From Acidobacteriota bacterium (GTDB lineage: Bacteria > Acidobacteriota > Thermoanaerobaculia > Gp7-AA8): a DNA stretch of 64,000 nt. The stretch lies in the NCBI GenBank assembly GCA_021781455.1, contig JAJXWV010000084.1:62001-126000 (forward strand). The letters are read 5' to 3'. The translations under genes were made by a program, and so were the position numbers. This document shows, in pieces, positions 1-64,000 of the stretch. The notes beneath the pieces were generated by a model that was given only the letters and a program-made list of their open reading frames with translations, did not search any database and was not told the DNA's origin. The number at the start of each line of letters is the position of its first letter. Positions within the stretch are counted from its first letter, which is position 1.

Positions 1-236
1 TCGAGGGCGCCGGAAAGTCCGCTGCCTATTTCGACCAGCGTCAGATGGACGAGGAGAAGATCAGCGCGGTGCAGTTCGTCCGCTTTCCTCTCAGCGGCGA
101 GCAGCTGCGCGCGCTGGCCGCGGGGCGGCGGCTGCGCGTCGTCGCCGATCATCCGCGTTACCGGCACGCTGCCGACGTGCCGGAATCGACCGTACGGGCG
201 CTGGCCGCGGACCTCCGGGAGGCTTTGCATGGTTGA
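1..236 (+). CDS. DUF3501 family protein, 3' end only
   Basis: Only the C-terminal ~77 residues lie in the window; the frame is open from base 3 and the start is outside. The visible part (FDQRQMDEEKISAVQFVRF and a closing helix) resembles the end of DUF3501 proteins, whose biochemical role is unknown. DUF3501 genes are usually found with an Fe-S oxidoreductase and a rubrerythrin, and the next gene here is such an oxidoreductase, overlapping by 8 bp (229-236). The two are probably co-translated. A rubrerythrin may lie just upstream of the window, but that cannot be seen. The family call rests on a short stretch plus context. Confidence 0.7.
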   Translation, partial: EGAGKSAAYFDQRQMDEEKISAVQFVRFPLSGEQLRALAAGRRLRVVADHPRYRHAADVPESTVRALAADLREALHG

Positions 237-1542
237 CCTTCGCGACCCGCTCTACTTCGACGAAGCGGCCATCGACAAGGAGCTGCGCCGAGTCTTCGAC
301 GTCTGCCACACCTGCCGCATGTGCTTCAGCTACTGCCCGTCGTTTCCGTCGCTGTTCGACGCCATCGACCGGCACGAGGAGGCCGGCGAAGGGGAGGTGG
401 CCGCGCTGACCACCGCGGAGATGGAGCAGGTCGTCGACCTCTGCTGGCAGTGCAAGCTCTGTTACGTGAAGTGCCCCTACACGCCGCCGCACAAGTTCGC
501 CGTCGATTTCCCTCGCCTCCTCATGCGCGCGAAGCTGGCAAAGGTGCGCAAGTGCGGCGTTCACTTCCGCGAACGGATCCTCGGCGATCCCGACAGGCTC
601 GGCAAGCTGTCGTCAGGCCCATTTGCCGGCATGGCGAACTGGGCGAACCGGCGGCCGCTGCTGCGCGTCGCGCTCGAGAAGGTCCTGGGCATTCATCGCA
701 AGCGCCTTCTGCCGTCGTACGCGAAGAAGACGTTCGGGAAGTGGATGAGAAGCCGGAAGACCGATGGTTCCACGCAACCGCGCAACCGCGCAACCGCGCA
801 ACCACCTGCCACACCGCCGGAGCGCGTGGCGCTCTTCGCCACCTGCTCGATCGACTACAACTACCCGCAGGTCGGCAGCGCGGCCGTGCAGGTGCTCGAG
901 CACAACGGGAAGTCGGTCGTCAGTCCGGACGTGGTCTGCTGCGGCCTGCCCGCGATCGACGGTGGCGACGTCGACGCCGCAGTGAAGAAGATCGAGCAGA
1001 ACGTCCGCACGCTTCTTCCGCTCGTCCGCGCCGGGATGCCGGTGGTCGTGCTCGCGCCGAGCTGCGGCTACATGATGAAGACGGAGTGGCCGGAGCTCGT
1101 GCCGACCGACGAATGCCGCGAGGTGGCGAAAGCGACGATGGACATCGGCGAGTACCTGGCGAAGCAGAAGGCGGCCGGCAAGCTCGACACCTCCTTCCCG
1201 AACGCGCAGGGGAGCATCGCCTACCACGTGCCTTGTCACCTTCGGGCGCAGAACGTCGGCCTGCCGTTCCGCGGTCTGCTGGAGAGCATCCCCCAGACCA
1301 CGGTCGAGCCGATCGAGCAGTGCTCGGCGTTCGACGGCACGTGGGGGATGAAGACGGAGTACTACGAGACTTCGCGCAAATGCGCCGGCAAGCTCTGCGC
1401 CGCGATCACCCGCTCCGGCGCCGACCACCTCGTCTCCGACTGTATGCTGGCCGGCCTGAACATGATCGAAGGCACAGGCCGCGCACCGCAGCATCCGATC
1501 GAGATCCTGAGGGACGCCTACGGACTGCCTTCAAAGATGTAG
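229..1542 (+). CDS. Fe-S oxidoreductase (GlpC/heterodisulfide reductase-like, two 4Fe-4S plus CCG domain)
   Basis: 437 aa, cytosolic, probably an electron-transfer protein partnered with the DUF3501 product. Near the N-terminus are two ferredoxin-type [4Fe-4S] motifs, CHTCRMCFSYCP (about residues 27-38) and CWQCKLCYVKCP (about 72-83). The C-terminal half carries cysteine-rich CCG-type signatures (VVCCGLP, YHVPCHLR, QCSAFDGTWG) like those of GlpC and HdrB, which bind a further cluster. The ATG at 229 overlaps the stop of the upstream gene. An oddity is a linker at about residues 182-192 encoded by an 8-bp tandem repeat, placed between the ferredoxin part and the CCG part. The electron donor and acceptor cannot be told from sequence. 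Confidence 0.85.
   Translation: MVDLRDPLYFDEAAIDKELRRVFDVCHTCRMCFSYCPSFPSLFDAIDRHEEAGEGEVAALTTAEMEQVVDLCWQCKLCYVKCPYTPPHKFAVDFPRLLMRAKLAKVRKCGVHFRERILGDPDRLGKLSSGPFAGMANWANRRPLLRVALEKVLGIHRKRLLPSYAKKTFGKWMRSRKTDGSTQPRNRATAQPPATPPERVALFATCSIDYNYPQVGSAAVQVLEHNGKSVVSPDVVCCGLPAIDGGDVDAAVKKIEQNVRTLLPLVRAGMPVVVLAPSCGYMMKTEWPELVPTDECREVAKATMDIGEYLAKQKAAGKLDTSFPNAQGSIAYHVPCHLRAQNVGLPFRGLLESIPQTTVEPIEQCSAFDGTWGMKTEYYETSRKCAGKLCAAITRSGADHLVSDCMLAGLNMIEGTGRAPQHPIEILRDAYGLPSKM
773..804 (+). repeat. 8-bp tandem repeat inside a CDS (unit CGCAACCG, ~4 copies)
   Basis: Three exact copies of CGCAACCG are followed by a fourth differing in the last base. They lie within the Fe-S oxidoreductase gene and encode the linker TQPRNRATAQ. 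Because 8 is not a multiple of 3, gain or loss of one unit would shift the reading frame and truncate the protein. Confidence 0.9.
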
Positions 1543-1563
1543 GGCGCAGCCGCACTGCGCCGT

Positions 1564-1771
1564 AGGCGGCGAAGCCGCCGATACAATTTAGCGGCGGCCG
1601 TGAGGCCGCCGTCCGATCGCCCGACCCAGCGCCCGAGCGCGCGCAGCGCGCGACAGATCGGTCTGTTTGTTCGCCTTCTGTCGGGCACTCCGCGCCCTTG
1701 TACGCTGATGCGATCGCTTGGTCCGGCGGCCTGACGGCCGCCGCTAAATTCTTGCGGCGGCTTCGCCGCCT
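1564..1771. repeat. Repeat family A, copy 1: ~210-bp palindromic element
   Basis: The 363-bp gap between the Fe-S gene and the PEBP gene is mostly this element. Each end is a small hairpin (GGCGGCGAAGCCGCC type) followed by AATTTAGCGGCGGCCGT and its inverse, giving long terminal inverted repeats. The interior holds the palindromes GGGCAC..GTGCCC and a CGCGCG-rich stem. Three more copies are at 4478, 26332 and 44115; copies 1 and 4 share one orientation, copies 2 and 3 the other. It has no coding capacity, so it looks like a MITE or REPIN-type non-autonomous element. Confidence 0.85.
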
Positions 1772-1815
1772 CACCACAGCATTCGTCACTCGTTGATCGA
1801 AGAGCGCCAAACTCC

Positions 1816-1900
1816 AGGGCGCAGCCGCGCTGCGCCGCGCAAAATCGACGTCGACGCGGCGACGCCGTTCAGCGCACGGCGCAGCGCAGCTGCGCCCTAC
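1816..1900. repeat. Inverted repeat (AGGGCGCAGC ... GCTGCGCCCT)
   Basis: The sequence AGGGCGCAGCCGCGCTGCGCC near 1816 is matched in inverse orientation by a GGCGCAGCGCAGCTGCGCCCT-like sequence ending near 1900. A related single arm is at 1542-1556 just after the Fe-S gene. It ends only a few bases from the stop of the converging PEBP gene, so it could act as a bidirectional transcription barrier. Confidence 0.6.
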
Positions 1901-1905
1901 GAGCA

Positions 1906-2361
1906 TCAACGCTTCCGGTCGTAGCAGCCGACCAGCTCCGTCTTGGCCACGACGTGGCCCTCCATGGCCTTCTCGAGCTCCAGCTTTCCGGCCGAGGGCG
2001 GGAGGTCGAGCTTGCTGTCGAGGGCGAAGAGCTTGAAGAAATAGCGATGCTCGCGGTCGGGAGGAGCGGGGCCGCCATACGCGCTCTTGCCCCAGCTGTT
2101 CCGCCCCACGACTCCTTTGGGCGCCTGACCTTCGGCGATCTGGGCCGTGTTCGGCGGGATGTTCCAGACGATCCAGTGATCCCAGTTTCGATCGGCGCGC
2201 ACTTCGGGCGGCACGTCGGGATCGTCGAGGATGAGGGCCAGCGACTTCGCTTCTTTCGGAACGTCGGCGATGGTCAGGGGCGGGTTGATGTCCCTTCCGT
2301 CGCACGTGTAGCGCGGTGGAATCGAGGCATGGTCCTGGAAGGCGCTGCTTGTGAGTTTCAT
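1906..2361 (-). CDS. YbhB/YbcL-type phosphatidylethanolamine-binding (Raf kinase inhibitor-like) protein
   Basis: 151 aa, the normal length for bacterial PEBP-family proteins. The sequence has the family landmarks: an N-terminal strand MKLTSSAF, the segment PPRYTCDGRDINPPL, the ligand-pocket stretch LILDDPDVP, the DHWIVWNIPP motif, and near the end GPAPPDREHRYFFKLFALD. Bacterial members are small cytosolic proteins with a putative anion- or lipid-binding pocket; their function is poorly known. The start at 2361 is chosen because MKLTSS is the family N-terminus and an AAAGGGGA-type ribosome site precedes it. There is no signal peptide. It is a single gene on the minus strand, facing the Fe-S gene. 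Confidence 0.9.
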   Translation of the reverse strand: MKLTSSAFQDHASIPPRYTCDGRDINPPLTIADVPKEAKSLALILDDPDVPPEVRADRNWDHWIVWNIPPNTAQIAEGQAPKGVVGRNSWGKSAYGGPAPPDREHRYFFKLFALDSKLDLPPSAGKLELEKAMEGHVVAKTELVGCYDRKR

Positions 2362-2433
2362 CGGTTCTTCATCCCCTTTCGTTGCGGTTCCATGGATATG
2401 GCGCCGGAGGCGGTTGCGCAACTCAACAAGAGA

Positions 2434-2608
2434 AGGCTTTTCAGGATATTCAGCGGGTCCGGCGAAATTTCGAAGAGAGCATCCAGCCGCGGAGCGGCGA
2501 CATCTCCGAGAGACCAATGTCGCCGCTCCGCGGCTCTACGCTGTGCCTTGCCTCATCCCCCAAGGCTCACGCCTTGGGCTACTTGGATTTCGCCGCTCCG
2601 CGGCTCAA
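2434..2608. repeat. Repeat family D, copy 1
   Basis: Begins with TTTTCAGGATATTCAGCGGG, continues through GGTCCGGCGAAATTTCG and ends in CCGCCGCTCCGCGGCT, including a hairpin around CCCAAGGCT..AGCCTTGGG. Similar blocks lie at 26252-26330 and 30106-30334. It fills the gap between the PEBP and SDR genes; nothing else is seen there. Confidence 0.7.
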
Positions 2609-2691
2609 CGTCCATCCTTTGACCCACTCCGAAGCCGGAAGAGCCTGAATCTGCAATGTTAGACCGTTCAGCTCGTCTCCTCACGCGACAT

Positions 2692-3516
2692 TCAGCTCTT
2701 CGCCACGAGCCTCTCCGACGCATCCCAAAGCTTCGCTGCGAGCTCCGCGTCCCGCGCCTCCTGCTTCGTGTGCGCAGGTTTTTTCTTCATGTAGTACCCG
2801 CCTGGCTGCCAGTCGACGCCCGGCTGCGTGCTGGCGAGCCAGACCAGGGTTTGCGCTCCCTTTTCGGGTGCGATCATGAAGAGCCTGCCGATCGAGCTCG
2901 AATACCAGAAGCGGATGGCGGCGCTCCCTTCCCGGGCGAATCCCGTGGCCACCACGCCCGGATGGAACGATGCCGCGCGGACTCCGCGCAAGCGGCCATT
3001 GATCTCGGAGGCGTGGAGGATGTTCATCAGCTTGGCCGTTCCGTATGCGCGCCAACCGCCGTAGCGGCGGGAGCTCTCGAGATCGTCGAGATCGACGTGC
3101 CCCATGTAGTGCGCGCCGCTCGACGTGTTGATCACGGTCGCTCCGGACGCCTCCAGCCGCTCGCGCAGGAGCAGGGTGAGGAGAAACGGCGAGAGGTGGT
3201 TGACCTGCAGCGTTTTCTCGTGCCCGTCCTCGGTCAGCTGCCGTTTCGCGACGATGCCGCCGACGTTGTTCGCCAGGACGTCGATGCGCGGGTACTTCGC
3301 GATGAGCTGCGCGGCCAGCGAGCGAACATCGCGGAACCTGGTGAAGTCGGCCAGGAAGGAATCGCAGCCGATCGCCTGCGCGATCCGTGCGGTCTCGGCC
3401 GAGCGGCCGGTGATGGCAACCGTCGCCCCCATCTCCCGCAGAGCGCTCGCCGCGGCCGCCCCGATCCCGGAGCTGCCGCCGGTGATCACCACGACCTTGC
3501 CGGTCAAGTCCGCCAT
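2692..3516 (-). CDS. Short-chain dehydrogenase/reductase (retinol dehydrogenase-like)
   Basis: 274 aa, classical SDR with a Rossmann fold, using NAD(P)H on an unknown carbonyl or alcohol. The cofactor motif TGGSSGIG sits at about residues 12-19, the NNVGG motif follows the fourth strand, and the catalytic tetrad appears as NTSSG ... YGTAK (Ser, Tyr and Lys all present). The stretch between Ser and Tyr contains HYMGHVDLDDL, a layout common in retinol-dehydrogenase-like SDRs. The start at 3516 is preceded by a strong AGGAGG; a longer frame from 3546 would skip this site. It is monocistronic, so the substrate cannot be inferred from neighbours. Confidence 0.9.
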   Translation of the reverse strand: MADLTGKVVVITGGSSGIGAAAASALREMGATVAITGRSAETARIAQAIGCDSFLADFTRFRDVRSLAAQLIAKYPRIDVLANNVGGIVAKRQLTEDGHEKTLQVNHLSPFLLTLLLRERLEASGATVINTSSGAHYMGHVDLDDLESSRRYGGWRAYGTAKLMNILHASEINGRLRGVRAASFHPGVVATGFAREGSAAIRFWYSSSIGRLFMIAPEKGAQTLVWLASTQPGVDWQPGGYYMKKKPAHTKQEARDAELAAKLWDASERLVAKS

Positions 3517-3669
3517 TCTGGAACCTCCTCCTGGCCCGCGAAGCATACGACCGGTCGGGGTGCGCCGTTTTGTCGCACGGGCGGTGAGCAGTAATTAATG
3601 GTGGCGGTGCCGGGAGGGGGAGACGATGGGACGGATGCTGCGGCGGCAGTTCCCATCGGTCCCCCTGTC

Positions 3670-3729
3670 GGTGTGGGGCAGGCTTTCCAGTCTGCCTTCC
3701 CGGGCGGGCTGGAAAGGCCGCCCCACACC
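3670..3729. repeat. Repeat family F, single hairpin (GTGTGGGGCAGGCTTTCCAG)
   Basis: Two arms, GTGTGGGGCAGGCTTTCCAG and CTGGAAAGGCCGCCCCACAC, form a long imperfect stem. The same family is present as a multi-copy array at 45410-45601. Flanking GGGAC(G/T)GATGGGAC-like words add smaller repeats. The gap 3517-3850 contains no gene. Confidence 0.7.
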
Positions 3730-3850
3730 GGGAGAGTCATCGGTCCCATCCGTCCCATTGGCCCCGGCCGAGCGCAAGTTCTCCTGTGACGCACGCCGGT
3801 TTCGCTGTTTTTGATCGGACCTATGTTGGCCTCAATTGAAGGAGGTCGTC

Positions 3851-4309
3851 ATGATCACCGAACGGGTCCGGTCGCTTCTCGACAAGAACGCGATCAAGTA
3901 CGCCGTGATCCAGCATTCGCCGGCCTTCACGGCTCACGAGATTGCGGCTTCGGCACACATCGCCGGGAAAGAGCTGGCCAAGACCGTCATCGTCAGGATC
4001 GCCGACAAGATGGCCATGGTGGTGCTCCCGGCCTCGAAACGCGTCTCCATCGACGAGTTGCAGAAGATCGTTGGAATCGCGAACGTGCGTCTCGCCCACG
4101 AGCAGGAGTTCGACAACCTCTTCGCCGACTGCGAGCCCGGAGCAATGCCGCCTTTCGGGCAGTTGTACGGGCTGGACGTGTACGTTCACGAGGAGCTGAC
4201 GCACGACAAGCGGATCGCATTCAACGCCGGCTCGCACACGGAGCTCGTGCAGATGGCCTACACCGACTTCGAGCGCCTGGCGCATCCGAAGGTGATGGCG
4301 ACGGCGTAG
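3851..4309 (+). CDS. YbaK/EbsC-type aminoacyl-tRNA deacylase domain protein
   Basis: 152 aa, a free-standing YbaK/ProX-like domain. Family members hydrolyse misacylated tRNAs in trans, but specificity differs between subfamilies and is not visible here. The sequence opens with the helix RVRSLLDKN, then HSPAFTAHEIAASAHIAGKELAKTVIV, where the lysine aligns with the conserved YbaK active-site region, and has the PPFGQLYG and DKRIAFNAGSHTE stretches typical of the fold. The start at 3851 is preceded by AAGGAGG with 6-nt spacing, which argues against the ATG 15 bp upstream. It is flanked on both sides by repeats and appears to be a single-gene unit. Confidence 0.85.
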   Translation: MITERVRSLLDKNAIKYAVIQHSPAFTAHEIAASAHIAGKELAKTVIVRIADKMAMVVLPASKRVSIDELQKIVGIANVRLAHEQEFDNLFADCEPGAMPPFGQLYGLDVYVHEELTHDKRIAFNAGSHTELVQMAYTDFERLAHPKVMATA

Positions 4310-4337
4310 TTCTGATCAGCCGCGCCGAAGGGGTGAG

Positions 4338-4412
4338 GGGCGTGGATCTCGGGTTCATCGTTCGCGCGCCCCTCATCCGGCCTTTGGCCGCCTTCTCCCG
4401 TCGGGAGAAGGC
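4338..4412. repeat. Repeat family C, copy 1 (CTTCTCCCG..CGGGAGAAG hairpin)
   Basis: GCGCCCCTCATCCGGCCTTT is followed by a CCTTCTCCCGTCGGGAGAAGG hairpin. Related blocks are at 22072-22125 and 60264-60400. This type of interspersed hairpin is common in large high-GC genomes. Confidence 0.65.
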
Positions 4413-4477
4413 TCTGAGGTTCGCGTCGCGATCTCCTCAACAAATCGCGAAACCAGATCGCGAAGTCACGAACCGCC

Positions 4478-4687
4478 AGGCGGCGCAGCCGCCGTAAGAA
4501 TTTAGCGGCGGCCGTCAGGCCGCCGAAACAGTCGATCGCATCAGCGTACGAGGGCACGAAGTGCCCGACAGAAGGCGTAAACAGATGATGATCTATCGCG
4601 CGCTTCGCGCGCTCGGACGCTGGGCTGGGCGAACCGAACGGCGGCCTGACGGGCCGCCGCTAAATTGTGTCGGCGGCTCCGCCGCCT
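4478..4687. repeat. Repeat family A, copy 2
   Basis: Same ~210-bp palindromic element as at 1564, in the opposite orientation. It starts with AGGCGGCGCAGCCGCCGTAA, has the central GGGCACGAAGTGCCC palindrome and ends with CCGCCGCTAAATTGTGTCGG plus a GGCGGCTCCGCCGCC hairpin. Together with the following GCAGGCACTCGTGAGGA-like words it fills much of the 677-bp gap before the efflux operon. Confidence 0.85.
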
Positions 4688-4817
4688 TGTGCAGGCACTC
4701 GTGAGGACACGAAGCGCCTGCCGCCTTGTGCGGGCAGTCGTGAGGAGGGCGGTCACCTGAACCCGTTTCCGATTCGCAACGATCGGGCCTTTTCCTTGAC
4801 CTGTGGGTGCTGTAGTG

Positions 4818-4831
4818 TGACCACTCGGTCA
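4818..4831 (+). promoter_or_regulatory. Candidate TetR-type operator upstream of the RND operon
   Basis: TGACCACTCGGTCA is a 5-4-5 inverted repeat about 155 bp before the adaptor gene, just after a TTGACC at 4796-4801. Efflux operons of this type are often repressed by TetR/AcrR proteins binding such palindromes. No regulator gene is adjacent, and a clear -10 box was not identified. Confidence 0.35.
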
Positions 4832-4986
4832 GCGGACGCGGTCGGGGGACAGGGTTCGCGGCTTTCCGATCACGCCTGCAGCGCGGCGTTTCGCCGCAAT
4901 CAGATTCGCTTATCCGGCATGCTTCGCGGCCCACGAATGCACGTCGGGACGGCGTATTGGAAAATGGTGCGGGGAGAACGAGGACG

Positions 4987-6105
4987 ATGAATCGTCACAT
5001 GGGAGCCGGCCTGGTAGCGCTGGCGTTGACTCTCACGGCGTGCACGAAGGCACCCGTGGCGAAGCCGGCGCCGCCGCCGAAGGTGGTGGTCGTGGCCGCA
5101 CGGCAGCAGGATGAGCCCATCTATCGCGAGTGGATCGGCACGACGGAAGGCGACGTCAATGCCGAGATCCGCCCGAAGATCGACGGCTATCTTCTGCGCC
5201 GCGACTACCCGGAAGGAAGCTTCGTCCGGGAAGGGCAACTGCTGTTCGAGATCGACCCGCGGCAGTTCGACGCCCAGATGGCGCAGGCCGAGGCCAATCT
5301 CGAGCAGGCCAACGCCGGCCTGGCCAAGGCCCAGCGGGACGTGGCCCGTTTCGAGCCGCTGGCGGCGCAGAAGGCAATCAGCCAGCAGGAGCTCGACAAC
5401 GCCCGCTCCGCGGAGCGCGCCGCCCTGGCCACCGTCGACGCAGCCAAGGCCTCCGTCGAGCAGGCGCGCCTGAATCGCGCCTGGACCCGCGTCACCTCGC
5501 CCATCAGCGGCATCGCCGGCATCGCCCAGCAGCAGGTCGGCGATCTCGTCAATCCCCAGGCCGTGCTGACCACGGTCTCCAAGGTCGATCCCATCCGCGT
5601 CCGCTACGAGATGAGCGAGCAGGAGTACCTGCAGTACCAGAGAGATCCGCAGATGCACAACGCGCAGCTGCAGCTCATCCTTTCCGACGGCAGCGTCTAT
5701 CCACGCCCCGGGCGGATCCTGCTGTCCGGGCGCGAGGTCGACGTCAAGACCGGTACGATCGCGACGATCGGCCTCTTCCCCAATCCCGGGAACGTGCTCC
5801 GTCCCGGCCAGTACGCGAAGATCCGCGCCGTCACGCACGTGGTTCGCGGAGCCGTGGTCGTGCCGCAACGTGCCGTGAACGAGCTGCAGAGCGTCTATCA
5901 GATCGGCGTCGTCGGACCCGACGGCAAGGTCGAAGTTCGCACCGTGAAGACGGGCGACCGTGTCGGCAGTCTGTGGATCATCGAGGACGGCCTCCGTCCC
6001 GGCGAGCGTGTGATCACCGAGGGCTTTTCGCGCGTGAAGCCCGGCATGACCGTCGCGCCTGTCGAAGACACTGCGGCCGGTGTGGCCGCCGCGACGGTGA
6101 GGTAA
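4987..6105 (+). CDS. RND efflux periplasmic adaptor (AcrA/MexA-type membrane fusion lipoprotein)
   Basis: 372 aa. A lipoprotein signal (LALTLTAC, cysteine at about residue 19) should anchor it to the inner membrane. Then come a first beta-barrel strand, the lipoyl half (IRPKIDGYLLRRDYPEGSFV), a coiled-coil hairpin rich in AQAEANLEQANAGLAKAQRD, the second lipoyl half (RVTSPISGIAG) and the barrel and membrane-proximal domains. Its job is to bridge the RND pump and the outer-membrane channel. The start at 4987 is chosen over the ATG at 4957 because it follows a GGGGAGAACGAGG ribosome site and puts the signal peptide at the N-terminus. It is the first gene of a three-gene operon; the pump gene starts 3 bp after its stop. 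Confidence 0.93.
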   Translation: MNRHMGAGLVALALTLTACTKAPVAKPAPPPKVVVVAARQQDEPIYREWIGTTEGDVNAEIRPKIDGYLLRRDYPEGSFVREGQLLFEIDPRQFDAQMAQAEANLEQANAGLAKAQRDVARFEPLAAQKAISQQELDNARSAERAALATVDAAKASVEQARLNRAWTRVTSPISGIAGIAQQQVGDLVNPQAVLTTVSKVDPIRVRYEMSEQEYLQYQRDPQMHNAQLQLILSDGSVYPRPGRILLSGREVDVKTGTIATIGLFPNPGNVLRPGQYAKIRAVTHVVRGAVVVPQRAVNELQSVYQIGVVGPDGKVEVRTVKTGDRVGSLWIIEDGLRPGERVITEGFSRVKPGMTVAPVEDTAAGVAAATVR

Positions 6106-6108
6106 CCG

Positions 6109-9100
6109 ATGGCCCGGTTCTTCATCAATCGTCCCATCGTCGCCATCGTCATCGCCATCGTCACGGTGCTCGTCGGTGTCGTGGCCATGGTCGGGCTTCC
6201 GGTCGCCCAGTTTCCCGACCTCGTGCCGCCGATGATCCAGATCCAGACTTCTTATCCCGGCGCCGACGCACTGACGGTCGAGCAGGCGGTGGCCACGCCG
6301 ATCGAGCAGCAGATGAATGGCGCCGAAGACATGCTCTACCTGCAGTCGATCAACGCCAGCGACGGCACGATGACCGAGCGCGTCACGTTCGACGTCGGCA
6401 CGGACCGGAACGCCGATCAGGTCGAGGCGCAGAACCGCGTTGCGCAGGCGCAGGCCAGCCTTCCCCCCGAGGTCAACCAGTTCGGACTCACGTACCGCAA
6501 GACGCAGGGCGTGCCGATGATGCTGATCTCGCTCTTCTCGCCGAAAGGCACGTACGACGCGCTCTTCCTCGGCAATTACGCGCTGATCAACGTCAACGAC
6601 GCGCTCTACCGCGTGCCGGGAGTCGGTCAGGTCCTCAACTTCGGCGCGTCCGAGTACGCGATGCGCATCTGGGTCAAACCCGATCAGCTGGCGAAGCTCG
6701 GACTGGCGGTGAGCGATCTGACCCGAGCGGTCCAGTCGCAGAGCACGGTCAACCCTGCCGGACAGGTCGGCGCAGAGCCCGCCGAGAAGAACCAGGAGTT
6801 CACGTACACCGTCCGTGCGCAGGGGCGTCTGGTCACGCCGGAGCAATTCGGCAACATCGTCGTCCGCGAGAATTCTGACGGCTCGGTGGTCCGCCTCAGG
6901 GACGTCGCGCGCGTGGAGCTCGGCGCCCTTTCGTACAAACAGATCGGCCGCTTCAAAGGCAAGCAGTCGGCCATCATCGCCATCTTCCAGGCTCCGGGCT
7001 CGAACGCCCTGGCGGTCGCCAAGGGCGTGCGCAAGGCCATGGCCGAGGTGAAGCAGCGCTTTCCCCAGGACATGGACTATCAGGTGTCGGTCGACACCAC
7101 CGCGCCGGTGACCGAGGGGATCCGGGAAATCGTGCTGACGTTCCTCGAGGCGATGGTGCTGGTGATCCTGGTGGTATTCCTGTTCCTCCAGAACTGGCGC
7201 GCCACGATGATCCCGCTGGTTGCGGTTCCGGTCTCGCTGATCGGCACGTTCGCCGCGTTTCCTCTTCTCGGATTCTCGATCAACACGCTGTCGTTGTTCG
7301 GCCTCGTGCTGGCGATCGGACTGGTGGTCGACGATGCGATTGTCGTCGTGGAGGCGGTCGAGCATCACATCGAAGAGGGGATGACGCCGCGCGCGGCCAC
7401 GCTGCAGGCCATGAAAGAAGTGTCGGGTCCCGTGGTGGCGATCGCGCTGATCCTCTCGTCGGTCTTCCTGCCGGTGGCGTTCATGGGCGGGATCCAGGGG
7501 CGGCTCAACGAGCAGTTCGCGGTCACGATCGCGATCTCGGTTCTGATCTCGGCGTTCAACGCCCTGAGCCTCTCGCCGGCGCTGTCGGCGATGTTGCTTC
7601 GGCCGCGCAAGCGAGGTCACGGTTCGCTGGCGCGGATATTCGGCGGGTTCAACCGCTGGTTCGAGCGTGCCACGCGCGGCTACGTTCGGCTCTCCGACCT
7701 GCTGATCCGCAAGGCGGTCATCGCGCTGGTGATCCTGGTCGGCTTCGCGGCGTTCTCCGGACTGATCGGAAGAAAAGTCCCGACCAGCTTCGTGCCGGAC
7801 GAGGACCAGGGTTACTTCTTCCTCAATGTGCAGCTGCCGGATGCGGCCTCGCTGCAGCGCACCGATGCCGTGGCGCGGAAGATCGAAAAGATTCTCGATC
7901 ACACGCCCGGCGTCGCCTCGTACAACACGGTGGTCGGCTTCAGCCTGCTGTCGTTCGTCTCGGCAACGTACAACGGATTCTTCTTCGTCTCCCTCGAGCC
8001 GTGGGGTGAGCGCACAGCCCGCGGCGAGGACGCCAAGTCGCTGATCGCGAAACTGAATCAGCGGTTCAGGGCCGAGATCCCGGAAGCGACCATCTTCGGA
8101 TTCATGCCGCCGTCGATTCCCGGTCTGGGGGCCGCCGGCGGATTCTCGTTCTGGCTGCAGGACCGCAGCGGCGGCTCCGTGCAGTTCCTCAACGAGAACC
8201 TGCAGCGCTTCCTCGAAGCGGCGAGGAAGCGTCCCGAGCTGCAGAACGTCACGAGCACGTTCCGGGCAGCGGTGCCGCAGGTGTACGTCGACGTCGACCG
8301 CGACAAGGCCCTGAAGCAGGGAGTGCCGATCGGCGACGTCTACGCGTCGCTGCAGACGTTTCTCGGCGGGACGTTCATCAACCAGTTCAACCGCTTCGGC
8401 CGGCAGTGGCGTGTATTCATGCAGGCCGATGCCGCCGACCGCATGACGCCGGACGACATCGGCCGCTTCTACGTCCGGAACAACGACGGAAACATGGTCC
8501 CCCTCTCGGCGCTGACGACGGTTCGGCAGACGTCTGGTCCCGAGTACACGCAGCGCTTCAATCTCTTCCGCGCGGCCCAGATCACCGGAAGCGCCGCGCC
8601 CGGTTACAGCTCGGGGCAGGCCATGGACGCGCTGGAGCAGGTTGCGGCGCGGACGCTGCCGCGCGAGATGGGATACGACTGGTCCGACCTGTCGTACCAG
8701 GAGAAGAAGGCGGCCGGGACGACGACGCGCGTGTTCGCGCTGTCGATCGTCTTCGTCTTCCTGATCCTGGCCGCGCTGTACGAGAGCTGGTCGCTTCCGC
8801 TGAGCGTCCTGCTCTCGGTTCCGGTGGCGGTCTTCGGAGCGTTCACCGGGCTGCTGCTGCGCAAGTTCGACTTCGACGTGTATGGACAGATCGGGCTGGT
8901 CGTGCTGATCGGGCTGGCGGCGAAGAACGCCATCCTCATCGTGGAGTTCGCGAAGGCCGAGTTCGAGCAGGGGAAAGACCTGGCCTCCGCCGCGCTGCAC
9001 GGAGCGCGCTTGCGACTGCGGCCGATTCTGATGACCTCGTTCGCATTCATTCTCGGATGCGTGCCGCTGTGGTTCGCCCGCGGCGCGGGAGCCTCGTCGC

Positions 9101-9279
9101 GCCAGATCCTGGGAACGGTCGTGGTGGCGGGCATGCTCGCCGCGACGTGCCTGGCGGTGTTCCTGATTCCGGTGCTGTTCGTGGTCGTGGAGCGCTTCGC
9201 CGGTGCCGAGCGACGGCTCGAGGCGAAGCTGGCGGACAGGGGGAACGAGCCGGAGGCGGCGCCAGGGGAGACGCATTAA
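6109..9279 (+). CDS. RND multidrug efflux pump, inner-membrane subunit (AcrB/MexB type, HAE1)
   Basis: 1056 aa, the usual length for proton-driven HAE1 pumps. It begins ARFFINRPIVAIVIAIVTVLVG (first membrane helix), has two large periplasmic loops and twelve predicted helices. The family motif GLVVDDAIVVVE in helix 4 contains the two adjacent aspartates needed for proton relay, and the GLAAKNAILIVEFA motif in helix 10 supplies the partner lysine. The segment SPALSAMLL marks helix 6. The preference for hydrophobic drugs or detergents is inferred from the family; the actual substrate is unknown. It sits between the adaptor and the outer-membrane channel, so all three parts of the pump are encoded together. 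Confidence 0.95.
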   Translation: MARFFINRPIVAIVIAIVTVLVGVVAMVGLPVAQFPDLVPPMIQIQTSYPGADALTVEQAVATPIEQQMNGAEDMLYLQSINASDGTMTERVTFDVGTDRNADQVEAQNRVAQAQASLPPEVNQFGLTYRKTQGVPMMLISLFSPKGTYDALFLGNYALINVNDALYRVPGVGQVLNFGASEYAMRIWVKPDQLAKLGLAVSDLTRAVQSQSTVNPAGQVGAEPAEKNQEFTYTVRAQGRLVTPEQFGNIVVRENSDGSVVRLRDVARVELGALSYKQIGRFKGKQSAIIAIFQAPGSNALAVAKGVRKAMAEVKQRFPQDMDYQVSVDTTAPVTEGIREIVLTFLEAMVLVILVVFLFLQNWRATMIPLVAVPVSLIGTFAAFPLLGFSINTLSLFGLVLAIGLVVDDAIVVVEAVEHHIEEGMTPRAATLQAMKEVSGPVVAIALILSSVFLPVAFMGGIQGRLNEQFAVTIAISVLISAFNALSLSPALSAMLLRPRKRGHGSLARIFGGFNRWFERATRGYVRLSDLLIRKAVIALVILVGFAAFSGLIGRKVPTSFVPDEDQGYFFLNVQLPDAASLQRTDAVARKIEKILDHTPGVASYNTVVGFSLLSFVSATYNGFFFVSLEPWGERTARGEDAKSLIAKLNQRFRAEIPEATIFGFMPPSIPGLGAAGGFSFWLQDRSGGSVQFLNENLQRFLEAARKRPELQNVTSTFRAAVPQVYVDVDRDKALKQGVPIGDVYASLQTFLGGTFINQFNRFGRQWRVFMQADAADRMTPDDIGRFYVRNNDGNMVPLSALTTVRQTSGPEYTQRFNLFRAAQITGSAAPGYSSGQAMDALEQVAARTLPREMGYDWSDLSYQEKKAAGTTTRVFALSIVFVFLILAALYESWSLPLSVLLSVPVAVFGAFTGLLLRKFDFDVYGQIGLVVLIGLAAKNAILIVEFAKAEFEQGKDLASAALHGARLRLRPILMTSFAFILGCVPLWFARGAGASSRQILGTVVVAGMLAATCLAVFLIPVLFVVVERFAGAERRLEAKLADRGNEPEAAPGETH

Positions 9280-9339
9280 TGAAGGGGACGGTTGGCAGGA
9301 CGCCGAAAGAGCGCGTTCTCGACGAAGGTTTCCGACGAG

Positions 9340-9409
9340 AAGGTCCCCTCGCCCCGCGGACGTTCGATTCGTGCGCGTGGTCCCATCGCGCCGCGGGGCG
9401 AGAGGACCT
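9340..9409. repeat. Inverted repeat between pump and channel genes
   Basis: AGGTCCCCTCGCCCCGCGG (from about 9341) and CCGCGGGGCGAGAGGACCT (to about 9409) can pair across ~30 bases. It lies in the spacer before the lipoprotein start of the channel gene and could modulate expression of the third gene, or simply be another REP-like element. If translation instead starts at the overlapping TAATG at 9279, it would be coding. Confidence 0.55.
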
Positions 9410-9428
9410 GAGCCGCCACTGCGCGTGG

Positions 9429-10814
9429 ATGTTTCGACCTCTCGCGCTCCTTGTGACCGTGATTCTTGCTGCCTGCACCGTCGGTCCGAACTATCACAAG
9501 CCGGCCGTCGCCGTACCCGATCAGTTCTATGGTGCGAGCGGCGCGTCGGCGGCTTCCATTGCCGACCAGCGGTGGTGGGACGTCTTTCGCGACCCGACTC
9601 TGCGGTCGTTGATCGACGAGGCGCTGAAGAACGGATACGACGTGCGCATTGCAGCGGCGCGGGTCGAGGAGGCGCGGGCGCGGTACGGCATCGCCGGCGC
9701 GGCCCGAGTTCCAGCCGTCGGCTACGGGGCCAGCGTCGATCGCGGCCACACATCGACGTACGCGAATCCGAGCGATGTCACGGGAAGCCTGATCATCGCC
9801 AACGTCAACGTGTCGTGGGAAGCCGACCTGTGGGGTCGCATCCGGCGGCTCGACGAAGCGGCGCGGGCGCAGTACCTCGCGACGGAGGAGGGCAGAAGAG
9901 GCGTGATCCTGTCGCTCGTCTCCGAAGTGGCGTCGGCCTATTTCGATCTGCGCGAGCTCGACGAGGAGCTGGATATCGCCCGCCGCACACGCGCGTCATT
10001 CCAGGACACCTACGACCTCTTTCACCGCCAACTGGTGGGCGGGACCGCCTCGGCGCTGGAAACGTCCCGCGCGGAAGCGGCCCTGGCCAACGAGTCCGGC
10101 CAGATCCCGTTCCTCGAGCAGCAGATCGCCGCGAAGGAAAACCAGCTGAACTTTCTTCTCGGCCGCATGCCGGGACCGATCCCGCGCGGCGCGTCGCTCG
10201 GGGACCAGCCGGTCCCGCCGGACGTGCCGGCGGGACTGCCGGCCTCGCTTCTGTTGAGGCGGCCGGACGTCCGGCAGTCCGAGGAGCTCCTCATCGCGGC
10301 CAACGCCAACATCGGAGTGGCCGAGGCGGCGTTCTATCCGACGCTGAGCCTGACCGGGGTGTTAGGCGGGCAGAGCCCGGAGCTGTCGACGCTGCTCAAC
10401 AGCGGCCGGGCCTGGACGATCGGTGCGAGCCTGCTCGGCCCGATTTTCCAGGGCGGACGGCTCCGCGCCCAGAAGCAGGTCGCACTCGCCCAGTTCGAGG
10501 AGGCGAAGCTCGCCTACGAGCAGGACGTGACGAACGCCCTCGGTGAAGCGTCGACGTCGATCGTGGCGCTGCAGAAGTTCGGCGAAGAAGAGCAGCAGCG
10601 CGCGCGCGCCGTTGCCGCCGATCGCGAGGCGGTGAGGCTGGCCACGCTTCGGTACGAGTCCGGCCTGTCCGCCTACTTCGAGGTCCTCGATGCCATGCAG
10701 CAGCTCCTGTCCGCCGAAAACGAGCTGGCCCGGACGCGCCGCGACCGGCTGGTGGCGCTGACCCAGTTGTACCGCGCGTTAGGCGGCGGCTGGAACCAGC
10801 AGGGAGCGCGCTAG
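9429..10814 (+). CDS. NodT/OprM-type outer-membrane efflux lipoprotein (TolC family)
   Basis: 461 aa. A type II signal with lipobox LAAC is followed by TVGPNYHKPAV, the hallmark N-terminus of OprM/NodT proteins. Then come two repeated TolC-type alpha-helical and beta-barrel segments, seen as SWEADLWGRIRR, the long helix around LVSEVASAYFDLRELDEELDIA, RRPDVRQSEELLIAANANIGVAEAAFYPTL and GGRLRAQ. It forms the outer-membrane channel for the pump encoded upstream. I place the start at 9429, where the signal peptide begins. The frame is also open back to an ATG overlapping the pump stop (TAATG at 9279), but that would put 50 unlikely residues before the signal. Confidence 0.9.
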   Translation: MFRPLALLVTVILAACTVGPNYHKPAVAVPDQFYGASGASAASIADQRWWDVFRDPTLRSLIDEALKNGYDVRIAAARVEEARARYGIAGAARVPAVGYGASVDRGHTSTYANPSDVTGSLIIANVNVSWEADLWGRIRRLDEAARAQYLATEEGRRGVILSLVSEVASAYFDLRELDEELDIARRTRASFQDTYDLFHRQLVGGTASALETSRAEAALANESGQIPFLEQQIAAKENQLNFLLGRMPGPIPRGASLGDQPVPPDVPAGLPASLLLRRPDVRQSEELLIAANANIGVAEAAFYPTLSLTGVLGGQSPELSTLLNSGRAWTIGASLLGPIFQGGRLRAQKQVALAQFEEAKLAYEQDVTNALGEASTSIVALQKFGEEEQQRARAVAADREAVRLATLRYESGLSAYFEVLDAMQQLLSAENELARTRRDRLVALTQLYRALGGGWNQQGAR

Positions 10815-10890
10815 GGACGCGCTGCAGCGCGTCCGCAGCTCTCGTGCCTTCCCACCGCCCGGAGTTGCGGACGCGCTGCTGCGCGTCCCT
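10814..10890. repeat. Repeat family B, copy 1 (long hairpin around GGACGCGCTGC)
   Basis: Arms GGGACGCGCTGCAGCGCGTC and GCGGACGCGCTGCTGCGCGT flank a CTCTCGTGCCTTC spacer. Other copies are at 22211, 24363, 33566 and 41993. Here it directly follows the stop of the efflux channel gene and may act as a transcription end or mRNA-stabilising hairpin. Confidence 0.8.
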
Positions 10891-10901
10891 GCCGCCGGGT
10901 T

Positions 10902-11146
10902 TCACACGGGCGGCCGCACGTTGCCGTACTCGTAGCGGCTCGAGCGATGGCTCGTGCCGAGGCTGCCGCCAACGTCGACGTCGATGTCCTGGCGCAGCAT
11001 GAGCCCCGTGGTTTTCGAGATCCATGTCTTCGTATCATGGCGTCGAATATCGGCTGGCATGCGGCGTTCGATGCGCGAGCAGGAGCGGTGAGCCATGGCG
11101 CGGAGAACAGCAGAATCGCGGCGATAGACCGAATCGATCGATGCAT
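10902..11146 (-). pseudogene. Remnant of a secreted protein gene (internal deletion and frameshift)
   Basis: Two frames together look like the two ends of one secreted protein. The first frame starts at 11146 with a good signal peptide (MHRSIRSIAAILLFSAPWLT..ARAS) followed by NAACQPIFDAM. Around 11045 the sense passes to another frame that reads DTKTWISKTTGLMLRQDIDVDVGG and ends RYEYGNVRPPV. The ending has the look of a conserved C-terminus, and the middle of the protein is missing. I therefore read it as a gene that lost its central part with a frame change. I recall similar C-termini in uncharacterised LolA-like secreted proteins, but could not verify this. Confidence 0.5.
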
Positions 11147-11180
11147 GGGGGAAAACCTGCGGCCGAAGTAAGCGGCCCGC

Positions 11181-11232
11181 CATTAAGTCCGCGTTAACCG
11201 AAAACTTCCTGCACAGTCAACGACTTGGAGAG
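11181..11232 (-). promoter_or_regulatory. Upstream module, degenerate copy 4
   Basis: On the plus strand it reads ATTAAG, 7 bases, TTAAC, then TGCACAG about 15 bases later and TTGGAG. The same order and spacing occur in the three modules at 14924, 21045 and 21749. It lies between the broken gene at 10902-11146 and the winged-helix regulator starting at 11310, with the same relation to the broken gene as the other modules have to their genes. Confidence 0.4.
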
Positions 11233-11309
11233 ATGTCTCAATCGGGTCCCGATTTGAGCGTGGTACGATTTTCCAAAAGTCATCGCGGCCCCTGTTTCCC
11301 ACGATCATC

Positions 11310-13916
11310 ATGGGTGGTTCCCAGCCAAAGCTTCGCCAGCGCTTCGGTCCCTTTGAGCTGGACCCCGTCGAGGGGAGCCTCACGCGCAATGGAACCCGCG
11401 TGCGGTTACAGGACCTGCCGTTTCGCCTGCTCGTCCTTCTCGTGGAAAGGCAGGGCGAGATCGTGACGCGCGAGGAAACCCGCCAGCGCCTCTGGCCCGA
11501 GAACACGTTCGTCGAGTTCGACAACAGTCTGGGCGTGGCGATTCGGAAGGTCCGGGAGGCTCTGCACGACGATGCCGAGAGTCCGCGATATGTCGAGACC
11601 ATCCCTCGCCGCGGCTATCGGTTTCTGGCGCCGGTCACGGAGAGCGGCACGGCCCCCACCACACCCGCCCGCCCTCACGCCCGCCCGTCGAGCGCGATCG
11701 TTCTCGTGTCGCTCGTGGCGCTCGCGCTGTTGCTCGTTTACTGGGGCATTCTCTATTTTCGTGCGCCGGCGGCGCCGCAGACCCCCGTTCGCCGCTCTGT
11801 CGCCGTTCTTGGCTTTCGCAATCTGCCGGGGGACCCTGGCGACAACTGGCTGTCTGCAGCCTTCTCCGAGATGGTCAGCACGGAGCTCGCGGCCGGTGGC
11901 GAACTGCGCCTCATTTCCGGCGAGGATGTGTCCCGCGCCAAGAGCGAGCTTCCTCTCGCCGACGAGGACAGCCTGGCCCGCTCCACGCTGGCGCGTTTGC
12001 GGGCCAATCCGGGCGCGGACGTAGTCGTGCTCGGCTCGTATACGCGCCTAACGGGCGAGGAGCCGAATCGCATCCGTCTCGATCTTCGTGTGCAGGACAC
12101 CGGCACGGGTGCGACCATCTTCGAACAGGCCTTTACTGGCAGGCAGGAGAATCTGTTCGACCTGGTCAACCAGGCGGGCGCCCGTCTTCGAGAGAGCCTC
12201 GGTGTGAGGCCTCTTACTCCGCAGATCGCGGCGGCGGCCCGTGCCGCACTTCCTTCGAATCAGCCGGCGCTGCAGTTCTTCACGGAAGGCCTGGCTCGCT
12301 CAAGGGCATTCGATTTTCTAGGCGCCCGCGACGTGCTGATCAAGGCTATCGCCGCCGACCCCGACTATCCGCTGGCCCACTCGGCGCTGGCCGATGCCTG
12401 GGATCACCTTGGCTACAATGCCAACGCTCTGGCCGAGACCCGGCGCGCGATGCAGCTCTCCGACAAGCTCTCGCGTGAGGAGCGCCTGCTCGTCGAGGGC
12501 CGATACCGCGAGGAGATCAACGACTGGCCCGGCGCGGTTGCCAGCTATCAAGATCTGTTCAACCTCTTTCATGACGACCTCGACGATGGACTGCGGCTGG
12601 CTTCGGCTCAACGCCGGGTGAACCCCGCGGACTGCCTGCGTACGTTGGAGACTCTGCGCCACCTTCGTTATCCCGCCGGCGCCGATCCCCGTATCGATAT
12701 GGAGGAGGCCTCGGCCTGGATCAACCACGATCTCGCCAAGGCGCATGCCGCCGCGGAACGCGCCGTGGTCAAAGGAAACGCGCAGGGCTCGCATCTTCTG
12801 GTGGCTCGTGCATACGGAATCCTCTGCCAGCAGGGAACCGACGGCGGGACATCCTCGACAGAGGCCATCAGCGCCTGCGAGAACGCCCGGGAGAGCTACG
12901 CCGCCGCCGGAGATCGTAACAACGAGGCGCGCACGTCGAACGACCTTGCCGGCGTCTACTTCGAGCAGGGCGACCTCGCGCGGGCGGAAGCGATGTGGCG
13001 CGAGGCCATCCCCAAGTTTCGTGAGGTCGGCGACACCGAGGGGCTCGCGGCCGCTTCCAACAACCTGGGCGATGTCTTCCTGCTCCAGGGAAATCTGGAC
13101 GAGGCGAAGAGATCTCTGGAGCTATCGATTCCGGACTATCAGGCCATCGAGGACAAGGACGGCATCGCGCGCGCCCTCAACGATCTCGGCGACGTGTCGC
13201 GCCAGAAGGGTGATCTCGAGGCGGCGTTGACGACGTACCAGCAGGCCAGGGCCACCGCCGATGAGATCAACGACAAGAGCGTGATCGCCGACGTGCTGGA
13301 CGGGCGCGGAGATGTGCTCGCCGATCAGGGCGATCTGGCGGCGGCGCGGAAGTCTTACCTGGAATCGCTGGCATTGCGAAAGCAAGCTGGAGAAAAGCAG
13401 ACCGCTGCGGAGACCAATGTTGCACTGGCACGACTTGCCATCGAGGAGGGGAACGCTTCTCAGGCCGAGACAGCCATGCGCGAATCCATGCGCCAATTTC
13501 ATCAGGAGCGTCAGTCCGATGATGAACTGGCCGCGATCACCGTCCTGATTCAGGCGCTCTGCACGGAGGGAAAGATCGCGGCGGCACAGGCGGAGGTCGA
13601 GGCGGCGCTCCCGCTTTCGACGGAGTGCCAAAACCATCGTATCGGCCTCGAATTCGCGCTGGCCGCGGCGCGGGCGACGCTCGCGTCGGGGCAGCCCGAA
13701 TCCGCGAAGCGGCGGTTGGAGCAGATCGTTCAGGATGCACGCGCGCACCGATTCGCGGGTCTTGAATTCGAGGCTCGCCTGGCATTGGCGGAGCTGTCGA
13801 AGGCGGGCGGCCAGACCGCGGCGGCGCGCAAGCAACTCGAGTCCCTGGAGAACGCGGCGCGTGCGAAGGGCTTCGGCCTCATCGCTCGCAAGGCTTCGGC
13901 CGCGCGCACCAGCTGA
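11310..13916 (+). CDS. Membrane-anchored winged-helix regulator with TolB-like and TPR domains (CadC/ToxR-like)
   Basis: 868 aa. Residues ~10-110 form an OmpR/ToxR-type winged helix: FGPFELDPVEGSLTRNGTRVRL, LQDLPFRLLVLLVERQGEIVTRE, and the recognition and wing part ending ETIPRRGYRFLAPV. A single membrane helix (IVLVSLVALALLLVYWGILYF, ~129-150) follows, then a TolB/FlgO-like segment (VAVLGFRNLPGD) that in related proteins precedes the repeats. From about residue 310 there are many TPR units (e.g. ALNDLGDVSRQKGDLEAALTTYQQA). The DNA-binding part would be cytoplasmic and the TPRs outside, so it may relay an envelope signal directly to promoters. There is no receiver domain. The nearby repeated upstream modules are plausible but unproven targets. 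Confidence 0.88.
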   Translation: MGGSQPKLRQRFGPFELDPVEGSLTRNGTRVRLQDLPFRLLVLLVERQGEIVTREETRQRLWPENTFVEFDNSLGVAIRKVREALHDDAESPRYVETIPRRGYRFLAPVTESGTAPTTPARPHARPSSAIVLVSLVALALLLVYWGILYFRAPAAPQTPVRRSVAVLGFRNLPGDPGDNWLSAAFSEMVSTELAAGGELRLISGEDVSRAKSELPLADEDSLARSTLARLRANPGADVVVLGSYTRLTGEEPNRIRLDLRVQDTGTGATIFEQAFTGRQENLFDLVNQAGARLRESLGVRPLTPQIAAAARAALPSNQPALQFFTEGLARSRAFDFLGARDVLIKAIAADPDYPLAHSALADAWDHLGYNANALAETRRAMQLSDKLSREERLLVEGRYREEINDWPGAVASYQDLFNLFHDDLDDGLRLASAQRRVNPADCLRTLETLRHLRYPAGADPRIDMEEASAWINHDLAKAHAAAERAVVKGNAQGSHLLVARAYGILCQQGTDGGTSSTEAISACENARESYAAAGDRNNEARTSNDLAGVYFEQGDLARAEAMWREAIPKFREVGDTEGLAAASNNLGDVFLLQGNLDEAKRSLELSIPDYQAIEDKDGIARALNDLGDVSRQKGDLEAALTTYQQARATADEINDKSVIADVLDGRGDVLADQGDLAAARKSYLESLALRKQAGEKQTAAETNVALARLAIEEGNASQAETAMRESMRQFHQERQSDDELAAITVLIQALCTEGKIAAAQAEVEAALPLSTECQNHRIGLEFALAAARATLASGQPESAKRRLEQIVQDARAHRFAGLEFEARLALAELSKAGGQTAAARKQLESLENAARAKGFGLIARKASAARTS

Positions 13917-13935
13917 CGTCACCGCGCGAGCGGTT

Positions 13936-14874
13936 TCAAATCCGGCCGGCGAGCGTCCGCGCCAGAGGCTTGATCGCTTCGACGCTGCAGGGGCAGGTCA
14001 TGTAAAGGATGCGCACCAGCTTGTCGCCCTTGCGGAACATCAGGATCGAGCCGGCCGTGTCGAAGGCCTGGTCACCGATGCCCTCAATGGGTGCTTCCTT
14101 CGGGCCGATGTTGCCCAGCACGTTCTGGTTCAGCTTCAGCTGGAAATCCGCCGCGTTGTTGTCGACGGAGAAGGCGAGAACGGGGACCTTTCCGTTGCTC
14201 TGCAGGTCGCTGTCACGAGGGTGTTCGGCCTGATAGGACTTGAAGAATCCGCCGGCGATCGTCTGGAGCATCTGCTGCTGGTTCCCGTCGGCTCCTTTTT
14301 GCGCGGCCATGGCCGACATGTGCTTCGCGGTCATGTCGGCCTGCGTTCCGGCGGCGAGGTAGGAGCAGCCGTCGTCGGTGGGCTGGATGCCGATGATGGG
14401 CACGCCGATGGCCTGACCCACCTCGTCCGTGCTGAGCATCCTGCAGTAGTCGATGTGCGCGCTCGTCGTGGCGGAGCTGTCCGCGCTGGCGGCGTGATCG
14501 CTCGCGCTCGAGTCGCTCGTGTTGGAAACACTCGTACTCGAACCGGTCGTGCCGGAACCGGTCGTGTTCAACAGACTCTCTTTCACTTCGTGTACTTTCT
14601 GGCTGACGCGATGCGCCACGTAGTAGATGCCTCCCGCAGCCAGCGCGGCGCCGACGAAGAGAATGACGACCAGGGCGATGGCGAGCTTGGCGAGCGGACT
14701 GCTCTTCGCGGCCGTGGCCGCCGCCGGCTGGTATGCGGGCTGCTGCTGTGCCTGCTGCGCGGCGGGTTGTGCCTGCTGCGCGCTCGGTTGTGCCTGCTGT
14801 ACGTTCGCGCCGCAGCCGGGACAGAACGCCCCTCCACTCAACGGTGATCCACAGGAACTGCAGAAGCTCGCCAT
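13936..14874 (-). CDS. Zinc-ribbon membrane protein with extracytoplasmic domain
   Basis: 312 aa of unrecognised function. An N-terminal zinc ribbon (CSSCG ... CPGCG, cysteines near 5, 8, 18, 21) is followed by a Gln/Ala-rich linker, one membrane helix (about 63-90, LAIALVVILFVGAALAAGG) and a Ser/Thr-rich stretch. The C-terminal domain begins about HIDYCRMLSTDEVGQAIGVP and ends RILYMTCPCSVEAIKPLA; it looks like a lipoprotein-type sensor or binding domain. The start at 14874 has an AAAGGAGGG site. The first ~27 codons and the upstream DNA are almost identical to those of the gene at 19787-20998, although the rest of the two proteins is unrelated. This implies a recent duplication or conversion of the 5' end. 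Confidence 0.75.
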   Translation of the reverse strand: MASFCSSCGSPLSGGAFCPGCGANVQQAQPSAQQAQPAAQQAQQQPAYQPAAATAAKSSPLAKLAIALVVILFVGAALAAGGIYYVAHRVSQKVHEVKESLLNTTGSGTTGSSTSVSNTSDSSASDHAASADSSATTSAHIDYCRMLSTDEVGQAIGVPIIGIQPTDDGCSYLAAGTQADMTAKHMSAMAAQKGADGNQQQMLQTIAGGFFKSYQAEHPRDSDLQSNGKVPVLAFSVDNNAADFQLKLNQNVLGNIGPKEAPIEGIGDQAFDTAGSILMFRKGDKLVRILYMTCPCSVEAIKPLARTLAGRI

Positions 14875-14923
14875 GCTCGACCCTCCTTTGATTGATTTGT
14901 GAGGACCAATGTGGGCATCGCGG

Positions 14924-15012
14924 CGCGGGCGGTCAATGAAACAGCGCTTTAAGCGTGGACTAACAGCGAAGTGTCAATTGCACAGCAGGTTGTGGAGGCT
15001 CATTAACTGTCC
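14924..15012 (-). promoter_or_regulatory. Shared upstream module, copy 1 (of zinc-ribbon gene at 13936)
   Basis: About 90 bp nearly identical to 21045-21133 and clearly related to 21749-21840. On the minus strand it contains TTGACACTTCGCTGTTAGTC, with a TTGACA that could be a -35 box and a weak CTTAAA 17-18 bp later. GTTAAT and CTGTGC words lie upstream. It stands about 50-140 bp before the start codon. Confidence 0.55.
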
Positions 15013-15084
15013 AGGAGAGCACGCGGACGCCTCCTTCGGCGATGCGCCCTGGAACAGGAGCAGCCAGGACGCCGGGAAGTTGAT

Positions 15085-15124
15085 TCGGGATCGCGTTGGG
15101 ATGGCGCTTTGTCGTTCCGTCTCC
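15085..15124 (-). pseudogene. Duplicated scrap of the lipoprotein gene start
   Basis: This stretch matches the first codons of the lipoprotein gene at 17702-17947 (GACAAA(C/G)CGCCATCCCAACG), but the start codon is ACG instead of ATG and the match stops after ~40 bp. It directly follows the lipoprotein gene at 15125-15703, just as the intact copy follows a scrap of that gene at 17957-18046. So the two loci are the halves of one duplication. Confidence 0.5.
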
Positions 15125-15703
15125 CTACTTGCCCGGTCGCGTTGCATACGGCAGGTCGAATTTGCCGTCCGTGATCGCCGCGGTCTCATGGTCCTCATCG
15201 CTCACGTGAATCACGCGCCCGGAGAAGGTCCCGGTGACCCGGGTCGCGCTGTTGCTGTCGATCGAGACCGTCATTTCGTCGTTGCGGTACTGGTCGTCCC
15301 CGCCGCCCGTCACCGCGAGCGAGTATTTCGGATCGCTCGTGCCGCGGATTGTCGTCGTGCCGTGATCGGCAACCGTGAAATGCAGGTGAGGCCACGCGCC
15401 GGGATAGTGACTGATGTCGTTCAATTCGAACGTGATGAGCCCATCGCCCTTGTGCCTGGCCACGTTGACGATCTGGAGCATGTCCGTGTCCGAGCCTGAC
15501 GCCGGCTTGCCGTTGAAGACGAACGAGAAGCTGGTCTTCAAGACGTCGCCACTGGATGCTCCGCGCGATGCGGAGCTCGTCGCCGGAGATCCGGCGCTGG
15601 TTGCTGCATCCGTGCCGCTCGAGCTCCCTGCTTCTCGCGAACATGCTGTGATCGCGACAAGAATGCCAGTCAAAACGATGCTTCGGACCCGTGGGATGTT
15701 CAT
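15125..15703 (-). CDS. Hypothetical lipoprotein
   Basis: 192 aa, not recognised. The N-terminus MNIPRVRSIVLTGILVAITAC is a lipoprotein signal with the modified cysteine in ITAC. A Ser/Ala/Gly-rich tether of ~35 residues follows, then a compact beta-rich domain (KTSFSFVFNGKPASGSDTDM, ITFELNDISHYPGAWPHLHF, VTGTFSGRVIHVSDEDHE). Its layout is like small secreted beta-sandwich domains of unknown role. The start at 15703 is used because it begins the signal; the frame is open 24 codons further but with no export signal there. A decayed fragment of a second copy is at 17957-18046. Confidence 0.65.
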   Translation of the reverse strand: MNIPRVRSIVLTGILVAITACSREAGSSSGTDAATSAGSPATSSASRGASSGDVLKTSFSFVFNGKPASGSDTDMLQIVNVARHKGDGLITFELNDISHYPGAWPHLHFTVADHGTTTIRGTSDPKYSLAVTGGGDDQYRNDEMTVSIDSNSATRVTGTFSGRVIHVSDEDHETAAITDGKFDLPYATRPGK

Positions 15704-15816
15704 GATCGTCTCCCCTCTCCAGCTTGTGAGGCCGGTGGCGTTCGAAGGCTCGCCACACGTCGCAAAGAAACTCATGGCTGTCTGATCAGGATTTGCTCAT
15801 CGTTACGGGTGAGCGC

Positions 15817-16530
15817 CTAGCCACCACCGTCGGGTGGCTCCGAGGGGTTTGTATTGCCAACGGTCGCATCTGGCACCGACGCATCGGGTGGATCGTCCTG
15901 CGGGTAATCCTCCGGGCTGCCGGTGTTGAACGTCTCTTTGACGGTGTCCTTTGCGGCGTCCTTCAAGCCTTCCTCTACACCTTCCTTGGCGGCCGTCCAC
16001 AGCGGGTTGCCGACACCCTCGGCTACTCCCTCCAGACCCCCGGTGGCCAGACCACCGGCAATCGCGTTGCCGACCGGGTCGTCCTCCAGAGGCGGGTCGG
16101 GTGACTGGGGTGCGTCTACTTGACCTGTAGTCGTGGTCCCATCAGGTCCCTGGGTGGTCTGGGTTCCATCCGGCCGAGTCGTCGCCGTGAACCCGTCGGG
16201 ATCCTGGACGGTCCTCGTGCCGTCCGTCCCCTGAGTCACCTTCGTCCCGTCCGGATAAGTCGTCGTAGTGGGTCCCGTGGCGCTGGTCGTCGTCACCGTT
16301 CCGTCCGGAGCTTTGGTCGACGTCGTCCCATCCGGATTGGGCCATGTAAGGCTGCCATCTGGACCGGCGGTCGTGCCGGGAGGATACAGCTCTGACATCG
16401 GTGTGAGTCCGCCAAGCGCTCCCACCGCCCCTGCTGCACCGCCCGCCATTCCCGCCGCGCCCGGAATCACGTTGCCACTGCTCGCGCAGCTCGCGCACCA
16501 GTGCATCACGATCGCGAAGATGTCGATCAT
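15817..16530 (-). CDS. Hypothetical Thr/Pro/Asp/Gly-repeat protein
   Basis: 237 aa. After a short hydrophobic, Cys-containing start (IFAIVMHWCASCASS) and a Gly/Ala-rich segment, residues ~50-140 are repeats of the form PDGT(x)TT (PDGTTSTKAPDGTVTTT, YPDGTKVTQGTDGTRTVQ), resembling RHS/YD-like or cell-surface spacer repeats. The C-terminal part is acidic and Pro-rich. Repeats of this kind are usually extracellular, but no clear signal peptide is seen. It overlaps the PrsW-like gene by 4 bp (ATGA at 16527-16530) and so is translated with it. It might be cargo or substrate of that protease, which is only inference. Confidence 0.6.
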   Translation of the reverse strand: MIDIFAIVMHWCASCASSGNVIPGAAGMAGGAAGAVGALGGLTPMSELYPPGTTAGPDGSLTWPNPDGTTSTKAPDGTVTTTSATGPTTTTYPDGTKVTQGTDGTRTVQDPDGFTATTRPDGTQTTQGPDGTTTTGQVDAPQSPDPPLEDDPVGNAIAGGLATGGLEGVAEGVGNPLWTAAKEGVEEGLKDAAKDTVKETFNTGSPEDYPQDDPPDASVPDATVGNTNPSEPPDGGG

Positions 16531-17702
16531 GCCGTACCTCCCGCGCTCGCGCGCGACATCGAGACCCTTCCCGGTGCCTGAGCGGCCGCAAGCAGCATCG
16601 ACCGCCGCTGCGCCTCAATCGGCGACAAGGGAAACCACGACTTCGGCGCGACCACACCACCCACCACGCGCCACTCGAGCGCGATCGCGTAGGCGATACC
16701 GCCAATCAACATCAGTGAGGTCAATCGTCCGCCGAGCGTGAGCACGATCGAGATCTTTGCGACGACCCCGTTGAGACGACCGGTGAGGATCGCGTTCTGC
16801 GAGCAATGCTCCATGAGCACCGCGGCGATCGCAGCCACCGGCGCAATCCACGCACGCGACTGCGGCCGTCGATACATCAGCCCGAACGAGACACCGAGGA
16901 CGATCAGTGCCGTGTGCACCAAGTGGCCACTCTGCGCCACCGTCCATCCGTAGACCACGCCCTTTCCTTCGCTTGGGAAAAGAAGCGAGAGCAGCGGATT
17001 CGCGGTGAGTGAAAAGCCTCCGCGCCCGAGCGCCGCGTCCTCGAAGAGACTGAAGCCCGCTCCGGTCCAGGCGCCGATCAACGTAAGGTCGAGCACGGAT
17101 GGTCGCGTCTCCGTGCGCCGCATCGCCATCCTGAGCACGATCGCAACAGGAAGAACCTTGAGAGCCTCCTCGGTGATCGGCACCCACACTGCCGTCGCGA
17201 GGATGCTCGACGTTCCGAGCTTCTCCACCAGCGGCGTGCCTACCAGTCGCGCCAGCGCCGTGATGCCGAGCAAACCGGTGAGTCCGACGCCGACGAGTGC
17301 ACGCCAGCCGATCGTGCGCACCGGGCCGGCGACGAATATCAACAGCCCGAGCGTCCAGAGCTGCGCGGCGAAATCCATCGCGAACGGATGCAATCCCGCC
17401 GCCTTCGTAATGCGCGGGAGCGACGCGAGCACCGTCAGCCCCGAGATCGCGAGCGCCACCGTCGACACGAGGGTCATCGTACGCATACGCGCGGCGGACG
17501 ATGCCGAGCGCGCGGCATACGACATCGCCACCTTGAGACCGATCCCGGCGCAGACGAGCACGATCAGCGTCGCCGGCCCATCCGGCAGCACGCCCGCGAA
17601 CCGCGCGAGCACCGCGCCGACCGACACCGCGACGATCGCGCCCCCGACGATCGCCAGCGTGCGATCGCCGCTCGCCGGCGATCGAGTGACCACGGCGCTC
17701 AT
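16527..17702 (-). CDS. PrsW family intramembrane metalloprotease
   Basis: 391 aa, mostly membrane helices (about eight to ten). The sequence has the PrsW/CPBP-type active-site features: WVPITEEALKVLPV (EExxK), GAGFSLFEDA in a later helix (FxxxE(D)) and SGHLVHTALIVLG with a likely metal-binding histidine. PrsW in Bacillus cleaves an anti-sigma factor in the membrane; many homologues are of unknown target. Its start overlaps the stop of the upstream lipoprotein (TGATG at 17700-17704), and its end overlaps the PDG-repeat gene, so all three are one translationally coupled operon. Two zinc-ribbon single-pass membrane proteins encoded on either side are possible substrates, again by inference. Confidence 0.75.
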   Translation of the reverse strand: MSAVVTRSPASGDRTLAIVGGAIVAVSVGAVLARFAGVLPDGPATLIVLVCAGIGLKVAMSYAARSASSAARMRTMTLVSTVALAISGLTVLASLPRITKAAGLHPFAMDFAAQLWTLGLLIFVAGPVRTIGWRALVGVGLTGLLGITALARLVGTPLVEKLGTSSILATAVWVPITEEALKVLPVAIVLRMAMRRTETRPSVLDLTLIGAWTGAGFSLFEDAALGRGGFSLTANPLLSLLFPSEGKGVVYGWTVAQSGHLVHTALIVLGVSFGLMYRRPQSRAWIAPVAAIAAVLMEHCSQNAILTGRLNGVVAKISIVLTLGGRLTSLMLIGGIAYAIALEWRVVGGVVAPKSWFPLSPIEAQRRSMLLAAAQAPGRVSMSRASAGGTA

Positions 17703-17947
17703 CAGAGGTTCCCGCCGATGGCCGTGTCACCGACAGATGCGGCGGCGGCCTGCGAAGCAGCGGACGCGGACTGCGCGGCAGCGCCCGGTTGTGTGGTGGA
17801 GCCGCCCTTTGAGCACGCAGCGAGTGCGCACGGCACGGCGAGCGAGGCGATGAGGGCAGGGACAAAGCGCGTTGTGGTGTGTATGACCTGGCTCTTCCTT
17901 GAAACGGAACGCGGGTGCAGCATCGCGTTGGGATGGCGGTTTGTCAT
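17702..17947 (-). CDS. Small hypothetical lipoprotein
   Basis: 81 aa. A long basic N-region (RHPNAMLHPRSVSRKSQ) leads into FVPALIASLAVPCALAACSK, with a lipobox (LAAC), then a Ser/Ala/Gln-rich tail that ends AAASVGDTAIGGNL. The ATG at 17947 follows GGAGAAGGA; an internal ATG 8 codons later is possible. There is no known domain; the mature part is only ~40 residues and may be a tether or pilot. The stop overlaps the PrsW start. The first 40 bp recur as a scrap at 15085-15124. Confidence 0.6.
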   Translation of the reverse strand: MTNRHPNAMLHPRSVSRKSQVIHTTTRFVPALIASLAVPCALAACSKGGSTTQPGAAAQSASAASQAAAASVGDTAIGGNL

Positions 17948-17956
17948 TCCTTCTCC

Positions 17957-18046
17957 CTACTTGCTCCGGCGTGACGCGTACGGAAGGTCGAACTTGCCGT
18001 CCGTGATCGCCGCGATCGCGTGGTCGTCGTTGCTCACGTACAGTCC
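17957..18046 (-). pseudogene. 3' fragment of a second copy of the lipoprotein at 15125-15703
   Basis: The minus strand reads VSNDDHAIAAITDGKFDLPY then ASRRSK and a stop, closely matching the end of the 15125-15703 protein (VSDEDHETAAITDGKFDLPY, ATRPGK). Upstream the similarity stops abruptly, and no start or signal is present. It is a left-over of a segmental duplication. Confidence 0.7.
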
Positions 18047-18104
18047 GCAGCCGTGGTTATGACGCGATGCACTTCCCGCACGGTCATGGCGTCGAGCTCC
18101 ATGA

Positions 18105-19790
18105 TCAGCCGCAACCCGGGTTGCAGGCCTTGAGCGTCAGCGTGTAATGCGCCTTGTTGCCTGCGGCCGGGCGATCTTGGACATCGTTCTTCTCGATCAC
18201 CATCGACTTGCCGGACTGCTTCACCGGATAGTCGAAGACGAAGTGTTGCAGCACGAAATGCGCGTTCTTGTAGGGCAGCGTGAAATGACCCCACACGGGG
18301 AGACCAAGGGTCAGCGGCGTCATCACCACGTAAACGGTGTGGGCGGTCGTGTATGTGTCGTTGAAATCCGAACGCGCGTCCTCGAGCTTGAAACTGATCC
18401 TGCCGTCGGCCAGCTGGCCGCTGACCGGAATGTCGAACGAGGTGGGCGAGGTCAGGTTGGACCAGCCGCGACCTTCCCAACTCACGTTAGGCGTCGCAAC
18501 CGGCGCGATGTCAATGGTCTTCACCGTGCCGCCGCGTATGAGCTTGGCACCGCTCGTGTGCCAGAAATTTTGGCGGTAGCCGAAGTGGGTGGCGGCGCCG
18601 ACGAACTGTCCGCTCAACGCGACGGCGCGGCCAGCGGCGTCCTTCGGGTAACGTAGGGTCAATTTGCCCGCGATCGAGACGCTGAATCCCCACCACTCTT
18701 CCTGTTTGTCGCTGGTGAGGAAGTGCGCAACCATCGTCGCGCTGAACGGCCCTTCGAATTTCTGACAGTACTGGCTGAACAGGTTCTGCTGTGCTTGCGT
18801 CGCGACGTCGACCACCATGCTGGCCAAGGTGGTCATCAAGCCAAACGGCCCCTCGACCACCGAGGTCACGGCGGGGCCGAGCTTGATCACCTCGGTAACC
18901 GCGAATTGCGTGTTCGCGCCGGTCTGATCCAGGCCCGGAATTTTCGATGCGATTCTCGGCGCCGCCAGATCATTGGCGAAGGCGTCGAAGATCTGCAATG
19001 GCATCGCGGCGAAGTTGAGCGCTCCCGACACCGCATTGAGGCGCTCGATCGTCTGGTCGATCGAGTCACAATGGCCCAGCTTCCTCGTGCTGTCGGCGAT
19101 TTCCTTGTCGAGCGCTTCCTTGTGTTGCCTGGCTTGCTCGTTCCAGATATCGAGCTTGTCATAGGTGGGTTGCAGCACCGGAGTCGTTTCCGGGTGCCGA
19201 GCCTGCAGGTCCGCGAATAACGCCAGCGCCTTGCTCAGATATGCCGACTGCTGTGGCACTTGCTGCATTCTTGTCGCAAGCGAGTCGAGCTTGCTTTGGG
19301 TCTGCGTCCTGGCCGGCGAATCCGGAATGCTGTCGACTGCGCGCTTGATGTCGTCCGTCAGCCTGACGATGTCGGTCGCGAGAGCCTTCTGGTTGGTGAT
19401 GATGTCCTGGCTTGTTTGCGCGACTTGGCGAACGATGAACGTCGCCTGAGCCGGGTTCCCCTTGGGCCCGAGTCGCGCGCTGACGGCATAGCTTCCCGGA
19501 AGCCTGGTCTGCCTGAAGTGGAGCGAGTATTGACCGGCGGTACTGGGCATCGCGTTCAGCGTGACCCTCGCGCCGGCCGGTGGCGCGACGGTGATGATCA
19601 CAGGAGCTCCGGGTTGCGAATAGCCAAGGCCGGAAAGCGTGACGGCGCCGTTGACCGATATCGTTCGCGGCGAGACCTCCAGCGTTACGCTCGGCCCGCT
19701 GGTATCCTGGGCGAAAGCGGGCAGAGCGATGGCGAGTATCAGGATGCAACCGAGCGAGCACGACGTGGCCATGAACCGATATTTGCTCAT
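18105..19790 (-). CDS. Hypothetical secreted protein with Ig-like N-domain and helical region
   Basis: 561 aa, not recognised. A signal peptide (MSKYRFMATSCSLGCILILA..PAFA) is followed by an Ig/Big-like beta domain, residues ~30-120 (VTLEVSPRTISVNGAVTLSG, AGQYSLHFRQTRLPGSYAV). A helical, partly coiled-coil region (~125-270: DIVRLTDDIKRAVDSI, ARQHKEALDKEI) comes next, then a mixed domain to the end (CNPGCG). It should be periplasmic or exported. Its start overlaps the stop of the upstream zinc-ribbon gene by 4 bp (ATGA, 19787-19790), indicating a two-gene operon and a shared role. Confidence 0.65.
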   Translation of the reverse strand: MSKYRFMATSCSLGCILILAIALPAFAQDTSGPSVTLEVSPRTISVNGAVTLSGLGYSQPGAPVIITVAPPAGARVTLNAMPSTAGQYSLHFRQTRLPGSYAVSARLGPKGNPAQATFIVRQVAQTSQDIITNQKALATDIVRLTDDIKRAVDSIPDSPARTQTQSKLDSLATRMQQVPQQSAYLSKALALFADLQARHPETTPVLQPTYDKLDIWNEQARQHKEALDKEIADSTRKLGHCDSIDQTIERLNAVSGALNFAAMPLQIFDAFANDLAAPRIASKIPGLDQTGANTQFAVTEVIKLGPAVTSVVEGPFGLMTTLASMVVDVATQAQQNLFSQYCQKFEGPFSATMVAHFLTSDKQEEWWGFSVSIAGKLTLRYPKDAAGRAVALSGQFVGAATHFGYRQNFWHTSGAKLIRGGTVKTIDIAPVATPNVSWEGRGWSNLTSPTSFDIPVSGQLADGRISFKLEDARSDFNDTYTTAHTVYVVMTPLTLGLPVWGHFTLPYKNAHFVLQHFVFDYPVKQSGKSMVIEKNDVQDRPAAGNKAHYTLTLKACNPGCG

Positions 19791-20998
19791 GGCTTGGCCG
19801 CCTTCTTACTCAACACCACCGCGGTCTCGCCGGTCTTCTTGTCGATGAGGACCATCACGCTGCGCGTGTCCTTCGTGCCATCGGGAGGCAGGAAGAGAGT
19901 CAGGTGCGCGGCGCGGGCCTTCGCCACCCCGGGCAACGCCTGCTGCTGCTGCCCGCCCGACAACGCCTTGAGCATGCCGGCCAGGGGTGAATCCGGCGAC
20001 GCCGACGTGCTGGCCTGTTTCGCAGCCTTGTCCGTTTCTTCCGCGGAAGGCAGCGCCATCGCCGTCCAGTTTGCCGGCAGATGGGCCCGGTACCACGCGG
20101 CCACCCTGTCGGGATCGTCCCTGGTGAGGATCGTTGCGACGGTGGAGTTGCTGTCCGAGACGCCGCCGCCGGGAGGCACGACGATCGCGCTCGCGACCCT
20201 GTCCTCGTTTGGATAGCGCGGCAGCCCGCTTCTGTCGTAACTGAGATCGCGCGCGCCGACCACGCGGTCGCCCGGTGCATCCGGCTTGATCGGCAGGTCG
20301 GGATCGCCGGGACCGAGCTGCGACGATGCACCTGAGCCGGCCGGTACGGGCGCGGTGCCGGTGCTACCGGCGGACGCGGTCGCGATTTCCGGCTGGCTCT
20401 GGACTGCGCCGGGCTGCATCGTGCCGCTGCCGCCGCCGCCCCCGTCGTCGATCTGGCCGCCGCCGCCGTTGACCGTTGCCGCAGTGCCCTTCGAGACGGT
20501 CTTGCCACTGGCATCGTTCAGTCCACCGCTCGCGAGATCGCCGCTGCCCGTGCCTCCGCCTCCCAGCGATGCCGGGGCGCCGCTGCCGTTCACATTCGCG
20601 CCTGTGCCGCTGACGCTGCCATCGCCGCCGCCTTTGGCGCCGAGCTTGACGGGGCTGCCCGTGCCCGGGGTCTTCTCGAGGCCCGTGCCGCCTCCAGCGG
20701 CGGGTCCGGTCCCGGGGTCGGGTTCGGCGGCAAGGCCCGCCTGGGAACACGGCGTGACGGGATGATGACGTGACCTCCAAGACGCCAGCAGGAAGCCAAG
20801 GACGAAAGCCACGGTGACGGCGATCAGCCAGGCCATCGTTCGTTTACGACCTCCACCCGCCGCTGCCGCTGGTGACTGGGATGCAGGCTGCTGTGCCTGC
20901 TGCGCGGCGGGTTGTGCCTGTTGCACGTTCGCGCCACAGCCGGGGCAGAACGCTCCTCCACTCAACGGTGATCCACAGGAACTGCAGAAGCTTGCCAT
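19787..20998 (-). CDS. Zinc-ribbon membrane protein with Gly/Ser-rich and extracytoplasmic domains
   Basis: 403 aa, unknown function. The N-terminal zinc ribbon CSSCGSPLSGGAFCPGCG is identical to that of the gene at 13936-14874. It is followed by a Gln/Ala linker, a basic GGRKRT and one membrane helix (MAWLIAVTVAFVLGFLLASW, ~55-74). Residues ~80-190 are low-complexity Gly/Ser/Thr. From ~230 there is a globular part (GARDLSYDRSGLPRYPNEDR, RDDPDRVAAWYRAHLPANW, TLFLPPDGTKDTRSVMVLID) that would lie outside the membrane. It is the first gene of an operon with the secreted protein at 18105. It shares its 5' end and upstream module with its distant partner gene, so the two are probably expressed together. 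Confidence 0.72.
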   Translation of the reverse strand: MASFCSSCGSPLSGGAFCPGCGANVQQAQPAAQQAQQPASQSPAAAAGGGRKRTMAWLIAVTVAFVLGFLLASWRSRHHPVTPCSQAGLAAEPDPGTGPAAGGGTGLEKTPGTGSPVKLGAKGGGDGSVSGTGANVNGSGAPASLGGGGTGSGDLASGGLNDASGKTVSKGTAATVNGGGGQIDDGGGGGSGTMQPGAVQSQPEIATASAGSTGTAPVPAGSGASSQLGPGDPDLPIKPDAPGDRVVGARDLSYDRSGLPRYPNEDRVASAIVVPPGGGVSDSNSTVATILTRDDPDRVAAWYRAHLPANWTAMALPSAEETDKAAKQASTSASPDSPLAGMLKALSGGQQQQALPGVAKARAAHLTLFLPPDGTKDTRSVMVLIDKKTGETAVVLSKKAAKP

Positions 20999-21044
20999 GC
21001 GCGATCCGCCTTATCGATTGATGAGCGCCAATGTCGGCATCCCT

Positions 21045-21133
21045 GCGCGGGCGGTCAATGAAACAGCGCCTTAAGCGTGGACTAACCGCGAAGTGTCAAT
21101 TGCACAGCAGGTTGTGGAGGCTCCTTAACTGTC
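21045..21133 (-). promoter_or_regulatory. Shared upstream module, copy 2 (of zinc-ribbon gene at 19787)
   Basis: Nearly identical to 14924-15012. On the plus strand it carries CCTTAAGCGTGGACTAACC, GTGTCAATTGCACAGCAGGT and CCTTAACTGTC; on the minus strand the TTGACA box is retained. The match continues into the first ~27 codons of the gene. Confidence 0.55.
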
Positions 21134-21194
21134 GAGGGGAAGGGCAGCGCCGTTGAACGTCAGCGTGGAAAGGCGGCGGTTCGGCGAGATCCCG

Positions 21195-21617
21195 CTATTT
21201 GCCCGTATAGGGTCCGAATTTCTTCGCATCCCACACCAGGCCGATGTTGGTGCCCGGCGAGAAGCGATTGCCCGGCTCGACATCCACGGTCGCGCCATTG
21301 TGCGTGTAGAAGATATGTGCGCCGTCCGGGGTGGTGTGTTCCCCATTCTGATCACGCAGGTTCTTGCGATACCAGACGCACACCACATTGACGGAATCCT
21401 TCGTTGTGATGACCACCGCGCCTGCGCTCTGCTTGTCGATGTGAGTCACGTGGGCTGTGTAGAAAGGCACGGGAGGTGCGGCGTTCGCACGACCCGCAAA
21501 GGCTGTGGTGCAGGCGGCAGCGATGACGAACGCGACAGCCAGTGACGTACGATTTTTGGGTCTGCTCCTGGCGATCTTTCGTGAGCGGATAGTGTTTCGA
21601 GTCTCGAATCGATTCAT
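21195..21617 (-). CDS. Hypothetical secreted protein
   Basis: 140 aa, not recognised. A basic N-region (MNRFETRNTIRSRKIARSRP) and hydrophobic segment TSLAVAFVIAAACTTAFAG end in a likely AxA cleavage site (RANA|APP). The mature ~95 residues contain VVITTKDSVNVVCVWYRKN and end LVWDAKKFGPYTGK; the strands suggest a small beta fold, perhaps binding a ligand or another protein. I chose 21617 because of GAGGAG six bases before it. An ATG at 21713, also with a GAGGA site and positioned like the starts of the other two module-bearing genes, would add 32 residues. It has its own copy of the upstream module. Confidence 0.65.
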   Translation of the reverse strand: MNRFETRNTIRSRKIARSRPKNRTSLAVAFVIAAACTTAFAGRANAAPPVPFYTAHVTHIDKQSAGAVVITTKDSVNVVCVWYRKNLRDQNGEHTTPDGAHIFYTHNGATVDVEPGNRFSPGTNIGLVWDAKKFGPYTGK

Positions 21618-21748
21618 CTCCAACTCCTCAATGTCAGCCGGGCGTTCGCGATCCCGAGTCGTTGCGATTGCATCGACTCGGACCAGGAATGCGACCTTTG
21701 CCCGAGTCGGCATCGTTGTTCCTCACTGACTCGGCCAATCTGAGCAAC

Positions 21749-21840
21749 GCGGCGCGCGGGGTCAAGGAAACAGAGCTTTAAGTCTGGACTAACAGCGAAG
21801 TGCCCGCCGCACAGCAGGTTGTCGTCGCTCCTTAACTGGC
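21749..21840 (-). promoter_or_regulatory. Shared upstream module, copy 3 (of secreted gene at 21195)
   Basis: Diverged copy of the modules at 14924 and 21045. TTTAAGTCTGGACTAACAGC, GAAGTG, GCACAGCAGGTTGT and CCTTAACTGG are kept in order and spacing, while the intervening bases differ. Conservation of only these words points to them as the functional parts. Confidence 0.5.
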
Positions 21841-22071
21841 AATGGAGGTGGGTTGTGCGGCCGCGCTCGGCAGCGACGAGCGCCGGACGAGTTGGAGGCG
21901 AGCCGATAACAGCCACTCACGCGGGTGGTTCAACGCGAGGAGTTCATGCGCGAAGACCCGTTCATCCTCAATGGAGTGGTGGCGAAGTCGACGGTCCGTG
22001 AGTGGAACGAGGTCCTCGCGTAAACTGGTGTGGGACGGGCCGGGGTGAGGGGTCTTGTTCTGGTTCAAAAG

Positions 22072-22125
22072 GAGGCCCCTCATCCGCCTTCGGCACCTTC
22101 TCCCCGCTGCGGCGGGGAGAAGGGC
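22072..22125. repeat. Repeat family C, copy 2
   Basis: CCCCTCATCCGCCTTCGGCA is followed by a CTTCTCCCCGCTGCGGCGGG hairpin. The inverse arrangement is at 60264-60400. The 800-bp gap between the secreted gene and cspA holds the module, this repeat and a family B hairpin, but no gene that I can support. Confidence 0.65.
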
Positions 22126-22210
22126 AACGAACGCCAGAGTCCGCATAGACCGCCCTCGCTGCCGTAGAGGCGGAGCTGGGCCGGTTGGAAGAGCGAATGT
22201 CCTCCCCGCA

Positions 22211-22290
22211 GGGACGCGCAGCAGCGCGTCCGCAACTTTCGTCTTCTCCGCCACGCCCCAGGAGCTGCGGACGCGCTGCTGCGCGTCCCT
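22211..22290. repeat. Repeat family B, copy 2
   Basis: GGGACGCGCAGCAGCGCGTC and its inverse GACGCGCTGCTGCGCGTCCC, separated by ~37 bp, 125 bp before the cold-shock gene. Confidence 0.85.
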
Positions 22291-22414
22291 GCGGGTCATT
22301 TCACGGGCGCGGAATTCGCAGTGCCGATGACGCGTTGTCCGCAGCATCAGTGATTTGCCAGCTCGAGACGCCACACGTTTGGATCTCCGAAGGCAGCACG
22401 GAAAGGAGATTCAA

Positions 22415-22618
22415 ATGAGAACATCTGGAAACGTGAAGTGGTTTAACGACGCCAAGGGCTTCGGCTTCATCACGACCGAGAACGGCGAAGACGTCTTCGT
22501 TCACTACTCGGCCATTCAGGGTGGCGGCTTCCGCTCGCTTCCCGAAGGCGCGGCCGTCGAGCTCGATGTCGTCCAGGGCCCCAAGGGCCTGCAGGCGGCA
22601 AACGTCACAACGGTCTGA
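22415..22618 (+). CDS. Cold-shock-domain protein (CspA family)
   Basis: 67 aa, one cold-shock OB-fold. RNP1 (KGFGFIT) and RNP2 (VFVHYSAI) are intact, with the leading [11 protein letters not shown] typical of CspA proteins. Such proteins bind single-stranded RNA and DNA and act as RNA chaperones. The ATG at 22415 is preceded by GGAAAGGAG with 6-nt spacing. It is a single gene ending in a clear terminator. A long untranslated leader is possible, as in many csp genes, but no known thermosensor fold was identified. Confidence 0.96.
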
Positions 22619-22643
22619 GCTAACAGCTCAATCCTTCCAAATC

Positions 22644-22667
22644 GGGCAGGAGCAATCCTGCCCTTTT
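22644..22667 (+). terminator. Rho-independent terminator of the cold-shock gene
   Basis: An 8-bp stem GGGCAGGA/TCCTGCCC with a GCAA loop is followed by TTTT, 25 bp after the stop codon. Confidence 0.85.
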
Positions 22668-22768
22668 CGTGTTGTCCTGGACCGGCCCTGGCCGACCGAC
22701 GATATGCGTCGGCGGTCACGCACGGCCGGGGACGGGATCGTGATCAAATGTTCTAGTGGAGGTGTCGA

Positions 22769-22945
22769 TTGGGCAGACCACAAGTATCAGTCGTGAAGCG
22801 ACAGCGGGAACAGCTCAAGCGGGAACGGCAGGCTGAAAAGGCCGCCAGGCGAGCTCAGCGCAAGGTTGACAAGGCCCAGGGCATCGACAGTGACATCGAT
22901 GAGGTCGTCGTTACCGAGACTCCAGTCGAGGACACGCACGAGTGA
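22769..22945 (+). CDS. Small basic/acidic hypothetical protein (TTG start)
   Basis: 58 aa. The product begins MGRPQVSVVKRQREQLKRER, continues as a Lys/Arg/Gln/Ala-rich helix (RQAEKAARRAQRKVDKAQ) and ends with an acidic tail (DSDIDEVVVTETPVEDTHE). It starts at TTG 22769, with GTGGAGG and 6-nt spacing upstream. The charge pattern and the good ribosome site support a real gene. I recall similar MGRP..KRQRE small proteins in other bacteria, but not their function. The helix could bind RNA or ribosomes, which is a guess. Confidence 0.6.
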   Translation: MGRPQVSVVKRQREQLKRERQAEKAARRAQRKVDKAQGIDSDIDEVVVTETPVEDTHE

Positions 22946-23029
22946 CCGTACCGAGTGCCTGAGTCCTGAGTGCTGAGTCCTGCGGCGGTCCTGCCCCCTC
23001 AGTACTCGGCATTCGGTCCTCGGCACCCC

Positions 23030-24328
23030 TCACTGCAGCGACACCCGGTCGGTGTCTTCGTCATACGCGAAGAGGTTCCCGAAGCGCGCCCAGCGCACCA
23101 TGGTGTCAAAGATGCTTTCGTACTTCTCCTGAGGCATCATCGCGGTGATCCGCTCGTGGACGACCTCGGCGTCGACCTCGCCCTCCTCGCTGCGCAGCAG
23201 GTCGTAGATCTCGCGGAAGAAACGCAGCTTCAGCAGCTGCTCGCGCCAGATCATCTTGCGCTCGTCCGTGTCGGCTCGCACGAACCGCCGCCCTAACGGA
23301 GCGAGCACGACATCCTGCTGAGGCGTTTCGACGAAGCTCAGCATTTCCGCGGCCTTCACCGTCGAGATCATGGTTCCGAATTCCTGGTCCGTGGCCGCGG
23401 CGATCTCGAAGATCTCGTCCATGCCGTTGTGTGCGTCGAGGTATTCGAGAAGGCCGGTGATCGCCGACGTCGTCGCGTGCGGCAGCGGCTCGACCATGCC
23501 CGGCCGCCGCGTCGTCGTGACCGGCACATCGGGAAGCTCGCTCCCGGTGATGATCTCGTGCAGGTAGTCGACGAGCTGCTCGGACTCGCGAGAGCGGTAG
23601 TCGCGTGGGCGTGCGATCGTGTTCTGGACGACCGTCCGCACGCGGCCGGGATGGCTGCTCAGCACGATGATGCGGTCGGCCATGTACACGACTTCCTTGA
23701 TGTCGTGGCTGACCATGAGAACCGAGGAGGGGTTCTGGTCCTGGGGCTGCCAGAGGTCGATCACCTCGGCCCGAAGCCCCTCGGCCGTCAGCGCGTCAAC
23801 GTGGCTGAAGGGCTCGTCCATGAACAGGATCTCGGGATTGACCGAGAGCGCGCGCGCGATGCCGAGCCGCTGCTTCATCCCGCCGGAAAGCTCGCGGGGG
23901 TAGGCCTCTTCGAACCCCGCCAGACCGACCGTGCGGATGGACTTCTCGGTCCGCTCGCGGATTTCTTCGGGCGCCAGCCCCGCCGCCTGCAGGACGACGT
24001 TCACGTTTTCCGTGACGGTCATCCATGGATAGAGGGCGAAGCTCTGGAAGACGATGCCCACGCCTGGCGTCAGACCGTGGACCCGTTGTCCTCGATAGAG
24101 CACTTCGCCTTCGGTCGGCTTGATCAGCCCCGCCAGGATGCGAAGGATCGTCGACTTGCCGCTGCCGGAAGGACCGAGGAGCGCCACCACTTCGGACGGT
24201 TTCACGGCCACGCTGACGTCCTCGAGCACGCGCAGCTTCGAGCCATTCGGCATGGTGAAATCGTGGGAGATGTTCCGCGCCTCGCAGAGCGTCTCGGTCG
24301 TGGTTTCCGTTGTGTTGGCGATGGTCAC
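23030..24328 (-). CDS. ABC transporter ATPase, nitrate/sulfonate/taurine type, with AAA-associated C-terminal domain
   Basis: 432 aa. The first ~260 residues are an ABC ATPase: Walker [11 protein letters not shown]-loop FQSFALYPW, signature LSGGMKQR, Walker B ILFMDEP and H-loop VSHD. The extra ~170 residues (from about [20 protein letters not shown]) match the winged-helix-like 'AAA-associated' domain that some SsuB/NrtD-type ATPases carry, thought to regulate activity. It powers import through the permease encoded just downstream. No substrate-binding protein is adjacent, so the substrate (nitrate, sulfonate, bicarbonate or other) is undetermined. A family B hairpin separates it from the permease gene. 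Confidence 0.9.
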
Positions 24329-24362
24329 GTTGCCTCCGGAATGAGATCGCTGGTCGCAGGTA

Positions 24363-24440
24363 GGGACGCGCAGCAGCGCGTCCGCAGCTCTCGTGCCTTC
24401 GTCACGGCGGGAGTTGCGGACGCGCTGCTGCGCGTCCCTA
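24363..24440. repeat. Repeat family B, copy 3
   Basis: AGGGACGCGCAGCAGCGCGT and GACGCGCTGCTGCGCGTCCC flank a CTCTCGTGCCTTCGTCACGG spacer. It lies inside the ABC transporter operon, between ATPase and permease. Confidence 0.85.
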
Positions 24441-24464
24441 CGCCCTGTCTTCTGCGCTCTCTTC

Positions 24465-26198
24465 TCATTTGCTCAGCGAAAAACGTTCCTCGGCGATGCG
24501 GTAGCACCATCGCCAGATCGTGCGGTTGAACAGCACCACCACGGCCGCCATGACCATGACGCTGGCGGCGAGGTGCGGGAAATCGGCATGCTCGGCCGCG
24601 AGGCTGATCTGCGCGCCGAGGCCATCGGCCGTCATTACGTGCCCCTTGAACGTCACGTACTCCGCGACGATGCTGGCGTTCCACGCGCCGCCGGCGGCGG
24701 TGACCCAGCCGGTCACGAGATACGGGAAGATCGACGGCAGGTAGAGAGACGTGAAACGAAGGCGCAGTCCCAACCGGTAGCTCCGTCCAGCTTCGCGAAG
24801 ATCGGCGGGAATGGCCATCGATCCGGCGATGACGTTGAAGAGGATGTACCACTGCGTGCCGAGGAGCATCAGCACGACGCTGCCCCAGTCGAGGCCGACG
24901 CCCGCGGCCTTGAGCAGGGCGATGACCAGAGGGAAGAGCATCGGTGCCGGGAACGACGCGGCGATCTGCACGATCGGCTGAAAGATGCGCGACAACCGCG
25001 GCGAGAGGCCGATGGCCAATCCGGCCGGCAGTGCCCACAGCGTGCCGAGCGCGGTGGAGAGCAGGACGCGGCCGAGGGTCCAGCCGCCTGCGCGCAGGAT
25101 CGGAAGGAAGTCGCGCCACGAGAGTTGCCGGAGAATCGTGATCAACCGCCACGAGCCGAACAGCAAGCCGGCGATCAGCAGCGCGAAGAGGATCATCGAG
25201 AGGAGGCCGGACCAGCGCGGCCTCACATCCGGCCGCGCCTCTTCGCGGGGTTCGTGGCGCAGACTGGGCTTGCGCGCGAAGAGGTTCTCCATGGCTTCGT
25301 TGAGCCACTCCACGAGGCTCGACTTCCGCAGCCAGTCGTAGAACCACGACGACTGGGTCTGCTCGTTCGCCCCTTCCTCGACCCGAAACTTCTGCGACCA
25401 CACCACCACCGGTCGCCACAGCAGCTGGTCGAGCACGACGATCATCAGCACCATGGCCACGATGGCCCAGATCATGGCCGGCACGTTGCCCTTCGCCACG
25501 GCCACGCTCATGTACGAGCCGATGCCCGGCAGGCGGAAATCCTTGCTCCCCAGGACGAACGACTCGGTGATCATCAGGAAGAACCAGCCGCCGGCCATCG
25601 ACATCATGCTGTTCCACACCAGGCCGATCGTGGAGAACGGCAGCTCGACCCAGCGCAGCTTCTCCCACCAGTCGAAGCGGTAGATCGTGGCCGCCTCCAG
25701 CTGGTCCTTCGGAATGGAGCGCAGCGAGTGGTAGAAGCTGAAGGTCATGTTCCAGGCCTGGCCGCTGAAGATCATCAGCACGGAGGCCAGCTCGAGGCCG
25801 ATGTTGCTGCGAGGGAAGATCGAGACCAGCACCAGGACCACTCCGGGCATGAAGCCGAGGACGGGAATGCTCTGCAGGATGTCGAGCAGCGGCAGCAGGA
25901 TTCTCTCGGCGATCGGGTCCTTGGCGGCCCAGTAGCCATAGCCGAGAGTGAACAGCAGCGAGAGCATGTACGCAAGGAGCCCGCGCGAAAGCGAGTAGAA
26001 GACGTAGACGGGCAACGCCGTGGGGGAGAGGTCGATGTGAACGGCGGGGCGGAGAGTGCGCCACTCGCCGGCTAGCGAGAAGAGGCCGAAGACCAGCCCG
26101 ATGAACGCGGCCAGCAGAACGAAGTCGAACCAGCCGATACGCCGGAAGCGCTCCAGGAAAGCGGTCGCCTCGCCCCAGACTCCTTCGCGCGCATGCAT
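24465..26198 (-). CDS. ABC transporter permease with two fused permease domains
   Basis: 577 aa. Two BPD_transp_1-type domains are joined: the first (about residues 60-270) has the EAA-like loop [23 protein letters not shown], and the second (about 340-560) has [25 protein letters not shown] cytosolic linker of ~70 residues is rich in charged residues. About eleven to twelve membrane helices are predicted. The gene fusion makes a pseudodimeric permease, so one polypeptide with two ATPase copies can form the core. In this class of importers such fused permeases are found with the AAA-associated ATPase type encoded next to it. Substrate unknown. The start at 26198 begins [10 protein letters not shown]; no strong ribosome site decides it. 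Confidence 0.88.
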
Positions 26199-26251
26199 GC
26201 CGGTCCCGCGTCCATCGTTTGATCTCCCGTGAAGGGGAGGTCATCGTACCA

Positions 26252-26330
26252 AGAATTGAGGCTCTTCAGGATCTTCAGTGGGTCCGGCGAAATTTCGAAG
26301 AGGGCAGACCCGCCGCGAAGCAGCGACATG
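26252..26330. repeat. Repeat family D, copy 2 (shortened)
   Basis: AAGAATTGAGGCTCTTCAGG, ATCTTCAGTGGGTCCGGCGA and AATTTCGAAGAGGGCA match the first half of family D. It abuts family A copy 3 directly. Confidence 0.7.
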
Positions 26331-26331
26331 A

Positions 26332-26545
26332 AGGCGGCGTAGCCGCCGTAAGAATTTAGCGGCGGCCGTCAGGCCGCCGGAGCAAGTGATCGCATCAGCG
26401 TACGAGGCACGAAGTGCCCGCCCGAAGACCGGGGAAACAGACCTGGGATCTGTCGCGCGCTGCGCGCGCTCGGACGCTGGGTCGGGCCGATCGGACGGCG
26501 GCCTGACGGCCGCCGCTAAATGATGTCGCCGGCTTCGCCGGCTTT
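26332..26545. repeat. Repeat family A, copy 3
   Basis: Same orientation as copy 2 and closely similar: AGGCGGCGTAGCCGCCGTAA start, GGCACGAAGTGCCC core palindrome, CTGTCGCGCGCTGCGCGCGC stem, and end CCGCCGCTAAATGATGTCGC plus CCGGCTTCGCCGG. The gap 26199-26642 contains only this, repeat D and a terminator. Confidence 0.85.
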
Positions 26546-26577
26546 GACCGGGGAAGCTGGAGCAGTCGTGGATTCAC

Positions 26578-26601
26578 AAAAAAGGGCGGCCGAAGCCGCC
26601 C
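26578..26601 (-). terminator. Rho-independent terminator of the cytochrome c gene
   Basis: On the minus strand: GGGCGGC, TTCG loop, GCCGCCC, then TTTTTT. It lies 42 bp after the cytochrome stop codon. Confidence 0.9.
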
Positions 26602-26642
26602 CCCCTGAAGATCCCGGAGCACCGACTCCCAGTCGGTCGCGT

Positions 26643-26987
26643 TCATTTCAACGACTTGATGTAATCGACCAGGTCGTTGATCTGATCCTTCGACAGCTTG
26701 CCCTTGTACGCCGGCATCTTCCCCTTGCCGTCCTCGATGATCTTGGTGAGCTCTTCCTTGGTCTGCTTCTGCACCTCGGCGGAGTGAAGATCGCGAATCT
26801 TCAGGGTCTTGCCCATCGCGGTCTGCCCCTTGGCGTCCTTGCCGTGGCAGGCGAAGCACTTGGATTCGAAGATCGAGCTCCCTTCCTTGGCCTCTTTGGC
26901 GGGGGAGTCCTTTTGTGCCGCCATGACCGTCGGAACGATCAAGAGCGAGAGCGACAACAGGGAGCCGAGGATTCGTGCGGATTTCAT
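26643..26987 (-). CDS. Small exported cytochrome c
   Basis: 114 aa monohaem class I cytochrome c. A Sec signal peptide (MKSARILGSLLSLSLLIVPT..MAA) is followed by the haem site CFACH, and the axial methionine is in KGKMPAYKGKLS. The C-terminal helix is QINDLVDYIKSL. It would be a soluble periplasmic electron carrier. The start at 26987 follows a GGAGGG site; another ATG lies 15 bp upstream. It is monocistronic with its own terminator, and there is no adjacent oxidase or reductase, so its redox partners cannot be inferred. Confidence 0.92.
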   Translation of the reverse strand: MKSARILGSLLSLSLLIVPTVMAAQKDSPAKEAKEGSSIFESKCFACHGKDAKGQTAMGKTLKIRDLHSAEVQKQTKEELTKIIEDGKGKMPAYKGKLSKDQINDLVDYIKSLK

Positions 26988-27213
26988 CTGATTTCCCTCC
27001 ATTTACCTGAGCTGCGGTTCCGAAGCAGTGGAAGCTCTGCGTGATTCGAGCCACCGTTTCCGTTCAGCGGGGGAATTCCATCGAATGCAGGGGACGGGGT
27101 CAAGAGGGACTGATGGGACTGATGGGACCTTTGGGACAAATGTGGCGCAGTCCTATCGGTCCCATCGCGGTCCAGTCATTGCGCCGGCGCCATTCTTCCT
27201 GCAGCATGCGCGG

Positions 27214-27402
27214 ATGGAACCGAAAGCCTGTGTGCTCTGCGAACGCTCGTCCGACCTCGTCCCGCTGCTGACCATCGAGTATCGCGGGTCGACCCTGCGC
27301 ATCTGCTCGGAGCACCTGCCGGTGCTCATTCACGATCCGAGTCAGCTGGCCGAGCGCATGCCCGGCGCGGAGACGCTGAGCAGGCCGCCGCGGAAGCTGT
27401 AG
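27214..27402 (+). CDS. Small Cys/His protein, putative zinc-binding
   Basis: 62 aa. Two Cys-containing turns (ACVLCERSSDL near the start and RICSEHLPVLIHDP) could make a C-x2-C/C-x2-H zinc site. It ends SRPPRKL. The start at 27214 is chosen because the coding character begins there; the frame upstream runs through repeated GGGACTGATGGGAC words and is not protein-like. The stop is 8 bp from the end of the convergent ArsS-like gene. Short proteins of this look occur near arsenic/selenium radical-SAM genes in my recollection, but no function is known to me. Confidence 0.55.
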   Translation: MEPKACVLCERSSDLVPLLTIEYRGSTLRICSEHLPVLIHDPSQLAERMPGAETLSRPPRKL

Positions 27403-27410
27403 GGCGCGGG

Positions 27411-28535
27411 TCAGGTGGTCGCGCCGCCGCAGGAGCTCCCCGCGCCGGCGGTGCAGCCGAAGCAGTGGCGCCGGGTCACGACGCGCCGGCTCTGCCAGGC
27501 CGCGAAATCGAAGGATTCCACGCGCATGGCACGGCCGTCGGGAGCGGCATCGAGCTCCAGCATCTGGTTGAAGTCGCAGTCGAACAGGCGTCCGTCCCAC
27601 GAGATCGAGATCGTGTTGCGGCACATTAGCCCCGCCACGGCCGCCGGATTGAACGACTGTGCCAGCCGCGCCATGTAGGGCTCCAGGTTGTCGCTGTCGA
27701 CGAGCCACTCCAGGAAGCGCGAGATCGGCATGTTGTTCAGCGCGAACAACCGGTCGAAGGAGAGGCCCCACTCGCGCTGAAGGGCCGTCTTCCATTCGCT
27801 TTCCACGGAGTGCTGTGCCGCGGCGAGAAATGCTCCGGCGGGATTGCTCATCAGCGTGAGCATCCGTTTCGGATTGCCCTGGCCGTATCCGCCGGCGTTC
27901 AGGAGCCGCAGCGCTTCGATCGATTTCTCGAATGCGCCGTCGCCGCGCTGGGCGTCGGTGTTTCGCTTGCGATAGTGCGGCAGCGAGGCCACGATCTCCA
28001 CACCGCGTTCTCCGAGCCATTCCACCAGGCCGGTGTTGCGCGGCAAGAGGAGGACCGAGAGGTTGCAGCGGTCGATGACGTGTTTCCCGCGCGCCACGGC
28101 CTGCTCGACGACGTAGCGGAAGTCGGGGTGCAACTCCGGCGCGCCGCCGGTCAGGTCGACCGTGTGCGCCGTCGTCTGAGCGAGCGCGCGGAGGCAGGCC
28201 TCGATCGTGTCGCGGGTCATCATGGCGTCCCAGCGATCCGGTCCGGCATCCACGTGACAGTGGCGGCAGGTCATATTGCAGAGCTTGCCGAGATTGATCT
28301 GGAAGACCTCGAGCGGAGCGGGATGAAGGCCCGCGGTCCCGGCAGCGGCGAGCACAGCCTCGAAATCGAGAGCGCTTCCTTCGATGCTCACCGACTCGAG
28401 CTTCGCCAGCTGCGCGGCTGGCGAGGAGAGCGGAGCATGACGCGACCGGAGCGTCTTCGCCGACCTCGGTCCAGCCAGCGACGGGTCGCGCTCATCGCCA
28501 TCCGCTTCAGGCGCCTTCGAAGGAAACGTCGTCAC
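27411..28535 (-). CDS. arsS: Arsenosugar biosynthesis-type radical SAM protein (ArsS-like)
   Basis: 374 aa. The radical SAM cluster motif CNMTCRHC (C-x3-C-x2-C, about residues 64-71) lies after FQINLGKL. LDLTGGAPELHP is the glycine-rich SAM-binding loop of this subgroup, and the C-terminal Cys-rich part includes MCRNTISISWDG, LFDCDFNQML and RHCFGCTAGAGSSCGG, probably a second Fe-S site. This layout matches the radical SAM/Cys-rich family renamed ArsS, linked to arsenosugar synthesis. The start is a GTG at 28535 overlapping the stop of the upstream gene (ATGTGA), so translation is coupled. No arsenic methylase ArsM gene is next to it, so the link to arsenic here is by family only. Confidence 0.85.
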   Translation of the reverse strand: MTTFPSKAPEADGDERDPSLAGPRSAKTLRSRHAPLSSPAAQLAKLESVSIEGSALDFEAVLAAAGTAGLHPAPLEVFQINLGKLCNMTCRHCHVDAGPDRWDAMMTRDTIEACLRALAQTTAHTVDLTGGAPELHPDFRYVVEQAVARGKHVIDRCNLSVLLLPRNTGLVEWLGERGVEIVASLPHYRKRNTDAQRGDGAFEKSIEALRLLNAGGYGQGNPKRMLTLMSNPAGAFLAAAQHSVESEWKTALQREWGLSFDRLFALNNMPISRFLEWLVDSDNLEPYMARLAQSFNPAAVAGLMCRNTISISWDGRLFDCDFNQMLELDAAPDGRAMRVESFDFAAWQSRRVVTRRHCFGCTAGAGSSCGGATT

Positions 28536-28867
28536 ATTCCCGCCTTCTGCTCGTGCTCCTTCATCTGCATTCCATGCACGAGCGATGCACCCCCGCGGAT
28601 CGCGCAGGCCACGTGCACGGCCTCGGTCATCTGCTCGAGGTCCGCTCCCTTTTCCAGGCTGGCGGTCGTATAGGCGTCGATGCAGTACGGGCACTGCACG
28701 GTGTGCGCAACGGCGAGCGCGATGAGCGACTTTTCGCGCTCGGTGAGGGCGCCGGGAGCGAAGACCGCGGCGTAGTAGTCGAAGAATTTCCTGGCGAGCT
28801 CGGGCGAGCCCTCGCTGATGTCGCCGAAGCGCGCCAGGTGCTCCGGCTTGTAGTAGTGCTCGGTCAT
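28532..28867 (-). CDS. Arsenosugar-associated peroxidase-like protein (carboxymuconolactone decarboxylase/AhpD fold)
   Basis: 111 aa, cytosolic. The AhpD-type redox motif CPYCIDAYT (C-x2-C then helix with acidic and Tyr residues) and the segment EREKSLIALAVAHTVQ identify the CMD/AhpD fold. A similar small peroxidase-like protein regularly precedes ArsS-like genes, and NCBI names it 'arsenosugar biosynthesis-associated peroxidase-like protein'. The start at 28867 follows GGGAGGAACACACA; the frame upstream is repeat-derived (GGGTGTCGGG words at 28934-29035). It is the first gene of the two-gene operon with ArsS. It may supply or receive electrons or remove peroxide, but this is not established. 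Confidence 0.85.
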   Translation of the reverse strand: MTEHYYKPEHLARFGDISEGSPELARKFFDYYAAVFAPGALTEREKSLIALAVAHTVQCPYCIDAYTTASLEKGADLEQMTEAVHVACAIRGGASLVHGMQMKEHEQKAGM

Positions 28868-29070
28868 TGTGTGTTCCTCCCGACGATTGTCGCGCGATGG
28901 GGCCACAGTGTAATGAGGCGGAACTGCAAATTGGGTGTCGGGTGTCGGGGGGGCGGGTCTCGGGTCTCGATTTGTTTCCTGGCTGAATGCGTTTCTCTCC
29001 CGACACCCGGCACCTGGCACCCGACACCCGACACCGTGTCCTGTGCAATCATGCACCGCCGGAGGCCAGC

Positions 29071-30096
29071 ATGAAGAAGCTCGCGCTATTCGCCGCGATG
29101 ATCACGGCGCTCACGTTCGTTGCCAATTTACAGGCCGCGGTCCGCTATCACGTCGTCCGCACAATTCCGCTGACGGACGAGGGCGGCTGGGACTACCTGA
29201 CCGCCGACTCGGCGACCGACCGGCTCTTCGTCTCTCGCGGCGATCACGTTACCGTCGTCAACCTCAAGGACGGCAAGGCCGCCGGCGAGATTCCCAAGAC
29301 CGAAGGCGTCCACGGGATCGCCATCGCACGCGGTCTGAAGCGCGGATTCGTCAGCTGCGGCCGCACCTCGACCGTCACGATCTTCGATCTCGACTCACTG
29401 AAAGTGATCGGAGAGGCGAAGACAGACGACCGTCCGGACGCCATCATGTTCGAGCCCGTCACCGCCCGTGTCTTCACGTTCAACGCCGGCGGCAAGAACA
29501 GCAGCGCCATAGACGCCGGGACGGGCAAGGTCGTCGGCAGCGTTCCTCTCGGCGGCAAGCCGGAGTTCGCCGTCGCCGACGGCGCAGGCAGGGTCTACGT
29601 CAACATCGAGGACACGAGCGAGATCGCCGGCTTCGACGCGAAGACGCTCCAGGTCGTGAAGCGCTGGAAGCTCGAGGGATGCGAGGAGCCGTCCGGGCTG
29701 GCCATCGACCGGAAGAACCACCGGCTCTTCAGCGGCTGCCGGAACAAGGTCGTGGCGGTCAGCGATCTCGATGCCGGGCGCGTCGTCACGATGGTTCCGA
29801 TCGGCCCGGGAGTCGACGCAAATGCCTTCGATCCAGCCGAGAAGCTCGTCTTCAGCTCCAATGGCGGCGATGGATCCCTGACCGTCATCCGCGAAGTGTC
29901 ACCGGACAAATACGAAGTCGTCGAGAACGCCACCACCGAGCGCGGCGCGCGCACGATGGCCCTCGACGAGAAGACGCACCATGTCTTCGTGGTGACCGCG
30001 AAATTCGGCCCGCCTCCGGCCGCCACGGCAGAGCGTCCGCACCCGTGGCCGACGATCCTGCCGGGAAGCTTCCACGTTCTCGAGCTGGCGCCGTAG
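29071..30096 (+). CDS. Secreted YncE-like beta-propeller protein
   Basis: 341 aa. A signal peptide (MKKLALFAAMITALTFVANLQA) is followed by about six to seven repeated blade units of the type DRLFVSRGDHVTVVNLKDGK and VTIFDLDSLKVIGEAKT, as in YncE/LVIVD and related propellers. The product should be periplasmic; these domains bind ligands or proteins and seldom have catalytic residues, and none are obvious here. The start at 29071 is the signal-peptide methionine after the repeated ACACCCGGCACC words; the AGGCCAGC just upstream is only a weak ribosome site. Neighbours give no functional clue. Confidence 0.85.
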   Translation: MKKLALFAAMITALTFVANLQAAVRYHVVRTIPLTDEGGWDYLTADSATDRLFVSRGDHVTVVNLKDGKAAGEIPKTEGVHGIAIARGLKRGFVSCGRTSTVTIFDLDSLKVIGEAKTDDRPDAIMFEPVTARVFTFNAGGKNSSAIDAGTGKVVGSVPLGGKPEFAVADGAGRVYVNIEDTSEIAGFDAKTLQVVKRWKLEGCEEPSGLAIDRKNHRLFSGCRNKVVAVSDLDAGRVVTMVPIGPGVDANAFDPAEKLVFSSNGGDGSLTVIREVSPDKYEVVENATTERGARTMALDEKTHHVFVVTAKFGPPPAATAERPHPWPTILPGSFHVLELAP

Positions 30097-30105
30097 GTGG
30101 AGTAC

Positions 30106-30334
30106 GAATTGAGAATTGAGAATTGAGAATTGAGAATTGAGGCTCTCCAGGATTTTCAGTGGGTCCACGGGAATATCCGATAAGAGCACTCCAGCCGCGG
30201 AGCGGCGAAATCTAAGTAGCCCAAGGCGTCAGCCTTGGGGGAGTAGGCAAGGCACAGCTCATACGCTGGATGGCGCACCGATCAGTCCCACGCTGACGCG
30301 TTGGGCTACCTAGATTTCGCCGCTCCGCGGCTCA
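30106..30334. repeat. Repeat family D, copy 3, preceded by a GAATTGA array
   Basis: Five tandem GAATTGAGAA(TTGA) words are followed by GGCTCTCCAGGATTTTCAGT, GGGTCC and a CCGCGGAGCGGCGAAATC arm. A spacer with CCAAGGCGTCAGCCTTGG and the inverse arm GATTTCGCCGCTCCGCGG come next. The two arms give a long hairpin. It overlaps the last codons of the small membrane gene downstream. Confidence 0.75.
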
Positions 30335-30544
30335 GCGGGCGGTCGCGGACGGCGCGCTCGGCACGAACGCCATCACCGCGGTCGATCGCTCGATCGCACC
30401 CTGCTTCACGGCCGGCCGCCTGATCAGCATCACGGCCATGATGACGAAGAGGATCAGCCCGATCGCGAGCGCAACGAGGAAGAACGTCGACGGACGGTTC
30501 GTCTGATTCTGCCTTGTCCGTCGACGCGTGGTGCGGTGTCCCAT
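30332..30544 (-). CDS. Small single-pass membrane protein
   Basis: 70 aa, unrecognised. A basic N-terminus (MGHRTTRRRTRQNQTNRP) is followed by one strong membrane helix (STFFLVALAIGLILFVIMAVMLI) and a short tail ending SAPSATAR. The positive-inside rule puts the N-terminus in the cytoplasm. The frame is open upstream for 39 more codons, but these are only the 15-bp tandem repeat read as SSVPG, so I start at 30544. The 3' end runs into repeat D, suggesting that the original C-terminus may have been altered by the repeat. Confidence 0.45.
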   Translation of the reverse strand: MGHRTTRRRTRQNQTNRPSTFFLVALAIGLILFVIMAVMLIRRPAVKQGAIERSTAVMAFVPSAPSATAR

Positions 30545-30572
30545 ATGCCGGATGCTAGCACGGGGTCGACGG

Positions 30573-30653
30573 GTACCAGGAACCGAGGAACCAGGAACCG
30601 AGGAACCAGGAACCGAGGAACCAGGAACCGAGGAACCAGGAACCGAGGAACCA
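30573..30653. repeat. 15-bp tandem repeat, ~5 copies (unit GAACCAGGAACCGAG)
   Basis: Near-perfect head-to-tail copies lie in the promoter region of the small membrane gene. There are no spacers, so this is not a CRISPR. Unit number is likely to vary between strains. Confidence 0.9.
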
Positions 30654-30805
30654 TGAGCCAACAGCCCTTACACATCAGCGTGACGCCTGTTTTTGGTCAC
30701 CTCCCGGTGTAAGGCGTATCCTCCTGCCGCACAGCATTGCTGGGCATCAAGTCGTGCAAACTGGCATCCGTGGCGAGAGCCCGGGCTCTCTTGAAGGGGG
30801 AGGTT

Positions 30806-33562
30806 TTGGCGCCTGTCGAATTTGTGCTGAATGGCACGTCACACCGCGTCGAGACGCGACCGGGAGAGACCCTGCTCGAAGCTCTCCGCAACCGCTGCGG
30901 CATCCTCTCGACCAAGGACGGATGCCAGCCGCAGGGGCAGTGCGGGTGCTGTCTCATCCTCATCAACGGCAATCCGAAAGTCTCGTGCGCCATGCCGGCC
31001 GAAGCGGCCGCGGGGCATGAGATCACGACGCTCGAAGGAATTCCGGAGGAGGAGAAGCGGCTGATCGCCCGCTGTTTCGTGGCCACGGCCGGGCTGCAGT
31101 GTGGCTTCTGCATCCCTGGCATCGCGCTGCGCGCCCATCACCTCACGCAGAAGAATCCCTCGCCGACACGCGCCGAGATCGCTCGGGCCATTGACGGCCA
31201 CCTCTGCCGCTGCACGGGATACGTGAAGATCGTCGACGCCATCGAGCTGCTGGCGCAGACGAAAAGGCAGATGCACAGGGGCGCCAGCGGATGGCAACCG
31301 GCGGTCCCGTTGTGCGAGAACGGCGGCGTGGGGGCGCGGCTGGGCCGCTACAAGGGCGCCGAGTACGTTCTCGGCCAGGAGAAGTTCATCGACGACATGC
31401 AGCTGCCCGGAATGCTCCATGGAGCTCTGGTGCTCTCGCCGCATGCGCGAGCCCGCGTTCTGCGGATCTCGACGGAGCGCGCCCGCGCCCATCCCGGCGT
31501 CATCGCCGTGGCCACGGCCGCGGACGTGCCGGGCCGGCGCTGGTACGGGATGCTGTACGACGACTGGGCAGGGTTCGTGGCCGAAGGGGAAGAGGCCCGC
31601 TATGTCGGCGACATGGTTGCCGCCGTGGCCGCCGTCGACGCTGCAACGGCGCGTGAGGCGGCGGCGCTCGTCGACGTCGACTACGAAGTGCTTCCGGCGG
31701 TGCTTTCAGCCGAGGCAGCCATGGCCGCGGAGGCGCCGCAGGTCAATCCGCAGCATCCGAACGTCCTTTCGCGCACGCGCATCGTCCGCGGCGACGCTGA
31801 TGCCGCCCTGGCGGCGAGCGTTCACGTGGTCAGCGGCACCTGGCGCACGCAGCGGATCGAGCAGCTGTTCCTGGAGCCGGAGAGCACGGTCGCCGAGCCG
31901 CTCCAGGACGGGCGCATCCGCGTCTACAGCGGTGGCCAGGGCATCTTCGACGACCGCCGGCAGATCGCGAATTTTCTCGCTCTTCCCATCGAGAGCGTGC
32001 TCGTGGAGCAGGTCTCCAGCGGCGGCGCGTTCGGCGGCAAAGAGGACATGTCGAACCAGGCCCAGACGGCGCTGCTGGCCATGCTCACGAAGCGGCCGGT
32101 GAAGATGACGCTCACGCGCGAGCAGTCGATCCGCATGCACCCGAAGAGGCATCCGGTGACGCTCGAATACACCGCGGGCTGCGACGCCAGCGGGAAGCTC
32201 ACCGCCGTGAAGGCGCGCATCGTCGGCGACAGCGGCGCGTACGCCTCGGTCGGGGGGAAAGTGCTGGAGCGCGCAGCCGGCCACGCCTGCGGCGCCTACC
32301 ACGTTCCCAACGTCGACGTCGACGCCTGGGCGATGTACACGAACAACCCTCCCTCGGGCGCCATGCGCGGCTTCGGCGCCAATCAGGCGCAGTTCGCCAT
32401 GGAAGGCTGCCTCGACCTGCTCGCCAAAGAAGCGGGCATCGACGCCTGGGAAATGCGCTGGCGAAACGCACTCGACATCGGCAGCACCTTCACCACCGGC
32501 CAGATCCTCGACAAGTCCGTCGGGCTGAAGAAGACCCTCGCCGCGGTCAGGGCGAAGTACCACGAGGCCAGGGCCACCGGCCGCGCCGTGGGCATCGCCT
32601 GCGGCGTCAAGAACTCCGGGATCGGCAACGGCGTGAAGGAGTACGGGCGGGCGCGGCTGGTCGTCGAGAACGACGGCACGGTCTCGATCTACAACGGATA
32701 CTCGGAGATCGGCCAGGGCCTGCTCACGGTGCTGATCCAGATGGCGGTCGAGGTGACGGGGCTCCCGGCCTCGACGTTCCACCCGAAGGTCGACACCCGC
32801 TACGCGCTCGACTGCGGCCAGACCACCGGCTCGCGGGCCACGTTGTTAGGCGGCCGCGCCGTCGTCGATGCCGCGCAGAAGCTGCACGCCGATCTGCATC
32901 GCGTCGTCTTCGCCACCGTCATGACGGACGGCAATGGCGTGCCGGCGAAGCGCACCCCCCCGGAGCTGCTGATCGCCCTGCACTCGCTGATCGGCCGCGA
33001 GTACGAGGGCGAGGTGATCATCAACGACACGACCGAGCTCCCTCCTCCCGAACGCGCCGGCGAGATCTCGCCCGAGAGAACCAAGACCCACACCTCCTTC
33101 GGCTTCGCCACGCAGCTGTGCATCCTCGACGAGAACGGGCGCGTGGAAAAGATGATCGCCGCGCACGACGTGGGACGCGCCATCAATCCCGCGTTCTGCG
33201 AAGGGCAGATCGAAGGCGCACTGCACATGGGCCTCGGCTATGCGCTGACCGAGGAGCTGCCCTGTCCCGACGGCATGCCGGCGACGTTCAAGATGCTGGA
33301 GATCGGCGTTCTGCGCGCCACCGACATGCCGCCGGTGGAAGTGATGCTCATCGAGGATCCGGAGCCGGAGGGCCCGTTCGGCGCCAAAGGCCTCGGCGAG
33401 ATCGGCCTCGTGCCGACCGCGCCGGCTGTGGCCTCCGCGCTGGAAGCATTCGACGGCATCCGCCGCATGACCCTGCCGATGAAGGACTCCGCCGCCGCGC
33501 GGGCCATGCGCGCAGGACGCATTCCGGCGTCGAAGCTCGCACCGGCGGGAGCGCGGACATGA
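30806..33562 (+). CDS. Molybdenum hydroxylase, fused [2Fe-2S] and molybdopterin subunits (XdhD-like; Se-linked xanthine dehydrogenase/selenate reductase group)
   Basis: About 918 aa. Residues ~1-165 carry two [2Fe-2S] clusters: CGILSTKDGCQPQGQCGCC, and CGFCIPG paired with GHLCRCTGY. The rest is the large aldehyde oxidase/xanthine dehydrogenase Mo domain, with SSGGAFGGKEDM (Moco-binding Gly loop), GAMRGFGANQ and the active-site glutamate region EGPFGAKGLGEIGL. No FAD domain is present. A fused small plus large subunit without FAD is the arrangement of E. coli XdhD (956 aa), and the genes that follow are XdhD's usual companions. The likely substrate is a purine, but xanthine versus urate-derived compounds cannot be told. 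The start is uncertain: TTG 30806 follows AAGGGGGAGG, and the frame is open back to 30737. No FAD partner gene is visible in the window. Confidence 0.83.
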   Translation: MAPVEFVLNGTSHRVETRPGETLLEALRNRCGILSTKDGCQPQGQCGCCLILINGNPKVSCAMPAEAAAGHEITTLEGIPEEEKRLIARCFVATAGLQCGFCIPGIALRAHHLTQKNPSPTRAEIARAIDGHLCRCTGYVKIVDAIELLAQTKRQMHRGASGWQPAVPLCENGGVGARLGRYKGAEYVLGQEKFIDDMQLPGMLHGALVLSPHARARVLRISTERARAHPGVIAVATAADVPGRRWYGMLYDDWAGFVAEGEEARYVGDMVAAVAAVDAATAREAAALVDVDYEVLPAVLSAEAAMAAEAPQVNPQHPNVLSRTRIVRGDADAALAASVHVVSGTWRTQRIEQLFLEPESTVAEPLQDGRIRVYSGGQGIFDDRRQIANFLALPIESVLVEQVSSGGAFGGKEDMSNQAQTALLAMLTKRPVKMTLTREQSIRMHPKRHPVTLEYTAGCDASGKLTAVKARIVGDSGAYASVGGKVLERAAGHACGAYHVPNVDVDAWAMYTNNPPSGAMRGFGANQAQFAMEGCLDLLAKEAGIDAWEMRWRNALDIGSTFTTGQILDKSVGLKKTLAAVRAKYHEARATGRAVGIACGVKNSGIGNGVKEYGRARLVVENDGTVSIYNGYSEIGQGLLTVLIQMAVEVTGLPASTFHPKVDTRYALDCGQTTGSRATLLGGRAVVDAAQKLHADLHRVVFATVMTDGNGVPAKRTPPELLIALHSLIGREYEGEVIINDTTELPPPERAGEISPERTKTHTSFGFATQLCILDENGRVEKMIAAHDVGRAINPAFCEGQIEGALHMGLGYALTEELPCPDGMPATFKMLEIGVLRATDMPPVEVMLIEDPEPEGPFGAKGLGEIGLVPTAPAVASALEAFDGIRRMTLPMKDSAAARAMRAGRIPASKLAPAGART

Positions 33563-33565
33563 GGC

Positions 33566-33662
33566 GTAGGGGCGCACAGCAGTGCGCCCGCAACTTTCGT
33601 CAGCCTCGCGCCGCGTCCAACTGGTCGGGCGAAGGCTGCGGACGCGCTGCTGCGCGTCCCTA
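33566..33662. repeat. Repeat family B, copy 4
   Basis: TAGGGGCGCACAGCAGTGCG and GCGGACGCGCTGCTGCGCGT flank an extended spacer. It fills the 121 bp between the molybdenum hydroxylase and amidohydrolase genes, inside the presumed operon. Confidence 0.8.
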
Positions 33663-33683
33663 CAGGGAATCGGGAAGCCGCCG

Positions 33684-34925
33684 ATGACCGCCCTCGCGCT
33701 CGGTCCCGATTCCACCGGCGCGGTGCTCGTGGTGCGCAACGGCAGCGTCGGGCATTTCGGCCCGCATCCGCCGGATGCTGGTGCGGGACGAGTCGACTGC
33801 AGCGATGGCGTGATCATTCCCGGAGCCGTCAATGCCCACACGCATATCTATTCGGCGCTGGCGCCGCTGGGCATGCCTGCGCCGCAGCGCGAGCCGCGGA
33901 ATTTCGTCGAGATTCTCGAGCAGGTCTGGTGGCGTCTCGATCGCTCCATCGATGCTGATTCGCTCCGGGCTTCCGCCCGCCTCTATGCCGCCGAAGCGCT
34001 GCTGAGTGGGACGACGGTGCTCGTCGACCATCACGAATCGCCGAACCTGATCGAAGGGGCGCTCGACGTGGTGGCCGATGCGTGCGAAGAGATCGGCATC
34101 CGCGCCGTGGTCTGCTACGGCGCCACCGAGCGAAACCACGGCCTCCCGGAGGCACAGAGCGGCCTCGCCGAGTGCCGCCGGTTCATCGTCACGAACCGGA
34201 GGACGCTCGTGCGCGGCGCAGTCGGTCTGCACGCTTCCTTCACGGTTTCGGATGAGACCATCCGCGAGGCCGGCGAGCTTTGCCGCGCTTCCGGTGCGCC
34301 GCTGCACGTACACGTGGCGGAAGACGCTGCGGACGTCGAGGACGCGCGCCGCCGCGGATACGAAGGGCCGCTGCAGCGGCTGCATCGGCTGCGCGCGCTG
34401 GAGCCGCGGAGCATCCTCGCGCACGGTGTCCACCTCAGCGAAGACGAGGTCCGATTCGCCGAGCAGCTGCGGTTGTGGCTCGTGCAGAACCCGCGTTCGA
34501 ATCGCGCGAATCGCGTCGGCTATCCGTCGTCCCTGCGGGCGTCGTCACACGTGGCCCTCGGCACCGACGGCTATCCGGCGGACATGCACGCCGAAGCGGA
34601 AGCGCTGCGGGAAGACGGTGCCCGGAACGGTGAGCGCAGCGCCGTCATGGCCGACCGCATTTCCTGCGGCCACCGGCTGGCCGGCGAGATCCTGGGAATC
34701 GACCTGGCGCCACTGGCAGCGGGCGGGGCGGCCGATGCGGTCGTCATCGCCGCAGGTCGCGTGCGCCACGTCATCGTGGCCGGCCATCTGGTCGTTTGTG
34801 ACGGGCAGCTGCTCACGGCAGACATTGCGAAAATTCGAGAAGAGGCGGCCCGCGAAGCAGCGCAGCTGTGGGAGCGCATGCGCTCTACGGCGGTGCGCCG
34901 TGGAAGCGGGATGAGATTGCTATAA
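33684..34925 (+). CDS. Amidohydrolase/deaminase (SsnA-like, ATZ/TRZ superfamily)
   Basis: 413 aa cytosolic metal-dependent hydrolase. Metal ligands are in HTHIYSA (HxH, ~52-54), HVHVAED (third His), LAHGVHLS (fourth) and ALGTDGYPAD (Asp). The family covers guanine, 8-oxoguanine, SAH and triazine deaminases; E. coli SsnA (442 aa) lies in the same cluster type and is proposed to act on a purine or its opened ring. Here it follows the XdhD-like gene, 121 bp apart with a family B hairpin between. The start at 33684 begins MTALALGPDSTG; the open frame from 33582 is repeat sequence. A role in urate/purine breakdown is inferred from context. Confidence 0.8.
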   Translation: MTALALGPDSTGAVLVVRNGSVGHFGPHPPDAGAGRVDCSDGVIIPGAVNAHTHIYSALAPLGMPAPQREPRNFVEILEQVWWRLDRSIDADSLRASARLYAAEALLSGTTVLVDHHESPNLIEGALDVVADACEEIGIRAVVCYGATERNHGLPEAQSGLAECRRFIVTNRRTLVRGAVGLHASFTVSDETIREAGELCRASGAPLHVHVAEDAADVEDARRRGYEGPLQRLHRLRALEPRSILAHGVHLSEDEVRFAEQLRLWLVQNPRSNRANRVGYPSSLRASSHVALGTDGYPADMHAEAEALREDGARNGERSAVMADRISCGHRLAGEILGIDLAPLAAGGAADAVVIAAGRVRHVIVAGHLVVCDGQLLTADIAKIREEAAREAAQLWERMRSTAVRRGSGMRLL

Positions 34926-35026
34926 CGAGTACTGAGTACTGAGTGCTGAGTACTGAGTGGGCGGTCCGCGATCGGGCGCGCGTTCCCCACTCAGTACTCA
35001 GCACTCAGTACTCAGTACTCGGTAGA
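34926..35026. repeat. Long inverted repeat built from GAGTACTGAGTGCTGAG words
   Basis: GAGTACTGAGTACTGAGTGC and further words at 34927-34958 are matched in inverse by CACTCAGTACTCAGCACTCA words at 34988-35023, giving a ~30-bp stem around a GGTCCGCGATCGGGCGCG loop. It fills the gap between the SsnA-like and PLP genes and ends just before the latter's GAGGAGAG ribosome site. Related ACTGAGT words occur at 22965-23030 and 44036-44066. Confidence 0.85.
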
Positions 35027-35034
35027 GGAGAGAG

Positions 35035-36536
<1,502 letters not shown>

Positions 36537-36540
<4 letters not shown>

Positions 36541-37982
36541 GCGCCATGCTGACCTCGATGGTCTGCTCCGGCTGCGGCTATACCGCTCCGGCGGGCTCGG
36601 CACGGCCTTTCCGCTGTCCGAATGCGAACGGCAAGGCCGATCACGTCCTCAGACGCACCATCGATCTCGAGCGGCGGCACGACGAGCTGCGCGCGGCGTT
36701 CATCGATGGCGAGCCGGACCCGTTCATCCGCTATCGCCGCCTCATGCACACCTGGAATGCGGCCATCGAGCGTGGCATGACCGACGCCGAGTACATCGAC
36801 CTGGTGCGCCGCTTCGAGCGCAACGTAGCCAGCGTCGACGGCCGCTGGTTCAGCGTCACCCCTTTCGGCCGGCAGCCCGCACTCGCCGCGGCCTCCGGTC
36901 TCGATGCCGTGCTGATGGTCAAGGACGAGACCGCGAACGTCTCCGGATCGCACAAGGCTCGACATTTCATGGGGCTGATGCTCTGGCTGCTGGCGATGGA
37001 ACACTCCGACCCGGAGCTGGCGCGGATTCCGCTGGCCATCGCCAGCTGCGGCAACGCCGCGCTCGCTGCGGCCGTCGTGGCACGTGCCGCAGGCCGGCCG
37101 CTGGACGTCTTCGTGCCGGTGGATGCTTCGACTGCGGTGGTCGCCAAGCTGCAGGAGCTCGGCGCGCGCGTCACGCACTGCCCGCGCAAACCGCACGAGG
37201 CGGGCGACCCGTCATATCTGCGGTTCCGAGAGGCCGTGGCCGCTGGCGAGCTGCCGTTCACCTGCCAGGGCAACGAGAACGGCCTCGTCATCGAAGGCTG
37301 CCAGACACTCGGATACGAGATCGCTTCGCAGCTCATCGCCGCAGAAGGAAAGCTCGATCGGATCTTCGTGCAGGTTGGCGGAGGGGCACTGGCGAGCGCG
37401 GTCATCGCGGCCCTCGAGGACGCAGTGAAGCTCGGGCTGTTGCCGCGGCTGCCGCGCATTCACGCCGTCCAGACCGCGTCGGCATTTCCGCTGAGGCGCG
37501 CCTGGGATCATGTGGTGGCGAGGATCTCCGGCGATGCCTCGCCGTCGGAAGCCGCGCTTGCGGCAGTCGGCTTTCCAGGCCGTGCCTGCGAGCCGGCCGA
37601 GGATTACCAGGCCATGGACGAGATCGCGTCGCGCATCGAGCCGGGTGAGGCCGAAGCGGCCATGCGCTTCGCGGTCGCGCATCGGGCACAGTTCATGTGG
37701 CCGTGGGAAACGGTGCCGGAGAGCATCGCGCACGGAATCCTCGACGACGAGACCTACGACTGGGCGGCGGTCGTTCGCGGGATGCTGCTGTCCGGCGGCT
37801 ACCCGATCGTCGTCTCGGAGGAGCAGTTGACGCGGGCGAACACGATGGCGGTGGAATCGACCGGCATTGCGGTCGACCACACCGGCTCGTCGGGATTCGC
37901 AGGCCTGCTGGAGCTGCAGGGCGCCGGTCTGATCGAATCGGACGAGTCGATTGGGGTGCTGTTCACGGGACGAAAGCGGTGA
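36537..37982 (+). CDS. PLP-dependent lyase with N-terminal zinc ribbon (threonine synthase-like)
   Basis: 481 aa, fold-type II. Residues ~8-25 form a putative zinc ribbon ([16 protein letters not shown]), as in some threonine synthases. [17 protein letters not shown] holds the PLP lysine in the SGSHKAR motif, [19 protein letters not shown] is the substrate-binding loop, and [13 protein letters not shown] is the phosphate-binding glycine loop. The start at 36537 overlaps the previous stop (ATGA). In context a beta-elimination or lyase step at the end of the pathway, like YgeX making pyruvate and ammonia from 2,3-diaminopropionate, is a reasonable guess. It is not YgeX itself by sequence. Confidence 0.78.
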
Positions 37983-37983
37983 G

Positions 37984-38152
37984 GCTCCCGTCACTCTGAG
38001 CCGGCGGAACCGCGTGGGCGGGGGACGGTGGGAGCGGTGGAGCGCGGCGAAGAGTCTCTTACCGGGACGATTTGTCGGCTGGAGACTCTTCGCCGTGCTA
38101 CGCCGCACCACCCACCCGCCGGCCCCGCGGCTACGCCGGCTCAGAGTGACGG
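37984..38152. repeat. Repeat family E, copy 1 (CACTCTGAGCCGGCG ... CGGCTCAGAGTGACGG)
   Basis: Inverted repeat: TCACTCTGAGCCGGCGGAAC ... GCGGCGAAGAGTCTCTTACC and, inverse, GGAGACTCTTCGCCG ... TACGCCGGCTCAGAGTGACG. The same family occurs at 63419-63630. It starts two bases after the stop of the PLP gene and could work as a strong transcription barrier between the plus-strand arm and the transposase. Confidence 0.8.
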
Positions 38153-38244
38153 AGGTGCGTCCGGCTACGGCAGCGCCGGCTGCCAGCCGGAACCGGAGCG
38201 TCGGCTGCCACGAGGAACCGGAGCGCCGGCTGCCACGAGGAACC

Positions 38245-38278
38245 GGAGCGCCGGCTGCCAGCCGGCCGGTGCGGCGGC
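38245..38278. repeat. REP-like end of the RAYT element (left, 34 bp)
   Basis: Starts GGAGCGCCGGCTGCCAGCCG. Its exact inverse is at 39022-39055 on the other side of the RAYT gene. Further imperfect copies of the CCGGAGCG(C/T)CGGCTGCCA word are at 38165-38244. Confidence 0.9.
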
Positions 38279-38294
38279 GGCCCGCGCCGCCGCC

Positions 38295-38930
38295 TCACCA
38301 GAACTTCGACCCGACATACGGCCAATTCTTCATTCCTATCTTTCGCGGGTTGTAGAGGACGTACTCGACGTCCTCCGCGAATTCGCGCTGATCGCGAATG
38401 ATGCGATCGAAGTACTCGCGTTGCCAGAACGGCCCCTCCTCGTCCAGCAACGAATTCGCGCGATTGGCGGTGTACGACTTCCACGAATGAAAGAGTTGTC
38501 CGAGCGTCACTCCCTCGAACAAGCGAAAGATGAGATGCACGTGATTTGGCATCACGCACCAGGCGAACAGGTCATATCTTCTACCGTCGAAGAACGACCA
38601 GTTATCGACGACGATCTGCGCGATCTCTCTCCTTCGCAGATGACAGGCTCCGTATCCCGCATCGAGACAGGAATCGAGCCTTCTCCCGTACATTCGCGAG
38701 ATCTGAGCGGATTCCGTAGCGCTTGGAGCACGGCCGCCGCCGGTCAAGCTCCGTTCCACCGCTTGGCGCTCGACTTCAAGCCGAACGATGACGTCGTGCG
38801 GTAATGCGTCTTCGAGCCTGTACGTGACGAAGTACGGCGCGTTCGCGAGCTCCCAGTGAGGCAACCGGCCGCGGCAGTGGATTCGCAAGTCGTGGCTGTT
38901 TGGAAATGTGATCGGTCTGCTGCGTCGCAT
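38295..38930 (-). CDS. REP-associated tyrosine transposase (RAYT, IS200/Y1 family)
   Basis: 211 aa, single-strand DNA transposase of the Y1 HUH type. The metal-binding HUH motif is CVMPNHVHLIF (H-V-H). The likely nucleophile tyrosine lies in the C-terminal helix DVEYVLYNPRKIGM, and the RAYT-typical opening PHWELANAPYFVTYRL and WQREYFDRIIRD are present. RAYTs are thought to mobilise REP/REPIN sequences. This one is flanked by perfect 34-bp inverted REP-like sequences (38245-38278, 39022-39055). The start at 38930 begins MRRSRPITFP. It is located between the two arms of the purine locus, so it or its repeats may have shaped that region. Confidence 0.88.
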   Translation of the reverse strand: MRRSRPITFPNSHDLRIHCRGRLPHWELANAPYFVTYRLEDALPHDVIVRLEVERQAVERSLTGGGRAPSATESAQISRMYGRRLDSCLDAGYGACHLRRREIAQIVVDNWSFFDGRRYDLFAWCVMPNHVHLIFRLFEGVTLGQLFHSWKSYTANRANSLLDEEGPFWQREYFDRIIRDQREFAEDVEYVLYNPRKIGMKNWPYVGSKFW

Positions 38931-39021
38931 ATGGCGCAGAGAACGACCGAAAGGAAAGAAGCGTGTGGGGAAACCGAGGCTACCGAACAGCGGCGCGGGC
39001 GTCAAGGTGCGGCGGCTGGCA

Positions 39022-39055
39022 GCCGCCGCACCGGCCGGCTGGCAGCCGGCGCTCC
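39022..39055. repeat. REP-like end of the RAYT element (right, 34 bp)
   Basis: Exact inverse of 38245-38278 (contains GGCCGGCTGGCAGCCGGCGC), followed by another CGGCTGGCAGCCGGCGCTCC at 39060-39079. It stops just before the end of the YgeY-like gene. Confidence 0.9.
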
Positions 39056-39091
39056 GAATCGGCTGGCAGCCGGCGCTCCGGCGCTCCTTGC

Positions 39092-40660
39092 TTACCCGTT
39101 CGTCTGCGTTTGGTACACGCTCGGGAATCTCGCCAGGAAGGCGACCACCGGCGGGAACTCGCGGGAGTCCATGCACTCGCCGATCTTGTGCGTGTTCTGC
39201 TCGATTCCCGGGCCGATGCCGAGCATGGCCGGGTAGTGGAATGCGCCATCGCGCACCCAGCGCTTCGACTGCGGGACTTTCAGCGGGCCGTTCAGGCGCG
39301 TCGGGATGCCGACGCCGTCGGTCGAGAAGATCCAGCGCGCCACGCGCGGGTCGTGGCGCATCTGTCCGCGAGTGCCGCCCGGTTTGATGATCGGCGAGGC
39401 CACGCGCTTGTACGCCTCGACGGCGGAGGTGACCGAGGGGTGCTCTTCCGGCGTGACCCAGCCGGGATAAACCTGCGGGTTGTTGAGGCGGTATCCCTTC
39501 CAGGTCGCTTCTTCGTAGAGCGGCGCCCGCACGTCGACGCGCAGCCCGTCGGCGATCGCTCTCTTCACCGACGGAAGAGAGCGCACGTCTTCGAGCGCCC
39601 GCTCCGGGTCTTCGCCCGCGGTGAGGCGGCGGTCAAAGCGGAAGACGAAGCGCTCCGGGACGGCGCAGTCGCTCGGCGTGGCCAGCGACGCCCAGCTGGC
39701 GGTTCTGGTTCCGCCGCCGAGGAACTCGTCCTTGGCGAAGCCCTCGCCCTTGCGATAGCGGTCGTTGGCCTCGACGATGATCGAGGCGCCGTACTCGAGC
39801 GGATTGCGCCCTTCCCACGGCATCGAGCCATGGCAGCTCTTGCCCGTGACCTCGACCTCGATCTGCATGCGTCCGCGCTGGCCACGGTAGACGCCCACCG
39901 CGCCGAGATTCGCGCAGCCCGTTCCTTCGGTGAGGATCACCACGTCGGGGAACTTCTCGACCGGGGCGCCGGGCAGCTCTTCGCGGAAGATGTACATCGG
40001 TCCGCCGCCGTCGTTGTCCTCTTCGGCAACGGTTCCGACGCCTTGCACGATCACGCCCTTGAGCGCGCCCTCGGCCTTGCACTCCAGCATGATCTTGGTG
40101 GCCACGATCTCGCTGACCACCCCCGCCAGCTGATCGGCGGCGCCGCGGCCCCACACCAGGAAGTCCCATTCGTCCTGGGGCGGCAGGTACCCGAGCTCTT
40201 TCTCCAGGAAGCTGCGGTCGACCTTCGATCCGTCGACCCATCCGTTGTACGGGTCGATGCCTCCGCCGATGGCCTCGCGCCAGCGAGTTCGCAACGCGTT
40301 GACGGTGTCGGTGTGGCCGTCGAAGAGGACGACCGATTTCTTCGCGGCCGGCACGCCGTCGTTCGCGTCCTGCACGATCCAGCGGAGATTGCCGAAGCCG
40401 TCGAACCAGACGTCTTGCGGCTTCTCGACGGCGCGCTCCTCGATGATGGTGCGCTTCAGGTATTCGAGGCGCGGCTGTTCGTGATTGGACAGGCCGCAGC
40501 GCGGATCGCCGCCGTCGTCCGGCGAGCGGTCGACGTAATCGGCAGGAATGCGGATGGCTTCCCTGAGGATCTTCACGGCCAGGCCGCGGTACTGCACGGC
40601 CAGACGCGAGATCTTCTCGTCCAGGGCGGTTTTGGTGTTGGGGTCGACGGTCGTGGTCAT
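39092..40660 (-). CDS. ygeY: M20-family metallohydrolase (YgeY-like)
   Basis: 522 aa. The M20 dizinc site is visible: FDGHTDTVNA (His, Asp), GRGAADQLAGVVS (bridging Asp), TVAEEDN (catalytic and metal Glu) and, near the end, QNTHKIGECMD (His). A dimerisation domain lies in between (KSCHGSMPWEGRNPLEYGAS). YgeY proteins (~400 aa in E. coli) are proposed to hydrolyse a ureido or amide bond in the yge/ygf pathway; this one is ~120 residues longer. The start at 40660 follows GAGGAGA. It is the last gene of the minus-strand arm, 21 bp after the YgeW-like gene. An alternative is a general acetylornithine deacetylase-type hydrolase; context favours YgeY. Confidence 0.7.
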   Translation of the reverse strand: MTTTVDPNTKTALDEKISRLAVQYRGLAVKILREAIRIPADYVDRSPDDGGDPRCGLSNHEQPRLEYLKRTIIEERAVEKPQDVWFDGFGNLRWIVQDANDGVPAAKKSVVLFDGHTDTVNALRTRWREAIGGGIDPYNGWVDGSKVDRSFLEKELGYLPPQDEWDFLVWGRGAADQLAGVVSEIVATKIMLECKAEGALKGVIVQGVGTVAEEDNDGGGPMYIFREELPGAPVEKFPDVVILTEGTGCANLGAVGVYRGQRGRMQIEVEVTGKSCHGSMPWEGRNPLEYGASIIVEANDRYRKGEGFAKDEFLGGGTRTASWASLATPSDCAVPERFVFRFDRRLTAGEDPERALEDVRSLPSVKRAIADGLRVDVRAPLYEEATWKGYRLNNPQVYPGWVTPEEHPSVTSAVEAYKRVASPIIKPGGTRGQMRHDPRVARWIFSTDGVGIPTRLNGPLKVPQSKRWVRDGAFHYPAMLGIGPGIEQNTHKIGECMDSREFPPVVAFLARFPSVYQTQTNG

Positions 40661-40681
40661 CAGGTTTGTCTCCTCAGCAAT

Positions 40682-41845
40682 CTATCGTGCCGATGCTGCC
40701 AGTCCGAACAGCTTCGAGCGCAGCCCGGTCGTCTTGGCCGCGGCCAGCAGCGCCATGATCACGTACACCTTCTTGTTGGCCTCGCGAGCCAGGGAAAAGC
40801 GGAACTGCTCGAGCACGCCCGCACTGACTTCGGCGCCGATGTCCGCGGGCAGGCAGTGCATGTACAGCGCGCCGCCGCGGCCGGTGAGCTTCATGCGCCG
40901 CTCGTCGCAGATCCAGTCGGTATGGGCGCGGTTGCGCTCCAGCGCGCGCCGCTCGATGTCCTTCATCCGTTCCGTGTCCTTCTGGCGGTTCGCGTCCACG
41001 CGCTCCAGCATCAGGTCGTACGGACCCCAGCTCTTCGGATAGACGACGTCTGCGCCGGCGAACGCTTCGTCCATGTTCTTCATGACCGTGAAGGTGCCGC
41101 CTGACTCGGCGGCGTGCTTGGTCGCGCTCTCCATGCACTGCGGCATCAGCTCGTATCCCGGCGGATGCGCAAGACGGACGTTCATCCCGAAGCGCGTCAT
41201 CAGCATGATCAAGCCCTGCGGTACGGAGAGCGGCTTGGCATAACTCGGCGAGTAGGCCCAGCTCACGGCGATGGTCTTGCCGGAGAGGCCGTCGGGAAAT
41301 CGCTCGCGAAGCCAGCAGAGGTCGGCCAGGGTCTGCGTGGGATGGTCGATGTCGCACTGCAGGTTGACGATGGGCACCGTGCGCGTTTCGCCGCCCTGGC
41401 GCAGATAGTCGTCGATTCCCGCCTTGACGGAGCGCATGAACTTGTTTCCCTCGCCGAGGATCAGGTCGTGGCGGATGCCGAGGGCGTGGGAGTTCATTCC
41501 CAGCATGGCCCCGGTCTCCTCGGCAGTCTCGCCGTGGGCGACCTGCGTCGACGATCCGTCGACGACCATGGGATGGCCACCGAGGCGGACGGCCGCGCCG
41601 GCCCAGCTGGACTTGGTGCGGGTGGAGTTGTCGAAGAAGAGCGCGTACAGGAGCTCGTTGGCGAGGAACTGCGTCGGCACGCCGCGGCGGTCGAGCAACT
41701 CGAGAGTGGCGGCGACGTTGGCGACCGCTTCGACCTCGGCGCGGCTCCAGTCGTCGGTCAGCAGCATGCTGCGGCCGTGAAGCCCGTCGAGAACGGCGTC
41801 CTCGATCGTCTCGAGGAAGGGAGCGGTTTTCTGGCGAAGACTCAT
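40682..41845 (-). CDS. ygeW: Knotted carbamoyltransferase (YgeW-like)
   Basis: 387 aa. The carbamoyl-phosphate motif is FDNSTRTKSSW (STRTx), followed by DIDHPTQTLADL (HPTQ) and MHCLPADI (HCLPx), as in ornithine and aspartate carbamoyltransferases. The loop GETAEETGAMLGMNSHALGIRHD and overall length fit YgeW. YgeW's own substrate is unsettled; in the urate pathway model it handles carbamoyl groups from a ureido intermediate, giving carbamoyl phosphate and possibly ATP. The start overlaps the stop of the YgfK-like gene (ATGA, 41842-41845), and the YgeY-like gene follows after 21 bp, so the three minus-strand genes form an operon. Confidence 0.88.
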   Translation of the reverse strand: MSLRQKTAPFLETIEDAVLDGLHGRSMLLTDDWSRAEVEAVANVAATLELLDRRGVPTQFLANELLYALFFDNSTRTKSSWAGAAVRLGGHPMVVDGSSTQVAHGETAEETGAMLGMNSHALGIRHDLILGEGNKFMRSVKAGIDDYLRQGGETRTVPIVNLQCDIDHPTQTLADLCWLRERFPDGLSGKTIAVSWAYSPSYAKPLSVPQGLIMLMTRFGMNVRLAHPPGYELMPQCMESATKHAAESGGTFTVMKNMDEAFAGADVVYPKSWGPYDLMLERVDANRQKDTERMKDIERRALERNRAHTDWICDERRMKLTGRGGALYMHCLPADIGAEVSAGVLEQFRFSLAREANKKVYVIMALLAAAKTTGLRSKLFGLAASAR

Positions 41846-43965
41846 GGTGCTTGCATTACCTCCGGAGAACGGCAGTTGATGAAATTGGGATGGCGCGGGT
41901 CGAGAGTGGTGCGGCGCACGAAATCCATGAGGGCGAACGGCCAGAGGTCGATCCGGTCCCCGCTCGCGGTGACCCGAATTGATCGAGAGTCCGCAGGGGC
42001 GCGCAGCAGTGCGTCCCCCTCCAGGGCTGCGGACGCGCTGCTGCGCGTCCCTACGCGCTCGATGAGGACTTCGAATTCCGGTCCGCAGTAGACGACGCCC
42101 TGCGCATCGACAGTCAGGCCGTATTCGCGGCCGTCGATTCGGCCTAACACCCGGGCTTTGGCATCGCCCTGTGCGAGGAAGAAGCCGTCCAGCGGATCGA
42201 GGCGCCAGCCCGCTTCGTCGCCGAAGAGGCGGAATTTGGCCTGGTTGGGCTTACCGTCGTCGGGACAGAAGACTTCGCAGTTGCCACACTCGTTGCAGAG
42301 CTCGACGTAGATCGCGATCTGATGGTTGCGCGACAACGACGTCTGCCCGCCTTCGACGCGCTCCCAGCGATCTCCGCTGCGGACGAGGTGAGCGCGGGGA
42401 ATGCTGTTCTCACCGGCGTCGAAACGGCTGATGGCGTCATTCGGACAGGCCGGGATGCAGAGGTCGCACGTCGCGCAGTCGAAAAGCGTCAGCGGATGGG
42501 TGGTCTTGCCGGGTGCGTGGGCGCTTCGCTCGCTGTGATAGCGCGGATCGGAGTCGAGCGACTCGACGTACTTCTCGGTGTTGGCGATCGTCGCCTGTGC
42601 CACCCAGTGCCGGTAAATCTCGGGTGGGATCGCGCGATCGATCCTCTCGTTGTCCGCAAGGGCGGCGCGGCAGAGACGCGCATCCTCGTCCGGGAGGGAG
42701 AGCGAGTCGAGTGCAATCTCCGCTTCGCTGCAGCCGCGGATGATGAAATCGCCGATCGAGCTCGCGTGAACGCGGTCCATCCCATGAGAGAGCTCGGTCG
42801 CGTAGCTCTGCAGACGGCCGTAGCCGCCCTGCTTGAGGAGGTCCGTGCAGACGGTCACCGGCACGAGCCCGAGGCTCACCGCGTCGGGATAGTTCGAGCG
42901 GTCGATGCCCGCGGAGAACGAGATCGGGATCGAGTCGCCGAAGGTCTGCCTGAAGCGCCGCACGAGGTACATGGCCAGGACGTGCAGGGGCGGGCCGGAG
43001 AGGTACGACACTTTCTCGGACGGCGGGAGAAAATCGCCGCGGTTGTTCACGATCAGCGTGTTCGTCAGCTTCACGCCGAACGTGCGTCCGAGCTCTTTGG
43101 CGCGCCGCTGCAGGCGCTCGACGATGGTCACGGCTTCATCCCACTTCGCGTCGTTGTCGAAGGCGCTGGCCGGCGCCTCGATCTCCGTGAAGCCGAGACG
43201 GTCGTGAAGGATCTCGTGGACCTCGTCGTAGCCGAGCAGCATCGGATTGAGCTTGACCGTGCAGTTCACGCCGGCTTCGCTCATCAGGAACTCGACGATG
43301 CGCTCGATCTCCGCGACAGGGCAACCGTGAAACGTGCTCAGCGTGACCGTGTCCGCCACCTGTGGCGCGAACTCCGCCTCCGCGAGACGGCGCCAGCGCG
43401 CCGGAACCTCGCGGCGGAGCTTGTCGATCATCGGCCGCGCATCGAGCATCCCCCGCATGAACGCCACCACGCGCTCACTGCGGATGCCGGCCAGGTCGTA
43501 GCCGACGCTCATGTCGTAAATCGTCCGTCTGAACGGCGGCTGGATGGGGAGGGCGCCCGACGCCGTGAGCATCTCGATCAGCATCGCGGCCTTCACGTAC
43601 TCCTCGAGCGACTGCTCGAGCTTGAGCTCCTGCGACCATTCGATGTTGTAGCCCACCGTGCGCGCGTCGATGCAGGGACGCGGGATGGTCAGCTCGTCGA
43701 GCACCTGGACGGTCTTCAGCTCCAGGATGCGTGCGCCGGCGAGCCACGACAGGACGATGTTCTGCGCCATCTGCGTGTGCGGGCCGGCGGCCGGGCCGAG
43801 CGGCGTCGATGCGCGATGGCCGTGAAACTCCACCGAGGTGTCGTGTCGTGGATCGCCGAGAAAGAACTTGCGGGCCGGCAGATCGAACACGCTCGCGCAG
43901 CGCTCGAGCTCTTCGAAAGCTCGGGCCACGAGAGCGGATAACCCGAGCGGCGCCAGCGCAGACAT
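41842..43965 (-). CDS. ygfK: Fe-S oxidoreductase of the YgfK type (putative selenate reductase subunit), shortened
   Basis: 707 aa. The N-terminal ~430 residues are a dihydroorotate dehydrogenase-like barrel (STPLGPAAGPHTQMAQNIVL, ELKTVQVLDELTIPRPCIDA, TVTLSTFHGCPVAEIERI), close to the start of E. coli YgfK. The C-terminal part has ferredoxin motifs CATCDLCIPACP and CNECGNCEVFCP. E. coli YgfK (about 1030 aa) has a GltD-like FAD/NAD(P)H domain between these parts, and here it is missing. The protein may therefore need another flavoprotein as electron partner, perhaps the FAD-less XdhD-like protein. The start at 43965 is the methionine of MSALAPLGLSALV, which aligns with the family N-terminus. 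A family B repeat is embedded near the C-terminus (41993-42053). Confidence 0.82.
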   Translation of the reverse strand: MSALAPLGLSALVARAFEELERCASVFDLPARKFFLGDPRHDTSVEFHGHRASTPLGPAAGPHTQMAQNIVLSWLAGARILELKTVQVLDELTIPRPCIDARTVGYNIEWSQELKLEQSLEEYVKAAMLIEMLTASGALPIQPPFRRTIYDMSVGYDLAGIRSERVVAFMRGMLDARPMIDKLRREVPARWRRLAEAEFAPQVADTVTLSTFHGCPVAEIERIVEFLMSEAGVNCTVKLNPMLLGYDEVHEILHDRLGFTEIEAPASAFDNDAKWDEAVTIVERLQRRAKELGRTFGVKLTNTLIVNNRGDFLPPSEKVSYLSGPPLHVLAMYLVRRFRQTFGDSIPISFSAGIDRSNYPDAVSLGLVPVTVCTDLLKQGGYGRLQSYATELSHGMDRVHASSIGDFIIRGCSEAEIALDSLSLPDEDARLCRAALADNERIDRAIPPEIYRHWVAQATIANTEKYVESLDSDPRYHSERSAHAPGKTTHPLTLFDCATCDLCIPACPNDAISRFDAGENSIPRAHLVRSGDRWERVEGGQTSLSRNHQIAIYVELCNECGNCEVFCPDDGKPNQAKFRLFGDEAGWRLDPLDGFFLAQGDAKARVLGRIDGREYGLTVDAQGVVYCGPEFEVLIERVGTRSSASAALEGDALLRAPADSRSIRVTASGDRIDLWPFALMDFVRRTTLDPRHPNFINCRSPEVMQAP
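41993..42053. repeat. Repeat family B, copy 5, inside the YgfK-like coding sequence
   Basis: GGGACGCGCAGCAGCGCGTC-type arms occur as a compact hairpin with a short spacer. Read in frame on the minus strand it gives [20 protein letters not shown], a run without the character of the flanking protein. The reading frame stays open across it. Confidence 0.8.
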
Positions 43966-44114
43966 GAAGAAACATTCTGGCACAAGCCGCCGGGGCATTC
44001 GCGGGGAGTGTCACCGCACGGAAGCGTGCTGCGTAGCAGTGCTGAGTGCTGAGTGCTGAGTCGAGTCGCCAGATGTCATCCGCTATCTCGTGTCCCTGTC
44101 GCGAATCGCCTTTG

Positions 44115-44323
44115 AGGCGGCGGAGCCGCCGACACAATTTGGCGGCCGTCAGGCCACCGTTCGATGACCCATCCCAGCGTCCGAGCACGCGGAGCGCGCG
44201 ACAGATCCTTTTGTCGGTTCCTGACGGTTCTGTCGGGCACTTCGTGCCCTTGTATGCTGCTGCGATCGTCTGCTCCGGCGGCCTGACGGCCGCCGCTAAA
44301 TTCTTGCGGCAGCTACGCCGCCT
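44115..44323. repeat. Repeat family A, copy 4
   Basis: Same orientation as copy 1: AGGCGGCGGAGCCGCCGACA start, GGGCACTTCGTGCCC core, CCGCCGCTAAATTCTTGCGG end. It is slightly degenerate (a few bases missing in the left arm). The 613-bp gap 43966-44578 otherwise holds GAGTGCTGAG words at 44036-44066 and the array at 44378-44425; no gene is seen. Confidence 0.85.
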
Positions 44324-44377
44324 GTCGCGCTCGGGATCTCGCAACAACCGAACTTGGACAATAGCGACTCACCACTC

Positions 44378-44425
44378 AGGACCCAGGACTCAGCACTCAG
44401 GACCCAGGACTCAGCACTCAGGACT
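44378..44425. repeat. Short tandem array of CTCAGGACCCAGGACTCAGCA
   Basis: Two full and one partial ~24-bp units (ACTCAGGACCCAGGACTCAG) in tandem. It is related to the ACTCAGTACTCAGCA words at 34926-35026. Confidence 0.75.
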
Positions 44426-44578
44426 CGTCCAAGTCCCTGCGATCAGGGAACTTTGCGTGACGTGACACTGGACACGTTGCGGAGTGATGTTTTCTGCGGG
44501 ATGGCGGGCGCGCTGCCGGTACCCTTCGCGCTGGGATCGTTCGTCACGATGCCCAGATATCAAGGTGAGGAGAACCAC

Positions 44579-45409
44579 GTGAAAAGAATCGTAGCCATCT
44601 CGATGCTCGCCGCGCTCTGCCTGGCGTGCGGTCCGAAAAACGCAGCGCCGGCGCTTGCGGCGGAGAAGAAAGTTGCGCCGCCTGCGGTGCCGAACCTCCC
44701 GCCCGACCACCCGGCGATCGCCGCGCAGCGCGAAGCCGCGTCGGCCATGCCCGCCGCTCAGCAGCCGGCCGCAAACCTGGTCGGTGAAGTCCTCGAAACG
44801 ATGAACGGCGGCGGCTATACCTATGTGAGGCTCCGCACCAGCTCGGGCGAAGTGTGGGCGGCGACGCCCAAGACGACGGCGAAGGTCGGTTCGACGATCG
44901 CGCTCAACGCGCAGATGGAGATGCAGAACTTCGAGTCGAAGACGCTGAAGAGGACGTTCCCGAAGATCGTCTTCGCCACTCCGGCAGGTGCCGCGGCTCC
45001 GGCCGCCGGTGAGAAGAGCGGCGATCCGGCGACGACCATGGCCCAGCACGCGATGTTCTCACAGGGACCGGCGACGGAGACGAACGTCAAAGTGGCCAGA
45101 GCCGAAGGAGCGGACGCGAAAACGGTCGCGGAAGTGTGGGCGGGCAAGGGATCGCTGAAAGACAAGAACGTGACGATCCGCGGCAAGGTCGTGAAGTTCA
45201 CGCCCCAGACACTCGGCGTGAACTGGATCCATCTGCGCGACGGTTCCGGCTCGGCGGACAAGCACGACAACGACATCACCGTGACGACCAAAGAGTTTGC
45301 CAAGGTCGGCGACGTCGTCGTTGCCAGCGGCACGCTGCGGCTGGATAAGGATTTCGGCGCCGGTTACACCTATCCGGTGATCGTCGAGGGCGCGAAACTG
45401 AAGAAGTAG
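44579..45409 (+). CDS. Lipoprotein with two OB-fold-like domains
   Basis: 276 aa. A lipoprotein signal (MKRIVAISMLAALCLAC) and an Ala/Pro-rich tether lead to a first beta domain (VGEVLETMNGGGYTYVRLRT, SGEVWAATPKTTAKVGSTIA). After a linker a second follows (VWAGKGSLKDKNVTIRGKVV, LGVNWIHLRDGSGSADKHDN, KVGDVVVASGTLRLDKDFGA). Both have the five-strand OB look seen in exported NrfJ/'nucleic-acid-binding OB' proteins, which are often linked to cytochrome c biogenesis; function unknown. The start is a GTG at 44579 after AAGGTGAGGAG; the open frame upstream from 44354 crosses repeats. It is a single gene. Confidence 0.7.
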   Translation: MKRIVAISMLAALCLACGPKNAAPALAAEKKVAPPAVPNLPPDHPAIAAQREAASAMPAAQQPAANLVGEVLETMNGGGYTYVRLRTSSGEVWAATPKTTAKVGSTIALNAQMEMQNFESKTLKRTFPKIVFATPAGAAAPAAGEKSGDPATTMAQHAMFSQGPATETNVKVARAEGADAKTVAEVWAGKGSLKDKNVTIRGKVVKFTPQTLGVNWIHLRDGSGSADKHDNDITVTTKEFAKVGDVVVASGTLRLDKDFGAGYTYPVIVEGAKLKK

Positions 45410-45601
45410 CCCCCGGTGTAGGACAGGCTTTCCAGCCTGTCCTTGGAAGAAGCAGCCCCCGGTGTAGGACAGGCTTTCCAGCCTGTCCTTGAGTGTGGCA
45501 GGCTCCCCAGGAGGACAGGCTGGAAAGCCTGTCCTACACGGGGGACAGGCTGGAAAGCCTGTCCTACACGGGGGAGAGGCAGGAAAGCCTGTCCTGCACG
45601 A
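45410..45601. repeat. Repeat family F array (GGACAGGCTTTCCAGCCTGTCC)
   Basis: Five or so copies of the near-palindrome GACAGGCTTTCCAGCCTGTC are arranged with flanking CCCCGGTGTA on one side and TACACGGGGG on the other. The first copies and the last ones are in opposite orientations, so the array can fold as one large stem. It directly follows the stop of the OB-fold gene and precedes the ArsR-type gene. Confidence 0.9.
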
Positions 45602-45634
45602 GAGTATAACCACATAGTCATGTATCATTCGCGC

Positions 45635-46006
45635 ATGACCCGTGGGCGCAAACATCCGTCGCTCTCTGCCGAAGCCGTCGATCTCGTGGCCAACCGCTTC
45701 AAGGTTCTCGGCGAGCCGATTCGGATCCGCATTCTTCAAGAGCTGCAGAGCGGTGAGAAGAACGTGACGCAGCTGGTCGAGTCCATCGGCTCGACACAGC
45801 CGAACATCAGCAAGCACCTGCGGATCCTTCAGGAGTCGGGCCTCATCGGTCGGCGGCAGGCCGGCACGGCGGTCTACTGCTACATCGCCGATCCGACCGT
45901 GTTCGACCTCTGTGACGCCGTCTGCGCGAGCCTCGAGACCCGACTTCAGGACGCCGGAAGACTGGCCGCAGAGCTCAGCGGTGGGATCTCGAGACGAAGG
46001 TCCTGA
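45635..46006 (+). CDS. ArsR-family winged-helix regulator
   Basis: 123 aa. The HTH core FKVLGEPIRIRILQELQSGE, VTQLVESIGSTQPNISKHLR and the wing LIGRRQAGTAVYCYIAD are classic ArsR/SmtB. The C-terminal helix has two cysteines in VFDLCDAVCASLETR (C-x3-C) that could sense thiols, sulfide or metal, as in redox-type members such as BigR/SqrR; this is inference. The start is uncertain: ATG at 45635 or at 45620, neither with a clear ribosome site. The AT-rich stretch GTATAACCACATAGTCATGT just upstream may be its promoter and operator. It has no obvious target gene beside it. Confidence 0.82.
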   Translation: MTRGRKHPSLSAEAVDLVANRFKVLGEPIRIRILQELQSGEKNVTQLVESIGSTQPNISKHLRILQESGLIGRRQAGTAVYCYIADPTVFDLCDAVCASLETRLQDAGRLAAELSGGISRRRS

Positions 46007-46076
46007 AGCGCGTCAGGTCCTTGTCATCCCTCGCTCCGGGTTCAGAGCCATGCAGAAATCGATCGAGGTGCCCGCC

Positions 46077-46526
46077 TCAGTCGAACTGCCCCAGAACCAC
46101 CTGCTTGATCTGCTGGAAGCTGCCGTGGGGCGAGGCGAAGAACGTGACGACGCGCAGGGTCACGGGCTCGCTGGAGCCGAAGCTGCCGGGCAGAACGCGC
46201 GAGTAGGCGTGCTGCCAGAACGACACCTCGATCGAGCCGCCGGGCTCGATCGCGTCCTGCCTCAGGATCGGCGCGTTGCGCGTCAGCATGTAGGTCCCGG
46301 TGCCGATCTGGCGCAGCTCGATGCGGCGCAGGGTGATCGGCTGGGTCGATGGATTCGTGATGCGCATTCCGTACTTGACGTCGAACGGTCCGACCGACTG
46401 CACCTCCGAGGCGCCGACGAGCTGCACGAAGTCGATCTGCGGACGCGGCTGAACGGCCCCGCCTTTTGAACCGGTGGCGCAGCCCACGGCGCCGAGGATC
46501 AGGAGAAGTGCCCATGCTTGCTTCAT
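46077..46526 (-). CDS. Small lipoprotein, LEA type 2-like beta domain
   Basis: 149 aa. The signal MKQAWALLLILGAVGC has a lipobox ending in Cys. The mature part is a beta-sandwich (IDFVQLVGASEVQSVGPFDV, KYGMRITNPSTQPITLRRIE), which resembles water-stress/LEA14-type domains found in envelope lipoproteins (VxYGMRITNPS is typical). Its role is unknown. A methionine three codons earlier (46535) is also possible. It ends at 46077 and converges with the ArsR gene, leaving a 70-bp gap without a terminator. Confidence 0.65.
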   Translation of the reverse strand: MKQAWALLLILGAVGCATGSKGGAVQPRPQIDFVQLVGASEVQSVGPFDVKYGMRITNPSTQPITLRRIELRQIGTGTYMLTRNAPILRQDAIEPGGSIEVSFWQHAYSRVLPGSFGSSEPVTLRVVTFFASPHGSFQQIKQVVLGQFD

Positions 46527-46858
46527 GAGTCGCATAACGTGGCTCCGCGATTGCTTCTTTCCTGAGCGTTCAGACGCTCGCTTTGACCGCTGCAGCCGCG
46601 GCCCGGTCTCGCGTTCGAGGTCAGGCCTGCCTCGGCCAACAGCAGTCGAATCGGCTGCAGCGGGCGAACCTCATGCAATTGGAGGAGCCCCTGGCCTCTG
46701 GCCGCCCGGCTCCGCCGCGGTAGTGAGCGGCATCTCCGTCATTGCGAACGCGGCGTGGACGTCACCGTCAATTGTTCGAAAGGGTGTAAGCGTAGCCCAG
46801 GGCCACAGATGGGCGGCGATTGCGCTAACATCAAGGCTCACCGGGTCCGGGGTCCAAC
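46527..46858. other. Divergent intergenic region, no gene seen
   Basis: 332 bp between the lipoprotein (minus) and the GGDEF-EAL gene (plus). No repeat of families A-F, no ORF with coding character and no recognised riboswitch fold. It should hold the promoters of both genes. Confidence 0.5.
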
Positions 46859-49800
46859 TTGTCCGACAGCGTTTCTGTCAATCGCCACACGGATGCGCGC
46901 ATTCGTGACTTGCTGCGCGAAACCGAACGGAAACTGCAGCACCAGAACCAGGTGGTTGTGGATCTGGCGCGGCGGCCGTCGGTTCAGCAGGGCCATTTCG
47001 ACGAAGCGCTGCGGGAGATCACCGAGGCGGCGGCCGAGACGCTCCACGTCGACCGCGTGAGCGTGTGGCTCTACGACGAGAAGCGAACGCTCATCCGCTG
47101 CTGCGAGCAGTTCGCGCGCAAGACGCGGCAGCACAGCAGCGGGGCCGAAGTCGAGATCTCGACGAATCCGCGGTATTTCGAGGAGCTGGAGCGGTCGCGC
47201 GCGGTGGCGGTGCATGACGTGGCGCGGGATGACCGCACGGCGGCCTTCACTGACGAGACGGTGCGGTCGTCCGGCATGCGCTCGACGATCGACGCTCCGA
47301 TCCGGCGGATGGGGCGGGTCACGGGCCTCGTGCGGCACACCAACGTCGGCAAGAACCGGCAGTGGACGATCGAGGACGAAAACTTCGCCGCCTCCATCGC
47401 CGATCTGGTGGCCATCGTCTCGGACGCTGCCGAGCAGCGTGTGGCCGAGGAGTCGCTCCGGCGACGTCTCGAATTCGAGCAGCTCGTCTCCCGGATCTCG
47501 ACGCGGTTCGTCGAAGTCGGCATTGCGGATCTCGAGCAGGCGAGCAGCACCGCGCTGCGCGATGTGGCCATCTTTGCGCGCGCTGATCGCGGCTTCGTGG
47601 TGTCCGTCGACGAGGCCGGCGCCGCGTCGATGACGTCGGAATGGTGTGCCGACGGGGTGGACTCCGCTCGTGAATCGGTGAGCGGTCTGGTCCTGGCGGC
47701 TTATCCGTGGATCAACGACATCCTCAACCGGCGCCGATCGATCCGGATCGACTCCGTGAACGATCTCGCCGGAGAAGCGGCCTCCGAGCAGGAGCTCCTG
47801 CGACGCCTGGCAGTGCATAAACTGCTCGCGGTCTCGATGTACGTGGGGCGGCGGTTCATCGGCGTTCTCGGAGTGAGCGCCAGCGATTCACAGCCGTGGC
47901 CGGATGACGCCCTCGACCTTCTTCGAATCCTCGGCAACAGTTTCGCCGGAACGCTGAATCGGGTCAGAACCGAACAGGCCCTGCGCGACAGCGAGCAGCG
48001 TTACCGCGCTCTCTTCGAACGGAACCTCGCAGGCGTTTACCGGAACACCCTCGACGGTCGCATGCTCGATTGCAACGACGCTCTGGCACGCATGCTCGGT
48101 TACGACTCGCGTGAAGAAGTGCTCGCACACAACGCCAAGGAGTCGTACGCAAATCCGACCGACCGGACCCGGTTCGTAGAGCGGGTGCTTCGGGAGCGGT
48201 CTGTCACTGCAGCGGAAGTCGCCCTCCGGCGGCGCGACGGCCGGCCGCTGTGGCTCCTGGAGAGCGTCCATCTGGTCGAGGGAAGCGTGGATGTCATCGA
48301 AGGAACGGCGATCGACATCACCAGCCACAAGCTCGCCGAGACGGCTCTGCTCGAGAGCGAGAGCCGCTACCGGACGCTCATCGAGCGCATGCACGAAGGG
48401 GTGGCCCAGCTGGACAACGGCTCCGTCTTCCAGTTCGTGAACGACCGCTTCTGCCAGATGGTCGGCTTCAGCCGCGAGGAGCTGGTCGGCAGGAACGCCG
48501 GCGAGCTGCTCCTGGCGACCGAAGCCGACCGCGACCTGCTCGCGCTCAAGGCTGCGCAGCGCCAGGACGGCATCTCGGACCACTACCAGATCCGCATGCG
48601 GCGCAAGGACGGCGTCGAGGTCTGGGTCGAGATCAGCGGCGCGCCGGTTTACGACGCCAACGGCAAGGTCGTCGGCTCGGTCGGCATCCACAACGACGTG
48701 ACGGAACGGCGGGCCACCGCGGAAGCGCTGCGCGAGAGCGAGTCGCGTTACCGGCTGATGGCTGAGAATTCGACTGATCTCATCTCCCGACTTTCAGCGC
48801 GTGGCGCGATCCTCTACGCCTCGCCGGCCATGCGGTCGCTCCTGTTCATCGATCCCGCCGAGATGACGGGTCACAGCATCTTCGATCTCGTCGAGCCGAT
48901 CGATCACGAAGTGGTCCGCCTGGCCACGAAGACTCTGGCCCGAAGAGGAACGATCACCTTCAGCTACAGGGTCAAGCGTCGCGACGGCAGGGAGATCTGG
49001 TTCGAGACCACGTGCCGCGGCATCAAGGATCCCGTCACCAGAAAATTGACCGAGATCGTGGCGGTCTCGCGCGACGTCAGCGAGCGGAAACGCGTCGAAG
49101 AGCATGTCGAGTTCCAGGCCTATCACGACGAGCTCACCGCACTGCCGAACCGCACGCTCTTCCGCGACCGCCTCACCATCGCCCTGGCCCAGGCCAGGCG
49201 CCTGCGCTGCCACCTGGCGGTCATGTTCATCGACCTCGACAGCTTCAAGGTCGTCAACGACACCCTCGGCCACAGCCTCGGCGACGAGTTGCTGAAAGTC
49301 CTGGCCGGCCGCCTCGGCTCGATCATCCGGGCCGAAGACACCATCGCCCGCATGGGAGGCGACGAGTTCACCGTCGTGGCTTCGAACCTGAGCTCCATCG
49401 ACGACGCCTCACTCGTCGCGCAGAAACTGCTCGACACCATTGCCCAGCCGATCCAGATCGAGGGCCACGAGCTGTTCGTGACCTCCAGCATCGGGATCGC
49501 CATCTACCCGGAGGATGGCGAGACCGTCGAGGCTCTCCTCAAGAATGCGGACAACGCCATGTACCGCGCCAAGGAGACGGGCCGCAATTCGTACAAGCTC
49601 TGCACTCCGGCCATGAACCGCCGCGCGCTGGAGCGGCTGTCGGTCGAAAACGCCTTGCGCCGGGCCATCGACCGCGAGGAGTTCGTCCTCCATTACCAGC
49701 CTCTGGTCCGTATTGACGGCGCGCGGGTGGTGGGGATGGAAGCGCTGCTGCGGTGGAACCGGCCGGATCACGGTCTGATCGAGCCGGCGGACTTCATCGC

Positions 49801-50377
49801 CATCGCCGAGGAAACGCGCATGATCGTGCCGCTCGGTGAATGGGTGCTGCGCCAGGCCTGCATCAGGGCGAAGGAATGGCAGTCGGAGAAATACCCCAAG
49901 GTGCGCGTCAGCGTGAATCTGTCGCCGCGCCAGTTCCAGCACAACGATCTTCCGCGCATGATTCTTTCGGCTCTCGACGCTTCGGGGCTCGACCCTTCTC
50001 TGCTGGAGCTCGAGATCACGGAAGGAACGGCCATGATGAACAACGAGCGCACCGTGACGACCATGCGCCGCCTTCGCGAGCTCGGCATCCGCCTGGCCAT
50101 CGACGATTTCGGGACAGGGCAATCGTCGCTCAATTACCTGCACAACTTCCCGATCGACGGGGTGAAGATCGATCAGGCCTTCGTGCGGGGCATCGAGATT
50201 CGCGCCAGTGACCGGGCCATCATTTCTGCCGTGATCGCCATGGCCCGGGGACTGAACCTGCGGGTGACGGCCGAGGGCGTGGAGACCGAGGCGCAGCTGG
50301 AGTTCCTGCGCAGCTGCGGTTGCGAGGAAGCGCAGGGGTTCCTCTTCAGCGCTCCGATCGCATCACACGCGCTGTAG
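46859..50377 (+). CDS. Multi-sensor diguanylate cyclase/phosphodiesterase (GAF-GAF-PAS-PAS-PAS-GGDEF-EAL)
   Basis: 1172 aa, cytosolic, no membrane helices. Two GAF domains (about 50-190 and 200-365) and three PAS units (each opening with a variant of SESRYR or SEQRYRALFERN) precede a GGDEF domain (MGGDEF, about 830) and an EAL domain (GMEALLRW, about 960). The GGDEF site is intact, and an RxxD inhibitory site (RAED, five residues before GGDEF) is present. The EAL side keeps EITEGTAM, the DDFGTG loop and VKIDQAFV, so both synthesis and breakdown of c-di-GMP are possible. The start is a TTG at 46859 with weak support; a later in-frame start is possible. Single gene. Confidence 0.9.
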   Translation: MSDSVSVNRHTDARIRDLLRETERKLQHQNQVVVDLARRPSVQQGHFDEALREITEAAAETLHVDRVSVWLYDEKRTLIRCCEQFARKTRQHSSGAEVEISTNPRYFEELERSRAVAVHDVARDDRTAAFTDETVRSSGMRSTIDAPIRRMGRVTGLVRHTNVGKNRQWTIEDENFAASIADLVAIVSDAAEQRVAEESLRRRLEFEQLVSRISTRFVEVGIADLEQASSTALRDVAIFARADRGFVVSVDEAGAASMTSEWCADGVDSARESVSGLVLAAYPWINDILNRRRSIRIDSVNDLAGEAASEQELLRRLAVHKLLAVSMYVGRRFIGVLGVSASDSQPWPDDALDLLRILGNSFAGTLNRVRTEQALRDSEQRYRALFERNLAGVYRNTLDGRMLDCNDALARMLGYDSREEVLAHNAKESYANPTDRTRFVERVLRERSVTAAEVALRRRDGRPLWLLESVHLVEGSVDVIEGTAIDITSHKLAETALLESESRYRTLIERMHEGVAQLDNGSVFQFVNDRFCQMVGFSREELVGRNAGELLLATEADRDLLALKAAQRQDGISDHYQIRMRRKDGVEVWVEISGAPVYDANGKVVGSVGIHNDVTERRATAEALRESESRYRLMAENSTDLISRLSARGAILYASPAMRSLLFIDPAEMTGHSIFDLVEPIDHEVVRLATKTLARRGTITFSYRVKRRDGREIWFETTCRGIKDPVTRKLTEIVAVSRDVSERKRVEEHVEFQAYHDELTALPNRTLFRDRLTIALAQARRLRCHLAVMFIDLDSFKVVNDTLGHSLGDELLKVLAGRLGSIIRAEDTIARMGGDEFTVVASNLSSIDDASLVAQKLLDTIAQPIQIEGHELFVTSSIGIAIYPEDGETVEALLKNADNAMYRAKETGRNSYKLCTPAMNRRALERLSVENALRRAIDREEFVLHYQPLVRIDGARVVGMEALLRWNRPDHGLIEPADFIAIAEETRMIVPLGEWVLRQACIRAKEWQSEKYPKVRVSVNLSPRQFQHNDLPRMILSALDASGLDPSLLELEITEGTAMMNNERTVTTMRRLRELGIRLAIDDFGTGQSSLNYLHNFPIDGVKIDQAFVRGIEIRASDRAIISAVIAMARGLNLRVTAEGVETEAQLEFLRSCGCEEAQGFLFSAPIASHAL

Positions 50378-50488
50378 AGCGCGGGTATCCGACCCGGCCC
50401 ACGCAGTTGTGGCGCAGACTCGATTCGCCTGTGTGACCAGGAAGCGAGCAAGCGCCGCTGAGAGCGCGTTGTCCACGAGGAACTTTAC
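50363..50488 (-). pseudogene. Remnant of a DUF5615-type (PIN-like) toxin, start codon lost and truncated
   Basis: Directly overlapping the stop of the DUF433 gene, the minus strand reads VKFLVDNALSAALARFLVTQ, the typical beginning of DUF5615 toxins, which pair with DUF433 antitoxins. The first codon is GTA, where an overlapping GTG would be expected, and the conserved sequence stops after ~20 residues. The rest (ANRVCATTAWAG) is unrelated and runs to a stop at 50363 inside the end of the GGDEF-EAL gene. I conclude that the toxin has been disabled. Confidence 0.6.
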
Positions 50489-50715
50489 TTCGGCTCAATC
50501 AGCGGCAACTGCCGTTCCGTGACCGCCTCTGCCGCGTAGCGCAAAGCCTCGCGCAGATCTTCGGATTGCAGGTCGGGATAGTCGGCGAGGATCTCGCTCT
50601 CGCTCGCTCCCTCAGCGAAGAGCCCCACAACCGTGGCCACAGGGATCCGCAAGCCGCGGATGCAGGGGACGCCTCCCATTTTCTCCGGCTCGACCGTGAT
50701 CCGTTGGTAGTTCAT
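50485..50715 (-). CDS. DUF433 antitoxin-like protein, orphan
   Basis: 76 aa. The DUF433 pattern is complete: RITVEPEKMGGVPCIRGLRI, the helix-turn-helix PVATVVGLFAEGASESEILA and DYPDLQSEDLREALRYAAE. Such proteins usually act as VapB-like antitoxins for DUF5615 PIN-like nucleases encoded immediately downstream. Here the downstream gene is broken, so this is an orphan that may still bind its own promoter or another operator. The start at 50715 begins MNYQRITVEP; the frame is open upstream into the small gene. Confidence 0.85.
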   Translation of the reverse strand: MNYQRITVEPEKMGGVPCIRGLRIPVATVVGLFAEGASESEILADYPDLQSEDLREALRYAAEAVTERQLPLIEPK

Positions 50716-50725
50716 ACTTTTATAT

Positions 50726-50902
50726 TTACTTCGTGTGCGGCGAAACCGCAGTCTGCGTGGACGCTGAGGGATCGTCAATCAGCACGAACACGTGACCTCC
50801 TGGCTTACCCTCCAAACGAACCTGAATCGTGTTCGTCGCCTGCAGTTGGACAGGGACTTCGTACACGTGCCGCAGTGCGAGCGCGACGATAATGGTCTTC
50901 AT
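50726..50902 (-). CDS. Small hypothetical protein
   Basis: 58 aa, MKTIIVALALRHVYEVPVQL at the start, then TNTIQVRLEGKPGGHVFVLI and a Ser/Thr-rich tail. An excellent ribosome site (AAGGAG, 8-nt spacing) sits in the stop region of the gene upstream (50915), and the DUF433 start follows 11 bp after its stop, so it is part of the same transcript. I do not recognise it. The beta-strand-like middle may be part of a short binding domain. It could also be a truncated gene, since the whole block looks decayed. Confidence 0.45.
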   Translation of the reverse strand: MKTIIVALALRHVYEVPVQLQATNTIQVRLEGKPGGHVFVLIDDPSASTQTAVSPHTK

Positions 50903-50914
50903 TCGGACTTCTCC

Positions 50915-51619
50915 TTATGGGAAGATCTTGCTGAGCGGGTGCGTCGGCGAAAACTGCTGCGAAAAGTTCCACGCGTCAGCACCGTAGTTCGTGTTTGCGT
51001 TTTTCGGACCGTGGTTGTAGTAGTTGAGCGCCGCTATGATCATGTCGTGGTACGCCGTGGAGCTAACGAAGTTCGGATCGGCGGCCCAGTCGCCTGGCCT
51101 GCACTGTCGATAACGTTTATAAAACTCGAGCGTGCCGACGGCCATGCTGCCACCGCCGACCGCGAGGTTTTGCGGCGTATCGAACAGAAGCGAAGGGTTG
51201 TCGCGTCCATCGGTCGTGCGCCAGTGAAGTTCTGCCGCCACCTGATACATTTCTTGCATGAGGCCGTAGCTCGCGGCAAGTGGCGTCTGTGCCGCAAAGC
51301 TGATCGTCGCAAGGTCGGCAGGATCATTGGCGTCGAAGTCGGCCGTGTCGGTCCAGTTATATTTGCCGTCATTGTAGTGCACGATGTCAGCGGCAGAAAC
51401 GCACAAGCTCGGGCACTCGTCGACAGGGCGAATGTTAATAAGCGACTGTTGCGGGCCTCGCGGTATCTTGAAAATGTGACGCGGCTGCACATCGTCCACA
51501 GCGGCGTACGTCAGTTGTGGCCAGCTGAGGTCTAAGAGTAACGCTCCCTTTGATAATCCGGACGCGGTCGCGAGCCGATACTCCTTGAACGGATCGCTGG
51601 ATAACTCGGTTTGGATCAC
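50915..51619 (-). CDS. Lytic transglycosylase-like protein, probably truncated at its 5' end
   Basis: 234 aa from a GTG at 51619. The frame continues upstream with protein-like sense (NLDAEADQNKLSPFNYRYEP) until an in-frame TGA just beyond, but without a start codon or signal peptide. So the gene seems to have lost its beginning. The middle contains ASYGLMQEMYQVAAELHW and LFDTPQNLAVGGGSMAVGTL, and the end ALNYYNHG. This resembles the SLT transglycosylase fold (SYGLMQIM.., ..ALAAYNGG), although the catalytic glutamate normally located before the SYGLMQ stretch is not evident. A peptidoglycan role is likely by resemblance only. The small gene at 50726 follows. Confidence 0.45.
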   Translation of the reverse strand: MIQTELSSDPFKEYRLATASGLSKGALLLDLSWPQLTYAAVDDVQPRHIFKIPRGPQQSLINIRPVDECPSLCVSAADIVHYNDGKYNWTDTADFDANDPADLATISFAAQTPLAASYGLMQEMYQVAAELHWRTTDGRDNPSLLFDTPQNLAVGGGSMAVGTLEFYKRYRQCRPGDWAADPNFVSSTAYHDMIIAALNYYNHGPKNANTNYGADAWNFSQQFSPTHPLSKIFP

Positions 51620-51917
51620 GGATTCACCGACGCCACTCTTATTGAGAGGCTCGTAGCGGTAGTTGAATGGTGAGAGCTTGTTCTGATCTGCCTCAGCGTC
51701 GAGATTGCGGACTGACTCGATCTTTCAGACAGAACGCCAGAGGCTGCGCCCCTGCGCACGTTGACACGCGGTGGGTGCGCGCGTCGGCTTCGCCTGCGGC
51801 CTGGCCGGCGACCGGCGGGAAGCCCGCACTCCACCCCGCCGCTCGCGCAAAACAGCGCATTCCGCGACAATGGGCGCACCGTCCGATCCGGAATCGTTGG
51901 ATTGAAGTGAGGTTGCA

Positions 51918-54900
51918 ATGAAGCGAGCCGTCGTGGTCCTGGCGCTCCTTTCCCTGGCTGTCGCCGCACAGGCGCAGAAACTCACCATCGTGAAAGCGGG
52001 TCCGATCGGCGAGGTGGCGAACCTGGCCGAGGCGAACGAGATCCGCGTGGTCTTCTCGCAGCCGATGGTCGCGGTGGGGAAGATCCCGCCTAACCTCGCC
52101 GTGCCGTGGTTTCATATCGCCCCGGAGGTGAAAGGCACGTTCCGCTGGTCGGGCACGACCACGCTGATCTTCACGCCTGACGAGAAGCCGCCGCTGCCGT
52201 TCGCCACGAAGTACGACGTGACCATCGACGGCAATGCGCAGTCGGTCTCCGGCGACACGCTGGGACAGCCCTACACCTTCTCGTTCATCACGCCGACGAT
52301 CCAGCTGCTTCGGACGAGTTGGCAGCGGAAGAGCGAAGGCTTCAACGAGCCTGTCCACATTTTTCTGAGGTTCAACCAGCCGGTCGATCCGAAGGTCATC
52401 ATCCAGCACCTGCAGCTGCGGACGAAGTCGTACAAATTCCAGGAGCCGCTGGCGCCGGCGCAGGATCAGCTGAAGCCGGAGGAGTGGCAGGCCTTCGAAG
52501 CGAAACGCGCGAAGGCGGAACAGACGGCCGCCTCGGACGGCGCCCTGGTGCTCGCCTTCCTGGCCGAGGACTGGCACGAGGCCAGGTTTCCGCCCAGTCC
52601 CGACCTGGTGGTGCTGGAGACGAAGCCGGGCATTCCGCAGGGCACGCACATTCAGGTCTACCTCGACAGCGAGCTGGCCCAGAGCCAGAAGAACGTGCGC
52701 ACGGGGCGCTCGCAGGCGTTCACGATCGAGCTGAGGCCGCCGTTCTTCGTCGGCTCCATCGATTGCCAGAAGGCGTGCGATCCCGAGCGCGCCAACTGGC
52801 TGGGCTTCACCACCCCGGTCGACTACGACGCGCTGCAGGCCGCGCTGACGGTCACCGACGTCACCGATCCGCAGCATCCCCAGGAGCTGAAGGCCGCTCC
52901 GCCGGAAGGGATCGATCACGAGTCGACTGCCCTGGGGTTCAGCATCGACGAGCTTGGTTTCTCGTTTCGTCCTGCGCGTACGTACGCCGTTCGCGTCGAC
53001 GCGGAGCTGAAGGCATCGAATGGCGAGCCGCTCGGCTACGCGTTCGGCGGGGTCATCGAGAACTGGCATCGCACCGCGTTCACGAGCTTCGGTGAAGGCC
53101 ACGGCGTGTGGGAGTCGACGGGCGGCTCGGTGCTGCCGTTCTGGGCGCGCAATTTCCAGGACGTGAAGCAGTGGCTCGCGCCGGTGACCGTGGACGATCT
53201 CGTGCCGACGATCGTGAAGATCTCGGCGAGCGACTGCGCGGCGCCGGAAGGCGATCCGCATCTGCGAAAGCTCACGCCGGTTGCCGACAAGATCCAGTCC
53301 TACGGTGTCGACGTCCGCCAATCGCTCAATGCGGGCGGCCATGGAATCGTGTGGGTGGCGGTGTCCGACGGGCAGACGACCCCGAAGACGAATCCTGCCG
53401 ATTCGCGCTGCACCAACGGTGTCCACGGCACGCTGGTCCAGGTGACGAACCTCGGCATCAGCGTCAAGGACAGCCCGCAGAACACGCTCGTCCTCGTCAC
53501 GCGCCTCGACAACGGCGCGCCCGTTGCGGGAGCGAACGTCACCATCCGCACGCCGGATAACAAGGTCTTCTGGAGCGGCCCGACCGACGCCACCGGCATC
53601 GCCGTGGCGCCGCGGACGAACCTGCGCGTGGTCAAAGGTGAAGCGAAGAGCGAGACCGACGAGAACGAATGGGAGAACACCTGGCAGGCCCTGAGCGGCG
53701 TTCATTTCGTGATCCTGGCCGAGAAAGACGACGACGTCGCCTACGCAGTCAGCGACTGGACCGAGGGCATCTCGCCCTATGACTTCGAGCTGCCGTTCAA
53801 CCTCAGCGAATCGGCACCGCTGCTCCGCGGCACCATCTTCACCGATCGCGGCGTCTACAAGCTCGGCGAAGAAGTGCACGCCAAGATGATCCTGCGCAGC
53901 GACACCCCCTCCGGCATGCAGCTTCTGCCCGCGGGCACAAAGGCCGACGTCGTTCTCTACGACAGCCACAACCAGCAGGTGGACAAGCGCACCGTCGACC
54001 TTTCGGAGTGGAGCAGCGCCGAATGGACGCTGACCATTCCGGTCGACTCGCCGCTGGGCGGCTACCGTTTCACGGCGGACGTGAAAGGTCAGCGGTTAGG
54101 CGCGTCGGGCCAGTTCCTCGTCGCCGCGTACCGGCGTCCCGAGTTCCGCGTTGACGCGACCCTGACCGGTACGAGCTCGATCTCCGGAACGATGCTCGAC
54201 GGCAAGATCGTGGGTCGTTATCTGTTCGGCGCGCCGATGTCGCAGCGCCCGGTGTCGTGGAAGTACACGAAGCTGGAGCGCTTCGAGGTCCCGCAGATCG
54301 TCGCCGACCGCTTCCCGCCGGAGCTCTACACCTTCCTCTCGGAGCCGCCGTATCCGCCGCCGAGCCGCATCAGCATCTCTTCAAAGGAACAGAAACTCGA
54401 TACAAACGGTGAGCTGAAGCTCCAGCTTCCGACGGGCGTCGACGATGGGTCGCCATACGGCTACACGCTCGAGGGCGACGTCACCGACGTCTCGCGCCAG
54501 CACATCGCCGGTCGCGCCACGTTCGCCGCCGATCCCGCGCCCTGGTACATCGGCATGCGTAACCTGCCGTTCTTCGTCGATGTCGCCAAAGGCGCGGACA
54601 CGGAGATCATCGCCGTCGGTCTCGATGGAAAACTCGCGCCCGGCGTGAAGGTGAGCGTCAATCTCAAGCAGATCTACTGGAACAGTGTCCGCCGCGCCGA
54701 GGGGAACGGCTTTTACACCTGGGAGACGGAAAGGAAGGAGGCCCGGGCGGGGAGCTTCGAGATCACCACGCAAGCCTCGCCCGTGCCGCTGCACGTTCCG
54801 CTGAAGAGCGGCGGCTTGTACACGCTCAGCGCCACAGCCCGCGATGCCGCCGGCCACAGCACGACGACGGAAGCGCAGTTCTACGTCGTCGGCGCCGGCT

Positions 54901-57722
54901 ACACGGCCTGGGAACGGTACGACCACAACCGCATCGACCTGGTGCCGGAACGGAAGACTCTCAAGCCCGGCCAGACCGCGCGGATCATGATCAAGTCGCC
55001 GTGGGAGCACGCCACCGCACTCCTCACGACGGAGCGCGAAGGAGTGCGCAGCTGGAAGGAGTTCGAGCTCACTTCCACGCAGCAGACCATCTCCGTCCCG
55101 ATCACGGAAGCCGACATCCCGAACGTGTTCGTCTCGGTTCTCCTGGTGAAGGGGCGCACGAAAGACACCACCACCGAGGACGACAGCGATCCCGGCAAGC
55201 CGACCTTCCGCCTCGGATACGTCGAGCTGAAAGTCGAAGACACGGCGAAACGCCTGAAGGTCAGCGTCAAGGCCAATCGCGACGAGTACCGCCCGGCTTC
55301 CAGGGCGAAGATCGCAGTGGAAGTGCACGACCAGAAGGGCGCCGGCACGCGCTCCGAGGTCACCCTATGGGCCGTCGACTACGGCGTGCTCTCGCTGACC
55401 GACTACAGGACGCCCGACATCCTCGGAACCGTCTACCTCGAAAAGGCGCTGCAGGTCGTCAACGAAGACTCGCGGCAGAAGATCATCAGCCGGCGCGTGC
55501 TCACACCGAAGGGCGCCAGCGAGGGCGGCGGAGGCGGGCGCGAAGAAGGGCCGGGCACGATCCGCAAGGATTTTCGCGTGCTCGCCTTCTGGCTGGGATC
55601 GATCACGACCGACAACCGCGGCCGTGCGCGAACCACCGTGACCTTGCCGGAGTCGCTGACGACGTACCGCATCATGGCCGTGGCCGCGGACAAGCAGTCG
55701 CGATTCGGCTGGGGTCAGAACGAGATCCGCATCAACAAGCCGGTGCTGCTGACGCAGACCTTCCCGCGTTTCCTGGCGGTGGGCGACAAGGCGTTTTTCG
55801 GCGCGGTCGTTCACAGCCAGCTGACCAGGAGAGGAACGGCCAAGGTCACGATTCGCAGCCTCGACCCGGACATTCTCGAAGTCACTGGCGAGCCGTCGGC
55901 CACGGCGGAAGTCGATGCCAAAGGCTCGGCGGAAGTGCGATTCAACGGAGTGGCGAAATCGGTCGGCTCGGCCCGAATCCAGATGAGTGTCTCGATGCTC
56001 GGGGAGAGCGACGCCTTCGAGGACAACATCCCGGTTCGCGTGCTGCTCTCTCCGGAGACCTTCGCGGCCTACGGAACCGTTGGGGAGGCTGCCGGCACCG
56101 CGCAGGGGAAAGAGATGCTCGAGATCCCGTCGGGCGTCGCTCCCGGATTCGGCGGGCTGCACATGGATCTGGCGTCGACGGCCATGGTGGGCCTCGGCGA
56201 AGGTGCGCGCTATCTGGTCGATTACCCGTACGGCTGCGCGGAACAGCGCGCGTCGGCAGCGCTGGCGCTGGTCTACGTTTCGGAGCTCGGCGACACGTTC
56301 AAGTTGCCGGGAGTGGACGCGGCGAACGCGAAGAGAATCGCCGGGGCCACCGTCAACGAGCTTCCGAAGTTCCAGTGCGAAGGGGGCGGATTCTCCTTCT
56401 GGCCGGGGGAGTGCACAGGTCAGTCGGCGTACCTGACCAGCTACGTCGTTCACGTCCTGCAGATCGCCAAGGGCGACGGCTATCCGGTCGACCAGAAGGT
56501 TCTCGACCGCGCTTACGAGTTCCTCGAGCGCGAGCTCGCCAAACCGCGGCCGGACAACGAATCGTGGTGGCCCGCGTACACGGCCTGGCAGGCCTTCGCG
56601 GTCAAGACTCTCGTCGAAGGCGGCCGCAATGAGGACAGCCACATCACGCGGCTGTCGACGTACGTCGATCGCATGCCGGTGTTCGGATTGTCATACCTGG
56701 CGGACGCTCTCATGGCAAAGGGTGAGCATGGGCCGCGGCTCGACGATCTGCATCGTCGGATCTCCAACGCCATCCTGCCGGAGGGAGGAACGGCGCACGT
56801 CGAGGAGCTCACCGATCCCTATCTGATGTGGTTCTGGAACTCGAACGTGCGCACGACGGCGATCGCGCTCGACACCCTGGTCCGCAACGGTGCCGACCGT
56901 GAGCTGGTCACTCGAATGGTGCGCTGGATGATGAAGGTGCGTCGAAACGGCCGCTGGGGCAACACCCAGGAAAACGCCTGGGCCATGGAGGCGCTGATCG
57001 ACTACTACCGCAAGTACGAGTCCGTCACGCCCGACTTCAGCGCCGTCGTCGCAATCGGCAGGGAGACCGTTGCCACCGAGCAGTTCCATGGCCGGTCGGC
57101 TGAAGCGAAGAGCCGCGACTGGTCGATGGCGGACGTGCTGAAGATCGCGCCGCCGGAGACTCGGGTTCCGGTCACGTTCACGCGCGAGGGGGCGGGCACG
57201 CTGTTCTACGCGCTGCGGCTGCGGTACGCGCGGAACATCATCCTGCACGATCGCATGGATCAGGGCTTCGCTCTCGAGCGGCACTACGCGCTGCAGAATT
57301 CCAAGGTCGACGCGACGACGTTCAAGGCCGGTGATCTGATCACCGTCACCCTGCGCGTGAGGAACACCAAGGAGCGTCGTTTCGTGGCCGTCACCGATCC
57401 CATTCCCGCCGGTACCGAGCCGGTGGAATCGTGGTTTGCCACGACGGCCATGGACCTGGCCGAGCAGCAATCGAAGTCCGATCGCGGCGGTAACGACTGG
57501 ATGTCGTGGTGGCAGTACGGCGGCTTCGATCACGTGGAGCGCCATGACGATCGGGTGAACCTTTTCGCCACGCGACTCAGCGAAGGGCCGCACGAGTTCA
57601 CCTATCTGCTGCGCGCCACGACGGCCGGCACGTTCATCACCGCGCCGATGCACGCCGAGGAGATGTATGAGCCGGAGGTGTTCGGAAGGACGGCGACGGA
57701 TGTCGTGGAGGTGAAACCGTAG
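51918..57722 (+). CDS. Bacterial alpha-2-macroglobulin (YfhM-like) with thioester
   Basis: 1934 aa, exported (signal MKRAVVVLALLSLAVAAQAQ). Several MG-type beta domains precede the bait-like region and a thioester motif PYGCAEQR (Cys-x-Glu-Gln, about residue 1440), followed by the helical thioester domain and C-terminal MG domains. It traps attacking proteases in the periplasm, cross-linking them through the thioester. Length and order match the E. coli ECAM/YfhM type, but there is no lipobox Cys, so it may be soluble rather than lipid-anchored. The pbpC gene follows 27 bp downstream, the usual pairing, thought to combine defence with peptidoglycan repair. Confidence 0.92.
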   Translation: MKRAVVVLALLSLAVAAQAQKLTIVKAGPIGEVANLAEANEIRVVFSQPMVAVGKIPPNLAVPWFHIAPEVKGTFRWSGTTTLIFTPDEKPPLPFATKYDVTIDGNAQSVSGDTLGQPYTFSFITPTIQLLRTSWQRKSEGFNEPVHIFLRFNQPVDPKVIIQHLQLRTKSYKFQEPLAPAQDQLKPEEWQAFEAKRAKAEQTAASDGALVLAFLAEDWHEARFPPSPDLVVLETKPGIPQGTHIQVYLDSELAQSQKNVRTGRSQAFTIELRPPFFVGSIDCQKACDPERANWLGFTTPVDYDALQAALTVTDVTDPQHPQELKAAPPEGIDHESTALGFSIDELGFSFRPARTYAVRVDAELKASNGEPLGYAFGGVIENWHRTAFTSFGEGHGVWESTGGSVLPFWARNFQDVKQWLAPVTVDDLVPTIVKISASDCAAPEGDPHLRKLTPVADKIQSYGVDVRQSLNAGGHGIVWVAVSDGQTTPKTNPADSRCTNGVHGTLVQVTNLGISVKDSPQNTLVLVTRLDNGAPVAGANVTIRTPDNKVFWSGPTDATGIAVAPRTNLRVVKGEAKSETDENEWENTWQALSGVHFVILAEKDDDVAYAVSDWTEGISPYDFELPFNLSESAPLLRGTIFTDRGVYKLGEEVHAKMILRSDTPSGMQLLPAGTKADVVLYDSHNQQVDKRTVDLSEWSSAEWTLTIPVDSPLGGYRFTADVKGQRLGASGQFLVAAYRRPEFRVDATLTGTSSISGTMLDGKIVGRYLFGAPMSQRPVSWKYTKLERFEVPQIVADRFPPELYTFLSEPPYPPPSRISISSKEQKLDTNGELKLQLPTGVDDGSPYGYTLEGDVTDVSRQHIAGRATFAADPAPWYIGMRNLPFFVDVAKGADTEIIAVGLDGKLAPGVKVSVNLKQIYWNSVRRAEGNGFYTWETERKEARAGSFEITTQASPVPLHVPLKSGGLYTLSATARDAAGHSTTTEAQFYVVGAGYTAWERYDHNRIDLVPERKTLKPGQTARIMIKSPWEHATALLTTEREGVRSWKEFELTSTQQTISVPITEADIPNVFVSVLLVKGRTKDTTTEDDSDPGKPTFRLGYVELKVEDTAKRLKVSVKANRDEYRPASRAKIAVEVHDQKGAGTRSEVTLWAVDYGVLSLTDYRTPDILGTVYLEKALQVVNEDSRQKIISRRVLTPKGASEGGGGGREEGPGTIRKDFRVLAFWLGSITTDNRGRARTTVTLPESLTTYRIMAVAADKQSRFGWGQNEIRINKPVLLTQTFPRFLAVGDKAFFGAVVHSQLTRRGTAKVTIRSLDPDILEVTGEPSATAEVDAKGSAEVRFNGVAKSVGSARIQMSVSMLGESDAFEDNIPVRVLLSPETFAAYGTVGEAAGTAQGKEMLEIPSGVAPGFGGLHMDLASTAMVGLGEGARYLVDYPYGCAEQRASAALALVYVSELGDTFKLPGVDAANAKRIAGATVNELPKFQCEGGGFSFWPGECTGQSAYLTSYVVHVLQIAKGDGYPVDQKVLDRAYEFLERELAKPRPDNESWWPAYTAWQAFAVKTLVEGGRNEDSHITRLSTYVDRMPVFGLSYLADALMAKGEHGPRLDDLHRRISNAILPEGGTAHVEELTDPYLMWFWNSNVRTTAIALDTLVRNGADRELVTRMVRWMMKVRRNGRWGNTQENAWAMEALIDYYRKYESVTPDFSAVVAIGRETVATEQFHGRSAEAKSRDWSMADVLKIAPPETRVPVTFTREGAGTLFYALRLRYARNIILHDRMDQGFALERHYALQNSKVDATTFKAGDLITVTLRVRNTKERRFVAVTDPIPAGTEPVESWFATTAMDLAEQQSKSDRGGNDWMSWWQYGGFDHVERHDDRVNLFATRLSEGPHEFTYLLRATTAGTFITAPMHAEEMYEPEVFGRTATDVVEVKP

Positions 57723-57748
57723 GGGGTTGCGAGGTTGCGAGGTAAGAC

Positions 57749-60136
57749 GTGGATGATCCGATTGTCATCCCGAGCGTGAGCGAGGGATCCGGGCGGCGGG
57801 GCGGCGCACGAATTGTGCTGAAACTGCTGGCGGTCATCGCCGCGGCTGCGTTCGCTGCCGCTGTGCTGTGGATCTTCTACGGCCCGATTCCCCTGCTCGA
57901 CAGCGCCCGCTTCATTTCCACGCCGATCCTCGACCGCAACGGCATCCCGCTCTACGAGCCGCTTTCCCCTTCGGGACTGCGCGGCGAATGGCTCGAGTCG
58001 CACCAGGTTCCGAAGCGCGTCGCGGCGGCGACGATTGCCGCCGAAGACCGCAGGTTCGAGAGGCACATCGGCATCGACCCCCTGGCGGTCGCGCGTGCCG
58101 CAATGCACGACGTCCGCCGCGGTGCTCTGGTCGAGGGCGGCTCCACGATCACGCAGCAGGTCGCAAAGCTGATGCTCGGCCGGCGCGCCGGACAGGGCAG
58201 GACCATTGCTCAGAAGGTGCGCGAGGCCGTTCTGGCGCTGCGCCTGGAGCGCCGCTACAGCAAGCGGGCGATCCTCGCGGCATACGTGAATCTCGCGCCT
58301 TACGGCAACCAGATCCATGGCATCGCCCGCGCCAGCCGGCGCTATTTCGGCTGCGGGCTGGAAGAGCTGACGGCGGCACAGGCGGCGTTCCTCGCTTCAC
58401 TGCCGCAACGGCCGAGCGCATTCAATCCGCTGCGCGATCCGCTGCGGGCGGCGAGGCGGCAGCAGGAGATCCTCCGCCGCATGCGCGATCTCGGCTTCAT
58501 TTCGCGGAGCGAGCTGGAGGTGGCAAGGCGGGAGCGCCTGCGGTTCGATCGCGGAGAGCAGCCGGTGATCGCCCAGCATTTCCTCGAGCGCGTCATGGAG
58601 GCATGCGCGCAGCGGCCGTGCGTCGACAATACTCGCCGCGCGATCGTGACCACACTCGATTCGCGGCTGCAGCGCGAGGTGGCCGGCATCATCGCCGCAC
58701 ATCGTGAAGAGCTCCTGAGCCACGGCGCTCACAGCGTGGCCGTGGCCGTCCTCGACAATGCCTCGGGCCAGTGGCTGGCGTGGGAAGGCTCGGGCGACTA
58801 TTTCGGGACGAATTTCGGCGGTGCCATCGACGGTGTCATCGCCCTCCGCCAGCCGGGATCGGCGCTGAAGCCTTTCACCTACGCGCTGGCGTTCGAGCGC
58901 GGAGAGTCGCCGGCCACGGTTCTTCCTGACGTGGTCTCGAGCTTCCGCACGGCCGAGGAAGGCGTCGTCTACTCGCCCCGGAACTACGATGGCCGGTATC
59001 GCGGTCCGATGCGAGCCCGGGCGGCGCTGGCGGGCTCCGAAAACGTTCCGGCGGTGGCGCTGCTGTCGCACCTCGGGCCGGCGGCGCTCCTGCGCCTGCT
59101 GCACGATTCCGGCTTCTCGGATTTCACGCGCACCGCCGACTACTACGGTCTGGGTCTCACGTTAGGTGACGCGGAAGTCCGCCTCCAGCAGCTCGTGGCC
59201 GCCTACTCGATCTTTGCGCGGGGCGGAATGTGGATCGATCCGACGATGATCCTCCGGCCGGAGACCGCAGGCGATCGGTCACGGAGCGCCCTCCCGTCCC
59301 GCCGCATCGTCTCGCAGCGCACCGCGTTCTGGATCACCGATATCCTCTCCGACCCGGCAGCGCGCGAGTTCATCTTCGGCAGCGGCGGCAGCCTCGACTT
59401 CCCGTTTCCGGTCGCCGTGAAGACCGGCACGTCTCAGGCCTACCACGACAACTGGACCATCGGCTACACGCGTGAAGTCACGGTGGGTGTCTGGGTCGGC
59501 AATTTCGGGCGAGAACAGCTCCGCGGCTCGACCGGCGTGACGGGCGCCGGACCGATCTTCCACGACGTGATGCTCGCGTCGGAGCGCCGGCTGTTGGGAC
59601 CGCTGTTCCTGTCGGAGAACGCGGCGATCGTCGATCCTCCGCCTAACGTGATGCGCGCTCCGATCTGCGCGCTTTCGGGGCTGCGGCCGTCGACCTCCTG
59701 TCCGACGATCACGACCGAATGGGTCGCCACCGATGCCCCGGTGCGCTTCTGCTCCTGGCATCACGCGAACGGCGTGACCTGGCCCGACGTGTACCGCGCC
59801 TGGGCGAACGCGAACGGGTTGCTGGCCAGAGAACCGGCCATCGCCGCAGGGCCCTCCGTGCGGACGCGAGGTGTCGGCCGACCGCATGCGGTCCGGGTGA
59901 TCAACCCGCCGGACGGCGCCACCTACCTGATCGACCCGACGCTGCGGATGCGCTATCAGACGCTCCGGCTTCGCGCCATCAGCGCGGGTGCCGTGGCCTG
60001 GAACGTCGACCGGCTGGCGATCGGAAGGACCAGACGCGACGGAGTGGTCGAGTGGCCGCTCGCACCGGGGAAGCACACCATCACCGCCGTCGACGAGCAG
60101 GGGAACCGCAGCTCGGTCCGGATCTTCGTGAAGTAG
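57749..60136 (+). CDS. pbpC: Penicillin-binding protein 1C (bifunctional glycosyltransferase/transpeptidase)
   Basis: 795 aa. One N-terminal membrane helix (VLKLLAVIAAAAFAAAVLWIF) is followed by the GT51 glycosyltransferase (AAEDRRFERHIGID with the catalytic Glu, GGSTITQQVAKL, RRYSKRAILAAYVN). The transpeptidase comes next with GSALKPFTYAL (SxxK), AGSENVPAV (SxN) and KTGTSQAYHDN (KTG), and the C-terminal BiPBP domain (HAVRVINPPDGATYLID). All catalytic residues are present. The start is uncertain: GTG 57749 includes IVIPSVSEGSG, which looks like intergenic repeat sequence (GTCATCCCGAGCGTGAGCGA) read as protein, and a GTG at 57815 would give a tidier N-terminus. Partner of the alpha-2-macroglobulin. 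Confidence 0.93.
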   Translation: MDDPIVIPSVSEGSGRRGGARIVLKLLAVIAAAAFAAAVLWIFYGPIPLLDSARFISTPILDRNGIPLYEPLSPSGLRGEWLESHQVPKRVAAATIAAEDRRFERHIGIDPLAVARAAMHDVRRGALVEGGSTITQQVAKLMLGRRAGQGRTIAQKVREAVLALRLERRYSKRAILAAYVNLAPYGNQIHGIARASRRYFGCGLEELTAAQAAFLASLPQRPSAFNPLRDPLRAARRQQEILRRMRDLGFISRSELEVARRERLRFDRGEQPVIAQHFLERVMEACAQRPCVDNTRRAIVTTLDSRLQREVAGIIAAHREELLSHGAHSVAVAVLDNASGQWLAWEGSGDYFGTNFGGAIDGVIALRQPGSALKPFTYALAFERGESPATVLPDVVSSFRTAEEGVVYSPRNYDGRYRGPMRARAALAGSENVPAVALLSHLGPAALLRLLHDSGFSDFTRTADYYGLGLTLGDAEVRLQQLVAAYSIFARGGMWIDPTMILRPETAGDRSRSALPSRRIVSQRTAFWITDILSDPAAREFIFGSGGSLDFPFPVAVKTGTSQAYHDNWTIGYTREVTVGVWVGNFGREQLRGSTGVTGAGPIFHDVMLASERRLLGPLFLSENAAIVDPPPNVMRAPICALSGLRPSTSCPTITTEWVATDAPVRFCSWHHANGVTWPDVYRAWANANGLLAREPAIAAGPSVRTRGVGRPHAVRVINPPDGATYLIDPTLRMRYQTLRLRAISAGAVAWNVDRLAIGRTRRDGVVEWPLAPGKHTITAVDEQGNRSSVRIFVK

Positions 60137-60263
60137 GCGCTTGCCATCCCGAGCGTCCTTGCCATCCCGAGCCGCGCGGGCAGGAGTGACGATGAGGGGA
60201 CTGAAATTCGCGCGTCACCCGCGCACCCAGATTCCCCGCTGACGCTTCGAAGAAACTCCCAGT

Positions 60264-60400
60264 GTTTATGCGGGCTCTGGCGTTCGTCCCTTCTCCCCGC
60301 CGCAGCGGGGAGAAGGTGCCGAAGGCGTACAAGGGGTCTCCTTTTGAACCAGAACGAGACCCCCTCACCCGGGCTCTCTTCCCGCTGCGGCGGGGAAAGG
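60264..60400. repeat. Repeat family C, copy 3
   Basis: CTTCTCCCCGCCGCAGCGGG hairpin, then GGTGCCGAAGGCGTACAAGG and CCTTTTGAACCAGAACGAGA, matching copy 2 in inverse. The 357-bp gap before the deformylase also has short CATCCCGAGC words; no gene. Confidence 0.7.
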
Positions 60401-60493
60401 GTAACAATCGGACGTTTCTTCTCTCCGGCATCGTGCCTGCGCGATTCGAGTGCTCGGGATGACAAGAGGAATCCTGGGCGTTGCACCTCGAAA

Positions 60494-61042
60494 ATGCCTT
60501 CCATCGAAGCTCCCGTTCTTCTCCTCGGCGATCCGCGGCTGCGCGTCCGGTCGGCCGAGGTGCGCGATTTCGACGATGCTGCGTTCACGGCGGCCGGCGA
60601 AACCCTGGCGGCAACGCTCGTCGCGTTCCGGAGGAAGCACGGTTTCGGGCGCGCGATCTCGGCGCCGCAGATCGGGGCGGCTCGGCGATTGATTGCCGTC
60701 AATCTGGGCGATGGTCCGTTCTTCGTCGTGAACCCGGTGATCACCTCCCGCAGCGAGGAGACGTTCACGATGTGGGACGACTGCATGAGTTTTCCCGACC
60801 TCCTGGTGAAGGTGGAGCGGCATCGCATGATCTCGCTCCGTTACCAGGACGAGCGGGGAGTGCCGGTGGTCTGGGAGCGGATGGATCTCGCTGCGAGCGA
60901 GCTTCTGCAGCACGAGATCGACCATCTGGACGGAGTCCTGGCGGTCGACCGGGCGCTGCCGGGGAATTCGCTGGTGATCAAGTCCGTGTACGAAGCCGAC
61001 CGCGACCGATTCCGGCGCGAGGTCGACTACGTGATCGGGTGA
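60494..61042 (+). CDS. Peptide deformylase, divergent
   Basis: 182 aa. Removal of N-formyl groups from new proteins is the family's task, using a metal bound by one Cys and two His. Motif 3 is intact (LLQHEIDHLDG, HExxH). Motif 2 has its Cys in WDDCMSFPDLL instead of EGCLS, and motif 1 is GRAISAPQIG instead of GxGxAAxQ. So all three metal ligands and the catalytic Glu are present, but the surroundings deviate, as in def-like paralogues of unclear substrate. The start at 60494 begins MPSIEAPVLLLGDPRLR. No formyltransferase gene is adjacent, so this is probably not the main housekeeping copy. Confidence 0.83.
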   Translation: MPSIEAPVLLLGDPRLRVRSAEVRDFDDAAFTAAGETLAATLVAFRRKHGFGRAISAPQIGAARRLIAVNLGDGPFFVVNPVITSRSEETFTMWDDCMSFPDLLVKVERHRMISLRYQDERGVPVVWERMDLAASELLQHEIDHLDGVLAVDRALPGNSLVIKSVYEADRDRFRREVDYVIG

Positions 61043-61413
61043 ACGCGAAAGGGACCAGGGCTGGGAGGACCCGTCCAGGTCGGCCGGGCCAGGGACAGGC
61101 TGAGTCAGCCGAGACCACCGGAGAGTCGTTGGATTTTCATTTTCGTGTCGCGAAGGAGAGCAGGCGGCACGGCACCACAAACCCTTGAAAAGACGAACTC
61201 GGCGCCGCAGCGGCCCCGGCGAAATGGTGCCTGTGTGGCCCCGGGAATCGCTGGGCTGGGATGCTGTTTGCTAACTCATCGGCAGGTACGGTTAGAATTA
61301 CGGTCCGCCATACGAGTGGGCGCGCGCAAAACTTTCGGTGGACGTGCGGCGCGACGCTTGCGACTATTGCACCGTGAGATCGCTGCACGATCTAAGCAGA
61401 AAGTGATGGAGAG
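61043..61413. other. Intergenic region, no gene seen
   Basis: 371 bp between the deformylase and the RRM gene. No repeat of families A-F and no convincing ORF. An untranslated leader for the RRM gene may start in the AT-richer segment near 61280-61300 (GGTTAGAATTACGG). Confidence 0.5.
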
Positions 61414-61854
61414 ATGCCTTCGAAAGTTTTTGTAGGGAACCTTGATTTCAACACGACCAAGACTGAAGTACAGACGCTGTTCTCGCAGGTCGGCGAGATT
61501 CGTGACGTCTTCCTGCCGATGGATCGTGAGAGCGGCCGGCCTCGTGGCTTCGCGTTCGTCGAGTTCACGTCCGACGAGGACGCCGCCAAGGCCATCGAGA
61601 AGTTCAACGGCCATGAGCTGAACGGCCGGGCCCTTCGCGTCAACGCGGCCGAAGAGCGGCCCCGCGGCGGTGGCGGCGGACGCGGTCCGCGGCCTTCCTT
61701 CGGCAGCGGTGGCGGCGGCTACGGTGGCGGTGGCTACGGTGGCGGCGGCGGAGATTACGGCGGTGGTGGCGGCGGCTACGGCGGCGGTCGTGATGGTGGA
61801 GGCAAGCCGAAAGGCAGCCGTCGCAACATACGCGGCAAGAAGCGCAGCCTCTGA
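61414..61854 (+). CDS. Glycine-rich RNA-recognition-motif protein
   Basis: 146 aa. One RRM domain (residues 1-80) has RNP2 VFVGNL and RNP1 RGFAFVEF, both with the aromatic residues needed for RNA stacking. A Gly-rich tail (GGGGYGGGGYGGGGGDYGGG) and a basic end (KPKGSRRNIRGKKRSL) follow. This resembles the cyanobacterial/plant-like small Gly-rich RNA-binding proteins also found in many bacteria, often cold-induced. It probably binds mRNA as a chaperone. The ATG follows GATGGAGAG. A strong terminator lies 17 bp after its stop. Confidence 0.95.
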   Translation: MPSKVFVGNLDFNTTKTEVQTLFSQVGEIRDVFLPMDRESGRPRGFAFVEFTSDEDAAKAIEKFNGHELNGRALRVNAAEERPRGGGGGRGPRPSFGSGGGGYGGGGYGGGGGDYGGGGGGYGGGRDGGGKPKGSRRNIRGKKRSL

Positions 61855-61870
61855 TCGACGCTCAATGAGT

Positions 61871-61898
61871 AAGGCGCCCGAAACGGGCGCCTTACTTT
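61871..61898 (+). terminator. Rho-independent terminator of the RRM gene
   Basis: A 10-bp stem AAGGCGCCCG/CGGGCGCCTT with an AAA loop, then ACTTTTG. The stem is GC-rich; the T-run is short. Confidence 0.85.
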
Positions 61899-62074
61899 TG
61901 AGGCGCACCGGCCGGCTGGACCATTTGCGCCGGATGCAACAGGCGGCGACGCTCAGGTGGTAGGGCAAGACTTAGCCGTGCGCGGTGCGCCTAACTGAGG
62001 CGCGATCGTTGCTTTTGCGTTACGATCAGTAAGGGTCGCCGGCGGTGTCATTCATGCCGGCTGGAGGATGAACC

Positions 62075-62290
62075 GTGAAGCGCACTTACCCGCTCTGTAA
62101 AAAAGGACTTCACCGGCTCGATCCGGGCAATACGTACGAGCATCCGTCAAAAGGACCGGAATGCCGCGAGTGCAAACGCGACTACATGCGCGGCTACATG
62201 CGCGAGCTTCGGGCGAAATTGCGGAAGCCTGCCGCGAAGCGCGCCGCCAAGCGTCCCGTGGCGAGGGCGCGCGCGCGCCGCGCGCGCTGA
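62075..62290 (+). CDS. Small Cys-rich basic protein, putative zinc-finger nucleic-acid binder
   Basis: 71 aa. PLCKKGLHRLDPGNTYEHPS..GPECRECKRDYMRGYMR has a Cys, a His and a C-x2-C spaced to hold zinc, followed by a Lys/Arg/Ala tail (AAKRAAKRPVARARARRAR) typical of DNA- or RNA-binding tails. The first part resembles the zinc-ribbon heads of some HNH endonucleases, but no nuclease motif follows. It starts at GTG 62075 with GGAGG seven bases upstream. Unknown function. Confidence 0.65.
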   Translation: MKRTYPLCKKGLHRLDPGNTYEHPSKGPECRECKRDYMRGYMRELRAKLRKPAAKRAAKRPVARARARRAR

Positions 62291-62375
62291 CGCAGCGGAC
62301 GCCGGGGTGCGCCGCAGGATTTTCTGATTGCGGCTCACGCCTTCGACGATTTCTACCAGAGGCGGATCGCGCCGA

Positions 62376-62831
62376 TCAGCGCGCGCTGCGCAGTCGCACC
62401 GTCTCGTCGAAGCCGCAGCAGTCGTGAACGGCTTGCAGGAGGCGCTCCGCGGCCAGGGGCTTCTTCAGAACCACGTACACGCCCTCCGTCCCGGCGAGGG
62501 CCGCGTCGGACGCGCCCGTGATCACCACCACACGCCGCAGCAGGTCGGGTTTCGACCGGCGGATCATCGACAGCACGGTGGCACCGTGGATGTGCGGCAG
62601 CCCCAGGTCGAGCAGGACCGCGGCGTAGTGGCGCTTCTCGATCTGGTCGACGACGTCGCGCCCGTTGGCCGCCATGTCCACCTCGAACCCGGAACGCGTG
62701 AGCGCGGCGGCACAGAGAGTGCGCACGGCTTCGTCGTCATCGGCGCAGAGCACGCGCGGTGCCCCGTCGCTGTGGGTGTGCAGGGCGCGGCGCGCGAGGT
62801 CGGCGAGCTGCTGGATGCGTTCTGAGATCAT
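62376..62831 (-). CDS. Response regulator receiver-domain protein (stand-alone)
   Basis: 151 aa. The single receiver domain has the acidic pair VLCADDDEA, the phospho-accepting aspartate in AVLLDLGLPHIHG, the switch Thr in VVVITGASD and the lysine in YVVLKKPLA. There is no output domain, so it may work by protein-protein contact (CheY/Spo0F-like). An N-terminal extension of ~30 residues (ISERIQQLADLARRALHTHS) is helical. The start at 62831 is preceded by a weak GGCGGAG; an ATG at 62855 is possible. No cognate histidine kinase is nearby, so the partner is unknown. Confidence 0.88.
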   Translation of the reverse strand: MISERIQQLADLARRALHTHSDGAPRVLCADDDEAVRTLCAAALTRSGFEVDMAANGRDVVDQIEKRHYAAVLLDLGLPHIHGATVLSMIRRSKPDLLRRVVVITGASDAALAGTEGVYVVLKKPLAAERLLQAVHDCCGFDETVRLRSAR

Positions 62832-62937
62832 GCGGATTCGCTCCGCCTGCCCCAAAGCAAGAACCGATCCGGCGAGCTAAGCAGGCCTGGGAGGGCGTCG
62901 TTCCGGACCGTTCGGCGTGCGTCTAGAATGCACGTCC

Positions 62938-63408
62938 ATGAAACCGCGCTTCGACTACGCCGCCGCGTCTCCCGCGGCCTATCACGCCATGCTCGCTCTG
63001 GAGCGCTTCGTGCGCAACGAATCCGGACTCGACAAGAAGCTGCTCGAGCTGATCAAGATCCGCGCCTCCCAGATCAACGGATGCGCCTACTGCCTGGACA
63101 TGCACACGAAGGATTCCCGCGCCATCGGCGAGACCGAGCAGCGCATCTATTCGCTGGATGCCTGGCGGGAGACGCCGTTCTACAGCGATCGCGAACGCGC
63201 CGCGCTGGCCTGGACCGAGGCCGTGACGCTCGTGCACAGCGGGCACGTCCCGGACAGTGTCTACGAGGAAGTGAAGGGTCAGTTCAACGATCAGGAGATC
63301 GTCAACCTGACCATGGCCATCATCACGATCAACGGCTGGAACAGGCTGGCCATCGCCACGCGAGCCGTACCGGGAACGTATGAACCCGAGAAGCAACCGT
63401 CATCCTGA
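62938..63408 (+). CDS. AhpD-like carboxymuconolactone decarboxylase family protein
   Basis: 156 aa. The redox motif NGCAYCLDMHTKDSR (C-x2-C with His three residues later) is the AhpD peroxidase type; LLELIKIRASQ and MAIITINGWNRLAIATRAV complete the fold. It is likely a thiol-dependent peroxidase or a disulfide reductase with trimeric AhpD-like structure, in the cytosol. The start at 62938 is used because the family begins with PRFDYAAASP; there is another ATG at 62917. Single gene; repeat E follows. Confidence 0.9.
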   Translation: MKPRFDYAAASPAAYHAMLALERFVRNESGLDKKLLELIKIRASQINGCAYCLDMHTKDSRAIGETEQRIYSLDAWRETPFYSDRERAALAWTEAVTLVHSGHVPDSVYEEVKGQFNDQEIVNLTMAIITINGWNRLAIATRAVPGTYEPEKQPSS

Positions 63409-63418
63409 GCCAGGAACC

Positions 63419-63630
63419 GCATCCCCGTCACTCTGAGCCGGCGAAGCCACGGGGTGGCTGGGTGGGTGTGCGGCGGAGCGCGGCGAAGAGTCTCCAGATT
63501 GCACGATCGTGAAGAGCCTGCCGTCACTCCGCTCGAGCCGGCTAATCGTCCCGGTAAGAGACTCTTCGCCGCGCTCCACCCCTCCCACCCATCCACCGCC
63601 CCCGCGGTTACGCCGGCTCAGAGTGACGGT
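63419..63630. repeat. Repeat family E, copy 2
   Basis: GTCACTCTGAGCCGGCGAAG ... GCGCGGCGAAGAGTCTCCAG and inverse TAAGAGACTCTTCGCCGCGC ... ACGCCGGCTCAGAGTGACGG, with a GCACGATCGTGAAGAGCC middle. Same family as 37984-38152. Confidence 0.85.
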
Positions 63631-63687
63631 AGAGCTCCCCCCGCCCTCTGCCGCTCCCCGGCGCGATTCGTGTAGAGTTCCCGCCCC

Positions 63688-64000
63688 ATGAAGCCCGTCA
63701 TCGGAATCGGATCCGACATCGGCGCCGCCGCGCTTGGCAAACGCGACTGCGCCTTCGCGTACACGACCTACATCGATTCGCTGCGCCGCGCCGGTGCGAT
63801 TCCCGTCGTCATTCCGCCGCAGCCCGAGAATGCCGCCGACGTCGTGGACAGCCTCGACGGCATCGTGCTCGCCGGCGGCTACGATTGTGACCCCGCCCTC
63901 TACGGCGAGGAGCGCCATCCCAGCGTGGAGCCGATGGACCCGCGCCGGCAGGAGAACGACCTCACTCTGGCGCGCATGGCGCGCGAGCGGGGCATCCCCA
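63688..64000 (+). CDS. Gamma-glutamyl-gamma-aminobutyrate hydrolase/class I glutamine amidotransferase-like protein (PuuD-like), 5' part
   Basis: Only the first ~104 residues are inside the window; the gene runs off the right edge. The start MKPVIGIGSDIG, the segment TYIDSLRRAGAIPVVIPPQP and GIVLAGGYDCDPALYGEERH are typical of the peptidase C26/PuuD family (GGxDxxPxxY). The catalytic Cys would lie beyond the window. Members hydrolyse gamma-glutamyl compounds, e.g. in putrescine breakdown. The start at 63688 has no strong ribosome site. Repeat E lies upstream. Confidence 0.88.
   Translation, partial: MKPVIGIGSDIGAAALGKRDCAFAYTTYIDSLRRAGAIPVVIPPQPENAADVVDSLDGIVLAGGYDCDPALYGEERHPSVEPMDPRRQENDLTLARMARERGIP

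Follow-up and report, generated by a model that had tools for sequence, protein, structure and literature searches.

The eight minus-strand genes between positions 13936 and 21617 of the window (the whole 64,000-nucleotide stretch analysed, from an Acidobacteriota genome) fall into two conserved units, with some local additions besides. Unit 1 comprises members of three envelope protein families, here termed A, B and Z, and unit 2 comprises a PrsW-type intramembrane metalloprotease and the repeat protein PDG encoded next to it. The original prediction of an unnamed system in which PrsW cuts the zinc-ribbon membrane proteins of the block is half right: the unnamed envelope set with PrsW is real, whereas PDG, as the sole constant partner of the protease (4/4 loci) with an overlapping gene, is a likelier substrate than the zinc-ribbon proteins. 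The reading that we favour, at somewhat less than an even chance, joins the two units: PrsW would act on the coupled PDG in the membrane, A, B and Z would form an envelope set, and a promoter with a zinc ribbon would have been grafted onto part of that set locally. Substrates are known, to our knowledge, for few proteases of the PrsW family, and a coupled partner kept at four loci offers a concrete, testable candidate with a motif, outside a sigma/anti-sigma setting.

All eight reading frames proposed for the block are indeed open, in the place and on the strand assigned to them (the start of Lipo216 was revised), and the overlaps claimed between genes are present as ATGA for ZnR2/Ig561, TGATG for Lipo81/PrsW and ATGA for PrsW/PDG. 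The protease (16527-17702) passes the PF13367 cut-off in a Pfam profile search (40.4 vs 23.5 bits, E 3e-10) and has the catalytic motifs ascribed to it, EExxK, FxxxED, GHxxH and EH; residues E178/E179/K182, E221, H260 and E298-H299 are invariant across the four block-type PrsW proteins, that of the window and its three relatives. A simple hydropathy scan gives 6-8 hydrophobic segments, the family norm being about eight transmembrane helices, and a search of solved structures returned spurious matches only.

PrsW is followed by PDG (15817-16530 in the window), the start of which overlaps the end of PrsW by 4 nt (ATGA or GTGA), at each of the four loci, namely the window and three loci (L076, L077 and L078) from two Gemmatimonadota genomes, all on short MAG contigs. 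This overlap suggests translational coupling of the two genes. All four PDG proteins share an N-terminal WCA[ST]CA motif and a Gly/Ala-rich segment, followed by PDG repeats that resemble Tcp10_C (PF07202; 28.6 bits, below the cut-off of 36). In our preferred mechanism, PDG would be the intramembrane target of PrsW, which would act at or close to the motif and the Gly/Ala-rich segment, a stretch so weakly hydrophobic (19-residue maximum 1.2-1.6) that its membrane insertion is uncertain; the repeat-rich beta part would then be released outside the cytoplasmic membrane as a processed member of an envelope assembly. Alternatively, PrsW and PDG could be a pair that processes and exports a secreted repeat protein of antagonistic or adhesive function, with the envelope genes as surface partners. 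PrsW has been described as a releasing peptidase in hosts that include Gemmatimonadetes (PMC3482391), and PDG has long repeats and a C-terminus that varies between loci, the window protein differing from those of L077 and L078. However, the latter two have the same C-terminus, PrsW and PDG are encoded separately, no immunity gene was recognised, and the block proteins match no toxin domain in Pfam, NCBIfam, PADLOC or PHROGs and no PADLOC model of anti-phage defence, so that we consider an export pair quite improbable.

The neighbours of the pair at the three other loci tie it to the envelope families. The gene order is A-PrsW-PDG at L076, where PrsW is 68% identical to the window protein and overlaps A by TGATG; D-PrsW-PDG at L077, where the D-like gene is a 3' end; and C-A-Yip1-PrsW-PDG at L078, the PrsW proteins of the last two loci being 34-38% identical to that of the window. 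Adjacency of A-, C- or D-type genes at 3/3 loci seems unlikely to be due to chance, although two of the loci belong to the same genome (G151), other contigs of which carry B. The envelope link of PrsW is thus real but rare. Block-type PrsW is present in 1/396 Acidobacteriota genomes, the window genome itself, and in 2/394 genomes of the Gemmatimonadota class; it is absent from 60 relatives of the window genome, and no further copy occurs among 179 genomes of that Gemmatimonadota family. No relatives of PrsW or Ig561 were found on plasmids.

The class of the window genome has many ordinary PrsW proteins, which are not close to the block PrsW, and none of the 30 PrsW loci inspected in relatives has PDG or zinc-ribbon neighbours. 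The other PrsW of the window genome (L032, on contig C37) and those of two class relatives (L033 and L037) adjoin STAS-type and RsbW-type (HATPase) genes, named by eye from their translations, which may reflect a conserved link between PrsW and a partner switch. In one family of the class (L013-L027), a RibF-like gene (GNFDGVHLGHQ) immediately precedes PrsW in almost all genomes, also as read by eye.

Unit 1 is part of a wider set. Ig561 (18105-19790), the B member, has a signal peptide, an Ig-like domain, a helical coiled-coil region and a large beta domain ending in KACNPGC. Structure prediction, which had been proposed as a check, bore out the Ig-like N-terminus (residues 35-121, resembling known folds generically); it was of low confidence elsewhere, and a fold search with the low-confidence model of the A domain gave no match. 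Outside the window, relatives of Ig561 (28-45% identical) were surveyed at 14 substantial loci in Gemmatimonadota, Acidobacteriota and one 'Deltaproteobacteria'-labelled MAG. B occurs in the window genome and two others among 149 genomes of its class, and in 9/394 genomes of the Gemmatimonadota class of genome G149. It is accompanied by A at 11 of the 14 loci, by C at nine (plus a C fragment in L048), by Z at two and by regulators at eight, and at none by a block-type PrsW, which weighs against the reading that joins the two units. Most A proteins are lipoproteins, with one or two DUF3558-like domains; C has an OmpA tail (PF00691) and is undetectable in the window genome, a further point against that reading; and D is a DUF4412 protein present at the B loci L041 and L054, while Z is found at L049 (order B-A-Z) and L081 (order A-Z-B); apart from ZnR1, ZnR2 and Ig561, assignments to A, C, D and Z come from alignments and a reading of translations.

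The two zinc-ribbon proteins were placed in this set, with Ig561 as B, on the basis of an A-profile match and a Z homology. ZnR1 (13936-14874) has an N-terminal zinc ribbon, one transmembrane helix and a C-terminal half that belongs to a recognisable DUF3558-like family, which the first reading of the sequence had missed; a profile of A relatives built without ZnR1 matches its residues 118-311 with E 5.6e-15. ZnR2 (19787-20998) has the same N-terminal layout followed by a Gly-rich linker and a conserved C-terminal domain, and its transmembrane and C-terminal parts are homologous to the Z proteins of L049 and L081, both of which are ribbon-free.

BTAD regulators stand beside five B loci (L048, L050, L053, L079 and L081) and ECF sigma factors beside three: L054, with zf-HC2 and CHAT-TPR proteins; L083; and L084, with a kinase. 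Neighbours of the BTAD/SARP-TPR or ECF-sigma type, with or without a zf-HC2 anti-sigma factor or a kinase, fit a regulated envelope function. At L054 (2540-12144), one strand carries genes for CHAT-TPR, ECF sigma and zf-HC2 proteins, the latter two a possible sigma/anti-sigma pair, and then A-B-C-D-A'. Short remnants stand beside B at L048 (7735-7950) and L052 (9948-10124); they derive from C (OmpA tail only) and apparently from D, and point to erosion of the B operon in several lineages. Signal peptides, lipoboxes, OmpA tails and the co-occurrence of the families lead us to infer that A, B, C, D and Z may form an assembly in the periplasm or attached to the cell wall. As an envelope operon, A/B/C recurs in Gemmatimonadota and Acidobacteriota, and we found neither a name nor a function for it; our searches found no named system covering A/B/Z together with PrsW-PDG, and nothing relevant in the literature on DUF3558. 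The earlier proposal of an unnamed system therefore holds for the recurrence of A/B/Z across phyla and of PrsW beside A, C and D, and is not supported for the pairing of PrsW with zinc-ribbon proteins, which is limited to one genome.

That pairing is explained by a local duplication. The shared upstream modules that had been claimed were recovered by sequence comparison within the window as three copies, all on the minus strand and beyond chance similarity. The copy of ZnR1 (14768-15018) and that of ZnR2 (20892-21140) are 89% identical over 251 bp (E 6e-92), and the copy before Sec172 (21735-21838) is 83% identical to the former and 79% to the latter (E 3e-20 to 4e-25). The module itself is about 104 bp long and begins in each copy at a sharp common 5' edge, CAGTTAAKGAGC; between ZnR1 and ZnR2 the similarity extends through the zinc ribbon, which is thus part of the duplicated segment, a point overlooked at first. 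No further copy exists in the 4.88-Mb genome. The ribbon is missing from every A and Z relative inspected, the former being lipoproteins and the latter plain single-pass proteins, and the promoter and ribbon segment was duplicated onto A and Z in the window genome alone. A neighbourhood survey, proposed as a check on the link of PrsW with zinc-ribbon proteins, accordingly found no recurrent pairing. A sigma-70 promoter scan of the block gave no match, and matches to Rfam were sub-threshold and of the chance type. An integron cassette (attC) reading of the module was rejected, as no copy folds better than shuffled sequences as DNA on either strand; the module core used against viral contigs was 14 bp, too short to be informative. 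Separately, REP-like dispersed palindromic repeats built on GGACGCGCAGCAGCGCGTCC occur at 22205-22295, 10813-10892, 24362-24442, 33565-33661 and 42021-42055.

In the first 29 codons, the six nucleotide differences between ZnR1 and ZnR2 are without exception synonymous (p ~ 4e-4 if 28% of changes are silent), which indicates purifying selection on both ribbons since the duplication; the upstream part of the module is 87.5% identical. Recent gene conversion of the ribbon stretch is the alternative, but on its own it would not favour silent changes. The ribbons score 19.3 and 18.8 bits against DZR (PF12773), under the cut-off of 27.3, with the CxxC...CxxC pattern present, and their sequence conservation argues that they are functional. 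They would be cytoplasmic zinc domains that might serve to report on the outer parts and their state, and the shared promoter copies on A and Z probably co-regulate both. The grafted ribbons also illustrate clearly how duplication of a 5' module can give rise to new transmembrane proteins.

These features bear on the mechanism first proposed, in which PrsW would cut ZnR1 and/or ZnR2 outside the membrane, as it does RsiW, and the freed cytoplasmic ribbon would signal. With an N-terminal zinc ribbon, one transmembrane helix and an outer domain, both proteins are built like a PrsW substrate, selection acts on the ribbon, A-type proteins lie near PrsW in L076 and L078, and PrsW fused to Zn-ribbon domains has been reported (PMC3482391). 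However, at the other loci the A protein that neighbours PrsW is a lipoprotein and lacks a transmembrane helix, the absence of ribbons from the A and Z relatives examined confines the pairing to one genome, and no sigma or anti-sigma gene, zf-HC2 included, lies within the eight-gene block. A full-text literature search for PrsW with a zinc ribbon returned nothing relevant. We therefore regard cleavage of the ribbon proteins as unlikely and retain PDG as the preferred candidate.

The remaining genes are local additions. Lipo81 (17702-17947), a short lipoprotein, overlaps PrsW by the same TGATG as the intact A lipoprotein of L076, whose slot it occupies, and it may be a truncated A remnant. In front of it stands a fragment of a Lipo216 paralogue (17922-18039; the last ~27 codons and 3' flank), which is 85% identical to 15090-15207, the tail and 3' flank of Lipo216 (15125-15703). 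The latter is a beta-rich lipoprotein with lipobox ITAC and no relatives in the other loci. Sec172 (21195-21617), a small secreted protein with a signal peptide, encoded by the third of the genes that have a shared module in front, has no convincing family match and no homologue in related loci. These remnants within the block, one of Lipo216 and another probably of A, and the lack of the block in nearly all relatives would be expected of an island in decay, made up of unrelated envelope genes that were acquired horizontally and have stayed together through chance and local duplication. We hold such accretion to be unlikely as well, since the same families come together again in other phyla, the gene overlaps are conserved and the ribbons are under purifying selection. 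A broader version of the two-unit reading, offered tentatively and with more doubt than confidence, is an unnamed cross-phylum A/B/C/D/Z system, one branch of which would have acquired a dedicated PrsW that processes PDG, with the ribbons grafted here to give new transmembrane reporters.

Comparison with known systems places the block close to several of them. With DUF3558 lipoproteins (PF12079) it is connected through the A family only: ZnR1 matches the A profile and an A relative in L050 passes the DUF3558 cut-off (36.1 vs 34.1 bits), whereas ZnR1 reaches 17.6 bits and has a transmembrane anchor with a zinc ribbon in place of a lipid. Envelope operons with ECF sigma/anti-sigma or SARP (BTAD) regulators are comparable in that such regulators flank homologous A-B-C operons in other genomes, whereas the window has only an OmpR-type winged-helix and MalT-like TPR regulator (11310-13916), tail to tail with ZnR1 and with a putative functional link. 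The classical case of PrsW is site-1 cleavage of RsiW (PMC3482391). The B. subtilis protease belongs to the same Pfam family as the block PrsW, whose catalytic motifs are intact, and single-pass proteins that carry a zinc domain on the inner side are encoded close by; the block differs in having no sigma/anti-sigma pair, in a zinc ribbon that is not zf-HC2, and in a repeat protein as the constant partner of the protease. Precedents both for repeat proteins handled by PrsW, in PrsW-dependent polymorphic toxins, and for PrsW-zinc-ribbon fusions are found in Zhang et al. 2012 (PMC3482391). In proposed toxin export, too, PrsW is paired with a repeat-containing protein that it would process, whereas the block has separate coupled genes, in four loci, in place of an N-terminal PrsW fusion, and its PrsW-PDG pair is embedded among envelope proteins.
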